Assembly (NCBI GenBank): GCA_022828105.1
Contig: JAJEJC010000007.1
Location: 392,885 to 456,884, forward strand
Direction of reading: 5' to 3'
Length of the DNA: 64,000 bases
DNA from: Dehalococcoidia bacterium
Lineage (GTDB): Bacteria; Chloroflexota; Dehalococcoidia; Bin125
Below, piece after piece: positions 1 to 64,000 of this stretch. Position numbers and translations under genes: made by a program. Under the pieces are notes generated by a model that worked only from the letters and a program-made list of their open reading frames with translations, had not been told where the DNA came from and did no database searches. Within the stretch, counting starts at the first letter, position 1. Each line of letters opens with the position of its first letter.

Positions 1-1
1 C

Positions 2-550
2 GAGCCGGTCAACATCGGCCTCGAAGACCGCTGCGTAGGACTCGACAGCACCTACAACGGCGAGGTCCAGCGTCTGCAACTTCCAGCCGATGCCCTGATC
101 AATCCTCAAGCCACGGGGACGGCTATCGCAGGAGGAATCATGACTCATGAGGCAGCAGGTGTTGTGGTGCTCAACGGAGCCCTCGCCCCGCTTGCCACCG
201 GGACCGTTGCCCAGATTCAAAGCGACGCGTTGGTCGGAGTCATTGGCGCGTCCATCGCGGCGCCGTTCCTGGTAGACGACGGCGCTTTGCTCTTCGCGAT
301 CGACGACGGTAGCCAGGTCCAAGCGACCCATGTGACGCTGGCAATCAAGAACGTCGACGCGAACCCCGCAGCACGGACACTGCTGGCTCTGTCGGCCAGC
401 CAGGCCCAGGGCACGACCTTGATGCTGATGCGGCCGCTGGTGCTGAATCAGGACTACATCAGCAACCTGCCGGCCGACTGGAGAGCGCAATCCTGCGCCC
501 TGGTCAACCAACTCGCCCCGCAACTCGCGTCAGCGTTCTGCGGCCAGTAA
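2..550 (+). CDS. C-terminal part of an unrecognised protein
   Basis: The reading frame is open from base 2 to the stop at 548-550, so this is probably the last 182 residues of a gene that begins before the window. An ATG at 140 has a GGAGG four bases upstream and could be an internal or true start, but the frame before it reads as ordinary protein. The visible part is rich in Ala, Leu, Val and Asp, contains no hydrophobic membrane stretch, and has cysteines near both ends. I do not recognise a family and assign no function. A strong hairpin follows the stop, so transcription probably ends here and the next gene is a separate unit. Confidence 0.6.
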   Translation, partial: EPVNIGLEDRCVGLDSTYNGEVQRLQLPADALINPQATGTAIAGGIMTHEAAGVVVLNGALAPLATGTVAQIQSDALVGVIGASIAAPFLVDDGALLFAIDDGSQVQATHVTLAIKNVDANPAARTLLALSASQAQGTTLMLMRPLVLNQDYISNLPADWRAQSCALVNQLAPQLASAFCGQ

Positions 551-574
551 TCGGCCAAGGTGTCGTAGCAATCC

Positions 575-604
575 AAGAGGGCGGGCCAATCGGCCCGCCC
601 TCTT
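575..604. terminator. Strong hairpin terminator after the first gene
   Basis: A perfect 13-bp stem (575-587 with 592-604) closes a four-base AATC loop about 25 bases after the stop at 550. The stem is almost all G and C and ends in CTCTT. No long U tract follows, so intrinsic termination is likely but not certain. Confidence 0.7.
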
Positions 605-685
605 CGGTCTCTACGACTACCAAGCACCGATTGGTCTTCGGTAAACGTAGACTGCAAGAGGACACTTCCAGAGGAGCAGATCACC

Positions 686-2674
686 ATGGTCACCGAGACA
701 CGACCCGCGACGCCCGTTGGCGTTAGCCATCCGCTTGACCCACTGACCCCCGATGAAATCTCGGCGGCATCACAGATTGCCGCCTCGCACGAGCCACGCG
801 ACGGCTGGCGATTCCCGCTTGTCGCTCTTGACGAGCCGTCCAAGGACATCGTGCGCGGATTCTCCGACGGCGACGCCCTCGAGCGGCGGGCGCTGGTGCT
901 GTTGCACGACATCACGAGCGGCGATTCCGTCGAGTGCCTCGTCGACCTGGCTTCCGAATCGGTGGTCCGTTGGTCGCCGCTGGTCGGTCACCAGCCGTTC
1001 CCGCTGATGGAAGAGTTCGGCCGCGCCATCGAGGCGGTCAAGTCGGACTCGCGCTGGCTGGCGGCGATGAAGAAGCGCGGCTACTCGGACGAGCAGATCG
1101 AGTTGATCCAGGTCGACCCCTGGCCGGGCGGCAACTTCGGCACGGCCTGGGAAAACGAGCACCGCACGCTCAAGGCAATCTCGTACCTGCGCGACTCCGA
1201 GGAATCAAACGGCTACGGCCGCCCGATCGAGCACGTCATGGCCGTCGTCGATCTGGTCGCGAACGAAGTGATTGATGTCGTCGACGAGCCCGGGCCGCCG
1301 GCGCCCGACACGTCGCTCGACTACCGCTACAACGACATCGCGCCGCGCGAGGACCTGAAGACGCTCGACATCGTCCAGCCGGACGGCGTCTCCTTCACGC
1401 TCGACGGACACCTGCTCAGTTGGCAGAAGTGGCAGATGCGCGTTTCGTTGCATCCGCGCGAGGGCCTGGTCCTGCATCAGATCGCCTACAACGACGATGG
1501 CGAGCTGCGCCCGATTTGCTACCGCGCCTCGATGACCGAGATGGTCGTGCCCTACGGCGACCCCTCGCCGACGCAGTACTTCAAGAACGCATTCGACTCG
1601 GGCGAAGTCGGCGGTCTGGGCCGTCTGACCAACTCGCTTGAGCTGGGTTGCGACTGCCTGGGCGAGATCGTTTACATGGACGGCCACGTGACCAACGAGT
1701 TCGGCGGTTCGCGCACAATCAACAACGCGGTCTGCATCCACGAAGAAGACTTCGGCATCAACTGGAAGCACACCCGGGTCGAGAACGACATCCCGGTCTC
1801 CGAGGTGCGGCGCACCCGGCGGCTGGTCGTCTCGGCGATTGCGACGGTCGGCAACTACGACTACGGCTTCTATTGGATGTTCTACCCGGACGGCTCGTGG
1901 GAGCAGGAGGTCAAGGCAACCGGCATCGTGCAGACGATTGCCGCAGACCCCGACGACCCGCAGATCACGCGGCACATGATCGCTCCCGGCCTGGCCGCGC
2001 CGATCCACCAGCATTTCCTCTGCTTCCGCTTGGACATGGAGGTCGACGGCGGCACCAACACGGTCTACCAGGTCGACACGGTGCCGCTGCCGGCCGGTCC
2101 CGACAATCCCTACGACAACGCCTTCACCGCCGTTGCCAAGCCGCTGATCAACGAGACCGACGGCGAGGGCGTGGTCAACTCGGCCTCTGCCCGTCATTGG
2201 CGGATCGCCAACACCAACAAGGTCAATCACGTCGGCCACGCGCCGGCCTACCTGCTGGTGCCCGGCGAGACCGTCTCGCTGATGGCCGGCCCCGACGCGG
2301 CCGTTCGCGGACGCGCCGGCTTCACCCACAAGCAACTCTGGGTCACGCCGTACGACGACTCGCAGTTCTACCCGGCAGGCGACTACCCCAACCAGAGTCA
2401 ACCCGGCGAGGGCATCCCCGCCTGGGTCGCGGCCGATCGCGAGATTGCCGACGAGGACCTCGTGCTCTGGTACACAGTCGGCATGAACCACATCGTCGTG
2501 CCCGAGGACTGGCCGGTCGCGCCGGTGCATCGCAGCGGCTTCAAGCTGCGACCGTCCGGATTCTTCAGTCACAACCCGGCCCTCGACCTGCCCGAGGCCG
2601 ACCACTGCGGTCACGAGATGGACCACGACTCCCACGACCACTCCAACCACGCGGCTCACAACGGCCACAGCTAG
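686..2674 (+). CDS. Primary copper amine oxidase, first of a tandem pair
   Basis: This enzyme oxidises primary amines to aldehydes, releasing ammonia and hydrogen peroxide, using a topaquinone made from its own tyrosine. The 662-residue length is normal for the family. The topaquinone precursor is Tyr391 in the motif NYDYGFYW; the copper ligands are His441 and His443 in HQHF plus the histidine of GMNHIV near the C terminus; the catalytic base is the Asp of AFDSGE. No signal peptide is visible, so it is probably cytoplasmic like actinobacterial homologues. The last 25 residues are unusually rich in His, with eight, and may bind metal. GAGGAG lies just before the ATG. The second copy begins 33 bases after the stop, so the two are probably cotranscribed. 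Confidence 0.92.
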   Translation: MVTETRPATPVGVSHPLDPLTPDEISAASQIAASHEPRDGWRFPLVALDEPSKDIVRGFSDGDALERRALVLLHDITSGDSVECLVDLASESVVRWSPLVGHQPFPLMEEFGRAIEAVKSDSRWLAAMKKRGYSDEQIELIQVDPWPGGNFGTAWENEHRTLKAISYLRDSEESNGYGRPIEHVMAVVDLVANEVIDVVDEPGPPAPDTSLDYRYNDIAPREDLKTLDIVQPDGVSFTLDGHLLSWQKWQMRVSLHPREGLVLHQIAYNDDGELRPICYRASMTEMVVPYGDPSPTQYFKNAFDSGEVGGLGRLTNSLELGCDCLGEIVYMDGHVTNEFGGSRTINNAVCIHEEDFGINWKHTRVENDIPVSEVRRTRRLVVSAIATVGNYDYGFYWMFYPDGSWEQEVKATGIVQTIAADPDDPQITRHMIAPGLAAPIHQHFLCFRLDMEVDGGTNTVYQVDTVPLPAGPDNPYDNAFTAVAKPLINETDGEGVVNSASARHWRIANTNKVNHVGHAPAYLLVPGETVSLMAGPDAAVRGRAGFTHKQLWVTPYDDSQFYPAGDYPNQSQPGEGIPAWVAADREIADEDLVLWYTVGMNHIVVPEDWPVAPVHRSGFKLRPSGFFSHNPALDLPEADHCGHEMDHDSHDHSNHAAHNGHS

Positions 2675-2707
2675 GCAAGTCCTCTCGGGCTACAGCAAGG
2701 AGCGTCG

Positions 2708-4633
2708 GTGGTCACGGAAGCTGTCAGGAAGACGCATCCGCTCGACCCACTGTCGGCCGATGAGATTGTACGAGCGTCGGCGATCATCAGCGAGCACCTG
2801 GGCTCGCCAGAGTCGTTGCGTTTCCTGCTCTTGGCCGCGTTGGAGCCTGTGAAGGGCGCACATGACGGTCCCCGCTGCGCAGAGGCGGTCTGCATCGACA
2901 TCGATTCGGGCCTGACGACTGAGGTTGTCGTCGATCTCGATGCGGCCGCGGTTCGCTCCGCCGTAGAGCGTCCCGACGTTCAGCCTCCCGCGCTGTTTGA
3001 AGAGTACGAACGCGCCGACGCGGCAATTCGGGCGGACCAAGGCTGGCGAGCGGCGATGCGAGGACGCGGTCTCAGCGAAGCGCAAATCGACCTGTCGTTC
3101 ATTCATCTCTGGCCGACGGGAAACTTCGGCTCGCAGTGGGAAACGGATCACCGGATTCTCAAGGGCATCGTGTACCTGCGCGACGAACCCGACGACAACG
3201 CCTATGGGCGGCCGGTCGAGGGGCTGATCGCGGTTGTCGACCTGTCTGAGCAACGCGTGCTTGAAGTGATTGACGAACCGTCGCCGGCGCCCGCGGCGTC
3301 CTCGTTGCGATTCGATCACGATCACGGCGGACCACATCGCGAAGATCTGAAGTCGCTCGACATCGTCCAACCGGAAGGGCCGTCATTCACGCTCGAGGGT
3401 CATTTGCTCAAGTGGCAGAAGTGGCAGATGCGGGTCTCATTGCACCCGCGCGAGGGGCTGGTCCTGCACAAGATTGGCTATGAGGACGACAGCCGGCTGC
3501 GGCCGATCTGCTATCGCGCCTCGCTGGCCGAGATGGTCGTTCCCTACGGCGACGCGTCGGTCGGGCACTACTTCAAGAACGCCTTCGATTCGGGCGAGTG
3601 CGGGATCGGACGACTGGTCAACTCGCTCGAATTGGGCTGCGACTGCCTCGGCGAGATTGCCTACCTGGATGGCGTCGTCACCGACGAACGCGGCGGCGCG
3701 CGCACGATCAAGAACGCGATCTGTATCCACGAAGAGGATGCCGGACTGCTATGGAAGCATACGTACCGGTATCCGGACGAACGCGGGACCCAGTCCTGGC
3801 TCCGACGCTCGCGGCGCCTGGTGGTTTCGTCGATCGCGACCGTCGACAACTACGACTACGGCTTCTACTGGTACTTCTACCAGGATGGTTCATGGGAACA
3901 CGAGGTCAAGGCGACCGGGATCGTCCAGACAATGGCAATCGATGACGACGATCCGTTAGCAACCCGCAACAGGATCGCGCCTCGCCTTGCCGGCGTGCAC
4001 CATCAACACTTCCTAAGCTTCCGACTCGACATGGAGGTCGACGGACCCCAGAACACGGTCTACGAGGTCGACACCGTGCCGCTGCCGCTCGGACCCGAGA
4101 ACCCATACCACAACACGTTCACCGCTCAGGCGACGCCGATTCGGGACGAGTCGCAGAGTGGTCGGGAGGTGAACTCATCAGCGGCACGCCACTGGCGGAT
4201 CTCAAACGACGCGCTTGAGAATTCCATTGGTGAGCCTCCGGCTTACGCACTCACACCCGGCGCGACGATCTCGATGATGGCCGACGAGCGCTCAATGATC
4301 GCCCAACGAGCTGCGTTTGCGCGCAAGCAGCTCTGGGTGACTGCCTACGACGCGTCGGAGCGCTATCCGGGCGGCGACTACCCGGCCCAGAGCGATCCAG
4401 GTCTGGGAATTCCGGCGTGGATCGCAGCCAATCGACCGCTGGCGCAGTCGGATGTCGTGCTCTGGTACACCGTTGGAATGAATCACATCGTCCGGCCCGA
4501 GGACTGGCCCGTGATGCCGGTGCAACGCGCCGGATTCAGCATGAAACCCTGGGGGTTCTTTGCGCACAATCCCGGACTCGACGTACCCATGCCAGATCAC
4601 TGCGAGCATGACATGAATCAGGCGCGACACTGA
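2708..4633 (+). CDS. Primary copper amine oxidase, second of a tandem pair
   Basis: This is a 641-residue paralogue of the preceding gene, alike throughout but clearly diverged, so the duplication is not recent. It keeps the topaquinone tyrosine (Tyr382 in NYDYGFYW), the copper-binding HQHF and GMNHIV histidines and the catalytic Asp of AFDSGE, so both copies should be active. It lacks most of the His-rich tail of its neighbour; only a short remnant is left. The start is a GTG preceded by AAGGAG at good spacing. Two active copies suggest different amine substrates. The aminotransferase gene follows after 64 bases on the same strand. Confidence 0.92.
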   Translation: MVTEAVRKTHPLDPLSADEIVRASAIISEHLGSPESLRFLLLAALEPVKGAHDGPRCAEAVCIDIDSGLTTEVVVDLDAAAVRSAVERPDVQPPALFEEYERADAAIRADQGWRAAMRGRGLSEAQIDLSFIHLWPTGNFGSQWETDHRILKGIVYLRDEPDDNAYGRPVEGLIAVVDLSEQRVLEVIDEPSPAPAASSLRFDHDHGGPHREDLKSLDIVQPEGPSFTLEGHLLKWQKWQMRVSLHPREGLVLHKIGYEDDSRLRPICYRASLAEMVVPYGDASVGHYFKNAFDSGECGIGRLVNSLELGCDCLGEIAYLDGVVTDERGGARTIKNAICIHEEDAGLLWKHTYRYPDERGTQSWLRRSRRLVVSSIATVDNYDYGFYWYFYQDGSWEHEVKATGIVQTMAIDDDDPLATRNRIAPRLAGVHHQHFLSFRLDMEVDGPQNTVYEVDTVPLPLGPENPYHNTFTAQATPIRDESQSGREVNSSAARHWRISNDALENSIGEPPAYALTPGATISMMADERSMIAQRAAFARKQLWVTAYDASERYPGGDYPAQSDPGLGIPAWIAANRPLAQSDVVLWYTVGMNHIVRPEDWPVMPVQRAGFSMKPWGFFAHNPGLDVPMPDHCEHDMNQARH

Positions 4634-4697
4634 CCCGTAAATCAGGCATAGTGAACGTACACGCCTCGGGCGGGGCGCCTGATTGTGAGGGTCGCAG

Positions 4698-5969
4698 ATG
4701 GTCGTCGGAGTCTCTGCCATGAGTGGACTCGATGCCTTCGAACAACTCGAGTCGTGCGTCCGCTCCTACATCCGTTCCTGGCCGACCGTGTTCGAACGCG
4801 CTCAAGCCGCAAAGCTCTGGGACGAGGACGGCCGCGAGTACCTCGACTTTTTCTCCGGCGCCGGCGGGCTCAACTACGGTCACAACCACGAGTCGATGAT
4901 CGACGCCCTCGTGGACTACCTGCGCTCACAGGGCGTGCTGCACTCGCTCGACATGGCGACGACCGCCAAGCGGGAGTTCCTGGAGCGCTTCGACAAAGTC
5001 ATCCTGCGTCCGCGCGGGATGTCCTACCGCGTGCAGTTCCCCGGACCGACCGGCACCAACGCCGTCGAAGCCTCGCTCAAGTTGGCCCGCAAGGTCACCG
5101 GCCGACAGGACATCGTCTCCTTCACCAACGCCTTTCACGGCATGACCCTGGGATCGCTGGCGCTGAGCGGCAACGTGGTCAAGCGCGAGTCGGCCGGCGT
5201 GCCGCTCGAACACCACGCGACTGCCCCGTTCGACGGCGAACTCGGACCAAGCGTCGACACGATTGCTGTCCTCGACGACATGCTCACCGGCGGAGAAATC
5301 TCCGCCGCCGCCGTGATCGTCGAGACGATCCAGGGCGAGGGCGGACTCCATGCAGCGGGCTTCGACTGGTTGAGGCGGCTGTCCGAGTGCTGCCGGCGCC
5401 ACGAGGTGCTGCTAATGGTCGACGACATCCAGGCCGGCTGCGGACGCTCGGGCAGCTTCTTCTCCTTCGAACCGGCCGGCATTGAGCCGGACATCGTCTG
5501 CCTGTCCAAGTCGATCTCCGGCAGCGGCCTGCCGATGGCGCTGACGTTGATCAGGCCTGAACTCGACATCTGGGGTCCGGGCGAGCACAACGGCACATTC
5601 CGTGGCAACAACGCCGCCTTCGTCACCGCCACCGAGGCGCTCGACTTCTGGCAGGACGACCGCTTGGCCCGCGAGGTGCAGCGCAAGTCCGACATCGTCC
5701 GAACAGAGTTGGAAGCAATCGCCTCGGAGCACGAGTCGACTCGAGCCACGGTTCGCGGACGCGGGCTGTTGATCGGTCTGCACTCGCCGCTCGACGGCCT
5801 GGCCTCGCAGGTCTGCCGGGCGGCATTCGAGCGCGGCCTCCTGCTGGAGACCTCGGGCGGCGCCGCCTCGGACGTGATCAAACTCATGCCGCCGCTCACA
5901 ATCGACGACGAAGATCTCGAACGCGGTCTGGCCATCCTTCGGGAATCGGTCGCCGCGGTCGCGCCCTAG
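4698..5969 (+). CDS. Class III aminotransferase of the EctB (diaminobutyrate) type
   Basis: A PLP-dependent class III aminotransferase of 423 residues. The N-terminal half carries stretches typical of diaminobutyrate-2-oxoglutarate transaminase, including FPGPTGTNAVEA, FTNAFHGMTLG and DMATTAKREFLE. The PLP lysine is Lys271 in LSKSISGSG. EctB normally makes 2,4-diaminobutyrate for ectoine, but no ectA or ectC lies nearby; the neighbours are two copper amine oxidases. It may therefore act on another diamine or omega-amino acid, or supply diaminobutyrate to a different pathway. Starts at 4698 and 4719 are both possible, each with a weak ribosome site. Family assignment is firm, substrate is not. 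Confidence 0.85.
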   Translation: MVVGVSAMSGLDAFEQLESCVRSYIRSWPTVFERAQAAKLWDEDGREYLDFFSGAGGLNYGHNHESMIDALVDYLRSQGVLHSLDMATTAKREFLERFDKVILRPRGMSYRVQFPGPTGTNAVEASLKLARKVTGRQDIVSFTNAFHGMTLGSLALSGNVVKRESAGVPLEHHATAPFDGELGPSVDTIAVLDDMLTGGEISAAAVIVETIQGEGGLHAAGFDWLRRLSECCRRHEVLLMVDDIQAGCGRSGSFFSFEPAGIEPDIVCLSKSISGSGLPMALTLIRPELDIWGPGEHNGTFRGNNAAFVTATEALDFWQDDRLAREVQRKSDIVRTELEAIASEHESTRATVRGRGLLIGLHSPLDGLASQVCRAAFERGLLLETSGGAASDVIKLMPPLTIDDEDLERGLAILRESVAAVAP

Positions 5970-5971
5970 CG

Positions 5972-8230
5972 TCAGGCCGGCGTGAGGGTCAGCTCGCCCT
6001 CGCTGTTGGCTTCGATGTCCTCCCACTCGATGTAGAGCGGGAAGTACTCCATGTTCAGCCACTTCTGCATGTGGTCCTGATAGTGGGGCGAGTCGGGTCG
6101 CCCGGAGTTGCCCGGCGGCAGCACAATCCGCGCGCCGTTGAGATTCGAGAGATCGAAGATCTGCCGGTAGCTCACGCCGTGATCGGCGGGCTGGTTGACG
6201 AGGCCGGTCGCGTTGTTCGGCGTGTTGCCGTCCCCGCCCTTGGGGAAGTCGCCGACGTTGAACCGCGCCGCCCGCTCCGGGTCGCGTCCCAGGTTGTGCC
6301 GCCAGGTCACTGAATGGGCGTCGCCATAGCGCCACATCCCGCGATCGGCGCCGTGTCGTTCGCCGAGCGCTGCGCCGGCGGCAACGAGCGACTCGCCAAT
6401 CACATCGTCCCAGGACGCGCCCTCGGGCAACGTCAGCGAGCTGTCCGCCCGCAGCTGCTCGTGCAGGATGCGCAACTCGTCGGCGGAGCCTTCGGGCAAT
6501 CGCGCCGGCGCGTTGAAGAAGCGGCGCACCGTCCGGCTGATCATCTGCTGGCAGAGCTCCTGGTAGAGCAGGCCGGGCGCAGAGTCGATCGCCAGATGGC
6601 CATTCCACTCGCTAAGCATTGCCTGCAGTTCCGTCGCCGCGCCATTCACATCAGCCGCCGCGACGCGTCCGGCCATGTAGCGGGCGTGGATGCTGGTCTG
6701 GTCCGACTGGATCTCCGGCATGTCCTCAGGCGACCAGTCGGTACGTCCCTGCAGCAACTCCCGCAGCCGGTCGGCCCGATACGGCGTCTGGCTGAAGGTC
6801 AGGTAGTAGGGATAGTCGGGTGTCGTCGTGCGGTTGTTGGCCGTGATGATCACGCCGGTGGCGGGATTCTGATCCTGTGGCAGTTCGTCGGCCGGGATTT
6901 CGCCGTCCCACTCGTGCGACCCGTCCCAGCCATTGACCGGCGTCAGCCTGGCCTGGCGGATCGGCACGCGGCCCGTGTACTGGTATCCGATCTCCCCCTG
7001 CTGATCGGCGAAACAGTAGTTGCCGGAGATCGAGTCGTAGCGCTGGAACCCCTTGCGCGCGTCGTGGATGTTGTCCGACCTGAAGATCGGCAGCATGCCG
7101 TCGAAATCGTGACACGGATCGGAGAGAGCGAAGCGGGCGCTGAGCACTTCGTCGTCGGTTTCGGGATCGCCCTGCACGATTGGGCCGTGTCTGGTGGACC
7201 AGACGGTCTGCGTGACCGGCTCCTCGCCGCGAATCTCGATTACCTCCTCGCGCCGCTGGAGCGGCTCGTCGCCGTCCAACCACTTGGCAACCGGACCAGA
7301 GCCATTGAGCACGATCCGCTCGCGGTAGACGTCCCAACGGTCGCCCTGGGCATGGGTCATCGTCCATGCGACTTGCGTGTTGTGTCCGTAGTAGACCGGT
7401 CCCGGATAGCCGGGATTGACCGGACCGGCGACCACGAACTCCGGGCACTGCATGTGCATCACGAACCACTGCGGCGGGACGCTGAAGGCGAGATGCGGAT
7501 CGCCCACAACCAGCGGCTTGCCGCTGGCGGTGTGTTCGCCGTCAATCACCCAGCAGTTCGATCCGTCCAGGCTGCCGCGGCGAGTACCGGGCTCTGCTTC
7601 AAGGTCGGCCAACGCCTCGGCGAAGGCGTGCCTGCCGTTAGCCCATGACGCGCCCGCCGGCGCGATCAATGCGCCGTCGGCAGGCACGTCGGGTGTCAGT
7701 GCCTGCAACGCGTCCAGGCCGAGCCGGGCGGCGACTTCCGCGTTGCCAATCTTGGTCGACCACTGAAGGTTGGCCGAGACCATCTTAAGAATGGCCAGCG
7801 AGTCGACCGGAGACCAGGGCTGCATCTCGTGTTCGAGGAGCCCGAATTCGACCGGCGCCGGACCGGCAGCGATGGCTGCGTTGATGCCATCGGCGTATGC
7901 CTGCAAGATCATCCGCGCATCGTCGGACTGATCTTCCCACTCGCGGGCCGCATCGCGACCAAAACCGAGCGTGCGATTCATCCGGTCGATGCGCAGCAGA
8001 CCCCTGTTGAGCAGCGCGGCCGCTCGGCCGTGAGCCATGTGCCGATACAGCTCGATTTGCCAGCCGCGCTCCTGGCCCATGCAATAACCCTGGGCGAAGA
8101 ACGCATCTCGGGCCGTCCCGGTCTGCGCATGGGGAACGCCCCAGCGATCCCAGACGATCCGTATTGGCGCATCGAGCCCTTCCACTTCGAGCTCACCGTC
8201 AATCTGATGCAACGTCGATTGATCAGCCAT
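5972..8230 (-). CDS. Penicillin acylase family Ntn amidohydrolase
   Basis: An N-terminal-nucleophile hydrolase that would cleave itself into two chains and then hydrolyse an amide such as an N-acylated amino acid, beta-lactam or acyl-homoserine lactone. The 752-residue precursor has the usual layout: an alpha-chain segment with FFAQGYCMGQERGWQIE, then the processing site at GSNCW, where Ser224 would become the nucleophile, then beta-chain motifs such as GYPGPVYYGHNTQVAWTMTH. Family members are usually exported, but no signal peptide is visible here. The start has GAGGGAG upstream. It converges on the aminotransferase gene, with only two bases between the stops. Substrate cannot be read from sequence. 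Confidence 0.9.
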   Translation of the reverse strand: MADQSTLHQIDGELEVEGLDAPIRIVWDRWGVPHAQTGTARDAFFAQGYCMGQERGWQIELYRHMAHGRAAALLNRGLLRIDRMNRTLGFGRDAAREWEDQSDDARMILQAYADGINAAIAAGPAPVEFGLLEHEMQPWSPVDSLAILKMVSANLQWSTKIGNAEVAARLGLDALQALTPDVPADGALIAPAGASWANGRHAFAEALADLEAEPGTRRGSLDGSNCWVIDGEHTASGKPLVVGDPHLAFSVPPQWFVMHMQCPEFVVAGPVNPGYPGPVYYGHNTQVAWTMTHAQGDRWDVYRERIVLNGSGPVAKWLDGDEPLQRREEVIEIRGEEPVTQTVWSTRHGPIVQGDPETDDEVLSARFALSDPCHDFDGMLPIFRSDNIHDARKGFQRYDSISGNYCFADQQGEIGYQYTGRVPIRQARLTPVNGWDGSHEWDGEIPADELPQDQNPATGVIITANNRTTTPDYPYYLTFSQTPYRADRLRELLQGRTDWSPEDMPEIQSDQTSIHARYMAGRVAAADVNGAATELQAMLSEWNGHLAIDSAPGLLYQELCQQMISRTVRRFFNAPARLPEGSADELRILHEQLRADSSLTLPEGASWDDVIGESLVAAGAALGERHGADRGMWRYGDAHSVTWRHNLGRDPERAARFNVGDFPKGGDGNTPNNATGLVNQPADHGVSYRQIFDLSNLNGARIVLPPGNSGRPDSPHYQDHMQKWLNMEYFPLYIEWEDIEANSEGELTLTPA

Positions 8231-8388
8231 CGTTTGCGCTCCCTCATGCCGCCTCGCGACGGTCCAGCTACGCCTTCGGCATGGTAGACCGACCGTGCCC
8301 AGATCGGCGTGTGCCCGTTCGTGATGTGCCCGCGACGTATGGGACCTCGAGGGTCGGCTGTTGCCTCAGCCGAAACACCGTATCGAGC

Positions 8389-8403
8389 GTTATGTTGCAT
8401 AAC
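8389..8403. promoter_or_regulatory. 15-bp palindrome, possible operator
   Basis: GTTATG and CATAAC form a perfect inverted repeat around a TTG centre in the 233-base gap between two divergent genes. A TATGAT hexamer at 8415-8420, pointing toward the gene at 8464, lies 11 bases downstream. The arrangement resembles a repressor site overlapping a promoter. No regulator gene is adjacent, so this rests on symmetry and position only. Confidence 0.4.
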
Positions 8404-8463
8404 CGTGTAACGGATATGATCGGCTGCAATGTGTATCAACGTCCCTGGTGGAAGGAACAATTG

Positions 8464-9702
8464 ATGAGACGTCTTTCCAAATCGCACGTACTGACGTTGG
8501 TCGTCGGCATAATTCTCGGCGCGCTCGCGCTCGGCATCGTGCATGCGGCGACCAGCCTGACCAGCGAGGTTCGCATCGGCGCGCGGCTGCTGGACGACGG
8601 CCGGGTCGAGGTGGGGTTGCAACAGCAGCAGGACAGTTCCTGGGTCAGCCTTGAGGCGCCGGCCAGTCGCTTCCTACCGCCGACTGCCGAGCGCGGCGAG
8701 TGGCACTACAGCACCGGGATCGCGGTCACCGGCACGATTGCGGATGAGCCCGTGGTGATCGTGCGCCGTCCACCAGTGATGTGCGTACTGGGACATGCCC
8801 ATCCCGCCGACGATCGCTTCTGGCAATGGACGCTGGCTGCCTCGCGGGTACATGGCATCCAGTACGGCGTTGACCTGCGGCTCTATGCGGCGGACGACAG
8901 CGATGATCACGCTGCGGACCTCCGAGACTGCATTGCCTCGGAGCCGATCGCCATTGCCACGTCGCTGCCGTACGCCGAGGCTCTCGCTGCACCGCTGGCC
9001 GAGGCACGCGATGCCGGCATTCTGGTCGTCACCTTCAACTCCGGCGCCGACGACGCGGATAGCGTCAACTCGCTGCTGCACATCGGGCTGGATGACCATT
9101 CCGGCGGCGTACAGGCGGGCGCTGAGCTCAACAACGCCGGGGTGACCGGCACGGTGCTCTGCGTCATTCACGAGACCGACAACGTCGGCCTGCGCCAACG
9201 CTGCGAGGGTCTCAAGGCCGGCTATGGCGATGCGGGCGTGGTCGAGGAGATGTTCGTCGACACGCAGGGACCTGCGGACGTCGACGCGGTGCAAGGATTG
9301 CTTGAGGAGCGAGTCTCGGCCGGCGGAATCGGCGGCGTCGTCACACTGAACCACGACACGGGCATGGCGGCGTTGGCTGCCGTGGAGGCGCTCGAGTCCG
9401 ATGTTGCCGTGGCAAGCTTTGGCTTCAGTGACGGCCTGGCGGCTGCAGTCCGTGAAGGCAAGATGCTCTTCCTCGTCTGGGATCACCCGGTGGTCCAAGG
9501 CTACCTGGCAGTCTCGGCCATGGCGTTGGCGTTCAGCCTGGAACTGAGTGATCTCAACTCCGAGGTCTTCCTCAATGGCGCAAAGATTCTGATCGAACCG
9601 ACCCTCGCCGACCAGGATCGCGCCGCCGAACTGCAATCGATGTTCCGCTTTGCCGATCGCCTGAGCGGCCAGACAGAGGAATCGGAAGGCGACGGACCAT
9701 AG
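8464..9702 (+). CDS. Exported periplasmic-binding-fold protein with an N-terminal novel module
   Basis: The frame opens earlier, but ATG 8464 is the likely start: it has GGAAGGA upstream and begins a clear signal sequence (residues 1-28: positive MRRLSK, a hydrophobic run, then an AHA-like cleavage region). The mature 412-residue protein has two parts. Residues 35-88 are a beta-rich module found also in two other exported proteins of this window. Residues from about 100 on look like a sugar-type periplasmic binding domain of the RbsB kind, with features such as GILVVTFNSG and GTVLCVIHETDN. No permease or ATPase gene is next to it, so it may be a free-standing sensor or binding protein. The ligand is unknown. 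Confidence 0.7.
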   Translation: MRRLSKSHVLTLVVGIILGALALGIVHAATSLTSEVRIGARLLDDGRVEVGLQQQQDSSWVSLEAPASRFLPPTAERGEWHYSTGIAVTGTIADEPVVIVRRPPVMCVLGHAHPADDRFWQWTLAASRVHGIQYGVDLRLYAADDSDDHAADLRDCIASEPIAIATSLPYAEALAAPLAEARDAGILVVTFNSGADDADSVNSLLHIGLDDHSGGVQAGAELNNAGVTGTVLCVIHETDNVGLRQRCEGLKAGYGDAGVVEEMFVDTQGPADVDAVQGLLEERVSAGGIGGVVTLNHDTGMAALAAVEALESDVAVASFGFSDGLAAAVREGKMLFLVWDHPVVQGYLAVSAMALAFSLELSDLNSEVFLNGAKILIEPTLADQDRAAELQSMFRFADRLSGQTEESEGDGP

Positions 9703-9708
9703 CTCTCC

Positions 9709-9775
9709 TCGGCCCAATCGGGCCGAAGACGAAGCTCACGGCGCGCGGCTGGTCAGCTTGATCAGCCGCGCGCCG
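9709..9775. terminator. Two consecutive hairpins after the binding-fold gene
   Basis: The first hairpin has a 7-bp stem (9709-9715 with 9720-9726) and an AATC loop like that of the terminator at 575. The second has a perfect 13-bp GC-rich stem (9739-9751 with 9763-9775) with an 11-base loop. Together they probably end transcription of the gene stopping at 9702. Confidence 0.65.
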
Positions 9776-9830
9776 CATCTGAGACTGGTGCCGGTCGCCC
9801 GCCGACCCAGAGCTATGGGAGCATCCCGCC

Positions 9831-10829
9831 ATGCGCTACATCATCTACGGGGCCGGAGGCATCGGCGGCGGCATTGGGGCCCTGCTCACCCGCGCCGGCT
9901 CTGAGGTTGTCCTGATCGCCCGCGGCGACCACCTGACGGCAATGCGCGAGCGCGGGCTGCTGGTGCGTCAGCCCGGCCGCAACGAGACCGTGCAGGTGCA
10001 GACAGCCTCGCATCCGGATGAGATCGACTTCCGTGAAGGCGACATCGTCGTCTTGACGATGAAGGGCCAGGACACCTCCGGCGCGCTTGACGACCTGGAA
10101 CGGAGCGCCGGACCCGAAATTCCGGTGGTCTGCGGACAGAACGGCGTCGGCAACGAGCGCAGCGCCGCGCGGCGTTTCCTCAACGTCTACGGCATGTTGG
10201 TCGTGATGCCAGCCACATTTCTCGTCCCCGGAGAAATTGCCTTGTTCGGCGAGCCAAAGCCGGGCCTGCTCGACAGTGGATGCTTCCCCGATAGCGTCGA
10301 CGAGACCGTCACTCAACTCTGCGCCGACCTGGAGCAGGCTGGATTCAACGCGCAGCCGGATCCGCGCGTAATGCGGCTCAAGTACGGGAAGCTACTCGAC
10401 AACCTGGGCAACGCCGTCGGTGCGCTGTGCGGCGAAGACGCGCTGCGTTCCGGCGGTGACGATGTGCGCGCGTTCACGCGACGAATGCGAGACGAAGCAG
10501 TCGCCTGCTACGACGCCGCTGGCATCGACTATGCCTCTCGGCGAGAGATCGGCGAACGCCGTGCCGCGACGTTCAGCGCAGGAGAGATTCCGGGCGTGGA
10601 ACGCGGCGGCAGCTCGACCTGGCAGTCGTTCCGGCGCGGCCGACCAAGCATCGAGACCGATTGGCTCAATGGCGAGATCGTCCTGCTCGGCCTGGAACAC
10701 GGCGTCCCGACGCCGGCCAATCGTGCCTTGCAACTGATGGCCAAGCGCACGCTTCGCGCCGGACTGGGGGATGGGGCCGTGCCGCTGGAAGAGATTGTCG
10801 CGCTCGAACGTGAGCTGGGCAACGGATAG
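9831..10829 (+). CDS. Ketopantoate reductase family oxidoreductase (PanE/ApbA-like)
   Basis: An NADP-dependent reductase of 332 residues. The N terminus carries the Rossmann signature GAGGIGGGIGALL directly after the first strand. VVLTMKGQ and VVCGQNGVGNE match the central part of 2-dehydropantoate 2-reductases, which reduce ketopantoate to pantoate for coenzyme A. Other members of the family reduce other 2-keto acids, and no pan genes are adjacent, so the pantothenate role is only possible. The start ATG has GGGAG upstream. It converges with the YbaK-type gene, 19 bases apart. Confidence 0.8.
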   Translation: MRYIIYGAGGIGGGIGALLTRAGSEVVLIARGDHLTAMRERGLLVRQPGRNETVQVQTASHPDEIDFREGDIVVLTMKGQDTSGALDDLERSAGPEIPVVCGQNGVGNERSAARRFLNVYGMLVVMPATFLVPGEIALFGEPKPGLLDSGCFPDSVDETVTQLCADLEQAGFNAQPDPRVMRLKYGKLLDNLGNAVGALCGEDALRSGGDDVRAFTRRMRDEAVACYDAAGIDYASRREIGERRAATFSAGEIPGVERGGSSTWQSFRRGRPSIETDWLNGEIVLLGLEHGVPTPANRALQLMAKRTLRAGLGDGAVPLEEIVALERELGNG

Positions 10830-10848
10830 CAGGAGTTCAAGTCGCCGT

Positions 10849-11340
10849 TCAAGTGGCCAGGCCGTCAACGACGCGCGCGTTGGGCAGACGCGCGAGGTCG
10901 TCCGCGCGCACGCCAATCTTGAGCGATCGGCTGCCGCCGCCCAGCCACATCAACTCGTCGCCGGTGATCCGGGCATCGATCAGAATCGGAATCTCGGGCG
11001 GCAAATCGAACGGCGTAACGCCTCCCGAAAGCATGCCCGTGACTTCCTCGGTTTCCTCGAACGAGGCAAAGGAGCACTTGCGCACACCCATTTCCTTGCG
11101 CACGGTGCGGTTGACGTCGAGCCGCGTGTTGGCCAGGGCCAGGCAGGCGGCAAACTGCTTGGGTTCCTTCTTCGACGCCACCAGAATGGTGTTGACCGAC
11201 GCCTCGGCTGCGATGCCGAACACCTCGCAAAAGACCGCTGTATCGGCCTGGTCGGGCCGGCAGGCGATGGTCTCGTAGGCGATTCCGTTGCTGGCGAGGA
11301 ATCCGCGCACCCGTGATTCGATCTGTTCTGCGGCGTCCAC
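10849..11340 (-). CDS. YbaK/EbsC-family aminoacyl-tRNA deacylase
   Basis: A single YbaK-type domain of 163 residues. Members hydrolyse wrongly charged tRNAs in trans, most often Cys-tRNA(Pro) or Ala-tRNA(Pro). Typical features are NTILVASKKEPKQF with the conserved lysine, and the glycine-rich MLSGGVTPFDLP. The start chosen is GTG at 11340 because AGGAG lies eight to twelve bases upstream; the frame also opens at a TTG at 11358 that has no ribosome site. It diverges from the ABC binding-protein gene at 11457. Which tRNA it edits cannot be told from sequence. Confidence 0.85.
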   Translation of the reverse strand: MDAAEQIESRVRGFLASNGIAYETIACRPDQADTAVFCEVFGIAAEASVNTILVASKKEPKQFAACLALANTRLDVNRTVRKEMGVRKCSFASFEETEEVTGMLSGGVTPFDLPPEIPILIDARITGDELMWLGGGSRSLKIGVRADDLARLPNARVVDGLAT

Positions 11341-11456
11341 TTGACCGCTCCTATGCAATCACACTCGCAAGGCGCTATATTACGCGAACCTGAATCACAA
11401 CCCGATCAGGGCATGCCCGTGTACTTCCGGGCGGGACATACGCGAGGAGCGAGACC

Positions 11457-13424
11457 ATGTCAGAACGCAACTATTGGAAGCGAATGCAGCGCAAGCGCTT
11501 GAGCCGACGCTCGTTGATTTCAGCGTCCGCCCGGGCCGGCGTCGGCGCGGCGGGTCTGGCACTGGTCGGCTGTGGCGACGACGATGACGATCAGCAGGCA
11601 GCCGCGCAGGTGCAGCAGGCCGCACAGCCCGACCAGGAGCAGGTGCAGGCGCAACAACAGGCGCAGCAGACTGCAACCCAGCAGGCCGCGACGCAGCAAG
11701 AGGCCGCCGAAGAGCAGGCGGTCGCGCTGCTGCCCGGTCAGTTGACCGCCGAGGAAGAGGCGATGACGCTGACCGCCGAGCAAGAGTGGCGGCTGCGCTA
11801 TCACTGGTCGAAGCTGCAGAACCTGCCCGGTCAGGCCGATGGCCCCAAGCACGGCGGCACCTGGCGCCTGGCGCACGCGGCCCCGGCGAACTGGAACGTG
11901 TTGGGACCGAATGCCAGCCTCATGGCCGCCTTCGCGCCCATGTTCTATAGCCAGCTCGTCGTATTCCCCATGGACGACTACGCCAACGCCCACTACTACC
12001 TCAACGAGGGCGACTTGGCGGCCGGATGGGAAGTCCCCGAGCCGACGACCGTCGTCTTCCAGCTCCAGGACGGCATCACCTGGCAGGACAAGCCGCCGGT
12101 CAACGGTCGCGCGATGACCGCCGAGGATGTCAAGATCGCCTACGACGCGCTGCGCGAGGAGGGCCGCGTGCAGGCGTCCTCCTACACCGCGGTCAACAGC
12201 ATCGACTACGACAACGCGAGCAACAACGTCCGCTTCAACCTTGCGGAGCCGGCAGCATACCTGCTCAACAACATGATGAACCCGTTCCACACCGTCGTGG
12301 CGCCGGAGTTCGTCGAGGAGCCGAGCCTGCTCGACCTGGCCGAGAACACGGTCGGCACGGGCCCCTTCCAGCTTGACAGCGCGACCACCGGTTCGGAGTG
12401 GCGCGGCAGCCGGCACCCCGAGTACCACAAGGTGGATGCCCGCACCGGCCTGAAACTGCCCTACATCGACAACATCCACGGTCTCGACTTCGTCGGCCAG
12501 CGCGAGTCCGAGTGGGCTGCCTGGGAAACCGGCGAGACCGACTGGATCCGCCTGCAGGACATCACTGAGTACGACCGCGCGATCGAACAGCACCCGGACA
12601 TGGTCGTCCAGGTCACGGCGCCGCCTCCCGGCTGGCAGCCGCACATGACCTTCAAGGACCTGACCGCCGAGCCGTTCAACGACCCACGCGTGCGCCAGGC
12701 GCTGTCGCTGGGCATGGACCGCGACGAGCAGGCGGCCGGCGTCTACTACGGCCTCGCCGCGGGCGGTTACGGCCAGAACTGGACCTTCTTCAAGGACGAG
12801 ACATCGCCCTGGGGCTTCCGCGAGTGGCCCTGGACCTTCGAAGAGCTGGGCGACTTCCACGTCTTCAACGCAGCCGAGGGCAAGCGCCTGCTTGACGCTG
12901 CCGGCTACAACGAGGACAACCCGCTCACCTTCGACGCCGCATTCCACACGGTGCCCGGCTTCTACCTCGATCACTTCCTGCTGGTCGTTGACCAGTGGAA
13001 CCGCAACCTGGGCGCCAACGTCACCCACGAGCAAATCGAGTGGGAGTCCTGGCTGGCCTTGCTGTTCACCAAGGAGTACAGCGGCACGCTGTTCACCTGG
13101 CTGGTCGGCAGTGAGATGGACGCCGACGGTCTCGCCTACGGCCGCATGCACTCCGAGAGCCCCGGCAACATCTACGGGATCAACGACCCGGATGTCGACC
13201 AGTGGGCCGTCGAGCAGCGGCAGGAGCTGGACGTTGTCAAGCGCTCCGAGATTCTCGAGAAGATTCGCGTCCGCGAGCTCGAGAACATGTGGCGCATCTT
13301 CTGCGTCAACCCATACCGCATGGCGGCGCGCCGCGAGTACCTGTTCAACCAGATGGACACGTACAACGCCTGGAACCCGGGCTGGGGCGCGACCAACACC
13401 GAGAAGATCTGGAAGAACGTCTAG
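11457..13424 (+). CDS. ABC transporter solute-binding lipoprotein, family 5 (peptide type)
   Basis: A 655-residue extracytoplasmic binding protein for peptides, nickel or similar solutes. The N terminus combines a twin-arginine-like signal (SRRSLIS, residues 16-22) with a lipobox ending LVGC (Cys39), so it is probably exported folded and lipid-anchored. Residues 47-90 are a low-complexity Gln/Ala linker. The rest is a normal SBP family 5 domain, including VNGRAMTAEDVKIAYDAL and DPRVRQALSLGMDR. The two permease genes follow. An inverted repeat at 13437-13479 separates this gene from the permeases, a common device for making more binding protein than permease. No ATPase gene is present in the cassette. 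Confidence 0.9.
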   Translation: MSERNYWKRMQRKRLSRRSLISASARAGVGAAGLALVGCGDDDDDQQAAAQVQQAAQPDQEQVQAQQQAQQTATQQAATQQEAAEEQAVALLPGQLTAEEEAMTLTAEQEWRLRYHWSKLQNLPGQADGPKHGGTWRLAHAAPANWNVLGPNASLMAAFAPMFYSQLVVFPMDDYANAHYYLNEGDLAAGWEVPEPTTVVFQLQDGITWQDKPPVNGRAMTAEDVKIAYDALREEGRVQASSYTAVNSIDYDNASNNVRFNLAEPAAYLLNNMMNPFHTVVAPEFVEEPSLLDLAENTVGTGPFQLDSATTGSEWRGSRHPEYHKVDARTGLKLPYIDNIHGLDFVGQRESEWAAWETGETDWIRLQDITEYDRAIEQHPDMVVQVTAPPPGWQPHMTFKDLTAEPFNDPRVRQALSLGMDRDEQAAGVYYGLAAGGYGQNWTFFKDETSPWGFREWPWTFEELGDFHVFNAAEGKRLLDAAGYNEDNPLTFDAAFHTVPGFYLDHFLLVVDQWNRNLGANVTHEQIEWESWLALLFTKEYSGTLFTWLVGSEMDADGLAYGRMHSESPGNIYGINDPDVDQWAVEQRQELDVVKRSEILEKIRVRELENMWRIFCVNPYRMAARREYLFNQMDTYNAWNPGWGATNTEKIWKNV

Positions 13425-13436
13425 TCTCTCGTTCGC

Positions 13437-13479
13437 TCGTCCGCCCAGGGACCGCATCCGCGAGCCCCTGGGCGGACGA
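13437..13479 (+). terminator. Stem-loop between binding-protein and permease genes
   Basis: A perfect 14-bp stem (13437-13450 with 13466-13479) with a 15-base loop begins 12 bases after the stop at 13424. It lies within an apparent operon, so partial termination or stabilisation of the upstream mRNA is more likely than full termination. Confidence 0.6.
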
Positions 13480-13519
13480 TTCGCGCTGGGCAGAGTGTGG
13501 GCAAGACGCGGAGGACGCG

Positions 13520-14482
13520 ATGACCGGCTATATCATCCGCCGGATTATCGGAGCGCTGTTTGTGCTCCTGATGCTGTCGTTCATTGTGTTCATGCTCGTG
13601 AATGCAGTGCCGGGCAACACGCTGACCCGCCTGCTCAACCAGAGCCCGCAGGGCGCCAACCTGACGCCTGCACAGATCGAGCAGTATGAGATCGACCTCG
13701 GTCTCGACAAGCCGGTGCTCGAGCGCTATGGCAATTGGCTCTGGGATGCCTTCAACGGCGACCTCGGCAAGTCGTTCGCCACCAGCTTGCCCGTCTGGGG
13801 CGAGATTCAGGACCGGCTGCCGCGCAGCGTCCAGCTGGTGATCATGGCGACGCTGATTTCCTCGCTGCTGGCGGTACCGATTGGAGTGTTTTCTGCCATC
13901 CGGCAGGGGGGAGCGGGCGATTACATATCGCGGATCTTCGCGATCCTCGGGCTGGCCGTGCCCAACTTCTTCCTTGCCGTGCTGGTGGTGACGTTCGCGG
14001 CGGCGTGGCTCAACGTGTCGCTCTCAACCATTGATCCTCCATACATCTGGGATGGAGTTGCGCACAACCTCGAAGGGTTGATTGCGCCCTCACTCGTGTT
14101 GTCCGCGTCGCTGATGGCGACCGTGATGCGCATGCAGCGTTCGACGGTGCTTGAAGTCGTCAACGAGGATTACGTGCGCACGGCTCGGGCCAAGGGTCTG
14201 GCCGAGCGGGCGATCATCATGCGGCACGTGATCCGCAACTCGCTGATCCCGGTGATCACGATCTTCGCCAACCAGTTCGCCTTCCTGATCTCGGGCGCCG
14301 TGATCGTCGAATTCATCTTCCGCATCGACGGCATCGGCGCACTCGCGGTCCGCGCCATCCGCCAGGTGGACTTCACGCTGGTCCTGGGCATTTCGCTCGT
14401 CGTCGGTTTCGGGGTTGTGTTCATCAACATCCTTGTCGACCTGAGCTACGCCTGGCTCGATCCGCGGATCCGGTACTCCTAG
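13520..14482 (+). CDS. ABC transporter permease, DppB type
   Basis: An integral membrane subunit of 320 residues with about six transmembrane segments. It starts at ATG 13520, with GGAGG upstream and the typical beginning MTGYIIRRIIGALF. The cytoplasmic coupling region NEDYVRTARAKGLAERAII matches the EAA motif that contacts the ATPase. The C-terminal DPRIRYS is a family hallmark. The frame is open well upstream of 13520, but that part overlaps the preceding gene and is not coding. It forms a pair with the DppC-type permease after 30 bases. Its ATPase must be encoded elsewhere. Confidence 0.92.
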   Translation: MTGYIIRRIIGALFVLLMLSFIVFMLVNAVPGNTLTRLLNQSPQGANLTPAQIEQYEIDLGLDKPVLERYGNWLWDAFNGDLGKSFATSLPVWGEIQDRLPRSVQLVIMATLISSLLAVPIGVFSAIRQGGAGDYISRIFAILGLAVPNFFLAVLVVTFAAAWLNVSLSTIDPPYIWDGVAHNLEGLIAPSLVLSASLMATVMRMQRSTVLEVVNEDYVRTARAKGLAERAIIMRHVIRNSLIPVITIFANQFAFLISGAVIVEFIFRIDGIGALAVRAIRQVDFTLVLGISLVVGFGVVFINILVDLSYAWLDPRIRYS

Positions 14483-14512
14483 GTCACTGTTGGTCAATGG
14501 AGCGAATCTGAG

Positions 14513-15469
14513 ATGTCAACCGCAACCGAAGCCGCAGATCCAATCGCACTCGACCTGCGTGGCGAGAGCCCGCGCTGGTGGGTCACCTGGCGTCGCCACG
14601 CGCGCAACAAGCCGCTCGGCGCGATCGGGGCGGTGTTCATCTTCATTCTGATCGTCGCCGCGATCTTCGGGCAAGACATCAACGTCGGCGGGAGCACGAT
14701 CATTCCCGGCTTCTCGCCGCACCCGGCCAGCGAGACCAACATCATCAACAAGCTGGCCTCTCCCACGTTCCCCGAACACATCGCAGGCACCGACTCGCTC
14801 GGCCGCGACCTCTTCAGCCGGATCATCTATGGCGCGCGACCGGCAATCGTGATCGGCATCGTCGCGACCGGCTTGGGCATCCTCGGAGGCATGATCATCG
14901 GCATGATCTCGGCTTACGCGGGCGGCGTAACCGACCTGTTGCTGCAGCGCATCTCCGATGCCTTCCAGGCGCTGCCGCCGCTGCTGCTGATGATGACGCT
15001 GGTCACGGTGCTGACTCCGAGCATGACCACGGTGATCCTGGTGATTGTCATCTTCCTGATACCCGGGACTCAGCGTGTCGTGCGCGGGACTGTGTTCTCC
15101 ACGCTGGAGAACACCTATGTCGAAGCCGCGCGCACGATCGGCGCCGGACCGGGCCGGATCATCACGCGGCACATCCTGCCCAACATCATGGCGCCGATCC
15201 TGGTGATCGCATCGGTCACGATCGGCGGCACCATTCTCGCCGAGGCGGCGCTGTCGTTCCTGGGACTGGGAGCGAACTCGGCCGAGAATCCGACCTGGGG
15301 CTTCATCCTGTTCGAGGCGACCCAGCGCGGCAATCTCGACCGCTGGCCCTGGCTGGCCCTGACGCCCGGCGCGGCAATCACGCTGATCGTGCTGGCCTTC
15401 AACCTGCTCGGGGACGCCTTGCGCGACGTGCTCGACCCGCGTCTGCGCGGCACTGGCGCCGGAGCCTGA
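14513..15469 (+). CDS. ABC transporter permease, DppC type
   Basis: The second permease of the cassette, 318 residues. It has the DppC-type N-terminal cytoplasmic region, one membrane segment, the extracytoplasmic motif HIAGTDSLGRDLFSRIIYG, then five more segments with the EAA region YVEAARTIGAGPGRIITRH and a C-terminal DPRLRG. It lies 30 bases after its partner. No ATP-binding subunit follows; the next feature is a terminator and then a convergent gene. Transported solute is not known. Confidence 0.92.
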   Translation: MSTATEAADPIALDLRGESPRWWVTWRRHARNKPLGAIGAVFIFILIVAAIFGQDINVGGSTIIPGFSPHPASETNIINKLASPTFPEHIAGTDSLGRDLFSRIIYGARPAIVIGIVATGLGILGGMIIGMISAYAGGVTDLLLQRISDAFQALPPLLLMMTLVTVLTPSMTTVILVIVIFLIPGTQRVVRGTVFSTLENTYVEAARTIGAGPGRIITRHILPNIMAPILVIASVTIGGTILAEAALSFLGLGANSAENPTWGFILFEATQRGNLDRWPWLALTPGAAITLIVLAFNLLGDALRDVLDPRLRGTGAGA

Positions 15470-15642
15470 CCCTACATTCGACATCTCTCGACCGCTCGGG
15501 AACCTTTTGGGCCCTGCCGTCGTCTTGTATGGCGGAGGGTCAGTGAGGTCAGACGGTAGAACTGTCACCCCGCCCGCCCGCTGATGTCCGCACGGGAGAC
15601 ATCGGCAACCTCTCCGACTGGCCACCCTCCAGTTGCCTGTGA

Positions 15643-15672
15643 CGCCCCCGACCGGTCCGCCGGTCGGGGGCG
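15643..15672. terminator. Bidirectional hairpin between convergent transcripts
   Basis: A perfect 13-bp GC-rich stem (15643-15655 with 15660-15672) closes a TCCG loop and is followed on the plus strand by CTCCTCTTT. It lies between the ABC cassette ending at 15469 and the minus-strand block ending at 15709, so it can serve both. The rest of the 239-base gap shows nothing I can assign. Confidence 0.7.
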
Positions 15673-15708
15673 CTCCTCTTTCGACGAGGCGTGCGGCCAA
15701 GATTTTGG

Positions 15709-16587
15709 TTAGGCGCCGATCTTGTTGAGCAGGCGGTTGGTGTCGACGACGTGGCGGGTGAGGCCGAGCTTTTCGGGGGCGAGGCCCATGGCCAAGCCGA
15801 GGAGCTGGGGCACGTGCAGGATTGGCAGATTGAGGTTGCGGTCAATCACCTTGGCCGCATCGGGCTGCTGGGCGTCGAGATTGAGATGGCAGAGCGGGCA
15901 GGGCGTGACCAGCGCATCGGCGCCCTTGGACTGCGCCTCGTCGAGGTGCGTGCCGGCCATTGTCAGCGAGTTCTTCTTGTTGGTCGTCAGGATCGGGAAG
16001 CCGCAGCACTTGGTCATGCCGTCGTAGGTGACGGTCGTGGCGCCGAGGATCTCGATGAGCTGTTCGAGGCTGTTGCGCCGCGTCGGATTCTCGTCGAAGT
16101 CGAGCGTGCGCTCCGGGCGCACGAGGTAGCAACCGTAGAACGGTCCGAGGTTGAGTTCATCAAGCGGTTTCTTGACCAGCGAGTTGATCTTGTCGATACC
16201 AACGTCCTCGAGCAGGATCCAGAGCAGGTGGCGCGGATCAGCGGTGCCTCGATATTCAAGCCCCTCCGGCGCCAGGTGATGGTTGATGCGGATGCGGTAG
16301 TCGACTTCGCGGAACTTCTCGGCGGCGAGACGGTGGACGCCGACACAGGTCGAGCAGATGTCCATCAGCGGCAGATCCATCTGCTCCGACATCGCCATCG
16401 TGCGGGCGTTGAGCACATCCTGGAGGTACGGTTCGCCGTCGGAGATGATCCCCGCGCCGGTGCAGGCGGCAGCTTCGAGTTCGACCAGGTCCATGCCCAA
16501 GTGCTCGGCCACGGCGAGCGTGGAGGTGTACAGCTCGGGCGCCGCGCCGCGCGCGACGCAACCCGGCCAGAATGCGTACTTGCTCAT
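15709..16587 (-). CDS. HdrB-like CCG-domain subunit of a type E succinate:quinone or fumarate reductase
   Basis: A 292-residue iron-sulfur protein with two cysteine-rich CCG-type domains, as in heterodisulfide reductase subunit B and in the SdhE/MfrE subunit of unusual succinate dehydrogenases. The first domain has PGC (Cys10), an altered ACTGAG site and CSTC; the second has the canonical KCCGFP and PCPLC. The start at 16587 gives the family beginning MSKYAFWPGC and has a GGGGGAA ribosome site. It lies 55 bases after sdhB on the same strand, and no SdhC/SdhD membrane anchors are present. It therefore probably takes the anchor's place in passing electrons to quinone. Confidence 0.85.
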   Translation of the reverse strand: MSKYAFWPGCVARGAAPELYTSTLAVAEHLGMDLVELEAAACTGAGIISDGEPYLQDVLNARTMAMSEQMDLPLMDICSTCVGVHRLAAEKFREVDYRIRINHHLAPEGLEYRGTADPRHLLWILLEDVGIDKINSLVKKPLDELNLGPFYGCYLVRPERTLDFDENPTRRNSLEQLIEILGATTVTYDGMTKCCGFPILTTNKKNSLTMAGTHLDEAQSKGADALVTPCPLCHLNLDAQQPDAAKVIDRNLNLPILHVPQLLGLAMGLAPEKLGLTRHVVDTNRLLNKIGA

Positions 16588-16642
16588 GGTTCCGATTCCC
16601 CCGCTCTGCCGTGCCCTGATTGCCGACTTGAAACTTGAATCC

Positions 16643-17698
16643 TTAGTGACCGCCCAGCGCCGTCTCGAACTCCGCGCCAAAGGCGTCGGCGTCGACGTTG
16701 TGGTGATGCTTTTCGGCCTCGACTTCGTCGAAGATGCGCTCGATCTGCTCGCGTCCCTCGGCGTTGGCCCCGTGACGTTGAGCGATGGTCAGGAGCTTGC
16801 GCGACTTGAGCAGCCGGATCGCGCCCGGCGTGTAGTCCATCATTTCCTTGTGCGCGCCGATGTTGCCGGTCAACAGGCGTCCGATGCCGACCGACTGAAC
16901 CGGCAGCATCATCTCGTCCAGGCGTCCGCGCTTGCGCACGCCTGAGGTGAATCCCTTGTGGTGGCGCGTGCCGTGGTTGTTGGTGTGTCCGGCCTCAATG
17001 GCGAGCGTGCGCAGCTCCATGATCGCGTCCATCGGCAGGACATCCTTGGGGCAGGCCTGAACGCACATGTAGCAGCGCGTGCAGTCCCAGATGCCGCCCT
17101 CTTCCTCCGCCAGGAACTTGAGCCGCTCGTCGCGCTTTGCGTCGCGGCTGTCCATGACGAATCGGTAAGCCTTGGCCAGGGCGGCCGGACCGAGGAAGTT
17201 CTCGTCCACCGCCGCGACGGTGCAGTCCGAATAGCAGGCGCCACAGTGGATGCAGGTTGACGCGTGCGACCAGTGATCGAATTCCTCGACGTTCTGGCGG
17301 TACTCCTTCTCGGGCGGTTCCTGGTCCTCGTACGGTTCCAGCCAGGTCTCGGCCCGCTCGAACTGATGCAGGAACTTCTCGACGTCGACAACCAGGTCCT
17401 TGATCACGTGCTGGTTGCCTTGCGGTCCGACATGGATCGGGTCGCCTCGCTCCGCTGCGGCGTCGACCTGAGTCTGGCAGGAGAGCATCGACTGCCCGTT
17501 GACCTTCATCGCGCAGGATCCGCAAATCGCGTGGCGGCAGGACATGCGGAATGAGAGCGTGCCGTCCTGTTCCCACTTGATCGCGTTGAGGCTGTCAAGC
17601 ACGGTTTGACCCGGCTGCACGTCAACGGTGAACGACTCCTCATAGGACTCGTCCGTATCGGGGTTGTAGCGCTGAATAGTGAATTCCTGCTGGGCCAT
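16643..17698 (-). CDS. sdhB: Succinate dehydrogenase/fumarate reductase iron-sulfur subunit
   Basis: It relays electrons from the flavoprotein to the quinone end. Three cluster sites are visible: the [2Fe-2S] ferredoxin part with SCRHAICGSC and a later LSC, a first ferredoxin-type motif CIHCGACYSDC, and a second, CTRCYMCVQACP. At 351 residues it is about 100 longer than the classical SdhB; the extra is mostly a C-terminal tail after the last cluster, as in the MfrB-type subunits that pair with HdrB-like proteins. It lies 45 bases after sdhA on the same strand. Confidence 0.93.
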   Translation of the reverse strand: MAQQEFTIQRYNPDTDESYEESFTVDVQPGQTVLDSLNAIKWEQDGTLSFRMSCRHAICGSCAMKVNGQSMLSCQTQVDAAAERGDPIHVGPQGNQHVIKDLVVDVEKFLHQFERAETWLEPYEDQEPPEKEYRQNVEEFDHWSHASTCIHCGACYSDCTVAAVDENFLGPAALAKAYRFVMDSRDAKRDERLKFLAEEEGGIWDCTRCYMCVQACPKDVLPMDAIMELRTLAIEAGHTNNHGTRHHKGFTSGVRKRGRLDEMMLPVQSVGIGRLLTGNIGAHKEMMDYTPGAIRLLKSRKLLTIAQRHGANAEGREQIERIFDEVEAEKHHHNVDADAFGAEFETALGGH

Positions 17699-17743
17699 GG
17701 GTCTGCGCCTATTCGTTGCTCTGCTGCGCGCGGCTGGAAGTCG

Positions 17744-19483
17744 TCAGTAGGTTCGCTCCTGGAGGGGGAACGGCTCGCGGAACTTGGGCTCCATGTTGAC
17801 CTCGCAGTACTCGAGTCGCGGGCCGTCCTCGCCCTCCTGCGGCCGATAGGCCAGCGTGTGGCGGTGCCAGTGCTCGTCGTCGCGGTCGGGGAAGTCGCGC
17901 CGCGCGTGTCCGCCGCGGGACTCCTGCCTTGCGATTGCCCCGGTGGTGATGACCTCGGAGTACTCGAGCATGTGTCCAAGCTCGATCGCGTCGAGCAGGT
18001 CGGTGTTGAAGGTCGAGCCGCGATCGTCGATGGCGACGTTCTTGAAGCGCTCCTGGTAATCCTTGACCTCGGCGAGGCACTCACGCAGCTCGGCGTCGTC
18101 GCGGAAAACGCCGCACTTGTCCATCATCGTGTCGCGCAGTTCGGCCCGGATCTGGCCAACCTTCTCGGAGCCGGTTGCGGTGAGGAACCGATCGACTTCG
18201 CCGATCGCATTGGCCATGTCGCCTTCGTCGATGCTGGTCGGTTCGAGGTCGTGTACGACATCGAGGATGCCGCGTCCCGCGCGGCGGCCCATGACCACTG
18301 CTTCAAGCAGCGAGTTGGTGCCCAGCCGATTCGCGCCGTGGACCGAGACGCAGGAGGCCTCGCCGGCGGCGAAAAAGCCGGTGATCTCCGGCGCGCCGTC
18401 CTGATCCTTGATCCGTACCTGGCCGTTGATGTCGCAGGGGATGCCGCCCATCGAATAGTGGGCGGTGGGCTGAATCGGCACCGGCGCCTCCAGTGGATCG
18501 ATGCCGGCGAAGTCGCGGGCGAGATGCAGGACCGACGGCAGCGCGTAGCGAATCCGCTCCTCGCCGATCGGTCGCAGGTCCATGAAGACCGAGTCGCGCA
18601 GGTCGGTGACGCCGCGCCCCGCCTCGATCTCGGATTGCTCGGCCCGAGCGACAATGTCGCGCGGCGCGAGTTCCATCCGCCCCGGCGCATAGTTCTCCAT
18701 GAAGCGGAAACCGTCCGCGTTGACGATATGCGCGCCCTCGCCGCGCGCCGCCTCGGAGAGCAGGATGCCGGAGCCCTGCAGTCCCGTCGGGTGGAACTGA
18801 ACGAACTCCATGTCTTCCAGCGGAATCCCGGCGCGGTAGGCCATGACCACGCCGTCGCCGGTCGAGGCGAAGGCGTTGGTCGTGACGCGGAAGGCGCGGC
18901 CGTAGCCGCCGGTGCCAAACATCACGGCCTTGGCCGAGATGGCCTCGATCTGGCCGGAAAGGATGTCGTAGGCGACGAGACCCTGGCAGACGTTGTCCTT
19001 GACGACGAGGTCAAGCGCATACCACTCGGAGTAGACCTTGACGCCGCGCCGCAGGAGCTGCTCAAAGAGCACGGTCAGCACTGCGTGTCCGGTGCGGTCG
19101 GCGGCGTAGCACGCGCGCGGCGCGGTGTGGCCGCCGAAGCGCCGTTGAGCGACGTGGCCCTCTTCGTCGCGCGAGAAGGCGCAGCCCATGTGCTCAAGTT
19201 CGAAAATGTTCTCTGGGCCTTCGCGAGTCAAGACTTCGGCGGCGTCCTGGTCGACGAGATAGTCTCCGCCTTTGACGGTGTCGAACATGTGCAGGTCCCA
19301 GGAGTCTTCGGCCGAGTTGCCGAGCGAGGCCGCGATCCCGCCCTGGGCCGCGCCTGAATGTGAGCGCAGCGGGTGGACCTTGGAGAGAATCGCCACGTCG
19401 AGCGTGGGGTCGTTGGAGACCTCCAGGGCGGCGCGCATACCCGCCAGTCCCGAGCCGACAATCAGTACATCATGCTGCAACAT
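17744..19483 (-). CDS. sdhA: Succinate dehydrogenase/fumarate reductase flavoprotein subunit
   Basis: The catalytic subunit, interconverting succinate and fumarate, 579 residues. It starts at ATG 19483 with GGGAGA upstream; the frame is open further back but overlaps the NUDIX gene and lacks the family pattern. The FAD-binding GSGLAG is at residues 10-15. His42 in [10 protein letters not shown] is the expected covalent FAD attachment point. HPTG, the RGEGA region and HGANRLG supply substrate-binding and catalytic residues. Direction of the reaction in the cell cannot be inferred. It is the first gene of sdhA-sdhB-HdrB-like. Confidence 0.94.
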
Positions 19484-19563
19484 CGTGCTGTCTCCCGCTC
19501 CGGATTGCCTGCCCAGTGTCGCACCAATCGTCATTGCGCGGTAGTCGTGCGCGGGACAGGCCT

Positions 19564-20169
19564 CTATTCCAGCTCGCGATAGTGCCGCACGATTTTGCGG
19601 CCCAATGGTCCGACTGCTTCGAGCGCCAGGTACTGAATCAAGATCACCGACTTGGCGTCGATGATCTCTCGCGCCTCCACGAGATCGATCGCTTCGCCAA
19701 GCGGTTTCCATTCGACGATTAGTTCCTCGTCTTCGTCGGTTTCGAGCGGGGACTCGACGCAGTCGCGGGCGATGAACCCGTGGAGAAACTCGTCCAGCGA
19801 GCCGGGAGCGACAAAAAATCCTCGGGCGTACTCGAGCCATCCAGGATCGAGTCCGACTTCTTCGCGCAGCTCACGCCTCGCGGTCTGCTCGGGTGTCTCG
19901 CCCGGATCGATCCGACCGGCGGGCAGTTCCAGCAGCGGCCGTCCCGTCGGGTGACGCCACTGACGTACGAAGGCGATGTCGCCATCGTCGCGGATTGCGA
20001 GGACGACGACGGCGTCGGGGTGCTCGACCACTTCGCGCCGGGCGCGTCGGCCGTCCGCCATCGCTACCTCGTCCACGCGAACGCTGATCCTCCGACCTTC
20101 GAAGACGCGATCGGACTGCAGCACGGTTTCGACGAGCGGCGCTGTCGCTTCTGCGGCCGGCTCGCTCAT
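19564..20169 (-). CDS. NUDIX hydrolase, ADP-ribose pyrophosphatase type
   Basis: A 201-residue hydrolase likely to split ADP-ribose or a related nucleoside diphosphate sugar. A complete Nudix box is present, G-x5-E-x7-RELREEVGL, preceded by the [10 protein letters not shown] typical of ADP-ribose pyrophosphatases. The start ATG at 20169 overlaps the stop of the upstream acetyltransferase gene by four bases (ATGA), indicating translational coupling. The stop is 80 bases before sdhA. Exact substrate is not certain. Confidence 0.88.
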
Positions 20170-20759
20170 CCGTCGAGCCTGTCGCGCAGGTCGATCGTGA
20201 CCGCAATCTCGTCGCAGGCGTTGTACTTGGGACAACGGAAGCACTCGTTCCAGACCTTGCGCGGGAAGGCGGAAACGCCGGAGATGCGGAAGCCGAGACG
20301 CTCGAAGAACGCAGGCGTCGTCGTCAGCGCGAACACCGTCTTCAAGCCCAGGTCGACGGCTTCGTCGAGGCAGGCATCGACGATGATTCGGCCCAGCCCG
20401 CGACCTTGCGTGCTCGGGTCGACCACGAGCGACTTAATCTCGGCCAGATCGCGCCACTCGACGTGCAGTGCGCCGGCGGCGAGCAATCGGGCTCCCTTGG
20501 GATCTCGGACTACAACGAAGTCTCGAATTGTCTCATAGATTTCCCCCTCGGTCCGCGGCAGAACGTCGCCGGTCGTGTCGAACCAGTACTGGATCAGGCG
20601 GTGAATCTCGGGGGCGTCGTAAATCAGCGCCTTCTCTGCGCAGAGCGGCTCAGTCGCGGCGGCGCCGTCTTCACTGCGCCGCTCTTCGAGAGCATGTTGC
20701 TCGGAAGCGCGTGGCTGGATCGTCGCCGCTGCAGTGGGGCCGATGGTCTCGGAGGTCAT
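20166..20759 (-). CDS. GNAT N-acetyltransferase, N-acetylglutamate synthase-like
   Basis: A 197-residue GNAT acetyltransferase. The acetyl-CoA binding region is VDPSTQGRGLGRIIVDACLD, and the C-terminal part has FERLGF and a Cys-containing NECFRCPKYNACDE that recurs in a set of ArgA-like stand-alone acetyltransferases. The first 45 residues are low in similarity to the family. It could make N-acetylglutamate for arginine synthesis, but no arg genes are nearby. Its start overlaps the recN stop by four bases and its stop overlaps the NUDIX start, so the three genes form a coupled run. Confidence 0.78.
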   Translation of the reverse strand: MTSETIGPTAAATIQPRASEQHALEERRSEDGAAATEPLCAEKALIYDAPEIHRLIQYWFDTTGDVLPRTEGEIYETIRDFVVVRDPKGARLLAAGALHVEWRDLAEIKSLVVDPSTQGRGLGRIIVDACLDEAVDLGLKTVFALTTTPAFFERLGFRISGVSAFPRKVWNECFRCPKYNACDEIAVTIDLRDRLDG

Positions 20760-22471
20760 GAGGAGATCGCCGCCTGCAGCAGGTCTGAGGCGCTGGCCCG
20801 ATTGGCGTCGCTCAGTCCGCCGAGCATCTCGGCCAGCTCATTCACGCGCTCCTGCTCGGACAACATACGCACCCCAACGGCTGTGCCGTCTGCGCCCAAC
20901 GACTTGGCGACCGTGACGTGCTGTTCGGCGTGGGCCGCGACCTGCGGGAGATGCGTGATACACACGACCTGACTGCACGTTCCCAGGCGAGCCAGCCGCT
21001 CGCCGATGACGCCGCCACTGCGTCCGCCGAGTCCGACATCAACTTCGTCGAACACCATTAGCGGGACCACATTACTTTCGCCCATCACGGCCTTGATTGC
21101 CAGCGTCAAGCGGGCCGTCTCGCCGCCCGAAGCGATCCGCTGCAGCAGACGGACCGGCGTGTCGGGATTGAACGAGACCAGCAGCTGGACGCGATCGATA
21201 CCCGTCTGATCGAATCCTATGCCAACTCCGTCGAGCAGAAAGCTCCGACCGTCAGCCGCGGGCGGGATGAATGCAAACTCGAACGCCACGCGGGCGTCGG
21301 GCAGGCGCAGCATCTCGCATTCGGCGGAGACTGCTGCCTCGAGGCGCTCGGCAGCCGCTTGACGCTGCCTGCTGAGTTCGGAGGCGGTGTCCATGAAGTC
21401 GGCTGCGAGCTGCTCCGCCTCTGCGGCGAGCGACTCGCGATCTACAGCGTCCTGCTCGAGGCCGTTCGCTTCCGCCTCGGCGCGCTCGCCATAGGCGATC
21501 ACTTCCTCGATCGAGTCGCCCCAACGACGCTTCATCTCGTTGATCAACGCAATCCGCGCCTCGACGGACTCAAGCCGGGCCGGATCGAGTTCCAGGTCGT
21601 CGGCATACGAGCGCAGTGAACGGGTCGCTTCCGCGACCTGCTCGGCTGCCTCCTCGACGCCAAGCGCGATCGGGGCCGCGGTCTCGTCAAGCGCGACCAG
21701 CCTGCGGACCGCGGCCAGAGCGTCGCTGAGCGATTCGCTCTCCAGGGCCTCCCGTGCCGCCTGAGCATCGGTGACGAGCGCCTGCGCGTTGACGAGCCGC
21801 CGGTGCTGCGCCGCCAGGTCCGCGTCCTCTCCGGCGACAAGCCCTGCCTCGGCGATCTGCTGCGCTTCGTGCCGCAACAGCGCGATCCGACGGGTACGCT
21901 CCCGACTCTGCTGCGAGAGATTCGCGAGTCGCTGATCGAGCCGCCGGAGCTTGAGCGCCATCGCTGAGATCGCGTCTCGCTGATGCTCAACGCCGGCAAA
22001 TCGATCCAGCAAGGCAAGCTGTTCTTGCGGGCGGAGCAGCGACAGATGATCGCGCTGGCCGTGAATGTCGGCGAGCAGCGGAGCGATTTCACGCAGCAGC
22101 GTGCTGGTCGCGGCGCGGTCATTGACTCGCAGCCGACCGCCGAGACGATGCCGGCCAGGCTGAGGACGGCTGACGCTGCGCCGGATAATCAGCTCCGACT
22201 CGAACGGTATGCCCGCGTCATCGAGCACCTGCGCGACGCGGTGACGCGACTCGCTGCCTGATAAGTCGAAGGCCGCTTCAACCTCAGCAGACGCCGCTCG
22301 CGCACGGATCAGGTCGAGATCGGGCGACGCGCCGAGCGCGAATGCGAGCGCTCGAATCAGCACGCTCTTTCCGGCGCCGGTCTCGCCGGTGATCACGGTG
22401 AATCCACCACTGAGCTCGAGGTCGACCCGTTCCGCGAGGGCGAAGTCCCTCAGACGCAGTTCCGTCAACAC
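20756..22471 (-). CDS. recN: DNA repair ATPase RecN
   Basis: An SMC-like ATPase acting in double-strand break repair, 571 residues, a normal length. The Walker A motif GETGAGKS lies near residue 30, followed by a central coiled-coil region rich in Arg, Glu, Ala and Leu. The C-terminal head has VMGESNVVPLMVFDEVDVG (Walker B) after the SGGE signature. The beginning MLTELRLRDFALAERVDL is typical. It lies 129 bases after nadK and is coupled to the acetyltransferase gene downstream. Confidence 0.95.
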   Translation of the reverse strand: MLTELRLRDFALAERVDLELSGGFTVITGETGAGKSVLIRALAFALGASPDLDLIRARAASAEVEAAFDLSGSESRHRVAQVLDDAGIPFESELIIRRSVSRPQPGRHRLGGRLRVNDRAATSTLLREIAPLLADIHGQRDHLSLLRPQEQLALLDRFAGVEHQRDAISAMALKLRRLDQRLANLSQQSRERTRRIALLRHEAQQIAEAGLVAGEDADLAAQHRRLVNAQALVTDAQAAREALESESLSDALAAVRRLVALDETAAPIALGVEEAAEQVAEATRSLRSYADDLELDPARLESVEARIALINEMKRRWGDSIEEVIAYGERAEAEANGLEQDAVDRESLAAEAEQLAADFMDTASELSRQRQAAAERLEAAVSAECEMLRLPDARVAFEFAFIPPAADGRSFLLDGVGIGFDQTGIDRVQLLVSFNPDTPVRLLQRIASGGETARLTLAIKAVMGESNVVPLMVFDEVDVGLGGRSGGVIGERLARLGTCSQVVCITHLPQVAAHAEQHVTVAKSLGADGTAVGVRMLSEQERVNELAEMLGGLSDANRASASDLLQAAISS

Positions 22472-22600
22472 CGCTCAACTCTTTCCACAGCGTCACCACG
22501 AAGCGGACATTGCTTCCACTTCGCGCGTATGTTCATAATAGCGCAACGTGAGGGGCGTCCAACTCGGGACTCCGCACGGTCCGACTTCGCCAAGAGCCAG

Positions 22601-23509
22601 TTATGAAGGGTCAGCCCTGCTCGCGTCAAAGGCCTCGACACCGGTGCGCGAAACCGCTTCCATGCGGCGTTCGTCCAGCCAGGCGAGCCGACGCCCGAGC
22701 TGAGCGAAGAACGAGCGCTCGCCAAATCGCACGAGTCGAGCCAGCGAGTCACTGAGCCGAACCACCGCGCCTCCGCCCGGATGCAGGGCGTAGGGACGCT
22801 GACCGTCGACCGATAGCGATCCCGGGTGCTCTCGACCGAGCCGCAACTCGATCTGTGCGTCCGAGGGCAACACCATCGGCGCGGCCTGGGCCAGGTGCGG
22901 CGCGACCGGCGTCAACACCACGCTGCGGGCTCGCGGATGCAGGATCGGTCCGCCTGCGGAGAGCGAGTAGCCGGTGCTGCCCGTTGCGGAGGCAACCACC
23001 ACGGCGTCGGCGCGGACGACGCCGACGAGATCCTCGTTGACCCAGACCGCGATGTAGGCCGGCTGGCCGAGGCTGCCTCGGCCGATCATGACGTCGTTCA
23101 GCGCGGGCAACGTGTCCGGCGCGTCGTCGGCGACGCCGAGCGGCCGCGCTTCGAGCATGGCCCGGTCTTCAACCGTGAACGCGCCCTCCAGCAGTTTCGG
23201 AATGTGTTCCTCCAACTGCTCGGGTACCAGTTCCGTAAGGAATGCCTGCCGACCGAGATCAACGCCGAGGATCAGGCATCCATGCTCTGCGCTCGCCCGG
23301 GCGGCGCGCAGGATAGTGCCGTCTCCGCCCAGACAGACCAGCAGGTCGGTCTCCGGCAGACGCTCGACCGAGCGCTCCGGATCCCAAGGCATCGACATCC
23401 ACACCTCGCAGCCCAGCGTGCGCAGCCGGCCTGCGAGTTCTTCGGCGGCGCCGCGCGCCTCGTCAAGTCGCGGGTGGTAGTAGACGCCGACGCACTGGAT
23501 ATCGGTCAT
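22601..23509 (-). CDS. nadK: NAD kinase
   Basis: Phosphorylates NAD to NADP, 302 residues. The signature GGDGT (residues 61-65) is present, followed by GVDLGRQAFLTE in the place of the usual GINxGxLGFLT, and SATGSTGYSLSAGGPILHP further on. The start at ATG 23509 overlaps the tlyA stop by four bases, so translation is probably coupled. The order tlyA-nadK-recN is common in bacteria, and supports the call. Confidence 0.94.
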   Translation of the reverse strand: MTDIQCVGVYYHPRLDEARGAAEELAGRLRTLGCEVWMSMPWDPERSVERLPETDLLVCLGGDGTILRAARASAEHGCLILGVDLGRQAFLTELVPEQLEEHIPKLLEGAFTVEDRAMLEARPLGVADDAPDTLPALNDVMIGRGSLGQPAYIAVWVNEDLVGVVRADAVVVASATGSTGYSLSAGGPILHPRARSVVLTPVAPHLAQAAPMVLPSDAQIELRLGREHPGSLSVDGQRPYALHPGGGAVVRLSDSLARLVRFGERSFFAQLGRRLAWLDERRMEAVSRTGVEAFDASRADPS

Positions 23510-24267
23510 GTCGCTCTCGGGCTGCGCAACCAGACGAACCACTCGCGATTGCCTGCCGGACCGAGCAACGGCGACCTGAGCACGCCGCCGACTCGCCATT
23601 GATGCGCCATCGCCCAGGCGAGCACGCCGCTGACCGCGCGTCCCTGCACCATACGATCGCGCACGACCCCACGCTCGTCGACATCGTCGGACGGCGCTTC
23701 GAACTGCGGCTTGATCAAGGCAATCACGTCGGTACCTGCGCCAGCCAGGCCCTCAACGCAGGGAAGCACCTGGCGCAATCCGATGAAGGAGACGTCAATC
23801 GCGGTGACCGAGGGACACTTGGGCAAACTCTGGAGTTGGCAGATGTGCGTGCGTTCGAGCGGTACGACCCTCGGATCGCGACGCAGCGCCTCGGCGAGCT
23901 GTCCGTAACCGACATCCACCGCGAAGACACACTCGGCGCCGCGCTGAAGCAGGACATCAGTAAATCCGCCGGTCGATGCGCCGACGTCCAGGCATAGCGC
24001 GCCGGAGACGTCGACCGGCCAGGCATCCAGAGCAGCGGCGAGCTTTTGCCCGCCGCGAGACACGTACGGCCGTGCGCGCCGGACGGTAAGGGCCGCGTCG
24101 CTCGCGATCTGCTGGCCGGCCTGGGTGTAACGGCGGTCCGCGCCGTGGACGCGACCGGCAAGGATCAGCGCTCTGGCGGCGGTCAGGTCAGGGGCTTCGC
24201 CCCGCTGCACCAAGAGTTGATCGAGCCGCGCTCGACGGGCGGATGCGGCCACTCGATCTCGGGACAT
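23506..24267 (-). CDS. tlyA: TlyA-family rRNA 2'-O-methyltransferase
   Basis: A 253-residue protein with an N-terminal S4 RNA-binding domain (RLDQLLVQRGEAPDLTAAR) and an FtsJ-type methyltransferase domain with the SAM motif CLDVGASTGGFTDVLLQ. Homologues methylate ribose in 16S and/or 23S rRNA and were first described as hemolysins. The start ATG at 24267 shares one base with the clpX stop, so the frame upstream of it is not used. Its own stop overlaps nadK. Confidence 0.92.
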   Translation of the reverse strand: MSRDRVAASARRARLDQLLVQRGEAPDLTAARALILAGRVHGADRRYTQAGQQIASDAALTVRRARPYVSRGGQKLAAALDAWPVDVSGALCLDVGASTGGFTDVLLQRGAECVFAVDVGYGQLAEALRRDPRVVPLERTHICQLQSLPKCPSVTAIDVSFIGLRQVLPCVEGLAGAGTDVIALIKPQFEAPSDDVDERGVVRDRMVQGRAVSGVLAWAMAHQWRVGGVLRSPLLGPAGNREWFVWLRSPRAT

Positions 24268-25598
24268 CAGGCGCTTTCCTGGCGCTCTGCCAATCGTCCA
24301 TCGCTTCGTCGGCGGATCGCCTCGTACTCCACCGCCAAGCCCTGATCGTTGAGCAGCAACGGCCGCTCCTGCCGCTTGACGGTGTCCGCGTTGATCACGC
24401 ACTTCTTGACTTCGGGTCGCCCCGGCACTTCAAACATGACGTCGAGCAGGAGGTCTTCGACCACCGTGCGCAGTCCGCGTGCGCCTGTCATTTCCTCGAT
24501 CGCTTGCTCGGCAATCGCCTCAAGCGCTTCAGGAGTAAAGCTGAGCTCAACACCGTCCATGTCGAAGAAGCGCTCGTACTGTCGGATCAGCGCGTTCTTC
24601 GGTTCGGTCAGAATCCGCACCAGGGACGCCTGGTCGAGCTGATCGAGAGTCACGACCACCGGCAAGCGACCGACGAATTCGGGGATCAATCCGTACTTCT
24701 GCAAGTCGTCGTGGCTCAGGTGATGGAGCAGATGATCCTGCTCTTGCGCCGTCCGCGATCGCGAGCCGAAGCCAATGTTGCGGATGCCGGTCGTAACGCG
24801 ACGGTCGATGACCTGTTCCAGGCCCTCGAATGCGCCGCCGCAGATGAACAGAATCTTGCTCGTGTCGATCTGCAGGAATTCCTGGTGCGGATGCTTGCGG
24901 CCGCCCTGTGGTGGCACCGATGCGACCGTACCCTCGATGATCTTGAGCAGCGCTTGCTGCACGCCCTCGCCTGAGACGTCGCGGGTGATGGACGGATTGT
25001 CGGCCTTGCGGGCGATCTTGTCTATCTCGTCGATGTAGATGATTCCCCGCTCCGCGCGGGCGATGTCGAAGTCGGCCGCCTGGATCAGGTGCAGAAGGAT
25101 GTTCTCCACGTCTTCGCCGACGTAGCCGGCTTCAGTCAGGGCGGTGGCATCGGCGATCGAGAACGGCACGTCGAGGATTCGAGCCAGGGTCGAGGCGAGC
25201 AGCGTCTTGCCGGATCCGGTCGGACCGACCAGCAGAATGTTGCTCTTCTCCAACTCCACGTCGTCCTCGGGGTCGGAGATGGTGTTGATCCGCTTGTAGT
25301 GGTTGTAGACGGCGACGGCGAGCACGCGCTTGGCCTCGTCCTGGCCGACCACGTGACCGCAGAGGCGATCGTAGATGGCGAGCGGTGGCAGCGTCTGGGA
25401 AGGGCTGGCGGCAGTCTGGTGCTCCGGCGGCGCCGACTGCAACGCATCATCCTGGATGACCGCGCGGCAGGCTTCGACGCATTCGTTGCAGATGTAGACC
25501 CCGCCCGGCCCGGCGACGAGCCGGCGTACCTGGGCCTGGTCCTTCATGCAAAATGAACAGTGATACTGGCCGCGTCCCCCGCCGTGCGCGCTGCTCAT
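24267..25598 (-). CDS. clpX: ATP-dependent Clp protease ATP-binding subunit ClpX
   Basis: AAA+ unfoldase feeding substrates to ClpP, 443 residues. The N-terminal zinc-binding domain uses CSFC and CNEC. Walker A is GPTGSGKT, Walker B is IIYIDEIDK, and sensor and pore regions follow in the usual order. The IGF-type loop that docks into ClpP appears as NIGFGS. The gene lies 100 bases after clpP and is followed directly by tlyA with a one-base overlap. Confidence 0.96.
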
Positions 25599-25698
25599 CG
25601 GCCACTGCCTCTCTGCTGCCTGGGACCGCCCCCGCTGATGAAGTGAAGCGCCGGGTCCGGAACGCCGGCGCGACCGGCACGACCGGCTTTGTCAGATG

Positions 25699-26355
25699 CT
25701 ACGCGCCTGCGGCGGCGGCTGCATCCCCGGCGACCTCGCTGGACAGCACCGAGTCGACCAGACCGTACTCCTGCGCCTGTTCGGCGTCGAGATAGAAGTC
25801 GCGATCGGTGTCCGCCGCGATTCGGTCCAGCGGCTGTCCGGTGTGGTGTGCGAGGATGCCGCGGATCGTCTCGTTGTTACGCAGGATTTCGCGGGCGGCA
25901 ATCTCGATGTCCGAGGCCTGTCCCCGCGCGCCGCCGAGCGCCTGGTGCATGTGAATGGTGGCATGCGGCAGCGCGAACCGCTTACCCGGCGTACCCGCTG
26001 CGAGCAGCACGGTTCCGAACGAGGCTGACATGCCTACGCAAATCGTCGAGACATCGGCCTTGATTAGGTTCATGGTGTCGTAGATTGCCAGTCCGGCGGT
26101 GATCACGCCTCCCGGCGAGTTGATGTACAGCTGGATGTCGCGGTCAGGGTCCTCGCGGTCGAGGTAGAGCAACTGAGCGACGATCACGTTGGCGATCTGG
26201 TCATCGATCCCTGTGCCGAGGAAGATGATCCGCTCGCGCAGGAGCAGGGAGTAGATGTCGTAGGCGCGTTCGCCGCGATTCGTCGTCTCGACGACCATCG
26301 GAATGATGTCGCTGGGCCGGGTCAGCTCGCGGTTCATGTGGTTACTCAGGGTCAT
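25699..26355 (-). CDS. clpP: ATP-dependent Clp protease proteolytic subunit ClpP
   Basis: Serine peptidase of 218 residues forming the barrel of the Clp protease. The triad can be placed at Ser112 (in GMSASFG), His137 (in HATIHMHQ) and Asp186 (in DTDRDFYL). The residue after the catalytic HQ is Ala where most ClpPs have Pro, and GMSAS replaces the more common GMAAS, both mild changes. A short alanine-rich tail ends the protein. AAGGAG precedes the start. It is placed between tig and clpX in the classic order. Confidence 0.96.
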
Positions 26356-26460
26356 GGAGCGCTCCTTGCGGGTTCGCGGATTCAGTGTACGCCCGAATCG
26401 GCATCGCGCGATTGCGCAGCAGACAACAACTGACAGAACAGGCTGGCATATCGGTTGCGG

Positions 26461-27885
26461 TTATTCCTCGTTCACTTCCGCTTCGGTCGAGTCCTCAGCG
26501 TCGGCCTCCGACACGGGGACATCGTCTGCCGCGTCGTCCGCTTCCGACTCGTCCAAGTCGTCCATGTCGTCCGATTCGTCCGCGTCGTCATCGTCCGAGA
26601 CGCCGGAGGCGTGATTGCTCAGCGCAATCTGCTGCAGCCGCTCGACGGTGCGCTCGCGGATCAGGCGGGACTGGACCGTGGCGCGGAACGATTCGTCGTT
26701 GCGCGTCTCCTCGGCCTGTTCGGGCGGCATTGCGGGGATGCCCTCGATCATCTTGTCGATGTCGGCGCTGATCTCTTCGTCCAGCACCTCGATCTGCTCG
26801 GCCTCGCTGATGTGCTGCAGGACGAGCGTGTTGATCACCCGCTCGTTGGCCTGCGAGCGGAAGCTGGCCATCAGTTGCTCGCCCGACTCGCTGTCGTCGC
26901 GCAGGAAGGTATTGGGGTCCTGACCCATCTGGCGCGCGAAGTCCTGGCGCATGTGCTCGACCTCGTGCTCGACCAGCGCCGGTGGATACTCCAGCGTGGC
27001 GCGCTCGACCGCGGCCTGCATCACGGCCTGGCTGAACTCCTGATCCGCCTGCTGCTCGGTCTGTTCGCGCAGACCTGTTTCAACCCGCTCGCGCAGCGCC
27101 GCATAGGTCTCAAACTCCTCCGAGACCTCCATCGCGAAATCGTCGTCCGCCTCGGGCAGTTCTTCCGACTTCACGTCGTGGATCGTGACCGTGAAGGTCA
27201 CTGTCTTGCCCGCGACTTCCTCGTCGTCCCAGTCCTCGTCCACGTCGATGGGGATCTCGTGCTGCTCGCCGACGGCGACGCCGACGAGTTTCTCGCTCAA
27301 TCCCGGCACGCCGATCACCGCGCCCTCGCGCAGGTGGAACTCCGCGCCCGGCTGGTCGAGGATCGTCTCGCCATCAACCTCCGCCTTCACGTCGGCGGTC
27401 ACGCGGTCGTTGAGTTCGGGCGCGCGATCGACCGGCTCGAGCAGGGCGTGCTGGCGGCGCAGTTCGAGCAGCTGCTCCTCCAGCATCTCCTCCGAGTATG
27501 CGCTCTCGGTCTTGGCGACCGAGATGCCCTGGTAGTCGCCCAGCTCGACGACCGGAGTCAGCGGGACGGTGGCAGTGAACGTGACCGGCTCGCGCTCGGT
27601 AATCTCGACGCTCGGCGGGGCGACAGGATCGAGGCCCTCCTGCTCAAGCGCTTCGGTCAGCGCCTGCGGGATCAGGCGATCGGCGGCTTCCTCGAAGACG
27701 GCGTCGGCGCCGAGGGCGCTCTCGACGACGCGTCGCGGCGCCTTGCCCTGGCGGAATCCGGGGATGCGGAAGCGCTGCGACAGTCGTCGCGCGGCCTGGT
27801 CGAGCGACTTCTTGACGCGCGCGTCGTCGAGTTCGACTTCCAGCCGCATCTGCGCTTCGGGGATGCGTTCAGCAGTGATTTTCAT
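26461..27885 (-). CDS. tig: Trigger factor chaperone
   Basis: Ribosome-associated chaperone and prolyl isomerase, 474 residues. The N-terminal ribosome-binding part has the loop FRIPGFRQGKAPRRVVES, very close to the consensus GFRxGKxP. A middle FKBP-like domain and a long helical C-terminal part follow. The last 35 residues are almost all Asp, Glu, Ser and Ala, an acidic tail longer than in most homologues. The gene heads the tig-clpP-clpX run and is preceded by the ABC cassette on the same strand, 60 bases away. Confidence 0.95.
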   Translation of the reverse strand: MKITAERIPEAQMRLEVELDDARVKKSLDQAARRLSQRFRIPGFRQGKAPRRVVESALGADAVFEEAADRLIPQALTEALEQEGLDPVAPPSVEITEREPVTFTATVPLTPVVELGDYQGISVAKTESAYSEEMLEEQLLELRRQHALLEPVDRAPELNDRVTADVKAEVDGETILDQPGAEFHLREGAVIGVPGLSEKLVGVAVGEQHEIPIDVDEDWDDEEVAGKTVTFTVTIHDVKSEELPEADDDFAMEVSEEFETYAALRERVETGLREQTEQQADQEFSQAVMQAAVERATLEYPPALVEHEVEHMRQDFARQMGQDPNTFLRDDSESGEQLMASFRSQANERVINTLVLQHISEAEQIEVLDEEISADIDKMIEGIPAMPPEQAEETRNDESFRATVQSRLIRERTVERLQQIALSNHASGVSDDDDADESDDMDDLDESEADDAADDVPVSEADAEDSTEAEVNEE

Positions 27886-27945
27886 GGGACCACTCTCTTG
27901 GCACAGTTGCGAACGAGAATATCAGCGCATCTCGTACGCGCCCCG

Positions 27946-29112
27946 TTATCTGAGGCGTGGATTGAGCACATCATTGAAGGCGTCACCAAACAAGTTCCAG
28001 GCAAGCAGCAGGGGCAACACAAAGAGCATGGGAACCAGCAGCATCCACGGATATTGAGCCAGCGATGTGAATCCTCCTGCGGCGGAAACCATCGTGCCAA
28101 ACGAGGGCGTCGGCGCCGTGATGCCAATGCCGAGCCATGTCAACACAACCTCCAGACCGGTGATCTCGCCCATTGATGCGCTGAAACCGACCACGAACCA
28201 GGGCAGGATGCCTGGAAACAGGTGCCGCACCAGAACGCGGGTGGTACTGGCCCCGACGGTCTCAGCGGCCAGGATGTAATCCCGTTCCCGCAGCGAGAGC
28301 ACTTGACCTCGATAGAACCTTGCGGCTCCAGCCCAACCCAGCAGAGACAGAGCAGTCACGATCAGCACATAGTCGTCGACTCCTTGGGCAATCAGCCAGT
28401 CCGCCCCTGTTGCGTCTTCGAGATCGCGAAACCACTCGGTCATGGGATCCCGGAATACCGCGACTAGCACAATCAGATACACGAGCCCCGGCATCGCCAG
28501 GACAATGTCCGACAGCCGCATGATTACGGAATCAATCCGTCCGCCTCGGTAACCAGCCAAGAGGCCAAGACCCAGGCCAAGGAACAAGTTGCCCAACACC
28601 ACGCTAATCACGGTGATGATCACGGTTGTCCGCAGCGAAAACAGAGCTCGCGAGAATAAGTCTCTGCCTGATCTGTCGGTGCCGAACCAGTGCCTCGTCG
28701 AAGGGGGCTGTAACGTCTCGTCTTCACTCAGGACAATCTCGGTTCGCCCCGGCAGCACCGTGCCCGCCGATAACGGGCCGTATTCGGTAACCAGATCGGG
28801 ATTCAGTTCGCCAACAGTCGCGATATCGATACCAAGTCGTTCCGCGAAGACGCCTAGCGACTCCGGCTCGCCGTCCACGACTCGCGTCGACCGCCGCTCG
28901 CTCAGATTCGTGTGGATCGGATCTTGAAGGCCGTCGTCAACGCCAAACGCATCGAGAAATGTATAGAGGCCAGCACCGTAGAGCACGAAGATCGTCAGCA
29001 TGCAGATCACCGCGACTCGTTTGCGCAGCAGCGCGCGCAGCCCTCGACGGAAGGGCGACTCGGGCCGGTCCGGCATGACCCACGTGTCAGCGCGTTCGAC
29101 TCGGGCACTCAT
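27946..29112 (-). CDS. ABC transporter permease, DppC type, with a LysM-like insertion
   Basis: A permease of 388 residues, about 80 longer than the DppC-type protein at 14513. The extra length lies between the first membrane segment (residues 34-52) and the extracytoplasmic motif HWFGTDRSGRDLFSRALF. Residues 79-130 there resemble a LysM repeat, with ESL near the start, LNPDL in the middle and LPGRTEIVL at the end. Five membrane segments and the usual C terminus (FNDVLNPRLR) follow. The start overlaps the stop of its DppB partner by four bases. No ATPase gene is present in this cassette. Confidence 0.9.
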   Translation of the reverse strand: MSARVERADTWVMPDRPESPFRRGLRALLRKRVAVICMLTIFVLYGAGLYTFLDAFGVDDGLQDPIHTNLSERRSTRVVDGEPESLGVFAERLGIDIATVGELNPDLVTEYGPLSAGTVLPGRTEIVLSEDETLQPPSTRHWFGTDRSGRDLFSRALFSLRTTVIITVISVVLGNLFLGLGLGLLAGYRGGRIDSVIMRLSDIVLAMPGLVYLIVLVAVFRDPMTEWFRDLEDATGADWLIAQGVDDYVLIVTALSLLGWAGAARFYRGQVLSLRERDYILAAETVGASTTRVLVRHLFPGILPWFVVGFSASMGEITGLEVVLTWLGIGITAPTPSFGTMVSAAGGFTSLAQYPWMLLVPMLFVLPLLLAWNLFGDAFNDVLNPRLR

Positions 29113-30095
29113 GCGATCCGCTCCGTGAATCGGATACGCGGGTCGATGAAGATGTAGAGCACATCAATCAGCGCGTTGGCGACGATGATCAGCGTCGCCA
29201 CCAGCAGCGTGAAGCCGAGGATCACGTTCCAGTCGCGCTGGGTAATCGACTGAAAGATGAACGCTCCCACTCCGGGAATGCCGTAGCGGGTCTCAATCAC
29301 GATCGATCCGGCAATGACGCCGACCACGGCAAGTCCAAAGTTCGTGGATAACGGCAACAGCCCGTTGCGCAGCACGTGCCGGTAAAGGATGTAGCGCTCT
29401 GTTAGTCCCTTGGCCCGCGCCGTGCGGACGTAGTCCTCGTCCATCGTCGCCAGCATGCTGATTCGTACGAATCGAGCCATACCTCCATAGGCGCCGATCG
29501 AGAGGGCGATCAGCGGCACGATGTAGGAAGCCGGATCGCCGGGCGTCCACGCTGCAGGCACGTTGAAGCCGAAGAAGCCGAAGAACGGATCTAGAAACTC
29601 CACCATCAACCAGACGACGAGCACAATCATGATCGGCGAGGGGATCGAGTCGAAGATCTTGAGGAACCCGATCGTCGCAGGGTCCTTCCAGGTCCCGCGA
29701 TTGACGGCGACGTAGACGCCGATCGGGATGCCCAGCCCGAAGATCAGGGCCAGCACCATCAGGTTGATGTGCGCCGACACCCAGATCCGCTCGCCCAGCA
29801 ACTCCTGGACGCTGCGCTTGGGCGATCGGTAGTAGTACGACGGACCCAGATCGCCCTCGCTGACGACGCCCCACACGTAGCGGCCGAATCGCTCGACGTA
29901 ACCGCCGTGGAGCCCGAATTCTTCGCGGATCAACTCAGCCTGTTGCGGCTCGACCTGTCGCGCGCCGCCAATAATCTTGACGGGATCTCCCGGCGCAACG
30001 TGGGTCAACGCATACGTCGCCGCGGCGACGATGAAGACCATGATCGGGACCAGAAGCAGGCGGCGGACCAGGATCGGGATCGCCCCGTGTCCCAT
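29109..30095 (-). CDS. ABC transporter permease, DppB type
   Basis: A 328-residue membrane subunit starting with the typical N-terminal membrane segment (IPILVRRLLLVPIMVFIVAA) and containing APGDPV, the EAA coupling region EDYVRTARAKGLTERYILY and a C-terminal DPRIRF. It lies 46 bases after the binding-protein gene and its stop overlaps the DppC-type gene, so the three are an operon. It is only moderately similar to the permease at 13520, so the two cassettes are not a recent duplication. Confidence 0.92.
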   Translation of the reverse strand: MGHGAIPILVRRLLLVPIMVFIVAAATYALTHVAPGDPVKIIGGARQVEPQQAELIREEFGLHGGYVERFGRYVWGVVSEGDLGPSYYYRSPKRSVQELLGERIWVSAHINLMVLALIFGLGIPIGVYVAVNRGTWKDPATIGFLKIFDSIPSPIMIVLVVWLMVEFLDPFFGFFGFNVPAAWTPGDPASYIVPLIALSIGAYGGMARFVRISMLATMDEDYVRTARAKGLTERYILYRHVLRNGLLPLSTNFGLAVVGVIAGSIVIETRYGIPGVGAFIFQSITQRDWNVILGFTLLVATLIIVANALIDVLYIFIDPRIRFTERIA

Positions 30096-30141
30096 GCGAC
30101 GCCCCCTTCGTCCGGGCGCTTAGCCTCGCAACCGGCGACGC

Positions 30142-31923
30142 CTACTCGTCGATGCTGACGAAGCGCAGATGCGGGATCACCATGCGCGTCGGCTCGTAGT
30201 CCTGCACGTAAGGCTTCACCACCTCATGCGCGACCGAGTAGTAGAGCGGGATCCAGATCGCGTCCTCGATCAAGCTGCGGTCGACTTCCTGGTAGATGCT
30301 CGTGCGCAACTCGTGGTCGAGCGAGTAGCGCGCCTGCTCGAGCAGCGAATCGATCTCTTCGCTGTCGAGCTGCGTGTCGTTGCCCAGCGAAGCGCTGTGG
30401 AACTTGTAGTCCAGCACGTTGTGCGGGTCGGGATAGTCGAGGCTCCAACCGAGCGAGAAGAACCCGTACAGGCCGCGGTCGACCTCGGAGATGAACGTCG
30501 CGAACTCGACCTGCTGTATCTCAATCTCCAGACCAAGATGCTGCCGCCACATGTCCTGGACCGCCTCGAACACCGATCCGGGCGTCGCGCCTGCACCAGG
30601 GATTGTCAGTCGAATCTCGTCGACGAACGAAGTTCCCGCGTATCGCGACTCGGCCAGCAACTCCTGTGCAAGTTCGGGATCGAAGACGATCCCGCGGTAG
30701 TCAGGGTCGTGCGCGACCAATCCCGGCGGCACGATCTGGTGCGCGGCGAGCAGCAGGTCGTCGAGCACATCTTCAATCAGAGACGTCTTGTCGATCGCGT
30801 GCGCCAGCGCCAGCCGGACGTTGGGATCGTCGAACGGCGGTTGGGTGACATTGAAGGCAAGGTAGAAGACAGAGAGCTCGGAGCGCGAAACGTAGAGCGG
30901 ATTCAGCTCGGAGGCGGGGTCGCGGACGCGTTCGATGTCGTTGAGACCGATGAACGCCTGATCGAGCTCGTCGTTCTCAAACTGTTCCACCGATCCGCCG
31001 GCAAATCGCACGGAGACCTTGCGCACTTTGGCCGGCTCAAGGTGATAGTCGTCGAACCGCTCCAGCGTCAGCCCCTCGCCGAGTTGCCACTCGGTCAGAC
31101 GGAATGGCCCGCTGCCATTTGGCGCGAGCGCCCAGCGCTCCGGATCGTCCTCGACCTGATCGCGGTCGAGCACGAAAGCGGTCGGGTAAGTGAGCTTGTA
31201 GAGGAAGACCGGCGTCTGCTGCTTGATCGTGATATCCAGGGTGACCTCGTCGATCACCTGCACTCCGACGACTTCGTCGGCGCGATTGCGCAGGAATTCA
31301 GAGGCGCCCACGATGTCGCCGAGGAAGTCCGGCGCGGTAGGCGAGAGAGTTTCCGGGCTCAGATTGCGCTCGATGGTCCACTTGAAGTCCTCGGCGGTGA
31401 TCCTTTTGCCGTCGTGGAATCGCGCGTTGTCCCGGATCGTGAAGCGATACGTCACCGTGCCATCGCTGTTGAGTTGTCCGCTGGGCACCGATTCGGCGAG
31501 GTCGGGCGTGATCCGCAGACTGCGGTCGAGCACCAAGAGCCCGCCGAATATCTCGACAGCGATGACGGCCGAGTCGACGTCGGTGATCTGGGCCGGGTCA
31601 AGGTTGATCGGCTGGCGACGGGCGATACGGAACTCGCCGGCCTCGCGCGGCAACACCGGCCGAGCTTCTGCCGGCTGTCCTTGTGCCTGCGCCTGCTGTT
31701 GTTGAACCGTCGCCTGACGATCTTCTCTCGATTCCTGCTGCTGGTCGGCCTGGGACTCCGCGCGTTCCGTCCTCGACGCGGCCTGTTGCTGGTCGGGTTG
31801 TGCTGACGAGTCGTCACCACCACAGGCGGCGAGCAACGCTGCCGCAACCAATACCATTGCGACCAGCAGAAACGCCTGTCTCCAGGACGAGCCCGGCGCG
31901 TTCAAGACCTGTCTCGCTCGCAC
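30142..31923 (-). CDS. ABC transporter solute-binding lipoprotein, family 5
   Basis: A 593-residue binding protein with a lipoprotein signal ending LAAC (Cys34), followed by a Gln-rich low-complexity linker of roughly 55 residues, and an SBP family 5 domain beginning near AGEFRIARRQPINLDPAQ. Motifs such as FHDGKRITAEDFKWTIE and DPNVRLALAHAIDK are typical of peptide-binding members. It begins with GTG. It lies 73 bases after aspS and starts the SBP-DppB-DppC operon. The ligand is not known. Confidence 0.9.
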   Translation of the reverse strand: MRARQVLNAPGSSWRQAFLLVAMVLVAAALLAACGGDDSSAQPDQQQAASRTERAESQADQQQESREDRQATVQQQQAQAQGQPAEARPVLPREAGEFRIARRQPINLDPAQITDVDSAVIAVEIFGGLLVLDRSLRITPDLAESVPSGQLNSDGTVTYRFTIRDNARFHDGKRITAEDFKWTIERNLSPETLSPTAPDFLGDIVGASEFLRNRADEVVGVQVIDEVTLDITIKQQTPVFLYKLTYPTAFVLDRDQVEDDPERWALAPNGSGPFRLTEWQLGEGLTLERFDDYHLEPAKVRKVSVRFAGGSVEQFENDELDQAFIGLNDIERVRDPASELNPLYVSRSELSVFYLAFNVTQPPFDDPNVRLALAHAIDKTSLIEDVLDDLLLAAHQIVPPGLVAHDPDYRGIVFDPELAQELLAESRYAGTSFVDEIRLTIPGAGATPGSVFEAVQDMWRQHLGLEIEIQQVEFATFISEVDRGLYGFFSLGWSLDYPDPHNVLDYKFHSASLGNDTQLDSEEIDSLLEQARYSLDHELRTSIYQEVDRSLIEDAIWIPLYYSVAHEVVKPYVQDYEPTRMVIPHLRFVSIDE

Positions 31924-31996
31924 GATCTGACCCTCCGCCCTGTTCCGTTTCCCTATCTGCCAGCCGCCCTACATCTACCGAAGATTATCACCGAGA

Positions 31997-33790
31997 CTAG
32001 CCGTCGGCAGGTGCGTTGATGCGTAGATGCAGCTCGTCCAATTGTTCTTCCGTAATCGGCATCGGCGCGCCGGTCATGGGATCGGATGCGGACATCGTCT
32101 TGGGAAACGCGATCACTTCGCGGATGTTCTCAGTACCGGCCAGCAGCATCGCCACGCGGTCGATGCCGAAGGCAAATCCGCCATGCGGAGGCGCGCCGTA
32201 CTCGAAGGCGTTGAGCATATGGCCGAAACGTTGCTGCGCCTCCTCAGCGTCGATACCGAGGAGTTCAAAGACTCGCATCTGCAGTTCACGCTGGTGAATG
32301 CGAATTGATCCGGAACCCAACTCAAAGCCGTTGCATATCGCGTCATAGGCCCGGGCGCGGACGTTGCCCGGGTCACTGTCGAGCTGCGCCTCGTCCTCGC
32401 TCTGCGGCGCGGTGAAGGGGTGGTGCAGCGCGTCCCAACGTTGGCCTTCTTCGTCCCACTCGACCAAGGGAAAGTCGGTGACGAACCCAAACTGCAGGAT
32501 TGAGTCGTCGACCAGGTCGAGCCGGCGGGCAAGCTCGCGCCGGATACCGTCCAGCACGGTCGAGACCATCCCCGAATCCCCGGCGGCGAGCAACACGAGG
32601 TCTCCCGCTGACGCGCCGCACCGATCGCCGATGCGTCGGGCGTCTTCGATGCCGACATGGCGCAGCACGGGCGAACGCACATCGTCCTCGGTTGCGGTGG
32701 ACGGTTCGGTACTGAACTGAAACGAAACCAGGCCCGGCGCGCCCATCGTTTTGGCCAGGTTGGTGAAGGCGTCGACTTCGCGCCGCGACAGCGACGCGCC
32801 GCCCGGCATGACGATGCCGCGCACGCGTCCACCGTTGGCGACCGCCGAGGAAAACACGCCGAAGTCCGATGTCTCGGCGATGTCCGAGCAGTCCGACAGT
32901 TCCAGTCCATATCGCAGATCGGGCTTGTCCGAGCCGTAACGTTCCATCGCCTCGTGCCACGAGAGCCGCGGGAAAGGACGCGGCACGGTCAGGTCGGGCC
33001 GCAGGGCCGCGGCCGCGCCGGCAAACAGCTCTTCCAGTAGATCGAGGATGTCTTCTTCCTCGCAGAATGACCATTCGAGGTCGAGCTGGACGAACTCCGG
33101 CTGCCGGTCGGCGCGCAAATCCTCGTCGCGGAAACAGCGTGCAATCTGAAAGTATCGCTCGACCCCGGCGACCATCAGCAACTGTTTGAACTGCTGCGGC
33201 GCCTGCGGCAGCGCATAGAAGGCGCCGGGCGTCAGACGGCTGGGCACGACGTAGTCGCGCGCGCCCTCGGGCGTCGCCGCGACAAGAATCGGCGTCTCGA
33301 CCTCGAGGAACTGTCTGTCAGTCATGAAGTCGCGGATGTACTGATTGAGTCGATGCCGCAGTTCCAGCGCGTCGAGCATCGACGAACGGCGCAGGTCGAT
33401 GTAGCGGTACTGCATCCGCACGAGCTCATTCACGTCGTCGTCTTCAATCACCGAGAACGGAGGCGTCTTGGCCTGATTCAAGACTTCGACCGAGCTGGCG
33501 ATCACTTCAACGTCGCCGGTCGCCAGGTTCGGATTGCGTGTGGCATCGGATCGCTCGACGACTTCGCCCTCGATCCGCAGGACATATTCGCCGCGCACAT
33601 CGTTGGCGGCGGCGTAGGCGTCGGAAAAGTCATCAGGGCGGACGACGACCTGGACGAGTCCGTCGCGGTCGCGCAGATCGATGAAGATCAACTGTCCGTG
33701 ATCGCGTCGCCGATGCACCCAGCCGGCCAGCCTGACCGATTCGCCGGCGTGCTCGGCGCGCAGCGTCCCGCAACCATGTGTCTTCAGCAC
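31997..33790 (-). CDS. aspS: Aspartyl-tRNA synthetase, probably non-discriminating (Asp/Asn)
   Basis: Class II synthetase of 597 residues with an N-terminal OB-fold anticodon domain, the catalytic domain with a GAD insertion, and motif 3 near the C terminus (GAPPHGGFAFGIDR). GTG at 33790 is chosen as start because GGAGG lies five bases upstream; the frame also opens at 33847 without a ribosome site. His31 in RRRDHG matches the residue associated with relaxed tRNA choice in characterised bacterial enzymes, where discriminating ones have Leu. If so, Asp-tRNA(Asn) would be made and need GatCAB amidation. Confidence 0.93.
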   Translation of the reverse strand: MLKTHGCGTLRAEHAGESVRLAGWVHRRRDHGQLIFIDLRDRDGLVQVVVRPDDFSDAYAAANDVRGEYVLRIEGEVVERSDATRNPNLATGDVEVIASSVEVLNQAKTPPFSVIEDDDVNELVRMQYRYIDLRRSSMLDALELRHRLNQYIRDFMTDRQFLEVETPILVAATPEGARDYVVPSRLTPGAFYALPQAPQQFKQLLMVAGVERYFQIARCFRDEDLRADRQPEFVQLDLEWSFCEEEDILDLLEELFAGAAAALRPDLTVPRPFPRLSWHEAMERYGSDKPDLRYGLELSDCSDIAETSDFGVFSSAVANGGRVRGIVMPGGASLSRREVDAFTNLAKTMGAPGLVSFQFSTEPSTATEDDVRSPVLRHVGIEDARRIGDRCGASAGDLVLLAAGDSGMVSTVLDGIRRELARRLDLVDDSILQFGFVTDFPLVEWDEEGQRWDALHHPFTAPQSEDEAQLDSDPGNVRARAYDAICNGFELGSGSIRIHQRELQMRVFELLGIDAEEAQQRFGHMLNAFEYGAPPHGGFAFGIDRVAMLLAGTENIREVIAFPKTMSASDPMTGAPMPITEEQLDELHLRINAPADG

Positions 33791-33891
33791 CGCGGCCTCC
33801 AAGCCTTGAACGGGTTTGAGTGTGTCATTACGTCGTGCAGCGGGCAATCAGCCCAGATACTCACGATGTCTCACGGCGCGTTGTCCAGGCA

Positions 33892-33897
33892 TAGACT
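33892..33897 (+). promoter_or_regulatory. TAGACT -10 hexamer for leaderless hemW
   Basis: TAGACT ends exactly six bases before the GTG start of hemW, and no Shine-Dalgarno sequence is present. Transcription would then start at or next to the start codon. A -35 element is not clear. Confidence 0.5.
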
Positions 33898-33903
33898 CGA
33901 ATC

Positions 33904-35091
33904 GTGACACACCCACCGATCGGACTCTACGTTCACGTACCGTTCTGCACGGTCAAGTGCTCGTATTGCGACTTCAACTCCTATGCCGGGATCGACGACC
34001 TGCAGGACGCCTGGCTCGACGCCGCGCTCGCCGAACTCGCGCTCTGGGCTACGCATGTGGCCGGACGCGAGTTCTCGACCGTCTTCATCGGCGGCGGCAC
34101 GCCGAGTCTGTTGTCGGAGGACTCGATTCGGCGTTTGCTGCGCGAGATCCGCGAACGACTCGAACTCGCCCCCGACGCCGAGATCACGCTGGAAGCCAAT
34201 CCCGAGAGCGTGCAGCCGGATCGCCTGGCGGCGTATCGGGAGCACGGCGTCAACCGCGTCTCGATGGGCGTGCAGTCGTTGAACACTGCCGAGCTGGTGT
34301 TTCTCGACCGCATCCACGGCGCCGAGCGGGCCGCGCAGGCCTTTCGCGAAGTCCGTGAAGCGGGATTCGAAAACGTCAACCTGGATTTGATCTATGGTCT
34401 GCCCGGTCAGTCGCATGAAACCTGGAAGTCGACCGTTGAGCAGGTGTTGCATTGGGACGGTGGGCCCGACCATCTCTCGTGTTACGCGCTGACGGTCGAG
34501 GAAGACACGCCGCTCGCCGCCCGAGTCGCCTCAGGGCGCGTCGTCGAGGCCGATCCCGACTTCGTCGCCGAACTCGCCGACTGGACCGCCGAGCGGCTCG
34601 CCCGGGCTGGTTTTGAGCAATACGAGACCAGCAACTATGCCCGTGACGGCCTGCGGTGCCGGCACAACCTGATCTACTGGCGCAACCAGGAGTACCTGGC
34701 CATCGGTCCCGGCGCGCACGGTTACGTCGACGGTGTCCGTTACCAGGTCGTCCGCAGTCCTCGCCTGTACATCGACCGCGTCCTCAGTCTCGGCGCGCAA
34801 GCCGGGACCCGAGCGCTGAGAGATGCGCTGCCCTCGCCCGCCATCACCGACTGGGAGCAAGTGAGCGCACACGACCACCTGATCGACACGCTTACGTCGG
34901 GTCTGCGACTCATCGAGGGCGTGGATGAAGGACTGTTAGGCGAGGAGTACGCAGCGGTGCGATCAGTCATGGATTGGGCCGTGGAACACGGACTCGCGGA
35001 GCGCAACGAGGGACGCCTCACGCTGACCAGACGCGGACACGCCGTGGCCAACGAGATTTTCGTCCGACTCCTTGATCCCGCGCTGGTCTAG
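33904..35091 (+). CDS. hemW: Radical SAM protein HemW (heme chaperone)
   Basis: A 395-residue radical SAM protein formerly called coproporphyrinogen III oxidase-like. The [4Fe-4S] motif is CTVKCSYC following YVHVPF. IGGGTPS, VSMGVQSLN and GLPGQSHETW complete the SAM core, and the C-terminal HemN-type domain follows. The Cys after CxxxCxxC that marks true HemN is absent, which favours HemW, a protein that inserts heme. It starts with GTG without a ribosome site and is probably leaderless. It converges with the quinone oxidoreductase gene, overlapping it by four bases at the 3' ends. Confidence 0.92.
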   Translation: MTHPPIGLYVHVPFCTVKCSYCDFNSYAGIDDLQDAWLDAALAELALWATHVAGREFSTVFIGGGTPSLLSEDSIRRLLREIRERLELAPDAEITLEANPESVQPDRLAAYREHGVNRVSMGVQSLNTAELVFLDRIHGAERAAQAFREVREAGFENVNLDLIYGLPGQSHETWKSTVEQVLHWDGGPDHLSCYALTVEEDTPLAARVASGRVVEADPDFVAELADWTAERLARAGFEQYETSNYARDGLRCRHNLIYWRNQEYLAIGPGAHGYVDGVRYQVVRSPRLYIDRVLSLGAQAGTRALRDALPSPAITDWEQVSAHDHLIDTLTSGLRLIEGVDEGLLGEEYAAVRSVMDWAVEHGLAERNEGRLTLTRRGHAVANEIFVRLLDPALV

Positions 35092-36095
35092 TCCTCCGAC
35101 AACTCGTCGACGTCGATGCAGTCGAGCAGTATCTTGCCGAAGTTTCGGTTGTCGGCCATGTACTGGTGGGCCTCAGCGGCCATGCTGAGCGGGAAGACCG
35201 AGTCGATCACCGGCTTCATCTCTCCGCTGACGATCGCCGGCTCGAGGTGCAACCGGTAGTCGCGCGTGATCTCGGCTCGGTCCAGCAGGGGCCGCGAGCG
35301 CATCACCGTGCCGTGGACGCGCAATCGTTTCTGCATCAGCATGCCGAGATTCGTCTCGGCGACTGCGCCGCCCATCAGTCCGACCAGCACTAGCCGGCCG
35401 GCCGTCGCCAGCGAGCGCAGGTTCGCGTCCCAGTAATCGCGCCCGATGACGTCGAGAATGACGTTCACTCCCCGCCCATCGGTCTGCTCTGCAACCACTT
35501 CCGCGAAGTCCTGCTCGCGGTAGTTGATCGTCATGTCGGCGCCCAGCTCGCGCGCCCGCTCGCACTTTTCCTCCGAGCCGGCCGTGATCCAGACCTCCGC
35601 GCCGATCAGCCGCGCAATCTGGATCGCCGCGATCCCGACCCCGCTGCCGCCAGCATGAATCAAAATCCGCTCACCGGGCAGCGTCTCACCCAGCGTCCGT
35701 ACCGCCGTGTTGGCTGTGAAGAACACTTCCGGAATCGAGGCCGCCTCGTGGTAGGTCAGTTCGTCCGGAATCGGCATCGCCAGCGACTCATGCAGTGTCG
35801 CCAGCTCCGCGTATCCGCCGCCGCCCGAGAGCCCGTAGACACGGTCTCCCACCGACAGCTCGCGCACCCGCGATCCTGTCTCGATCACCTCGCCTGCCAA
35901 CTCCAGCCCCAGAATCTCGGACGCGCCGTGCTGGGCCGGGTAGTTGCCCATCCGCTGCATCATGTCGGCCCGGTTCAGCGCCGTCGCATGGACGCGGATC
36001 AGCACCTCTTCGTCGCCGGGCTGCGGATCGGGCGCCTCTGCCAGCCGCAGCGAGTCGGCGGTCTTGCCCGGCGCATCAACAACTATCGCTCTCAT
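35088..36095 (-). CDS. NAD(P)H:quinone oxidoreductase, zinc-free MDR family (PIG3-like)
   Basis: A medium-chain reductase of 335 residues without the zinc ligands of alcohol dehydrogenases. The N-terminal ALNRADMMQRMGNYP and GLELAGEVIE, and the nucleotide-binding ILIHAGGSGVGIAAIQIARL, are typical of quinone oxidoreductases of the PIG3 type. It would reduce quinones with NADPH, perhaps as a detoxifying step. ATG 36095 is preferred over GTG 36098 because GAGGAGG is better spaced from it. It diverges from the RCC1 gene. Confidence 0.9.
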   Translation of the reverse strand: MRAIVVDAPGKTADSLRLAEAPDPQPGDEEVLIRVHATALNRADMMQRMGNYPAQHGASEILGLELAGEVIETGSRVRELSVGDRVYGLSGGGGYAELATLHESLAMPIPDELTYHEAASIPEVFFTANTAVRTLGETLPGERILIHAGGSGVGIAAIQIARLIGAEVWITAGSEEKCERARELGADMTINYREQDFAEVVAEQTDGRGVNVILDVIGRDYWDANLRSLATAGRLVLVGLMGGAVAETNLGMLMQKRLRVHGTVMRSRPLLDRAEITRDYRLHLEPAIVSGEMKPVIDSVFPLSMAAEAHQYMADNRNFGKILLDCIDVDELSED

Positions 36096-36185
36096 CACGG
36101 CCTCCTCGATACCAGTTTGGCCACCAGACTATCGCCGGATGAGAACACGGCGCATCGTCCGACGGACGGCTATGCTCAAGGCTGG

Positions 36186-38261
36186 GTGACAGGCGCTGGA
36201 ACTGAATTGATCGATATTCGATCGCTGGCCGTTGGTCGTTCCCTCGCAGTGCTTGCCGGTACCGTGATCGCCGTCCTCGTCTTGGCGTTGCTCTCTGCGG
36301 ACGCGGCAGCGGACGAAGGCGCTGGGGGACACGCCGTTGCCGTCAGCGCAGGTGGAGCGCACAACTGCGTCTTGACAGCTTCAGGCGCCGTGCGGTGCTG
36401 GACAGGTTGGATTGACCCGAGGGCGCCGCAGCCTGAGGTGTTGCCTGCAGGCCGCTATCGGGCCGTGAGCGCCGGTAACGGATTCACGTGCGCCATTGAC
36501 GATCTTGATGAACTGGTCTGTGTTGGCGGGGGGCTCAGCAAACAAACGGATGCCCCGCAAGGACGGTTCAAATCGGTCAGCGCCGGAGTGAACCATTCCT
36601 GCGCCGTTCGACTGTCAGGCGCGGTCTCCTGCTGGGGCGAAGACAAGTGGGGTGAAACCAATCCGCCTCCGGGACAATTTCGCTCCGTCAGCAGTGGCTA
36701 CGACCACTCCTGTGCAGTCAAGCACTCAGGCGAGCTTCGTTGTTGGGGAGCAAACCATCGCGGCCAGAGCGAGCCGCCAATCGGCCGCTATCTGTCCGTC
36801 ACCAGCGGAAACTGGCACTCGTGCGCGGTCGGTGAGGCGCATGCGGTCGTCTGCTGGGGTATGAACCACGTCGGTCAGAGCGATGCTCCCGACGGCCGGT
36901 TTCGATCTGTCAGTGCTGGATCGATTCACACCTGCGCCTTGCGCGAGTCAGGTGCAATCATCTGTTGGGGATTGAACGACACAGGGGAAACGAACGCGCC
37001 TGACGGGACGTTTCAGTCGATTGACGCAGGAGCATCTCACAATTGTGCACTGAGGACGTCCGCCGCCGTGGTGTGCTGGGGTAGAGAACGCGACACTCGC
37101 GTCACAACGCCGCCCGACGGCGCCTTTCGCGCACTGAGCGCCAATGCATTTCACGCGTGCGCGGAACGAGAGTCGGGGTACGTCGCTTGTTGGGGTGACA
37201 ACAGCCAGGGCCAACTCGCAATTGCGTTGCCTGGACGGTTTCAGACGGTCGGCACTGGAGTCTTCCATAGCTGCGCCATCGTCGAATCTGGCACGGTGCG
37301 CTGTTGGGGTCGGGACAGGGATGTCGAATCGACTCCTCCTACTGATAGTTTCAAGGACGTCACGGCCGGCCTCGGCTTTAGCTGCGGACTGGCCAGCGAC
37401 GGCGCCGCTATCTGCTGGGGCGACGTGATCTATGGCCAGGGCCGGCCGCCGTCGGATCGGTTCAGCTCTCTCGAAGCCGGTAAGGACCACGTCTGTGGAC
37501 TGACCGAGTCAGGCGCCGTGCGCTGCTGGGGTCTGGACGAGCTGGGTCGTCTCGATGCGCCGGAGGGGCGCTTCCGGTCGCTCAGCGTGGGTGAAATGCG
37601 GTCCTGCGCCGTTCGCGAGTCAGGCGAGATCGTCTGCTGGGGTTGGAGTTGGTTTGAGCGCGGTCGGACCGATCCACCCTCAGGCCGGTTTCGCTCGGTC
37701 GGCGTAGGTTCGAATCACGCCTGTGCAGTTCGTGAGTCTGGCGAACTGTCCTGCTGGGGCGACGATAGCTTCGCGCAAGCAACACCTCCCGCAGGCCGGT
37801 TCCGCGCTGTGGACGTCGGCGCGTTGTATAGCTGTGCCATCCGGGTGACGTCTGAACTCGTCTGCTGGGGAAACACGGATTCCGTTGTGCGACCTCCGGC
37901 GGACCTTGCGGCGGATTCGCTGATCGTCGGCAGAGTCATCATCAGGCGTCTGAGAGACGGATCGGTTGAGTTCGGCTTCCGCTCCTCAGGAGGTGAGCAA
38001 TTCCTACCCACACGCCGTCTGCTCACTCAGCGCGCGCCTGTTGGACGCTGGTTTAACTCCAGCGCCGTTGTGGTCAACGGCAAAGAGCTCGGACGAATCA
38101 GCGCTCGAGTGCTCGCCGATGGCAGGATCGAATTCTCTTTCCTCGCTAGCGATGGGAAACGCATCCTCCCCTGGTGGCGCAGCCTTTCACCTCAATCCGC
38201 TGTAGACGTCTGGCTCTGGAGCAGTGAGATCGGAATCGCACCGCCTGCCGCGCCTGACTAA
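36186..38261 (+). CDS. Exported RCC1-repeat protein with two C-terminal novel modules
   Basis: From the GTG at 36186 this is 691 residues; TTG 36207 is another possible start, and neither has a good ribosome site. A hydrophobic segment with an ADAAADEG end acts as signal peptide or anchor. Fourteen RCC1-type repeats of about 37 residues follow, most with the pattern [RK]SVSAG-x-HSCA-x-ESG-x-CWG, each with two cysteines. Fourteen is enough for two seven-bladed propellers. Residues after the last repeat form two copies of a beta-rich module (37920-38075 and 38082-38237) also seen in two other exported proteins of the window. Role unknown; extracellular binding is plausible. selB follows after only nine bases. 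Confidence 0.82.
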   Translation: MTGAGTELIDIRSLAVGRSLAVLAGTVIAVLVLALLSADAAADEGAGGHAVAVSAGGAHNCVLTASGAVRCWTGWIDPRAPQPEVLPAGRYRAVSAGNGFTCAIDDLDELVCVGGGLSKQTDAPQGRFKSVSAGVNHSCAVRLSGAVSCWGEDKWGETNPPPGQFRSVSSGYDHSCAVKHSGELRCWGANHRGQSEPPIGRYLSVTSGNWHSCAVGEAHAVVCWGMNHVGQSDAPDGRFRSVSAGSIHTCALRESGAIICWGLNDTGETNAPDGTFQSIDAGASHNCALRTSAAVVCWGRERDTRVTTPPDGAFRALSANAFHACAERESGYVACWGDNSQGQLAIALPGRFQTVGTGVFHSCAIVESGTVRCWGRDRDVESTPPTDSFKDVTAGLGFSCGLASDGAAICWGDVIYGQGRPPSDRFSSLEAGKDHVCGLTESGAVRCWGLDELGRLDAPEGRFRSLSVGEMRSCAVRESGEIVCWGWSWFERGRTDPPSGRFRSVGVGSNHACAVRESGELSCWGDDSFAQATPPAGRFRAVDVGALYSCAIRVTSELVCWGNTDSVVRPPADLAADSLIVGRVIIRRLRDGSVEFGFRSSGGEQFLPTRRLLTQRAPVGRWFNSSAVVVNGKELGRISARVLADGRIEFSFLASDGKRILPWWRSLSPQSAVDVWLWSSEIGIAPPAAPD

Positions 38262-38264
38262 GCT
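38259..38264 (+). promoter_or_regulatory. TAAGCT -10 hexamer for leaderless selB
   Basis: TAAGCT, overlapping the stop codon of the RCC1 gene, ends six bases before the selB ATG, and no Shine-Dalgarno is present. The position matches the other leaderless candidates in the window, though read-through from the RCC1 gene is also possible. Confidence 0.4.
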
Positions 38265-38270
38265 AGCCAG

Positions 38271-40139
<1,869 letters not shown>

Positions 40140-40155
40140 CGCCTGCAGGGCGCTG

Positions 40156-41367
40156 TCAGGCGCTGCGTTCGACTCGGCGCACCACCCGCCGCTCGCCGCC
40201 CATGCGCAGCAGACGCGGCAGCGTCCCGTCCTGCCACAGGTAGACAATCTGGCTCGCCACCGCAATCGACGAGTAGGTTCCCGCCACGGTGCCAATGAAC
40301 AGCACCACGACGAACGGCCGGATCGTCACGCCGCCGATCAGCAACAGCGCCAGCAGCGCCAGTACCACGGTGATCGAGGTGTTCAACGAGCGGCCCAGCG
40401 ACTGCGTGATCGCCGCGTTGACCACGCGCCGGAAGTCCTCGCGCGGATCAAGCAACAGATTCTCGCGAATCCGGTCGAAGACCACGATGGTGTCGTTGAC
40501 GCTGTAGCCGATGATCGCCAGCAGCGCGGTCACGAACATCGCGTTCACTTCCAGCCCGGCCACCTGTCCGCCGATGGCGAAGGCTCCGGCGACAATCGTC
40601 ACGTCGTGCAACAGCGCGACGATGGCGGCCGAACCATAGAGGACCGGGTTGGGCAGGCGGCGGAAGGCGAGTGAGATGTAGATCAGGATCGCGACGGCCG
40701 CGACGGCGAGCGCGATTCCGGCGTCGCGCGCAATCTCAACCGAGAGCGTGCCGGAGACGGCCGAACTTTGCAGCACGACAATCGGACCGATCTCGCTCCT
40801 GAGGGCCTCGTTGATGCGTTGCCGCAGACGCTCGAGATTGCCGTCGGCAGGCTGCTCGACCCGCATCCGGAAGGCGGAGTCGGCCGTGGCCTGAATTCTC
40901 GCGCCACCCAGACCGATCGTCTCCAGCGCCGAACGCACGTCGTCCTGTGAAGCGTCACCGGGGAACCAGAATTCGGTCCGAATCTCGGACTCGTCGACAT
41001 CAACCGCCAAGCTGACGCTCGCTGGCAGCGACGCCCCCACGGCCTGGCCGATCTGATCTGCCAGCGCGAACGCGTCATCCAACGAGGCCGTTGCCAGCGT
41101 CCCCTCTACGGCAATTGTTCCGTCCTCGGCTTCAAGCACGGACAGCTCAACGCCTGCCGGGGTTTCGTCCGCGTCGGCGATATCGGCGACGGCGGCTTCG
41201 ACATCGGACACGTCGGTTTCGCCGAGGAACCGGACCTCGGTCTCCAGCCCGCCGGCGAAGTCGAGGCCGGCCTCGAACTGCCAGAGCGCCAGCCCGATCA
41301 GCGAGGGCACGATCATCAGCAGGGAGAACACGGCATAGGCGCGGCGTCGGCCGACGAAATCAATCAT
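40156..41367 (-). CDS. secF: Protein translocase subunit SecF
   Basis: Membrane subunit that works with SecD to pull proteins across the membrane, 403 residues with six membrane segments and a large extracytoplasmic domain. The hallmark GLDFAGGLETEVRF follows the first membrane segment; the second half has the SVNDTIVVFDRIRENL signature. The extracytoplasmic domain is longer than in short SecF proteins and acidic. The start overlaps the secD stop by four bases (ATGA). Confidence 0.95.
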   Translation of the reverse strand: MIDFVGRRRAYAVFSLLMIVPSLIGLALWQFEAGLDFAGGLETEVRFLGETDVSDVEAAVADIADADETPAGVELSVLEAEDGTIAVEGTLATASLDDAFALADQIGQAVGASLPASVSLAVDVDESEIRTEFWFPGDASQDDVRSALETIGLGGARIQATADSAFRMRVEQPADGNLERLRQRINEALRSEIGPIVVLQSSAVSGTLSVEIARDAGIALAVAAVAILIYISLAFRRLPNPVLYGSAAIVALLHDVTIVAGAFAIGGQVAGLEVNAMFVTALLAIIGYSVNDTIVVFDRIRENLLLDPREDFRRVVNAAITQSLGRSLNTSITVVLALLALLLIGGVTIRPFVVVLFIGTVAGTYSSIAVASQIVYLWQDGTLPRLLRMGGERRVVRRVERSA

Positions 41368-43100
41368 CTTGCGCCGCCCCCTTCACCAGAGCCGCGCGAC
41401 GGGCGCGGCTGCACGCTCATGCGGCGGACGCCGAAGGGTCGCAGGCCGGTAATCCAGCCGGTGCTAACCGCCATGTTCATGAAGTTGCGGGTGACGAAGA
41501 TCACGGTGACGAAGCTGAATCCCGTACCAACGAGCAGCGCCAGCGCAAAGGACTTGATCAGGTTCTGATTCAGCGCATCGGCGAACAGCCAGAGGATGAT
41601 CACGGTGATCAGGGTGGAGAGATTGCCATCGCGGATCGCCGGCCAGGCGCGCGCCCAGGCGGTCTCTACCGCGCCGGACAGGCTCCGCCCCAGCCGCAGC
41701 TCCTCCTTGAGCCGCTCGAAAATCAGCACGTTGCCGTCGACCGCGAAGCCGATCGACAGCACGAGGCCGGCGACACCGGCGAGCGTGAGGGTGATCGGCA
41801 CCAGCTTGAAGGTCGCCATCACTCCCGCTGCGTAAACAATCAACGCGAGCGCCGCGACCACGCCCGGCGCGCGGTAGTAGATCATCATGAACACGATGAT
41901 TGCCAGGAACGCCACGACCCCCGCCTGCACCGTGTCGATCACCGAGTCCTCGCCCAGCGTGGCGGCGACCTCCGTGCTTTGTAGCACGCGCAGGTTGATC
42001 GGCAGCGCACCGGCGCGAAGCTGCCTTCGCAGCGTGATCGCGTCTTCCTCCGACAGACCGTTGATGATCCCGCTGTCGGAGATCACCGCGTTGACTGACG
42101 GGCTGGAGATCAGCCGTCCGTCGACGAAGATGCCGAGCAAGCCGCGCGACTCGAATAACCGGCGCGTGATCTGCTCCATCAGCCGCGCGCCCTCGTCGTC
42201 GAACTCGAAGGTCAGCGCCGGCGATCCGCCCTGGTCGATGGTGCGGGAGATCGAGTCGGCGATCAGGTGGCGGCCGGTGAGCTGCACCGTCGCGCCCTCG
42301 ATGTTGATGCCCGTCGCCGGCAGCCAGCGCAGAGCCTCGGCGATGATGACGTCCTCGTTCTCCGGCGGAATGAAGTACGGATCGACCCGACGCACGAAGC
42401 GCGCATCGGCATAGGGCAAGGCAGCGTCCCAGACGTCGTCGATGGCCGCGTTGATCTGTAACCGATCCAGCTCCCGCGGCGGTTGCGGCTGCGCAGGATC
42501 AATCGAGCGGAATTCAAGCAGCGCCGTGGATCCGACGAGATCCGAAGCTTCGTCGGCGTCAACGCCGGGAATCTGGGCGTTGATCCGGTCGGCGCCGACC
42601 ACGGTCACTTCAGCCTCGGAGATGCCGAAGCCGTTGACCCGCTCCTCGATCACGCGCCGCGACTCTTTAACCGCCTCCTCAAGCGATGCGTCATCCACAT
42701 TGAGCGGGAGCACGATCTCAGTGATTCCGGGCGGCAAGGGCAGGTCGTAATCGGCGGCGTCCAGCTCGGCCAGGTCCGGGTTGAGGTCGATGATCTCGTC
42801 AAGCTCCACGTCTTCGCGGTTCAGGAATTGACTCAGCGACTCCCCGCGCCGAATCGGGGCGGCCTCGCCCGCCACTTCGAGCGTGATCGACACGCCGCCG
42901 GCGAGGTCGAGGCCGAGCCGGAACTCGTCGCGGGTCCAGTCGCCGACCGAAACGCCGCCGCCCTCGGGCCAGGGAATGAAGCTGGGTAGATAGCGATCGG
43001 GATTGCCCGGCCACGACGCCGCGATCGCGAAGGCGGTCAGGATCAAGATCAGCGCGAAGATGTAGGCATCGCGGAACTTGAAGCGTCTGATGAAGCCCAT
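41364..43100 (-). CDS. secD: Protein translocase subunit SecD, with a LysM-like insertion
   Basis: A 578-residue translocase subunit with six membrane segments. After the first segment comes RLGLDLAGGVSITLEV, the SecD hallmark. Residues 81-133 are an insertion between that strand and the first helix of the P1 domain. It resembles a LysM repeat (GESL, IIDLNPDL, PPGITEIVLP) and closely matches an insertion in the ABC permease at 27946. The helix SRRVIEERVNGFGISEAEV and the membrane half (GFAVDGNVLIFERLKEEL) are normal. It is coupled to secF and lies 162 bases after yajC; the gap shows no feature I can assign. Confidence 0.94.
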   Translation of the reverse strand: MGFIRRFKFRDAYIFALILILTAFAIAASWPGNPDRYLPSFIPWPEGGGVSVGDWTRDEFRLGLDLAGGVSITLEVAGEAAPIRRGESLSQFLNREDVELDEIIDLNPDLAELDAADYDLPLPPGITEIVLPLNVDDASLEEAVKESRRVIEERVNGFGISEAEVTVVGADRINAQIPGVDADEASDLVGSTALLEFRSIDPAQPQPPRELDRLQINAAIDDVWDAALPYADARFVRRVDPYFIPPENEDVIIAEALRWLPATGINIEGATVQLTGRHLIADSISRTIDQGGSPALTFEFDDEGARLMEQITRRLFESRGLLGIFVDGRLISSPSVNAVISDSGIINGLSEEDAITLRRQLRAGALPINLRVLQSTEVAATLGEDSVIDTVQAGVVAFLAIIVFMMIYYRAPGVVAALALIVYAAGVMATFKLVPITLTLAGVAGLVLSIGFAVDGNVLIFERLKEELRLGRSLSGAVETAWARAWPAIRDGNLSTLITVIILWLFADALNQNLIKSFALALLVGTGFSFVTVIFVTRNFMNMAVSTGWITGLRPFGVRRMSVQPRPSRGSGEGGGAR

Positions 43101-43262
43101 GGACTCTCGCGCCGCCCGTCAACAGCCAGATCGTCGTGACACGTGCATCGACCACCATGTCCACACGTGCGCGAATCGGTTATGTCTGATCAGCATACGG
43201 AGCGTTGCCCTTGTGTTCAGCAACCGTGATACGACCCAAGTCCCACGCGCCGCAGGGACAGC

Positions 43263-43583
43263 TCACTCGTCAGACCGGTCTTTCTCATCGTCTTCGACCT
43301 CCTCGTCCCAGTCGGCTGAGTCGATCCGTTCTTCCACCGCGGCAGTTCTCGCCCGTACGACGACGTTCTCCGAGAGTCGAAGGAGCACAATCATCGGCCC
43401 GTCTTCGGGTGTTTCCACGCCTTCCACTTCCGCGATCAGCCCGCCCCTGGTCAGCACGGTGTCGCCAACTTGCAGCTCGTTCAGGTCGCGTTGGCGGCGT
43501 CGTTCCTCTGAGCGCGTCGGCCGAATGAAGAAGAGATAGAAGAGCGCAACGACCAGCAATGTGATCAGGATGACTTCGGTCAT
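43263..43583 (-). CDS. yajC: Preprotein translocase accessory subunit YajC
   Basis: A 106-residue protein with one N-terminal membrane segment (ILITLLVVALFYLFFIRP), the conserved RRRQRDLNELQVGDTVLTRGG, and an acidic C-terminal tail. It starts at ATG 43583; the frame upstream overlaps cca and is not coding. YajC associates with SecDF, and the order yajC-secD-secF is conserved. It lies 29 bases after cca. Confidence 0.93.
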   Translation of the reverse strand: MTEVILITLLVVALFYLFFIRPTRSEERRRQRDLNELQVGDTVLTRGGLIAEVEGVETPEDGPMIVLLRLSENVVVRARTAAVEERIDSADWDEEVEDDEKDRSDE

Positions 43584-43612
43584 GGCGTCATGCTCCTCGG
43601 TGCACGGCGGCC

Positions 43613-45079
43613 TCAGGCGACCGCGCTGTCCTTCGATGCATCGGCAAGTGCGCGCGCCAGCTGCTTCGCCTGATCGACGCTGGCGACCTCGCCGAGCGCG
43701 GCCGCCTCGTCGATCTTCGCACGAATCTCGCCAACGAGCGGCCCCGGCGCGAGCCCCGTCACCGCCATGATCTCGTGACCGTCGAGGATGACACCGCTGC
43801 TCACCCGCTCCTGCGGCTGCCAGGCCACAATCCGGCCAACGTGCGCGGCATACGCGGGCCATCGTGGCAGCAACGCCTTCGGGCCCGCCGTGGCCAGGGA
43901 GTCGGCGAGGAAGAGCCAGCAGAGCGGCACAATCGCCTCTCCCAGGGCTCTGTGAAATCGGTGCAACGCGCGATCGGTGGGAGGCTTGCCCGGCGAATTC
44001 ACCTGTCCCGGCCGCAAGTGCTGCTCGATCAGCAGACCGATTTGCTCGACAATCCGGTTCGGAGCGCGCAACGAACGAAGTCTCGTTGCAGCCAGCTCGG
44101 CGCCAAGTTCCGAGTGACCGAAGAAGTGGGTCGAACCGTCTGCGTCGAGGCTGCGGGTCTCGGGCTTGCCAATGTCGTGCAGCAGCGTGGCCAGTCGCAG
44201 CGGCACGCGCCAGGCATCGAGCGCGGCCCGCACGTCAGGCATCGACAGGAGCGGTTCCAGTTCGCGTCGAACGGCCGCCGCCCGTGTCGCGCGAGGGGGG
44301 CAATGCGCCGTCAACGCGATCAGCCAGCGGACCGCGTCGATCTGATGCCAGAACACGTCGCGTCGATGCACGGGCCTCTGATCGACGCCGCGTCCGAGGG
44401 CCAACTCCGGGAACAGGCGGTCCAGCAGACCGCTCTGCTCGAGACGACGCAGCGCCCAGGGCAGCCGGTCGCACTCGAAGATGCGCCGCAGTTCGTCCCA
44501 GCGGCGCTCGGCGGCTGCGCGGTCGATCAATGCCGCGTCGCGGCGGATCGCCGCGCGCAACTCGGCGTCGGGACGCCAACCGCCTTCGGCTTCCAGGCGA
44601 ATCGACCGTAACATGCGCAGGGGATCGTCCAGGAACGCCTCGCCGGAGACCAGGCGCAGCATCCGAGCGGCGGCATCGGAGCGGCCTCCGTGCGGATCGA
44701 TCAGCGAACCGGCGAGTTGCCCGCGACGAAACTCGCCCAGCGGCACGGCCATTGCATTGACGGTGAAATCTCTCCGGCGCAGATCGCGCTCGATATCGCC
44801 GTCCGGCAGATTCCAGACATCGATCTGGCCGTCGGGCAACGGAATTCGCCAGACATCGAAGTGGGCGCTGAGTTTCACGGCGGGCGCATCAAGCGCCTGG
44901 GTCGCTCGCCGGGTCCACTCCTCGGCGTCCGCGACGGCCAGGTCGATGTCGAAGTCGTCGAGCGACTCACCGGCCAGCGCATCGCGCACTGCGCCGCCGA
45001 CCACCCAGACTCCATCCGCATCCAGCGCGGACATTGCCTTCGCCGCCTCAGGCGTCATCGTGCGTGTCGTCTTCGTCAT
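43613..45079 (-). CDS. cca: CCA tRNA nucleotidyltransferase with HD domain
   Basis: A class II nucleotidyltransferase of 488 residues that adds or repairs the 3' CCA end of tRNAs; poly(A) polymerase relatives look similar. GGAVRD (near residue 28) and the metal-binding DFDID carry the active site; RDFTVNAMA and DDPLRMLRSIR follow. The C-terminal part contains an HD-type phosphohydrolase motif, LLHDIGKPETR with a later HFFGHSELGAELA. Starts at 45079 or 45058 both overlap the end of def, and neither has a strong ribosome site. Confidence 0.88.
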   Translation of the reverse strand: MTKTTRTMTPEAAKAMSALDADGVWVVGGAVRDALAGESLDDFDIDLAVADAEEWTRRATQALDAPAVKLSAHFDVWRIPLPDGQIDVWNLPDGDIERDLRRRDFTVNAMAVPLGEFRRGQLAGSLIDPHGGRSDAAARMLRLVSGEAFLDDPLRMLRSIRLEAEGGWRPDAELRAAIRRDAALIDRAAAERRWDELRRIFECDRLPWALRRLEQSGLLDRLFPELALGRGVDQRPVHRRDVFWHQIDAVRWLIALTAHCPPRATRAAAVRRELEPLLSMPDVRAALDAWRVPLRLATLLHDIGKPETRSLDADGSTHFFGHSELGAELAATRLRSLRAPNRIVEQIGLLIEQHLRPGQVNSPGKPPTDRALHRFHRALGEAIVPLCWLFLADSLATAGPKALLPRWPAYAAHVGRIVAWQPQERVSSGVILDGHEIMAVTGLAPGPLVGEIRAKIDEAAALGEVASVDQAKQLARALADASKDSAVA

Positions 45080-45566
45080 CGGCCATCATCTCATCGAGTG
45101 TCCAGAGTTGATCGATGCTGGGCACGTGGTCGATGTAGACGCGCCCGTTGATGTGGTCGATCTCGTGCTCCAGGCACTGGGCGAGCAGGTCGTCCTCGGC
45201 GCGGACGCGAATCTCGCGGCCGGAGATATCCTGCGCCTTTGCCAGGACCCGGCTCGAACGGGTCACGCGTCCACGATAGCCGGGCACGCTCAGGCAGCCC
45301 TCGATCAACTCTCGTTCACCGTTGCGCTTGACGACCTCGGGATTGATCATCACGAACGGCCGCTCGCCCGGCATGCCGATCACGACGACACGCAGGCCGA
45401 CGCCGATCTGGGGCGCGGCGATTCCGACGCCGTGTGCGGCGTTCATCGAATCGATCATGTCGGCCACCAGCGCTCGCAACGAGGCGTCGAAGTTGCGCAC
45501 GCGCCGCGCGGGCTGGCGTAGCACGCCGGCGTCTCGCGGGAGCGTGGTGATTCGGTGGATGGCCAT
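45048..45566 (-). CDS. def: Peptide deformylase
   Basis: Removes the formyl group from the N-terminal Met of new proteins, 172 residues from ATG 45566. The three deformylase motifs are present: GVGIAAPQIG, EGCLSVPG and HEIDHINGR, whose Cys and two His bind the metal. A TTG at 45590 that overlaps the purE stop is another possible start, but the ATG gives the usual MAI-type beginning. The gene lies between purE and cca on the same strand. Confidence 0.94.
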   Translation of the reverse strand: MAIHRITTLPRDAGVLRQPARRVRNFDASLRALVADMIDSMNAAHGVGIAAPQIGVGLRVVVIGMPGERPFVMINPEVVKRNGERELIEGCLSVPGYRGRVTRSSRVLAKAQDISGREIRVRAEDDLLAQCLEHEIDHINGRVYIDHVPSIDQLWTLDEMMADDEDDTHDDA

Positions 45567-45586
45567 CGGGATGCCGCTCGGTCGAC

Positions 45587-46084
45587 TCAATCCAGCGTGG
45601 GATGCGGCTGGCTCAACTGTTCTGCGGCCCGCTGCTCCCTGTCCCGATCAACAGCGGCCGCGATCTCAGGATCCGAGAGGGCGAGCATGCGGCCGGCGAG
45701 CAACGCGGCGTTGACCGCTCCGGTGCGGCCGATCGCGACCGTGGCGACCGGCACGCCGCGCGGCATCTGGGACATCGAGAGCAGCGAGTCGAGGCCGTCG
45801 GTCGCCCAGCCCTTGACGGGAACGCCGATCACGGGGAGCGGCGTCTTGGCCGCAACCGCTCCGGGCAGCGCCGCCGCGCCGCCGGCGGCGGCAATGATCA
45901 CCTTGATTCCACGGCCCTGTGCCTCTGCCGCATATTCGGCCGTTTCGTCGGGCGTGCGGTGCGCCGAGAGCACCCGAGCCTCCCAGGAGATGCCCAGCGA
46001 CTCCAACGTCGTGGCCGTGTTCTTGATCGTCTCCCAGTCCGAATGCGAACCCATCATCACACCAACCAGCGGTCCGTCGGCCAT
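45587..46084 (-). CDS. purE: 5-(carboxyamino)imidazole ribonucleotide mutase
   Basis: Purine synthesis enzyme moving the carboxyl group of N5-CAIR to carbon 4, 165 residues. The N-terminal MGSHSDWETIKN and SAHRTPDET, and the central AAAGGAAALPGAVA, are diagnostic. The partner purK is not adjacent. AAGGGAA lies ten bases before the start. It diverges from leuS, with 71 bases between the starts, and heads the block purE-def-cca-yajC-secDF. Confidence 0.95.
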   Translation of the reverse strand: MADGPLVGVMMGSHSDWETIKNTATTLESLGISWEARVLSAHRTPDETAEYAAEAQGRGIKVIIAAAGGAAALPGAVAAKTPLPVIGVPVKGWATDGLDSLLSMSQMPRGVPVATVAIGRTGAVNAALLAGRMLALSDPEIAAAVDRDREQRAAEQLSQPHPTLD

Positions 46085-46143
46085 AGCGCACGTATTCCCT
46101 TCTGCTCGGCTCTTCCGGATTTCGAACTCAAGATACCCCCGTG

Positions 46144-46149
46144 TAATCT
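46144..46149 (+). promoter_or_regulatory. TAATCT -10 hexamer for leaderless leuS
   Basis: TAATCT ends six bases before the leuS ATG and no Shine-Dalgarno is present. TTCGAA at 46121-46126 is 17 bases upstream and could be a weak -35 element. Confidence 0.5.
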
Positions 46150-46155
46150 GGCACT

Positions 46156-48621
46156 ATGACGACGACGACGCAGATTCCTCCTTACGACCCGACCGAGCTT
46201 GAGCCCCGCTGGCGCGAACGTTGGGACATCGACGGCTTGTACCGCGTCGACAACGACGACCCGCGCCCGCCCTACTACTTCCTCACGATGCTTCCCTACA
46301 CCAGCGGCGATCTGCACATTGGCCACTGGTACGCGATGGCGCCGTCCGACGTCGCGGCTCGCTGGCACCGGATGCAGGGCAAGAACGTCCTCTTCCCGCT
46401 GGGCTTCGATGCCTTCGGCCTGCCGGCCGAGAACGCCGCGATCAACAACGAGACGCATCCCAAGCAGTGGACCTACGAGAACATCGAGAACATGACGCAG
46501 CAGCTCAAGACGATGGGCGCGTCGTTTGACTGGAACCGCGAGTTCTCGACCGCCGATCCCGAGTACTACCGCTGGACCCAGTGGTGGTTCCTCCAGCTGT
46601 ACAAACACGGATTGGCCTACCGCGCCTCTGCCGACTGCAACTACTGTCCGCAATGCGGCACGGTGCTGGCCAATGAGCAGGTGCTGCGCAACGACGAGGG
46701 CATCGGCATCTGCGAGCGCTGCGACGCGGTCGTCGAGGCGAAGCAGATGGAACAGTGGATGTTCCGTATTACCGACTACGCCGACGAGCTGCTCGAGTTC
46801 GACGGCCTCGACTGGCCGGAGCCGATCAAGTTGATGCAACGCAACTGGATCGGACGTTCGGAAGGCGCGGAGATCTCCTTTCCCCTTGGACGCCAGATCA
46901 GCAGCGAGGACCGAATCACGGTCTTTACCACCCGTCCCGACACGCTTTTCGGCTGCACCTTCATGGTGCTCGCCCCGGAGCATCCGCTCGTCGCCGAGTT
47001 GACGACCACCGAACAGCGCACCGAGGTCGAGGCCTACATCGAACAGGCCCGCCGCCAGAACGAAATCGAGCGCCAGTCGACGACCCGCGAAAAGACGGGG
47101 GTCTTCACCGGCGCCTACGCCAAACATCCCTTTAGCGGGGACGACATCCAGATCTGGATCGCCGACTACGTCCTGCTCAGCTATGGAACGGGCGCGGTGA
47201 TGGGCGTGCCGGCGCACGACGAGCGCGACTTCGCCTTCGCTTCCGAGCGAGGCATCCCGATCCCGATGGTGATCGCACCGCCCGACTGGGACGGCAGCGA
47301 CTTTGACGAGGCCTACACCGGCCCCGGCATCATGGTCAACTCCGGTCGCTTCGACGGCACCGACTGGGAGGCGGGCAAGCTCGCCGTCGCCGATGCGCTC
47401 AATGAGGTGGGCCTCGGCGGCCGCACGGTCTCGTATCGGCTGCGGGACTGGCTCATCTCGCGCCAGCGCTACTGGGGCGCGCCGATTCCAATGGTCTACT
47501 GCGAATCCTGCGGCGTCGTCCCCGTGCCCGAATCCGACCTTCCGGTGCTGCTGCCCGACGACGCCGAGTTCCTGCCCACCGGCGCATCGCCGCTGGAGCG
47601 GCACGAGGGCTTCGTCAACGCCGACTGCCCGGAGTGCAGCGAGGCGGCCAGGCGCGAGACCGACACGATGGACACGTTCATGTGCTCCAACTGGTACATG
47701 TACCGCTACATCGATCCGCACAATCACTACGCGCCGATCGACTCCGAACTCGCTCGCCAGTGGCTGCCCGTCGATACCTACACGGGCGGCGCCGAGCACG
47801 CCGTCATGCACCTCTTCTACGCCCGATTCTTCGCCAAGGCCGCCCGCGACATGGGCATCCTGGAGATCGACGAGCCGTTCGCCCGGCTGTTCAACCAGGG
47901 CACGATCATCAAGGGCGGGCAGAAGATGTCCAAGTCGCGGGGCAACGTGGTCAATCCGGACGAATGGGTCGAGCGCTACGGCACCGACACCGTTCGACTC
48001 TACCTGATGTTCCTCGGTCCCTGGGAGGCCGGCGGCGACTGGGATGACAGCGGGATTTCTGGTCAGTGGCGCTGGCTCAACCGGGTCTGGAACCTGGTTC
48101 TGGGCGATGTCGATGTCGGAGGCGGCCAGACCGACGCGATCCGCCGCGCCACGCACGCGATGATCGGCAAGGTCACGGACGACATTCAGCGCTTCCGCTT
48201 CAACACGATGATCGCCGCGATGATGGAGTTCACGAACGAATTGCAGGGCATTCGCGATCAGGGTCCGGTCGACCCCGACGCCTGGCGGGAGGCGATTGAC
48301 GCGCTCCTGCTCTGCCTTGCGCCGTCGGCCCCGCACATTGCCGAAGAGCTCTGGCAACGAACTGGCCGCGGCGGCGGTTCGATTCACGAACAACGCTGGC
48401 CCGAGTACGACGAGTCGTTGACTCAGGCCACGACGATCACGGTCGTCGTCCAGGTCAATGGCAAGCTGCGCGACAAGCTGGCGCTCGCGCCGGGAGCCTC
48501 GCAGGAGGACGCCGAGTCCGCGGCGCGTGCTTCGTCACGAGTCGCCGACCAGCTCGACGGCAAGACCCTGCGTCGCGTGATCTGGGTGCCGGACAAGCTG
48601 CTCAACTTCGTCGCCAACTGA
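46156..48621 (+). CDS. leuS: Leucyl-tRNA synthetase
   Basis: Class I synthetase of 821 residues, a normal bacterial length. The HIGH motif is in YTSGDLHIGHWYAM, and KMSKS in GQKMSKSRGN. The CP1 editing domain contains FTTRPDTLFGCTF and GTGAVMGVPAHDERD, so post-transfer editing should be intact. A zinc-like pair of cysteines is present in CNYCPQCG. It is probably leaderless and is followed by scpA after 25 bases. Confidence 0.96.
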   Translation: MTTTTQIPPYDPTELEPRWRERWDIDGLYRVDNDDPRPPYYFLTMLPYTSGDLHIGHWYAMAPSDVAARWHRMQGKNVLFPLGFDAFGLPAENAAINNETHPKQWTYENIENMTQQLKTMGASFDWNREFSTADPEYYRWTQWWFLQLYKHGLAYRASADCNYCPQCGTVLANEQVLRNDEGIGICERCDAVVEAKQMEQWMFRITDYADELLEFDGLDWPEPIKLMQRNWIGRSEGAEISFPLGRQISSEDRITVFTTRPDTLFGCTFMVLAPEHPLVAELTTTEQRTEVEAYIEQARRQNEIERQSTTREKTGVFTGAYAKHPFSGDDIQIWIADYVLLSYGTGAVMGVPAHDERDFAFASERGIPIPMVIAPPDWDGSDFDEAYTGPGIMVNSGRFDGTDWEAGKLAVADALNEVGLGGRTVSYRLRDWLISRQRYWGAPIPMVYCESCGVVPVPESDLPVLLPDDAEFLPTGASPLERHEGFVNADCPECSEAARRETDTMDTFMCSNWYMYRYIDPHNHYAPIDSELARQWLPVDTYTGGAEHAVMHLFYARFFAKAARDMGILEIDEPFARLFNQGTIIKGGQKMSKSRGNVVNPDEWVERYGTDTVRLYLMFLGPWEAGGDWDDSGISGQWRWLNRVWNLVLGDVDVGGGQTDAIRRATHAMIGKVTDDIQRFRFNTMIAAMMEFTNELQGIRDQGPVDPDAWREAIDALLLCLAPSAPHIAEELWQRTGRGGGSIHEQRWPEYDESLTQATTITVVVQVNGKLRDKLALAPGASQEDAESAARASSRVADQLDGKTLRRVIWVPDKLLNFVAN

Positions 48622-48646
48622 CCTCTCCGCCGATCGAGGGTGGCGC

Positions 48647-49462
48647 ATGGTCCAACTCCGACTGCCGGCATACGAAGGCCCCCTGGACCTGCTGCTCGAA
48701 CTAATCGAATCGCACAGGCTCGACATCTCCGAACTCTCCCTGGCGCAGGTCGCCGACCAGTACCTCGCCCAGGTCGCGGCCATGACACCGCAGCAGGGCG
48801 AACTCAGTCAGTCGCAGGCCGATGCCCTGGCCGCCTTCATCAGCATTGGCGGACGGCTGGTCCTGATTAAGGCTCGCCAGCTTCTGCCTGCCGCCGACGA
48901 ATCGGCGGCTGACGACGAGGCCGCCGAGGAAGCGCGCGAGCTCGTCGAGATGGCGCAGGCCTACAAGCGGTATCGAGACGGCATCGCGCAACTTGGACAA
49001 CGGGACCGCGAACAACTGCGGTCGTATCCGCCGATCGCGGCCCCACCGATCGACAGGCCGTTGCCGCTCGGGATGTCGGACAATGTCACGCTGGACGCGC
49101 TTGCGCGGATCGCCAGGCAAGTGCTCGAACGTGCGGCGGAGCGCGAGGCGCAGAATGCGATCGCCCACGATGCCGCGATCGAGCGCCAGCGAATCACCGT
49201 GCGCCACCGCGCCGCCGACCTGCGCGCGCGGCTGTTGAGCGGACACACGGTTTCATTCCGCCAATGGATCGCCGACGCGGAGTCGCGACTCGAACTGGTC
49301 GTCTCCTTCATGGCCGTGCTCGAACTGCACAAGTCGTTGGCGATCGAGATCGAACAGGATGGAGACTTCGAGGACATCCTGATCACCGAACTGCCGGACG
49401 CCCCGCAGTCCGCCTGGGCGGCAGCCGGCTCGGCCGCGGGCGACGAGGAAGATCAGGAGTGA
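48647..49462 (+). CDS. scpA: Segregation and condensation protein A
   Basis: Kleisin subunit that bridges the SMC heads in chromosome condensation, 271 residues. The N-terminal YEGPLDLLLELIESHRLDIS and the LAAFISIGGRLVLIKARQLL that follows are hallmarks of ScpA. GAGGG lies upstream of the ATG. scpB, usually the next gene, is absent and ribF takes its place, so scpB and smc must be elsewhere. Confidence 0.94.
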   Translation: MVQLRLPAYEGPLDLLLELIESHRLDISELSLAQVADQYLAQVAAMTPQQGELSQSQADALAAFISIGGRLVLIKARQLLPAADESAADDEAAEEARELVEMAQAYKRYRDGIAQLGQRDREQLRSYPPIAAPPIDRPLPLGMSDNVTLDALARIARQVLERAAEREAQNAIAHDAAIERQRITVRHRAADLRARLLSGHTVSFRQWIADAESRLELVVSFMAVLELHKSLAIEIEQDGDFEDILITELPDAPQSAWAAAGSAAGDEEDQE

Positions 49463-49528
49463 CCCGCGGCTGCTGGTACGCTGCAAGTCCGCCTCGTCTG
49501 CGCTGGCAATGGTGAAGGGCCGAGCTTC

Positions 49529-50485
49529 GTGGTCACTGAGTTGGCTCGCTGGGAGCTGCGCCGAGCGGCGCTGGGCCGGCCGACCGCGCTCACGATCGGC
49601 GTCTTCGACGGCGTCCACCGCGGTCACCAGGCCGTGCTCCGACACGTCGTCGACAGCGCTCGAGCCCACAGTCTTGGCTCGGCCGCGATCACGTTTCATC
49701 CCCATCCCAGGCAGGTATTGAGACCGGACCTGCCGACCGAGTACGTCACCTCGCTCGAGGACCGGCTCTCGCTGATCATGGAGACCGGGCTCGACACGGT
49801 CGCGACCGTCTCCTTCACCTCCGATTTCTCGCTGACCGACGCCGGCGACTTCGTGCGGATGCTGGTCGACGAGTTCCAGCTCGCCCGCCTGATCATCGGC
49901 GAGGACTTCGCCCTCGGCCGCCAGCGCGGCGGCGATCCGGAGACGCTCAAGGCGCTGGGCCGTGAGCTCGGCTTCGACGTCGAAGTGATCGAACTGCTGA
50001 CCGACCACTCAACGGACAAGGTGTCGTCCACCGAGATTCGCGACGCTCTCTCACAGGGCGCGGTCGAGCGGGTCGGCGACCTGCTCGGACGCCGCTACTC
50101 GCTGCACGGCCCCGTCGTCGTCGGATTCGAGCGGGGCCGTTCGATCGGATTCGCCACCGCCAACGTCGCAATCGGCAACGACCGCTCGATCCCGGCGCCC
50201 GGCGTCTACGCCACCATCGCCCATCTCGATTCCGGTCCCGCTCCGTCGGTGACGAACATCGGCATGCGCCCGACCTTCGACGACGGCGGCGGACTCTCGA
50301 TCGAGTGCCACATCATCGACTTCGACGAAGACATCTACGGGACCGATCTGCGGGTCGAGTTCGTCCAACGACTACGCGGCGAGCGCAAGTTCGACGGCAT
50401 CGACGCGCTGGTTGAGCAGATCGGTAAGGATCGCGACACGGCCCGCGAGTTGCTCGCCGGCATGTCGATTGGAACGCAGGCATAA
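49529..50485 (+). CDS. ribF: Bifunctional riboflavin kinase/FAD synthetase
   Basis: Makes FMN and FAD from riboflavin, 318 residues. The N-terminal adenylyltransferase domain has GVFDGVHRGHQAVL and a later STEIRDALSQG; the C-terminal riboflavin kinase domain begins near GPVVVGFERGRSIGFATANV and has the family's TNIGMRPTF. It starts with GTG, with AAGGG upstream. The stop TAA is directly followed by the GTG of tyrS. Confidence 0.95.
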   Translation: MVTELARWELRRAALGRPTALTIGVFDGVHRGHQAVLRHVVDSARAHSLGSAAITFHPHPRQVLRPDLPTEYVTSLEDRLSLIMETGLDTVATVSFTSDFSLTDAGDFVRMLVDEFQLARLIIGEDFALGRQRGGDPETLKALGRELGFDVEVIELLTDHSTDKVSSTEIRDALSQGAVERVGDLLGRRYSLHGPVVVGFERGRSIGFATANVAIGNDRSIPAPGVYATIAHLDSGPAPSVTNIGMRPTFDDGGGLSIECHIIDFDEDIYGTDLRVEFVQRLRGERKFDGIDALVEQIGKDRDTARELLAGMSIGTQA

Positions 50486-51754
50486 GTGAGCACGAGTCAG
50501 CAAATCCCGGATGAGATCGCTGCCGAAGTCGAGCGCCAACACGCGCTGATCATGCGCGGCACCGCCTACGGCGACGAAGGCACGCGCCGGGCCATGGATC
50601 GAGAACTCCGTGCGCGGCTGACCGAATCGCTGACGGAAGACCGGCCGTTGCGCGTCTATCTCGGCGTCGACCCCACTTCGCCCGACTTGCACATCGGCCA
50701 CTGCGTCACACTGCGCAAGCTGGCCCTGTTCCAGCAACTCGGTCACCAGTCGATCCTGCTGATCGGCGACTTCACCGGTCTGGTCGGCGACCCGTCCGAC
50801 AAGGACTCGCTGCGACCGATGCAGGCGGCCGAAATCCTCGAACACAACGCCGCCACTTACCGCGATCAGGCCTTCAAGCTGCTCGATCCCGAACGCACCG
50901 AGGTCCGTCGCAACAGCGAATGGCTCGGCCGGATGTCGTTCAGCGACGTGATTCACCTGGCCTCCAACTTTACCGTGCAGCAGTTCACGGCGCGGGACAC
51001 GTTCAAGAACCGCATCGACGCCGGCCAGCCCGTCTACGTGCACGAGTTCATGTACGGCCTGATGCAGGGCTACGACGCGGTCGCGCTGGAGGCCGATGTC
51101 CAGCTCGGCGGCACCGACCAGACCTTCAACATCATGTGCGGTCGCACCCTCCAGGAACGTGAGGAACAGCCGCCCCAGATCGCTGTGCTCACCCCGATCC
51201 TGGTCGGCACCGACGGCAAGCAGCGGATGTCCAAGAGCACCGGCAACTACATTGGCATCGACGAACCGCCCAACGATCAATACGGCAAGGCGATGTCGAT
51301 CCCGGACAACGTGATCGTCCGCTTCTTCGACTACGGCACCAACGTCTCCGACGAGGAGGTCGATCGGATCGAAGCCGATCTGGACTCAGGCGCGCTCAAG
51401 CCGATGGACGCCAAGCGCCGCCTCGCCCGCGCCGTCGTCAGCGAGTGGCACGGCGACGATGCCGCCCAGGCCGCCGAGGACCATTGGACCCGCACCGTCT
51501 CCCAGCGCAACATCCCCGACGACATTCCCGACGCAGCCATCGACTTTGGCGATGCAGATGCCGTCGAGGTGTCGCTGCCCGTCCTGCTCCACGACATCGG
51601 CGCTGCCGCCAGCCGGGCCGAAGCCAAGCGCCTCGTCTCCCAGGGCGCCGTCCGCATCGACGACGAAGTTGTCAAGTCGCAGAGCGCCGAAATCTCCAAC
51701 GGCGCGGTACTGCGAGTCGGTCGTCGGAAGTGGTACCGGATCGTCGCGACCTAA
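50486..51754 (+). CDS. tyrS: Tyrosyl-tRNA synthetase
   Basis: Class I synthetase of 422 residues. The HIGH motif is in SPDLHIGHCVTL, KMSKS in QRMSKSTGNYIG, and a C-terminal S4 RNA-binding domain is seen at SRAEAKRLVSQGAVRIDDE. The sequence style matches the TyrZ-like class rather than the E. coli-like class. The start GTG abuts the ribF stop, so translation depends on coupling. Confidence 0.95.
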   Translation: MSTSQQIPDEIAAEVERQHALIMRGTAYGDEGTRRAMDRELRARLTESLTEDRPLRVYLGVDPTSPDLHIGHCVTLRKLALFQQLGHQSILLIGDFTGLVGDPSDKDSLRPMQAAEILEHNAATYRDQAFKLLDPERTEVRRNSEWLGRMSFSDVIHLASNFTVQQFTARDTFKNRIDAGQPVYVHEFMYGLMQGYDAVALEADVQLGGTDQTFNIMCGRTLQEREEQPPQIAVLTPILVGTDGKQRMSKSTGNYIGIDEPPNDQYGKAMSIPDNVIVRFFDYGTNVSDEEVDRIEADLDSGALKPMDAKRRLARAVVSEWHGDDAAQAAEDHWTRTVSQRNIPDDIPDAAIDFGDADAVEVSLPVLLHDIGAAASRAEAKRLVSQGAVRIDDEVVKSQSAEISNGAVLRVGRRKWYRIVAT

Positions 51755-51814
51755 GTGGATTCCCGTCCCCGCCTCCGAGCGGGGACCCGCTCGGCTTCCC
51801 TCTCAGTTGGCCAT

Positions 51815-51820
51815 TAGCCT
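51815..51820 (+). promoter_or_regulatory. TAGCCT -10 hexamer for a leaderless small gene
   Basis: TAGCCT ends six bases before the ATG at 51827, with no Shine-Dalgarno. The same hexamer occurs in the direct repeat at 52191. Confidence 0.4.
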
Positions 51821-51826
51821 GCCCTC

Positions 51827-52183
51827 ATGACTACGTTCACCTACCCAATCGAAGTCGCAGACCTCGATCTGCAACGAATACAAAGAGTCGAAGCGGTCGT
51901 CAACTCCGGCGTGTTCTTCACGATCGCACCGTCATCGCTCCTGCAAGGGCTCGGCATCGAGCCGATCGGAACGCGACGCTTTCGAATGACCGACGGCACG
52001 TTACGTGAGATGGACATCGGACATGCTCGATTGAGAATCGACGGCAGGTTCGACTACACCATCGTCGCGTTCGGTGATGACAGTGATCCGTTGCTGCTTG
52101 GCGAGTACACCCTCATTGGACTCGCACTAGCACCAGATCCCGAGAGGCGGCGTTTCGTCTCTCTGGAGCCCCTACCGCTGTAG
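51827..52183 (+). CDS. Retropepsin-like (clan AA) protein lacking the catalytic aspartate
   Basis: A 118-residue protein with the overall plan of small bacterial retropepsin-like proteins: a first strand with VEAVVNSG, then LLQGLGIEP, MTDGT, an internal repeat of strands, and LLGEYTLIGLAL near the end. In active members the first motif is D-T-G or D-S-G; here residue 26 is Asn, giving NSG. Loss of this Asp should remove protease activity, unless Asn deamidates. It could be a binding or antitoxin-like protein; nothing here shows its role. Probably leaderless. Confidence 0.6.
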   Translation: MTTFTYPIEVADLDLQRIQRVEAVVNSGVFFTIAPSSLLQGLGIEPIGTRRFRMTDGTLREMDIGHARLRIDGRFDYTIVAFGDDSDPLLLGEYTLIGLALAPDPERRRFVSLEPLPL

Positions 52184-52190
52184 CCTCCTC

Positions 52191-52216
52191 CACCCGCTAG
52201 CCTCCGACCACAACCA
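52191..52216. repeat. Direct repeat, copy 1 (promoter-like)
   Basis: A 26-base sequence that matches 52854-52879 at 24 of 26 positions. It contains CTAGCCT followed by CCGACCACAACCA. TAGCCT also serves as the presumed -10 of the upstream gene, so the repeat may be a promoter plus leader. Confidence 0.75.
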
Positions 52217-52283
52217 ATGCATGCGGGTGCTTCCGCCAAACGCTCCCAGCTTGTGGCCACGAAGCCGGAATCGAGGATGTCAG

Positions 52284-52844
52284 ATGGCTGAGATGAAACT
52301 AGGTGTCGCCCGGAAGCACCTCAAGCGGCTGGCTGACGAGATCGAACATCGAGAAGGCCGAAGGAGGCGCGGACACGGAACGGGCGACGCACTTAGGCAA
52401 CTGGCAGCCTACTCCAGCAACCAGCTGGTCTTGATGGGCAGACGGTACTACTGGGTCTTTGAGGCGGCCGATCTGGAGTTGGAGCGGATGAGGAAGGATG
52501 AAGCTCATCGAGACAGCGACGCTCTCGTTGCGTTTGAGCGGCTCGTGGAGTACCACTGCGGCTATCGAGAGATAGCCATTGGAGCAGATGAGCCTTGCAG
52601 ATGCGAGCGGAACGACTTTGGAGAACTGCCCAGGGCTGAGTTTGATGTCTGGTCAGAGAAACTGTGGTGCACGGTGTGCGATCACTTCCTAGAAGAAGAT
52701 GATGAGGAGCGGCTCGACCCAGAAGATGTGAACTTCTTCAGACACAAGCGATACAGCCTTGCAGAGAGAATGGAGATGGAGGAGCAACCCCTACCCAAAC
52801 GAGAAAAGAAGAGGGGACTCTTGAGGCGACTGATAGGACTGTAG
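52284..52844 (+). CDS. Hypothetical Cys-pair protein, compositionally atypical
   Basis: A 186-residue protein of no family I recognise, starting at ATG 52284 with GAGGAT upstream; the frame opens earlier but without support. Two cysteine pairs (CRC near residue 120 and CTVC near residue 143) could bind zinc. The protein is very rich in Arg and Glu and ends in a basic tail (KREKKRGLLRRLIGL). Its DNA is visibly lower in GC than the neighbours and uses AGA and AGG for arginine often. It lies between two copies of a 26-base direct repeat, which suggests recent acquisition. Confidence 0.65.
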   Translation: MAEMKLGVARKHLKRLADEIEHREGRRRRGHGTGDALRQLAAYSSNQLVLMGRRYYWVFEAADLELERMRKDEAHRDSDALVAFERLVEYHCGYREIAIGADEPCRCERNDFGELPRAEFDVWSEKLWCTVCDHFLEEDDEERLDPEDVNFFRHKRYSLAERMEMEEQPLPKREKKRGLLRRLIGL

Positions 52845-52853
52845 AAAATCACC

Positions 52854-52879
52854 CACCCACTACCCTCCGACCACAACCA
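52854..52879. repeat. Direct repeat, copy 2 (upstream of the metallo-hydrolase gene)
   Basis: Second copy of the 26-base sequence at 52191, with TACCCT in place of TAGCCT. It lies just before the GGAGG and ATG of the metallo-hydrolase gene, which fits a promoter and leader. Confidence 0.75.
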
Positions 52880-52891
52880 TCGGAGGCCCAC

Positions 52892-53812
52892 ATGACCGTC
52901 ACCCTCGACTGGCTTGGCTGCGCGACCTTTCGACTCCAGGTCGACGACACCGTGATCATGCTCGACGCCTACATCGACCGGGTACCCGCGGCGCCCGATG
53001 TCGGCCTGACCGCCGCCGATATCTCCCGCGCCGACGCCGTCCTTGTCGGACATTCCCACTTCGACCACATCGCCGGCGCCGAAGTGATCGCCGCCAACAC
53101 CGGCGCGCCCGTGATCGGCTCCAACGAGTCCGCCCGCGTCCTGCTCGAAGCCGGCATCTCCGAAGACCTGCTGCTCCGTTCGCAGGGCGGCGAGCGCCAC
53201 CGCATCTCCAAGGACATCACCATCGAGGTCTTCCCTAGCCTGCATTCCTGCATCTGGACGACCGGCTCATGGGACCCCGGCAAAGTCGTCCTCGGCCAGT
53301 ACGGACTCACCGAGGAGGAGCGCTGGGGTCAGCGCGGGTCGATTGACATCGGCGGATCGCTGGGCGAACGCTCGCAGGATCTCGGCCCTGAGGCTCAGAC
53401 CCAGATGATCAACCACATGACCTCTTGCCTTGGCTCCAACGACACCGGCGGCGCGCTCGCCTATCTGATCGACACGCCCTACGGCTCGATCTTCTACCAC
53501 GACACCTCCGGCTGCTGGACCGGCGTCGTCCAGAACATGCGCCCCGACGTCGCCATCGTCGCCATGGCCGGACGGCCCAACATCGACGGCGAGCCGATCC
53601 AGGGCTCGCTGGCGCAGTTCGTCGGGCGCATGTCCGACATGCTCCGCGCCCCGCGCATCGTTCTCGGACACCACGACGACTGGATGCCGCCGATGACCCA
53701 CGACATGACCGGCCCCGACTCGCTCGCCCCGGTCAAGAACGAGCTCAACCACGTCGCCCCGCGCTCCGAGCTGCTCGACATCCCGCTCGGCGGACGGATT
53801 GGTCTCTACTGA
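52892..53812 (+). CDS. Metallo-beta-lactamase-fold hydrolase
   Basis: A 306-residue hydrolase of the UlaG/metal-dependent hydrolase type. The metal site HSHFDH is at residues 54-59, with further ligands likely at the His of FPSLHS and at GHHDDW near the end. It begins as such enzymes do, with TLDWLGCATFRLQ. Substrates of this family range from lactones to phosphodiesters, and none can be picked here. Its stop TGA overlaps by one base the ATG of the LLM oxidoreductase gene, so the two products may act together. Confidence 0.85.
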   Translation: MTVTLDWLGCATFRLQVDDTVIMLDAYIDRVPAAPDVGLTAADISRADAVLVGHSHFDHIAGAEVIAANTGAPVIGSNESARVLLEAGISEDLLLRSQGGERHRISKDITIEVFPSLHSCIWTTGSWDPGKVVLGQYGLTEEERWGQRGSIDIGGSLGERSQDLGPEAQTQMINHMTSCLGSNDTGGALAYLIDTPYGSIFYHDTSGCWTGVVQNMRPDVAIVAMAGRPNIDGEPIQGSLAQFVGRMSDMLRAPRIVLGHHDDWMPPMTHDMTGPDSLAPVKNELNHVAPRSELLDIPLGGRIGLY

Positions 53813-54831
53813 TGCCAACAGGACAACCGAAGTTCGGCCTGATCTACGACTTCCGCAATCCGCCCCAGTGGCGCAAGCCCTGGGCCGAGTTCTACGACGA
53901 GATTCTCGACGAGATCGTCTACGCCGAGCAGCTCGGCTACGACCACATCTGGATCACCGAGCACCATTTCATCGACGACGGGTACACGCCCTCCGTGCTG
54001 CCCATCGCCGCCGCCATCGCACGCCTGACTACTCGCGTCCGGATCGGCACCTGGGTCCTGCTGCTGCCGCTGCACAATGCGATCCGCGTCGCCGAAGACG
54101 CCGCCACCGTCGACATCCTTTCCAACGGCCGCCTCGATCTCGGCGTCGGACTCGGCTACAAGGTCGAAGAGTTCGAGGGCTTCGGCGTCGACCGCCGCCA
54201 CCGCGCCGGGATCATGGACGAGTCGCTGGAGATCATCACCCGCACCCTGGCAGGCGAGTCGGTCACGCTCGACGGCCGCCACTACCAGGTCAAGGACGTC
54301 CAGGTCACGCCGCCGCCGATCCAGCAGCCCTTCCCGCTCTGGGTCGGCGCGCGCTCCGAGGCCGCCGCACGACGCGCCGCGCGCTTCCGCGCCAACTTGA
54401 TGATCGTCGCCGACCGTCCCGTCTACGACGCCTGGGCCGACGCTTTGCGCGAACAGGGCGACGACCCCGACGACTTCGAGGTCCTGCTCTCTGCCGGGGG
54501 CTACGTCAGCGACGATCCCGACGCGCTTTGGGAAGAGCTTAAGCCGCATCAGCGCTACCTGCGCGACACCTACGGCAAGTGGTACAACGACGCCTCCGAC
54601 CTGGGCGAGCAGGACCCGCTCGGCCAGTTCCTCCACCAGACCGACGAGGACCTGCGCGCCCGCTTCGTCGCCGGCACGCCCGACGATGTCGCCGCCGCGA
54701 TCAAGCGCACGCTCGACTGGATTCCCGCCGACCACATCATCACCTCGCCCGTCCCGCCCGGCGCATCGCGCGACCTCGCGCGCCGCAGCATCGAGCTCTT
54801 CGCTCGCGAGGTCATTCCCAGGTTTCGATAG
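53812..54831 (+). CDS. LLM class flavin-dependent oxidoreductase
   Basis: A luciferase-like monooxygenase or F420-dependent reductase of 339 residues. It begins at ATG 53812, overlapping the stop of the hydrolase gene; the frame upstream of this is not coding. Family features are EQLGYDHIWITEHHF, RIGTWVLLLPLHNAIRVAED and LSNGRLDLGVGLGY. Whether FMN or F420 is used cannot be told. The coupled hydrolase and the ferredoxin gene 49 bases downstream suggest a small oxidative pathway. Confidence 0.9.
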   Translation: MPTGQPKFGLIYDFRNPPQWRKPWAEFYDEILDEIVYAEQLGYDHIWITEHHFIDDGYTPSVLPIAAAIARLTTRVRIGTWVLLLPLHNAIRVAEDAATVDILSNGRLDLGVGLGYKVEEFEGFGVDRRHRAGIMDESLEIITRTLAGESVTLDGRHYQVKDVQVTPPPIQQPFPLWVGARSEAAARRAARFRANLMIVADRPVYDAWADALREQGDDPDDFEVLLSAGGYVSDDPDALWEELKPHQRYLRDTYGKWYNDASDLGEQDPLGQFLHQTDEDLRARFVAGTPDDVAAAIKRTLDWIPADHIITSPVPPGASRDLARRSIELFAREVIPRFR

Positions 54832-54880
54832 ACTGGCTCAGAACCGGCATCAGACCCGACAGGACGAGGGAGGGCGAGAG

Positions 54881-55072
54881 ATGAAAGTCAAGATCGACAC
54901 CAGCCTCTGCGAGGGCCACGCCAAGTGCATGGAAGCCACCGAAGTCGTCTTCGAAGTCCGCGACGACGACCTCTCCCACGTCCTCGTCGACACTGTCCCC
55001 CCCGAAGAGGAAGCCAACGTCACCCGAGCCGTCCGAACCTGCCCGCGAGCCGCAATCTCGGTGGAGGACTGA
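54881..55072 (+). CDS. Small ferredoxin of the P450-partner type
   Basis: A 63-residue ferredoxin with C-x2-H-x2-C at residues 10-16 and a final Cys54-Pro. His13 stands where a [4Fe-4S] ferredoxin has its second Cys, so a [3Fe-4S] cluster is likely, as in ferredoxins that feed bacterial P450s. GAGGGAGGG precedes the ATG. Two P450 genes lie 5-8 kb downstream on the other strand and are likely partners, although the LLM enzyme next to it is an alternative. The 118 bases after it hold no clear feature. Confidence 0.88.
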   Translation: MKVKIDTSLCEGHAKCMEATEVVFEVRDDDLSHVLVDTVPPEEEANVTRAVRTCPRAAISVED

Positions 55073-55190
55073 GCTCCTTTGTGATGACTCGCGGCCATGT
55101 TCGCTGCTCGACAACACTCGACATACACCGCAGATGGACCTATTCTCTGAACAGATGCGCTAGTGGGAAAGCGCAGAGTCACAGGAGAGA

Positions 55191-56147
55191 GTGACCCTGG
55201 TGACCGACGACACCACCAGAACTTCGCGACAGCAATTGTCCCTTTTGCCAGACGAGGTCGAACACACGCAAGGGCAGGGAGAGCCGCCGAATCAAGAAGA
55301 GCAAGCTGTTGTTCGACCAGTGCACGCCAACTTGGCTTGCCAGGACAATCTTGAGTTCATGCGTGGCATTCCCGACGGCAGCTTCAAGCTGATTGTCACA
55401 TCCCCGCCCTACAACCTCGGTAAGCCGTACGAGCGAAGGGCCGAGCTCGACGCCTATCTCGAACAACAGGATCAGGTGATCGAGGAGTGCATCCGGCTAT
55501 TGCATCCGCAAGGTTCGATCTGTTGGCAAGTCGGCAACTTCATCGACAACGGCGAAATTGTGCCGCTCGACACGCTCCTCTATCCGCTCTTTCGAGGGCG
55601 CGGGCTCAAGTTGCGCAACCGCATCGTCTGGCATTTCGGCCACGGTCTGCATTGCACCAACCGTCTTTCGGGACGCTACGAGACCATCAACTGGTGGACG
55701 GCCGGCGACGACTACACCTGGAATCTGGACCCCATCCGCGTTCCCTCGAAGTATCCGGACAAGCGCCACTTCAAGGGTCCCAACATCGGCAAGCTGTCGG
55801 GCAACCCAATGGGCAAGAATCCGAGCGATGTGTGGGAATTCCCGAACGTGAAGAGCAACCACGTCGAGAAGACCATCCACCCTTGTCAGTTTCCGGTCGA
55901 ACTCGTCGAACGCTTGGTTCTGTCGATGACTAACGAAGGCGACGCCGTCTTTGACCCCTACATGGGCGTCGGCTCCGCCCTGATCGCGGCACTCAAACAC
56001 GGTCGAGACGCCGCAGGCTGCGACATCGTCGAAGAGTACGTCGAGATCGCAACACAGCGCGTCGCCGAACTGGAAGCCGGCACACTGAAGACTCGCCCCA
56101 TGGGGAAGCCCATCTACGATCCACGTCTGCCGCGTGGGGGCCACTAA
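55191..56147 (+). CDS. Type II DNA methyltransferase, beta class, probably N4-cytosine
   Basis: A 318-residue methyltransferase. The catalytic motif SPPYN (residues 71-75) precedes the SAM motif FDPYMGVGSAL (254-264), the order of the beta class. SPPY rather than DPPY favours N4-methylcytosine. It would protect the host DNA from the endonuclease encoded next, whose ATG overlaps this stop (TAATG). Starts at GTG 55191 or GTG 55200 are possible, with AGGAG upstream. Base composition is lower in GC than the flanking genes, as usual for a mobile restriction-modification pair. Confidence 0.9.
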   Translation: MTLVTDDTTRTSRQQLSLLPDEVEHTQGQGEPPNQEEQAVVRPVHANLACQDNLEFMRGIPDGSFKLIVTSPPYNLGKPYERRAELDAYLEQQDQVIEECIRLLHPQGSICWQVGNFIDNGEIVPLDTLLYPLFRGRGLKLRNRIVWHFGHGLHCTNRLSGRYETINWWTAGDDYTWNLDPIRVPSKYPDKRHFKGPNIGKLSGNPMGKNPSDVWEFPNVKSNHVEKTIHPCQFPVELVERLVLSMTNEGDAVFDPYMGVGSALIAALKHGRDAAGCDIVEEYVEIATQRVAELEAGTLKTRPMGKPIYDPRLPRGGH

Positions 56148-56758
56148 TGCACATTGGCGCCAGATACTCACACCTCAACGGCGAGGAGTATCTGCTGGTC
56201 CACCATCCTCAACTGCTCCGTGAGGTCGAGAGCGTCATTGCCGAGGTCGATGCTGAGTCTTGCCGGACGAAAGTCTCCCGGGAACAGAGAACTCTGGGCC
56301 GTCGACTCTTCGCCCCGAAGGAGATGAACGCCGCGTTCAAGAGCGGCCTTGAGTCCTGCGGCTGGAAGGAACGGCGGAATCAGTTCTGGGTGACGGACGA
56401 CGAGCAGATCCTGCGGGGTGTTCTCGGAATGTCTGCCGACCAACAAAAGGCCGCCATCGAGGCGCAAGGCCGCAAGGCCATCGGTTCATACAACCAGACG
56501 GACTTCGTCAAGGACCGGGTCGCCGTTGAAGTCCAGTTCGGCAAGTACGCCTTCGTTGCCCACGATCTGTTCGTTAAGCACCTCAGCTTCTATGTGTCCG
56601 ACATCATCGATGTCGGCATCGAGATCTTGCCAATGAAGTCCCTTGAAGTGCAGATGTCATCCGGCGTCGCTTACTACGAACGAGACCTGATGAACGTAGT
56701 CCGCCAGGGCCGCGGAGTCCCCGCTGTCCCCCTCGTCCTGATTGGCGTGGAGCCCTAA
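56147..56758 (+). CDS. Type II restriction endonuclease, BglII/BstYI family
   Basis: A 203-residue nuclease. Residues Asp119, Glu128 and Gln130, in QTD and EVQ, keep exactly the spacing of the catalytic Asp84, Glu93 and Gln95 of BglII, and the surrounding NQTDFVKDRVAVEVQFG and HDLFVKH resemble that family. Members cut at sites with a GATC core such as AGATCT or RGATCY. The paired N4-cytosine-type methyltransferase fits such sites. The last codon and stop abut a MITE-like element. I infer family from motif spacing; the exact site is not known. Confidence 0.82.
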   Translation: MHIGARYSHLNGEEYLLVHHPQLLREVESVIAEVDAESCRTKVSREQRTLGRRLFAPKEMNAAFKSGLESCGWKERRNQFWVTDDEQILRGVLGMSADQQKAAIEAQGRKAIGSYNQTDFVKDRVAVEVQFGKYAFVAHDLFVKHLSFYVSDIIDVGIEILPMKSLEVQMSSGVAYYERDLMNVVRQGRGVPAVPLVLIGVEP

Positions 56759-56928
56759 GGCCTGTTCACATGGAGGCAAATCCCCGAAGAATCTCCGTCA
56801 TTCCCGCGCTTGTCGCGGGTATCTCGCCGCACACTGCGCCGACACCAGTGCCCAATACGGCGAGATTGCCGCGGCAAGCGCGGTAATGACGTTGGTATCT
56901 CACCGTCGAATGTCTTTGTGAACAGGTC
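56759..56928. mobile_element. MITE-like palindromic element
   Basis: A 170-base element bounded by 12-base inverted repeats (GGCCTGTTCACA at 56759-56770 and its near complement at 56917-56928, 11 of 12 matching). Inside, 56797-56828 and 56859-56890 pair at 28 of 32 positions, forming a long hairpin whose core recalls the GTCATTCCCGCG type of bacterial repeats. CTA flanks both ends and may be a target duplication. It encodes no protein and lies directly behind the endonuclease stop codon. Confidence 0.75.
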
Positions 56929-56955
56929 CTAGCCGAGGCATCCCGCTCCATCCCG

Positions 56956-59949
56956 CTACCGCACCATCACGATCACCTTGACTGGCTCACCTTCTGTGAC
57001 GTTGACTCGCCAGGCCCAGACGTCGGAGTCGGCGAAGCTGTAGATGTCGCGGCGTGGGATCAGGCGCTTGTCCTCGTCGGTCAGGACGCGGACGGTGAAG
57101 TCCTCGAAGTCGTGCTCGCCGGTGTTCCTCAGCTTGAAGTAATGGGTCGAGAACCAGCGCGTCTGCTCCAGCGTCGAGAGTCCGGGGCAGTCGTCGCGCA
57201 CGAAGTCGATGACCAGCAGCAGCTCGACTCCGTCGGGCGCGTCGAGCTCCCACTCCTGCGTCGACTCGGGTGAGAGCGGGCGGCGCGGCTCGATGCAGAT
57301 CGCCTCCGGCGTTTGGTCCTCGCGGTACTCGACGATGAATATCTTGTCGCCGAAGTCACAGGTGTCGGGCCGCGCGCCGTCGCGCTCGTAGACGCGCCAG
57401 ACATCCGGGTTGTCGACGGTCGACGCGTACACGGCATAGCGCCCGTGGTAGCGCTCAGAGGGGTGGACATTGCAGATCCGGCCAGAGAACTGCGGCTGAA
57501 TCGGTCCGTCGTAGAGCGGCTGCGTGAAAGCGGAAGCGGAGCCGTGCGCGGGCGGACCGTCGTTCTGGTGTCGGGGGCGTTCCGCCCGCGACCGCATCGC
57601 CATCCAGGACGCCTCCACCGTCTCCGCCCGCAACAGGTCGTCGCCGCCCAGCGAGATGCCCAGCAGTGACTGGTCGCAGAGGTCGATCAGCGGCGACCCG
57701 TGCCGCCCGTTGCCGGTCGGCTCGACGCGCAGCACCCGTTCGCTCAGATCGGACACGTTGAGCACGGTGACCAGGTAGCGTGCCGCGTCGCCTGCGGGAT
57801 AGGTCAGCAGGTGAACGTTGCGATCGATCAGCTCGTCGCCGGTGGAACCGAAGACGGCCGTCGCGCCGAGCTCTGCCTGCTCCTCGGGATCGAACAACTC
57901 GACCAGGGCCAGGTCGTTGCGCGGATCACTCGCGACGCGCACGACCGGCAGGGTCTGTTCGCCGCGTGAGACCACGCCCCACGGCGCTCCATCGGGGACC
58001 CGCGCAAGGTTGACCAGGAACTGTCGATTGCCAACGTGTACGGCGGTCCCCGTCCCGGCCAGGGAGTTGAACTGCCAGGCATAGAGTTCCTGCGGGTCTC
58101 GATACCGACAGGTCAGAGCAGACGTCGGCGTATGCGCGCTGATCGCCGTTGAGCCCGCAGGCAGACTCACAGACCACGAGATCGGCGCAGTTTCCCGCCA
58201 ACGGCCCGACTCGACGGCGGGGCTGAGCCAACCGCCATCCGAGCCGCAGTGAATCATGCCCTCGGCGAACAGACACACGCGAACTGTATTGGACTCGGAG
58301 TCGATCCGAGCGGCAATCTCAACTGAGACCTCGACGGTTCCAAACTCCTGGAGCGCGTCGGGTTCCCGGTCGACCTCCAGCGGTACGATCCAGCGCTCGA
58401 CGCCGGCGGCGATCCGGACGGCGACCGGTGTGAATGTGGCGTCGGCCGACCAATCCTGCCAGAAGGTGGCGACCGGGGAGTCCGCCGCTGCCGTGATGCC
58501 TGAGTACGACTTTCTCGACCACGCGCCCACCAGCAACGACCCGTCTGCGCCGATCAGCGTCGCGCCGAGATCAGTGCCGGGCGGCTGCGGGATCGCAAAG
58601 TCGACCCGCATCGAGTACTCGCTTACGTTGGGGCACTCGGGTGCCGGGTCCCGCACCGTGATCCGCAGCGAGCCGAACGGCCGACTTGACCCGTGCAGCA
58701 CGCGCGGAGCGCCAGTGTTGGAACAGTCATCCGCCAACGGTGGATCGGCTGCGACTGCGGCGAGCGCCGCCACATAGGTGAATCCGTTGTCGAGGTCGTC
58801 GGGGCCGGACGCTCCGCAGACACCAATCTGCGTCCAACCGGCTCGCTCCAGGTCGGCGCGGACCTCGGACTCATCGGCGACAGCCGAGACGGCGATCCAC
58901 CAATCGGCATCCAGCTCCGAGCAGTCCACATCCTGCGGCGGTTCCGGTCCGTAGTGCCAGATCAGGCGTCCTGCCGCTCGTAGCGCGGGAGGCACGGAGG
59001 ACGGCATTGCCGGCCAGCGCCGCCAGGCATCGCTGATCTGCCGCAGCGAACGCATGAGTGTTCCGCCGGAGTGGGTGTAGGACCAGCTTGAGCCGCCGGC
59101 CCAGGTGACGCCGATCACTTCGCCACAGGCGTCGAACATCGGTCCGCCGCTGTTGCCGCCCCGAACCACCGCCGAGGTCTGGATGTTGTCCTCCCAAACC
59201 TGACTCACCACGCCGCCGCCGGAGATGGTGAGCGCCTCGCCGCCGGGATAGCCGATTAGGTAGACCGATTCACCGACGTCGTCCACGCTCGGGGCGCGCA
59301 ACCTCAGCGCAGGCACCTCCTGCACCAGTCCCGGCGCGTCTACCTCCAGCAGAGCCAGATCAAGGTCGGGGTCCGTTCCGAGCACAGCGGCGCCGATCGT
59401 CCGCCGGCCGTGGATCAGGGAGACAAACGGCGGACGGCCTCTGATGACGTGATAGGCCGTGACGAAGCGGCCGTCGCCGATGTGGAACGCCGTCCCAAAG
59501 GTCCCCGAGGTCTCCACTTTCCAGGTCGCCGCGAGCATCCGCTCAAAGTTGGGCGTACATGAACCAGCGGGCTCTGCCCCAACGGCGACCTCGGACACGT
59601 ATCGGATCGCCTCGTGATCGATCGGCGCGGACCAGGAGACTTCGCTGCTGGTCACCCATCGGTCGCGTGAGGCTTGCCGAAGATTGAGGAACCGCGCCGA
59701 CGGGCAGATGGATTGTCCGTCGTCGGTTCGCAGACAGAGCTCGATCGCGCCGTCTCCGGCAGACCTCGTGACAATCTGCGCGCTGAAGTCGTAGCGGGCT
59801 TCAATCGACTCCGGAGGCTGCGCCAGTCCAACCCGGCCAGCGAGGATTGCGACAATGGCCGCAACCGCCAGGCAGGCGAAGCCTGCGGCGGCAACGAGCG
59901 TCTTCGTACGGTGCGGGCGGCGCTGGCTCGGCGGTCTCATCACCGCCAA
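56956..59949 (-). CDS. Exported two-domain trypsin-like protein, second domain inactive, with two novel modules
   Basis: A 997-residue protein with a signal or anchor segment (residues 17-42). The order is: novel module (about 55-109), trypsin-like domain with His167, Asp197 and Ser267 (GGNSGGP), a middle region, a second novel module (about 539-593), and a second trypsin-like domain (about 626-780) in which the His position is Ala649 and the Ser position is His750, with only Asp679 kept. The repeat of module plus protease implies an internal duplication followed by loss of activity in the second copy. A further beta-rich C-terminal part of over 200 residues is unassigned. It likely works outside the cytoplasm. 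Confidence 0.82.
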   Translation of the reverse strand: MAVMRPPSQRRPHRTKTLVAAAGFACLAVAAIVAILAGRVGLAQPPESIEARYDFSAQIVTRSAGDGAIELCLRTDDGQSICPSARFLNLRQASRDRWVTSSEVSWSAPIDHEAIRYVSEVAVGAEPAGSCTPNFERMLAATWKVETSGTFGTAFHIGDGRFVTAYHVIRGRPPFVSLIHGRRTIGAAVLGTDPDLDLALLEVDAPGLVQEVPALRLRAPSVDDVGESVYLIGYPGGEALTISGGGVVSQVWEDNIQTSAVVRGGNSGGPMFDACGEVIGVTWAGGSSWSYTHSGGTLMRSLRQISDAWRRWPAMPSSVPPALRAAGRLIWHYGPEPPQDVDCSELDADWWIAVSAVADESEVRADLERAGWTQIGVCGASGPDDLDNGFTYVAALAAVAADPPLADDCSNTGAPRVLHGSSRPFGSLRITVRDPAPECPNVSEYSMRVDFAIPQPPGTDLGATLIGADGSLLVGAWSRKSYSGITAAADSPVATFWQDWSADATFTPVAVRIAAGVERWIVPLEVDREPDALQEFGTVEVSVEIAARIDSESNTVRVCLFAEGMIHCGSDGGWLSPAVESGRWRETAPISWSVSLPAGSTAISAHTPTSALTCRYRDPQELYAWQFNSLAGTGTAVHVGNRQFLVNLARVPDGAPWGVVSRGEQTLPVVRVASDPRNDLALVELFDPEEQAELGATAVFGSTGDELIDRNVHLLTYPAGDAARYLVTVLNVSDLSERVLRVEPTGNGRHGSPLIDLCDQSLLGISLGGDDLLRAETVEASWMAMRSRAERPRHQNDGPPAHGSASAFTQPLYDGPIQPQFSGRICNVHPSERYHGRYAVYASTVDNPDVWRVYERDGARPDTCDFGDKIFIVEYREDQTPEAICIEPRRPLSPESTQEWELDAPDGVELLLVIDFVRDDCPGLSTLEQTRWFSTHYFKLRNTGEHDFEDFTVRVLTDEDKRLIPRRDIYSFADSDVWAWRVNVTEGEPVKVIVMVR

Positions 59950-59982
59950 TGGTACGCGTGCTCGGCGTAATCCAGGCAGTGA

Positions 59983-61311
59983 CTACTGCGCGCGGTAGCG
60001 AACGAGCTGCCGCTTGATCCCGCCGACGTGCAAAGAGCTTGGCACCATCTGCGGCTCGCCAGCCAGTTCCAGGTTCGGCAGGATCGGCAGCAGCGCATGG
60101 AAGATGGAGCGCATTTCCCAGCGGGCCAGGTTCGCGCCGAGGCAGAAGTGTTCGCCATAACCGCCGAAGGCGAAGTGGTCGTTCGGGTCGCGGCGAATGT
60201 CGAACTTGTAGGGGTCGGGGAAGACCTCTTCGTCGCGGTTGGCCGACGGATACCACATCACGATCGAGTCGCCCTTGCGCAGCGTCTTGCCGCGCAGCTC
60301 GAGGTCCTCGGTGACCGTCCGCTGGAACTGAATCACGACCGAGGTCCAGCGCAGGATTTCCTCGACCGCGGAGGGCACCAGCTCGGGGTGAGCGACGAGG
60401 TCGTCAAGCTGGTCGGGGTGGTCAAGCAGCGCCTTGACACCGCCGGAAATCGAGTTTCGGGTCGTCTCGTTGCCCGCGCCGATCAGCAGCCGGAAGTAGG
60501 ACGAAATCTCACGCGGGGTGAGCTTGTAGCCGTCGATGTCGGCGCGCAGCAGGTCGCTGAGCAGATCGTCGCCGAGGCCGTTGGTCTGTCGATCGCGAAC
60601 GAGTCCCTCGTTGTAGAGGTTGAACTCCAGGTTGACCCGGCGAATCGTCTGTTCGCGATCCTCGCCTGGCAGGCGGAACTCGGGGTCAGCGGCGCCGGCC
60701 GAGGTTTCGGTCCAGTGGAAGACCTTGTCCCAGTCTTCTTCCGGCACGCCGCCCATGTCGCAGATAGCGGCGACGGGCAGCTTTGCCGATAGCTCGTGGA
60801 CGACATCGACCGCCGAAGTCGCGCCGCGCTCGGCGAAATCGTTGACGATCGAATCGGCGAAGCTGGAGACGTAGTTGTCTGCCATCTCGGCGAAGTGGTC
60901 TTCCAGCCGCTTCATCATCCTCGGAGTGAAATGGTGAGCGACGAGGCTGCGATGCTGCCGGTGCTCGGGCGGGTCCATGAAGATGAAGTCTGGCGGATCG
61001 GACGGATGCCCGCCGTAACGGTTGGCGTTGATCTCGCGTCCGCGCTCGCCGATGCCGATCGACTCGGTGTCGTTCATACGCAGGATTTGCGTGTTCGAGA
61101 ACAGGTCGGGATGGGAAGAGATGTAGCGGATGTCGGCGTGCTTGGTGATCGCCCAGAACGGCTCGAAGTTGGGCCGCTGGTACCAGTAGACCGGCGCCTC
61201 CCGGCGCAGGATGTCCCAGGCCTCCCAGGGGTATCCGTGATCGACGTATAGCGACGTGTCGGTGATGTTCAGGTTGTCAAGCGTCAGTGCGGGTCGTTCA
61301 GCGGTAACCAT
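59983..61311 (-). CDS. Cytochrome P450, downstream member of a tandem pair
   Basis: A soluble bacterial P450 of 442 residues. The heme-binding region is FGGYGEHFCLG with Cys390 as ligand, the oxygen-binding I helix has AGNETTRN (279-286) and the ExxR pair is EEILR (Glu318, Arg321). GGAGG precedes the ATG. It is a close paralogue of the P450 upstream and has the same length. The small ferredoxin at 54881 is the likely electron source. The substrate could be a terpenoid, sterol or fatty acid; sequence alone does not decide. Confidence 0.94.
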   Translation of the reverse strand: MVTAERPALTLDNLNITDTSLYVDHGYPWEAWDILRREAPVYWYQRPNFEPFWAITKHADIRYISSHPDLFSNTQILRMNDTESIGIGERGREINANRYGGHPSDPPDFIFMDPPEHRQHRSLVAHHFTPRMMKRLEDHFAEMADNYVSSFADSIVNDFAERGATSAVDVVHELSAKLPVAAICDMGGVPEEDWDKVFHWTETSAGAADPEFRLPGEDREQTIRRVNLEFNLYNEGLVRDRQTNGLGDDLLSDLLRADIDGYKLTPREISSYFRLLIGAGNETTRNSISGGVKALLDHPDQLDDLVAHPELVPSAVEEILRWTSVVIQFQRTVTEDLELRGKTLRKGDSIVMWYPSANRDEEVFPDPYKFDIRRDPNDHFAFGGYGEHFCLGANLARWEMRSIFHALLPILPNLELAGEPQMVPSSLHVGGIKRQLVRYRAQ

Positions 61312-61322
61312 TCGAGACCTCC

Positions 61323-61352
61323 ATGGTCATCCCGGGCTATCGGGATCACCAT
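61323..61352 (-). terminator. Stem-loop between the two P450 genes
   Basis: Bases 61323-61334 pair with 61341-61352 at 11 of 12 positions around a six-base loop. It lies in the 73-base gap between the two P450 genes, just before the ribosome site of the second. Partial termination or processing is possible. Confidence 0.5.
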
Positions 61353-61384
61353 GAAGATACTCGGTTCCGCGCTCGATTTGAACG

Positions 61385-62713
61385 TCACGCCGGCCGGTGG
61401 CGGACCATCTGGCGCTTGATCCCTCCGACGTGGAGGAACGCGATCACGTTCTCGGGCGGAGCGACGAGCTCCAGGTTGGGCAGGATTGGCCGTAGGGCGT
61501 GGAAAATCGCCCGCATCTCCCAGCGTGCGAGGTTCGCGCCGAGGCAGAAGTGCTCGCCGTAGCCGCCGAACGCGAAGTGATCGTTCGGGTCTCGCTTGAT
61601 GTCGAAGCGGTAGGGGTCTTCGAAGACATCCTCGTCGCGATTCGCCGACGGGTACCAGAGCACCACCGACTCACCCTTGCGGATCGTCTTGCCGCGCAAC
61701 TCGACGTCCTCGACGGCGGTGCGCTGGAACTGGATCACGATCGAGGTCCAGCGCAGAATCTCCTCAACGGCCGACGGAACCAGCGATTCATCGTCGATCA
61801 GCATTTGCATCTGATTGGGATGGTCGAGCAGCGCCTTGACGCCGCCGCTGATCGAGTTGCGGGTCGTCTCGTTTCCGGCCGCCAGCAGGAGGACGAAGTA
61901 GCCGTGAATCTCGGCCGGCGAGAGATGGCGCCCGTCAATCTCGGCACGCAGCAGGTCGCTGAGCAGGTCGTCGCCCAGACCCTCGCGCCGGCGCTGCTCA
62001 ATCAGTTCGTTGTTGTAGCGAAACCATTCAACGCCGATGCGATCAGTCGCCTGGCTCGGCGACTCGCCAGGCAGGCGGAACTCAGGATCATCGGCGCCGA
62101 CGAGCACTTCCGTCCACTCGAAGATCTGGTCCCAGTCCTCCTCTGGGACGCCGCCCATCGCGCAGATCGCGGCGACCGGCAGCTTGGCCGAGAGCTCGTG
62201 GACAAGGTCGACGGCCGATCGCGAGCCCTTCTCGGCAAAGTCGGCGACGACCTTCTCGGCGAAGTCGGAAACGTAGTTCTCCGCCATCTCCGCGAAGTGG
62301 TCTTCGAGCATCTTCATCATCCGCGGCGTGAAATGCCGCGCGACAAGCCCGCGGTGCTGACGGTGTTCGGGCGGGTCGAGGTAGATGAAGTCGGGCGGGT
62401 CGTCCGGGTGACCGCCGGTACGGTTGGTGCCGGCCTCGCGCTGGCGCGAGGCAGTGCCAAGCTTCGACGCGCGGTTCAGCCGAAGCATCTGCGAGTTGGA
62501 GAACAGCTCCGGGTGCGACGAGATGTAGCGAATGTCGGCGTGCTTGGTGATCGCCCAGAAGGGCTCATAGCCGGGCCGCTGGTACCAGTAGACCGGCGCT
62601 TCCTGGCGAAGCAGATCCCACTCGGCCCAGGGATAGCCGATGTCGCGGTAGCGGTCGGAGTCGGTGATGTCGACGGTGTCGACCGTCAGTGCGGGCGCTT
62701 CGGCGATGACCAT
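61385..62713 (-). CDS. Cytochrome P450, upstream member of a tandem pair
   Basis: A 442-residue P450 from ATG 62713, chosen because GGAGGAG lies upstream and because it makes the protein align end to end with the neighbouring P450; the frame extends 24 bases further without support. It has the same FGGYGEHFCLG heme loop (Cys390), AGNETTRN and EEILRW. Substrate-recognition stretches between residues 75 and 105 and around 205-245 differ from the paralogue, so the pair may have different substrates. It diverges from the alpha/beta hydrolase gene. Confidence 0.94.
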   Translation of the reverse strand: MVIAEAPALTVDTVDITDSDRYRDIGYPWAEWDLLRQEAPVYWYQRPGYEPFWAITKHADIRYISSHPELFSNSQMLRLNRASKLGTASRQREAGTNRTGGHPDDPPDFIYLDPPEHRQHRGLVARHFTPRMMKMLEDHFAEMAENYVSDFAEKVVADFAEKGSRSAVDLVHELSAKLPVAAICAMGGVPEEDWDQIFEWTEVLVGADDPEFRLPGESPSQATDRIGVEWFRYNNELIEQRRREGLGDDLLSDLLRAEIDGRHLSPAEIHGYFVLLLAAGNETTRNSISGGVKALLDHPNQMQMLIDDESLVPSAVEEILRWTSIVIQFQRTAVEDVELRGKTIRKGESVVLWYPSANRDEDVFEDPYRFDIKRDPNDHFAFGGYGEHFCLGANLARWEMRAIFHALRPILPNLELVAPPENVIAFLHVGGIKRQMVRHRPA

Positions 62714-62762
62714 GTGTCTCCTCCAACGTCCCATCACAGATGGGATGGACTCCGTCTGTTCA

Positions 62763-62791
62763 GAGACAGACTAGCGCCGTCACTTTAGACT
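62763..62791 (+). promoter_or_regulatory. Candidate promoter for the alpha/beta hydrolase gene
   Basis: GAGACA (62763-62768) and TAGACT (62786-62791) are 17 bases apart, in the divergent gap before the gene at 62826. TAGACT recurs at other presumed promoters in the window. The -35 match is only partial. Confidence 0.4.
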
Positions 62792-62825
62792 TTGCGCGAC
62801 GCCCAACAGAAGCAGGAGAGGCCCG

Positions 62826-63686
62826 ATGGCAGAAGTGATGCGACCGGACGGCACGATCATTCACTACGAGGTCTACGGCGAGGGCAACAGCGAGATTCCT
62901 CTGTTGCTGTTCGCGCCGGGCGGAGTCAACTCGCAGATCGAGTTCTGGCAGCGCTCGATCATCAATCCGATTGAGGCCTTCTCGGACGAGTTCACGGTGA
63001 TCGGCATGGATCAGCGTCACTGCGGTCAGTCCAAGACCGGGCTCACGGCGTTCAGCTACGACGAGGCGATGAAGGACCAGATAGCAGTGCTCAACGACCT
63101 CGGCGTCGCGCGCGCGCACGTGATGGGCGGATGCATCGGCTGCGCGTACGCCTTGCGACTCGCCGACCAGGCTCCTGCACGCGTCGCCGGGGTCGTGATG
63201 CAGGATCCGGTCGGGCTGGACGAGACGAACTCGCCCGAGACCTTCTACGAAATGTTCAATCCGACGATTCGGCTCTGCCGCGCGGAGGGCCTGGAAGCAG
63301 TGATTGAGGCCGCTCAGCGCGATCCGGTTTTCATGCAGAACGACGAGGCCGGTCCGTTCGCGCAGCGCATTCACGACGAACCGCTGTTCGCCGAGGCGGT
63401 GCGCAACATCCGACGCGAGGGCTACATCGCCCTGGTCGTCGAGTTCCGCGACGGGATGTGGCCGCCGGTCGAACCCTACTTCGCCGTCAACGAGGTCGCG
63501 GTGCAGCGCACCTATTCGCCGATGCTGGTCATCCCCGGCGCGGACCCGTTCCACCCGACCGGGATCGGGCATCGCATCTGCAACGAGGCACCCAATGCCC
63601 GCTGCCTCGACGTCGACGCCCGCTCGCCGGAGAAGCTTCCGGCTACGCTCGACTCAATCCGCCAGTTTCTCCGCGAGACCGGCTAA
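62826..63686 (+). CDS. Alpha/beta hydrolase with a cysteine in the nucleophile position
   Basis: A 286-residue alpha/beta hydrolase. FAPGG supplies the oxyanion region and GMDQRHCGQS follows strand 4. The nucleophile elbow reads GGCIG, so Cys103 stands where most members have Ser. Dienelactone hydrolase also uses Cys at this point, so the enzyme may still be active. A C-terminal VIPGADPFHPTGIGHRI gives plausible Asp and His partners. AGGAGAGG precedes the ATG. Neighbouring P450s suggest it may act on their products. Confidence 0.85.
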   Translation: MAEVMRPDGTIIHYEVYGEGNSEIPLLLFAPGGVNSQIEFWQRSIINPIEAFSDEFTVIGMDQRHCGQSKTGLTAFSYDEAMKDQIAVLNDLGVARAHVMGGCIGCAYALRLADQAPARVAGVVMQDPVGLDETNSPETFYEMFNPTIRLCRAEGLEAVIEAAQRDPVFMQNDEAGPFAQRIHDEPLFAEAVRNIRREGYIALVVEFRDGMWPPVEPYFAVNEVAVQRTYSPMLVIPGADPFHPTGIGHRICNEAPNARCLDVDARSPEKLPATLDSIRQFLRETG

Positions 63687-63703
63687 ACAAAGGAACATCA
63701 CCC

Positions 63704-64000
63704 ATGCAGTACGAGATTCTTCACCGACCGTCGTATGCTCTCGGGCGGATCGAATTGGCGTCGGGCGAGCAGCTACAGGCTGAGGCCGGGGCGATGGTCT
63801 CGATGTCGGCCAGTATCTCGATCGAGACGGGGATGCGAGGCGGGCTGCTGGGCGGTCTGAAGCGCTCCGTGCTAGGCGGCGAGAGCTTCTTCATCAACAC
63901 CTTCACCGCAGAGCAGTCGGGCGAAGTCACGATTGCGCCCGGGCTGCCGGGCGACATCCAGGTGATCGAGATGAGCGGTGGGTCCGTCCTCGTGCAGTCG
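63704..64000 (+). CDS. AIM24/TIGR00266-family protein, start only
   Basis: The first 99 codons of a gene that runs off the window. The start ATG is at 63704, 17 bases after the hydrolase stop, with AAGGA upstream. The sequence has the family's LASGEQLQAEAGAMVSMS, GGLLGGLKRSVLGGESFFIN and the turn PGLPGDI. Members form a beta-barrel fold with poorly known function; mitochondrial AIM24 is one. No enzymatic role can be assigned. Confidence 0.85.
   Translation, partial: MQYEILHRPSYALGRIELASGEQLQAEAGAMVSMSASISIETGMRGGLLGGLKRSVLGGESFFINTFTAEQSGEVTIAPGLPGDIQVIEMSGGSVLVQS

Follow-up and report, generated by a model that had tools for sequence, protein, structure and literature searches.

Profile comparison of their sequences indicates that five segments in three exported proteins of the window (the whole 64,000-nucleotide stretch of DNA analysed here) are copies of one real protein domain of approximately 55 residues, hereafter called the module. 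A sequence-only reading of this DNA had proposed that a segment of about 50 residues is common to a binding-fold protein, an RCC1 protein and a trypsin-like protein. The five segments were confirmed in the reading frames proposed, with profile boundaries lying a few bases from those first given.

Module copies and host proteins in the window

Each segment was scored against an HMM built from copies in the same genome outside the window (Z = 3000). The first host protein (bp 8464 to 9699, forward strand) consists of a signal peptide, a module and a Peripla_BP_4 domain that is rhizopine/sugar-binding-like (PF13407, E = 8e-23). Its module (bp 8563 to 8733, forward strand, E = 5e-18) lies right behind the signal peptide and is of a long form with W-x-x in a loop. 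This protein has no lipobox, and its match to NCBIfam NF052284 is below the cut-off. A further module-bearing binding protein, a frame of 432 amino acids at contig C9:392136-393431, straddles the start of the window (overlapping bp 1 to 547), and its module falls just outside. The second host frame (bp 36117 to 38258, forward strand) has a hydrophobic signal region, RCC1 repeats (PF13540, 14 stretches, E = 2e-83) and a C-terminal tandem pair of short-form modules, the first at bp 37926 to 38078 (forward strand, E = 3e-15) and the second at bp 38088 to 38243 (forward strand, E = 8e-13).

The third host protein (bp 56959 to 59949, reverse strand) has a signal peptide, a module, a Trypsin_2 domain, a spacer, a second module and a degenerate Trypsin_2 half (PF13365, two stretches, E = 3e-30), and orthologs were found in most genomes of the genus. 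It is an internal duplication in which the first half keeps GNSGGP and the second has GNGRHGSP, and from its sequence the second half looks catalytically degenerate. One module (bp 59629 to 59784, reverse strand, E = 3e-11) is placed between the signal peptide and the active trypsin-like domain; the other, a divergent copy (bp 58171 to 58329, reverse strand), precedes the degenerate half. The Cys pair ascribed to both protease copies is real, and orthologs of the protease keep it in each of the two modules. The orthologs of the divergent copy score down to E = 0.005, and when 13 of them were compared with the family profile, hhalign gave a probability of 94.5% (E = 8e-8), so that the proposed common segment holds by direct search for four of the five copies and by profile-profile comparison for the fifth. 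When all six frames of the window were scanned with the same HMM, no ORF beyond the three proteins passed the inclusion threshold, and the best score among reversed window ORFs was only E = 0.09.

Copy number, distribution and inheritance

The genome that contains the window has a size of 2.74 Mb in ten contigs. A protein search with one of the RCC1 copies revealed many places in it with module-like translations, and a profile of 25 copies, with the window copies among the seeds, gave 51 matches at E <= 1, of which 47 reached E <= 1e-4. By profile search the genome carries about 46 module copies, and the five that had been counted in three proteins, although all present, are only part of this set. 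A second profile, built from 56 copies of other genomes and run on reading frames of this genome already flagged by earlier module searches, picked up 38 copies (E <= 1e-3) spread over 25 frames; of these frames, several belong to a single split gene, and one is a doubtful fragment of 52 residues. It is extremely improbable that the resemblance arose by chance or by convergent composition among beta-rich exported proteins: the divergent protease copy is not significant alone (E = 0.07), but 20 shuffles yielded no copy at E <= 1e-3 with the profile trained on other genomes, the window copies score as low as 5e-18, and for four of the five copies this explanation is already refuted.

Two near-identical giant genes of over 2200 residues, with a HExxH metalloprotease-like start, FN3 domains and several module pairs, run off their contigs, with the continuations located at other contig ends; the ends involved are C2:169482, C4:494844, C9:529941 and C10:172495. 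The assembly of this genome breaks inside a module copy.

The distribution of the module was followed by profile in Chloroflexota genomes. Of 20 genomes sampled from the family 18 have it, a single genome giving as many as 53 matches; it was also found in 31 of 294 genomes of the class, representing 10 of 184 genera and five families. A phylum-wide draw of 350 genomes, which again included the genome studied here and one of the same genus, added one further genome with matches; per-genome counts in the class- and phylum-wide searches are to be read as "at least". This genome (G328) is the sole one sampled outside the class to carry the module, in two proteins (L100 and L109) with C-terminal doublets. 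The two named relatives of the first host protein come from MAGs of Chloroflexi, IRC2_bin_8 and SB0664_bin_15.

For hosts that had a close ortholog in the sample (binding proteins, superoxide dismutase, DsbA-like), the copy in that ortholog was the module's nearest relative, which indicates that module copies are inherited with their hosts and have not recently moved. The suggestion that the module is mobile therefore stands over evolutionary time only. Phage and plasmid records gave no convincing module match, a search of viral contigs with six exact peptide patterns taken from a single doublet confirmed no module, and fold matches to the module in BFVD were not significant; carriage by phages, plasmids or viruses was thus set aside for the collections searched.

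Sequence anatomy and predicted fold

The module is 52 to 59 residues long, with the consensus [VL]R[IV]xARxLxDGRVEFxLQ...(W)GERxLPxxRFLPAdaxxGRWLxSSPVxV, in which R, [IV], A, R, D-G-R, E, L-Q, P, R, W and S are the strong columns. There are two forms: a W-G-E-R loop marks the long one, and the short one, without this loop, tends toward doublets. In some copies, including those of the protease, a thioredoxin-like protein and the giant protein, Cys occurs at the same two positions, which fits a disulfide. No enzyme motif was seen in the module.

AlphaFold2 predicted a compact beta fold for a single window copy (pLDDT 91, pTM 0.73) and was likewise confident for the RCC1 doublet (pLDDT 96.6, pTM 0.88), in line with the beta-rich character first ascribed to the segments. 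In the doublet model the last strand of copy one adjoins the first strand of copy two, both strands being long. Foldseek searches of the PDB with the single and tandem models gave no match at E <= 0.001, a result that very small folds can escape; the matches listed had E >= 0.17 and a query TM-score of at most 0.46 (criterion > 0.5). The top PDB fold matches were lipocalin-like and fluorescent-protein barrels, which resemble the module in their antiparallel beta strands.

When 36 module members were scanned, none scored above the gathering cut-off of any Pfam-A model (best 0.088, a single member) or above the curated cut-off of any NCBIfam model (best 0.034, a single member), and whole host proteins matched Pfam solely outside the module. 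That no known family bears this signature was upheld: neither Pfam nor NCBIfam has a model covering it. The module was not found described in the literature searched, and the passages of a paper on sponge Chloroflexi (PMC6306507) reached by term search mention no comparable domain of secreted or exported proteins. From the AlphaFold2 models this previously unmodelled domain is confidently predicted to be beta-rich, and we read it as a small all-beta unit that folds independently.

Partner domains, envelope context and possible function

The profile search of this genome and its relatives gave many matches in signal-peptide proteins, and the view that the module recurs on unrelated exported proteins was borne out by the diversity of its Pfam partners. 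In this genome these are Peripla_BP_4, RCC1, Trypsin_2, Cu/Zn superoxide dismutase, AhpC/TSA thioredoxin-like, Cache and PPC, as well as FN3 in a giant protein; a DsbA-like module protein was read from sequence, and several module proteins have no Pfam match at all. Partners in other genomes include Peripla_BP_6, Trypsin_2, Big_5 and Big_9/cadherin-like domains. Most copies come after a signal peptide, within about 7 to 35 residues of its hydrophobic core, and the remainder form doublets near the C-terminus or are internal in long proteins. Exported carriers and unrelated partners, two of the features expected of a surface-attachment module, were both found.

The DsbA-like protein has two N-terminal modules and, in two genomes, an in-frame TGA at its first active-site Cys (U-x-x-C). 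The contexts are GDPF[TGA]PECR in this genome (L068:2350-2352, contig C5) and GDPY[TGA]PNCR in genome G005 (L102). SelA is encoded in this genome, SelB lies in the window (bp 38271 to 40139) adjoining the RCC1 protein gene, and in only one of the two genomes does the RNA that follows the TGA fold unusually well. The protein is a candidate selenoprotein; selenoproteins of the DsbA-like type have been described (PMC1794560).

A hydrophobic signal-like core was present in all 22 module proteins scored and a lipobox in none, whereas the script found a lipobox in 14 of the 15 SBP_bac_5/8 proteins that lack the module in this genome (in all 15 on reading; p = 2.5e-9 from the script count), a contrast that is partly one of protein classes, since monoderm substrate-binding proteins are usually lipoproteins. 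Six of the eight Peripla_BP_4 matches in the genome carry the module, and a relaxed lipobox was seen in just one of the two module-free proteins. The genes for these two (L128, contig C8:34700-36420) are adjacent and have permease-like and ABC ATPase-like frames beside them, whereas the neighbours of the module-bearing Peripla_BP_4 gene of the window are not transporter-like. The genome also encodes penicillin-binding (peptidoglycan) transpeptidases, which makes a cell wall probable.

The lipobox contrast, the transpeptidases and the Peripla_BP_4 split together favour attachment to the envelope by a non-lipid route. Our leading reading, held tentatively, is that the module is a lineage-specific envelope-attachment module of this kind, whose binding and ligand we infer. 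Many exported proteins of one Chloroflexota lineage have it at the mature N-terminus or, as a tandem, at the C-terminus, where it would bind a polymer of the wall or surface, or some surface component common to these proteins. It would thereby keep enzymes and binding proteins that are otherwise soluble and carry no lipid in the cell envelope and prevent their loss to the medium. What the analysis shows, namely homology, copy number, diverse partners, the signal-peptide context, the missing lipobox and the predicted fold, is consistent with this. Against it stand the difference in protein class behind the lipobox contrast, the relaxed lipobox in just one of the two module-free Peripla_BP_4 proteins, and the internal modules of the long surface proteins L073 and L064, which would also suit a structural or ligand-binding role. 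The attachment role first suggested for the segments is in this way favoured circumstantially, by the lipobox contrast. A broader and more doubtful proposition is that an undescribed all-beta domain, possibly a new fold, serves as the general non-lipid anchor of one lineage's exported proteome, single or as a doublet, with perhaps as many as two dozen or so proteins of a genome using it.

An adhesin-like domain that binds carbohydrate or matrix, and targets exported proteins to an external polysaccharide or a host matrix, is an unlikely alternative in view of its partners: Cu/Zn superoxide dismutase, thioredoxin-like and DsbA-like proteins serve the envelope chemistry of the cell itself and would gain little from an external ligand, and no carbohydrate-binding family matched the module. 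Such a role would nonetheless suit the conserved polar and aromatic residues (R, E, W, R) and tandem doublets, which are common in binding modules, the protease, Cache, PPC and FN3 partners, and the nearest named relatives, MAGs whose names suggest sponge samples. We consider it improbable that the module is a ligand-free structural element, such as a stabilising cap, a spacer, or an aid to export or folding beside the signal peptide. Its place immediately behind many signal peptides, its compact fold with no obvious catalytic motif and the recurrent Cys pairs, which suggest a stabilising disulfide, would agree with this, but C-terminal and internal tandem pairs lie far from any signal peptide and the conserved polar residues may exceed the needs of packing.

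With dozens of copies per genome, a domain that is absent from Pfam and NCBIfam and has no recognisable PDB fold marks much of what an uncultured lineage secretes or displays on its surface. The module profile is an immediate handle on exported proteins, many of them without annotation, and the identity of the ligand would reveal how these bacteria keep proteins at the surface.

Among known systems, a strand region of GH16 beta-1,3-glucanases shows a weak local likeness (GRVE...P...W..S...[IV]; E = 0.035 against PDB sequences, not significant), and a relationship was rejected because the module has only about 55 residues, its consensus lacks the catalytic ExDxxE and no GH16 chain was among the fold matches listed. 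SLH, LysM, PASTA and choline-binding repeats are, like the module, small non-catalytic units that occur singly or in tandem at the termini of many unrelated exported proteins. They have no sequence or Pfam match to the module, whose own binding role is putative, and LysM and SLH contain helices whereas the module is predicted to be all-beta. The lipobox of lipoproteins may be a functional analogue: both stand at the mature N-terminus of exported proteins, and the module is found on proteins that lack a lipobox, but the lipobox provides a lipidated Cys and the module a folded domain.
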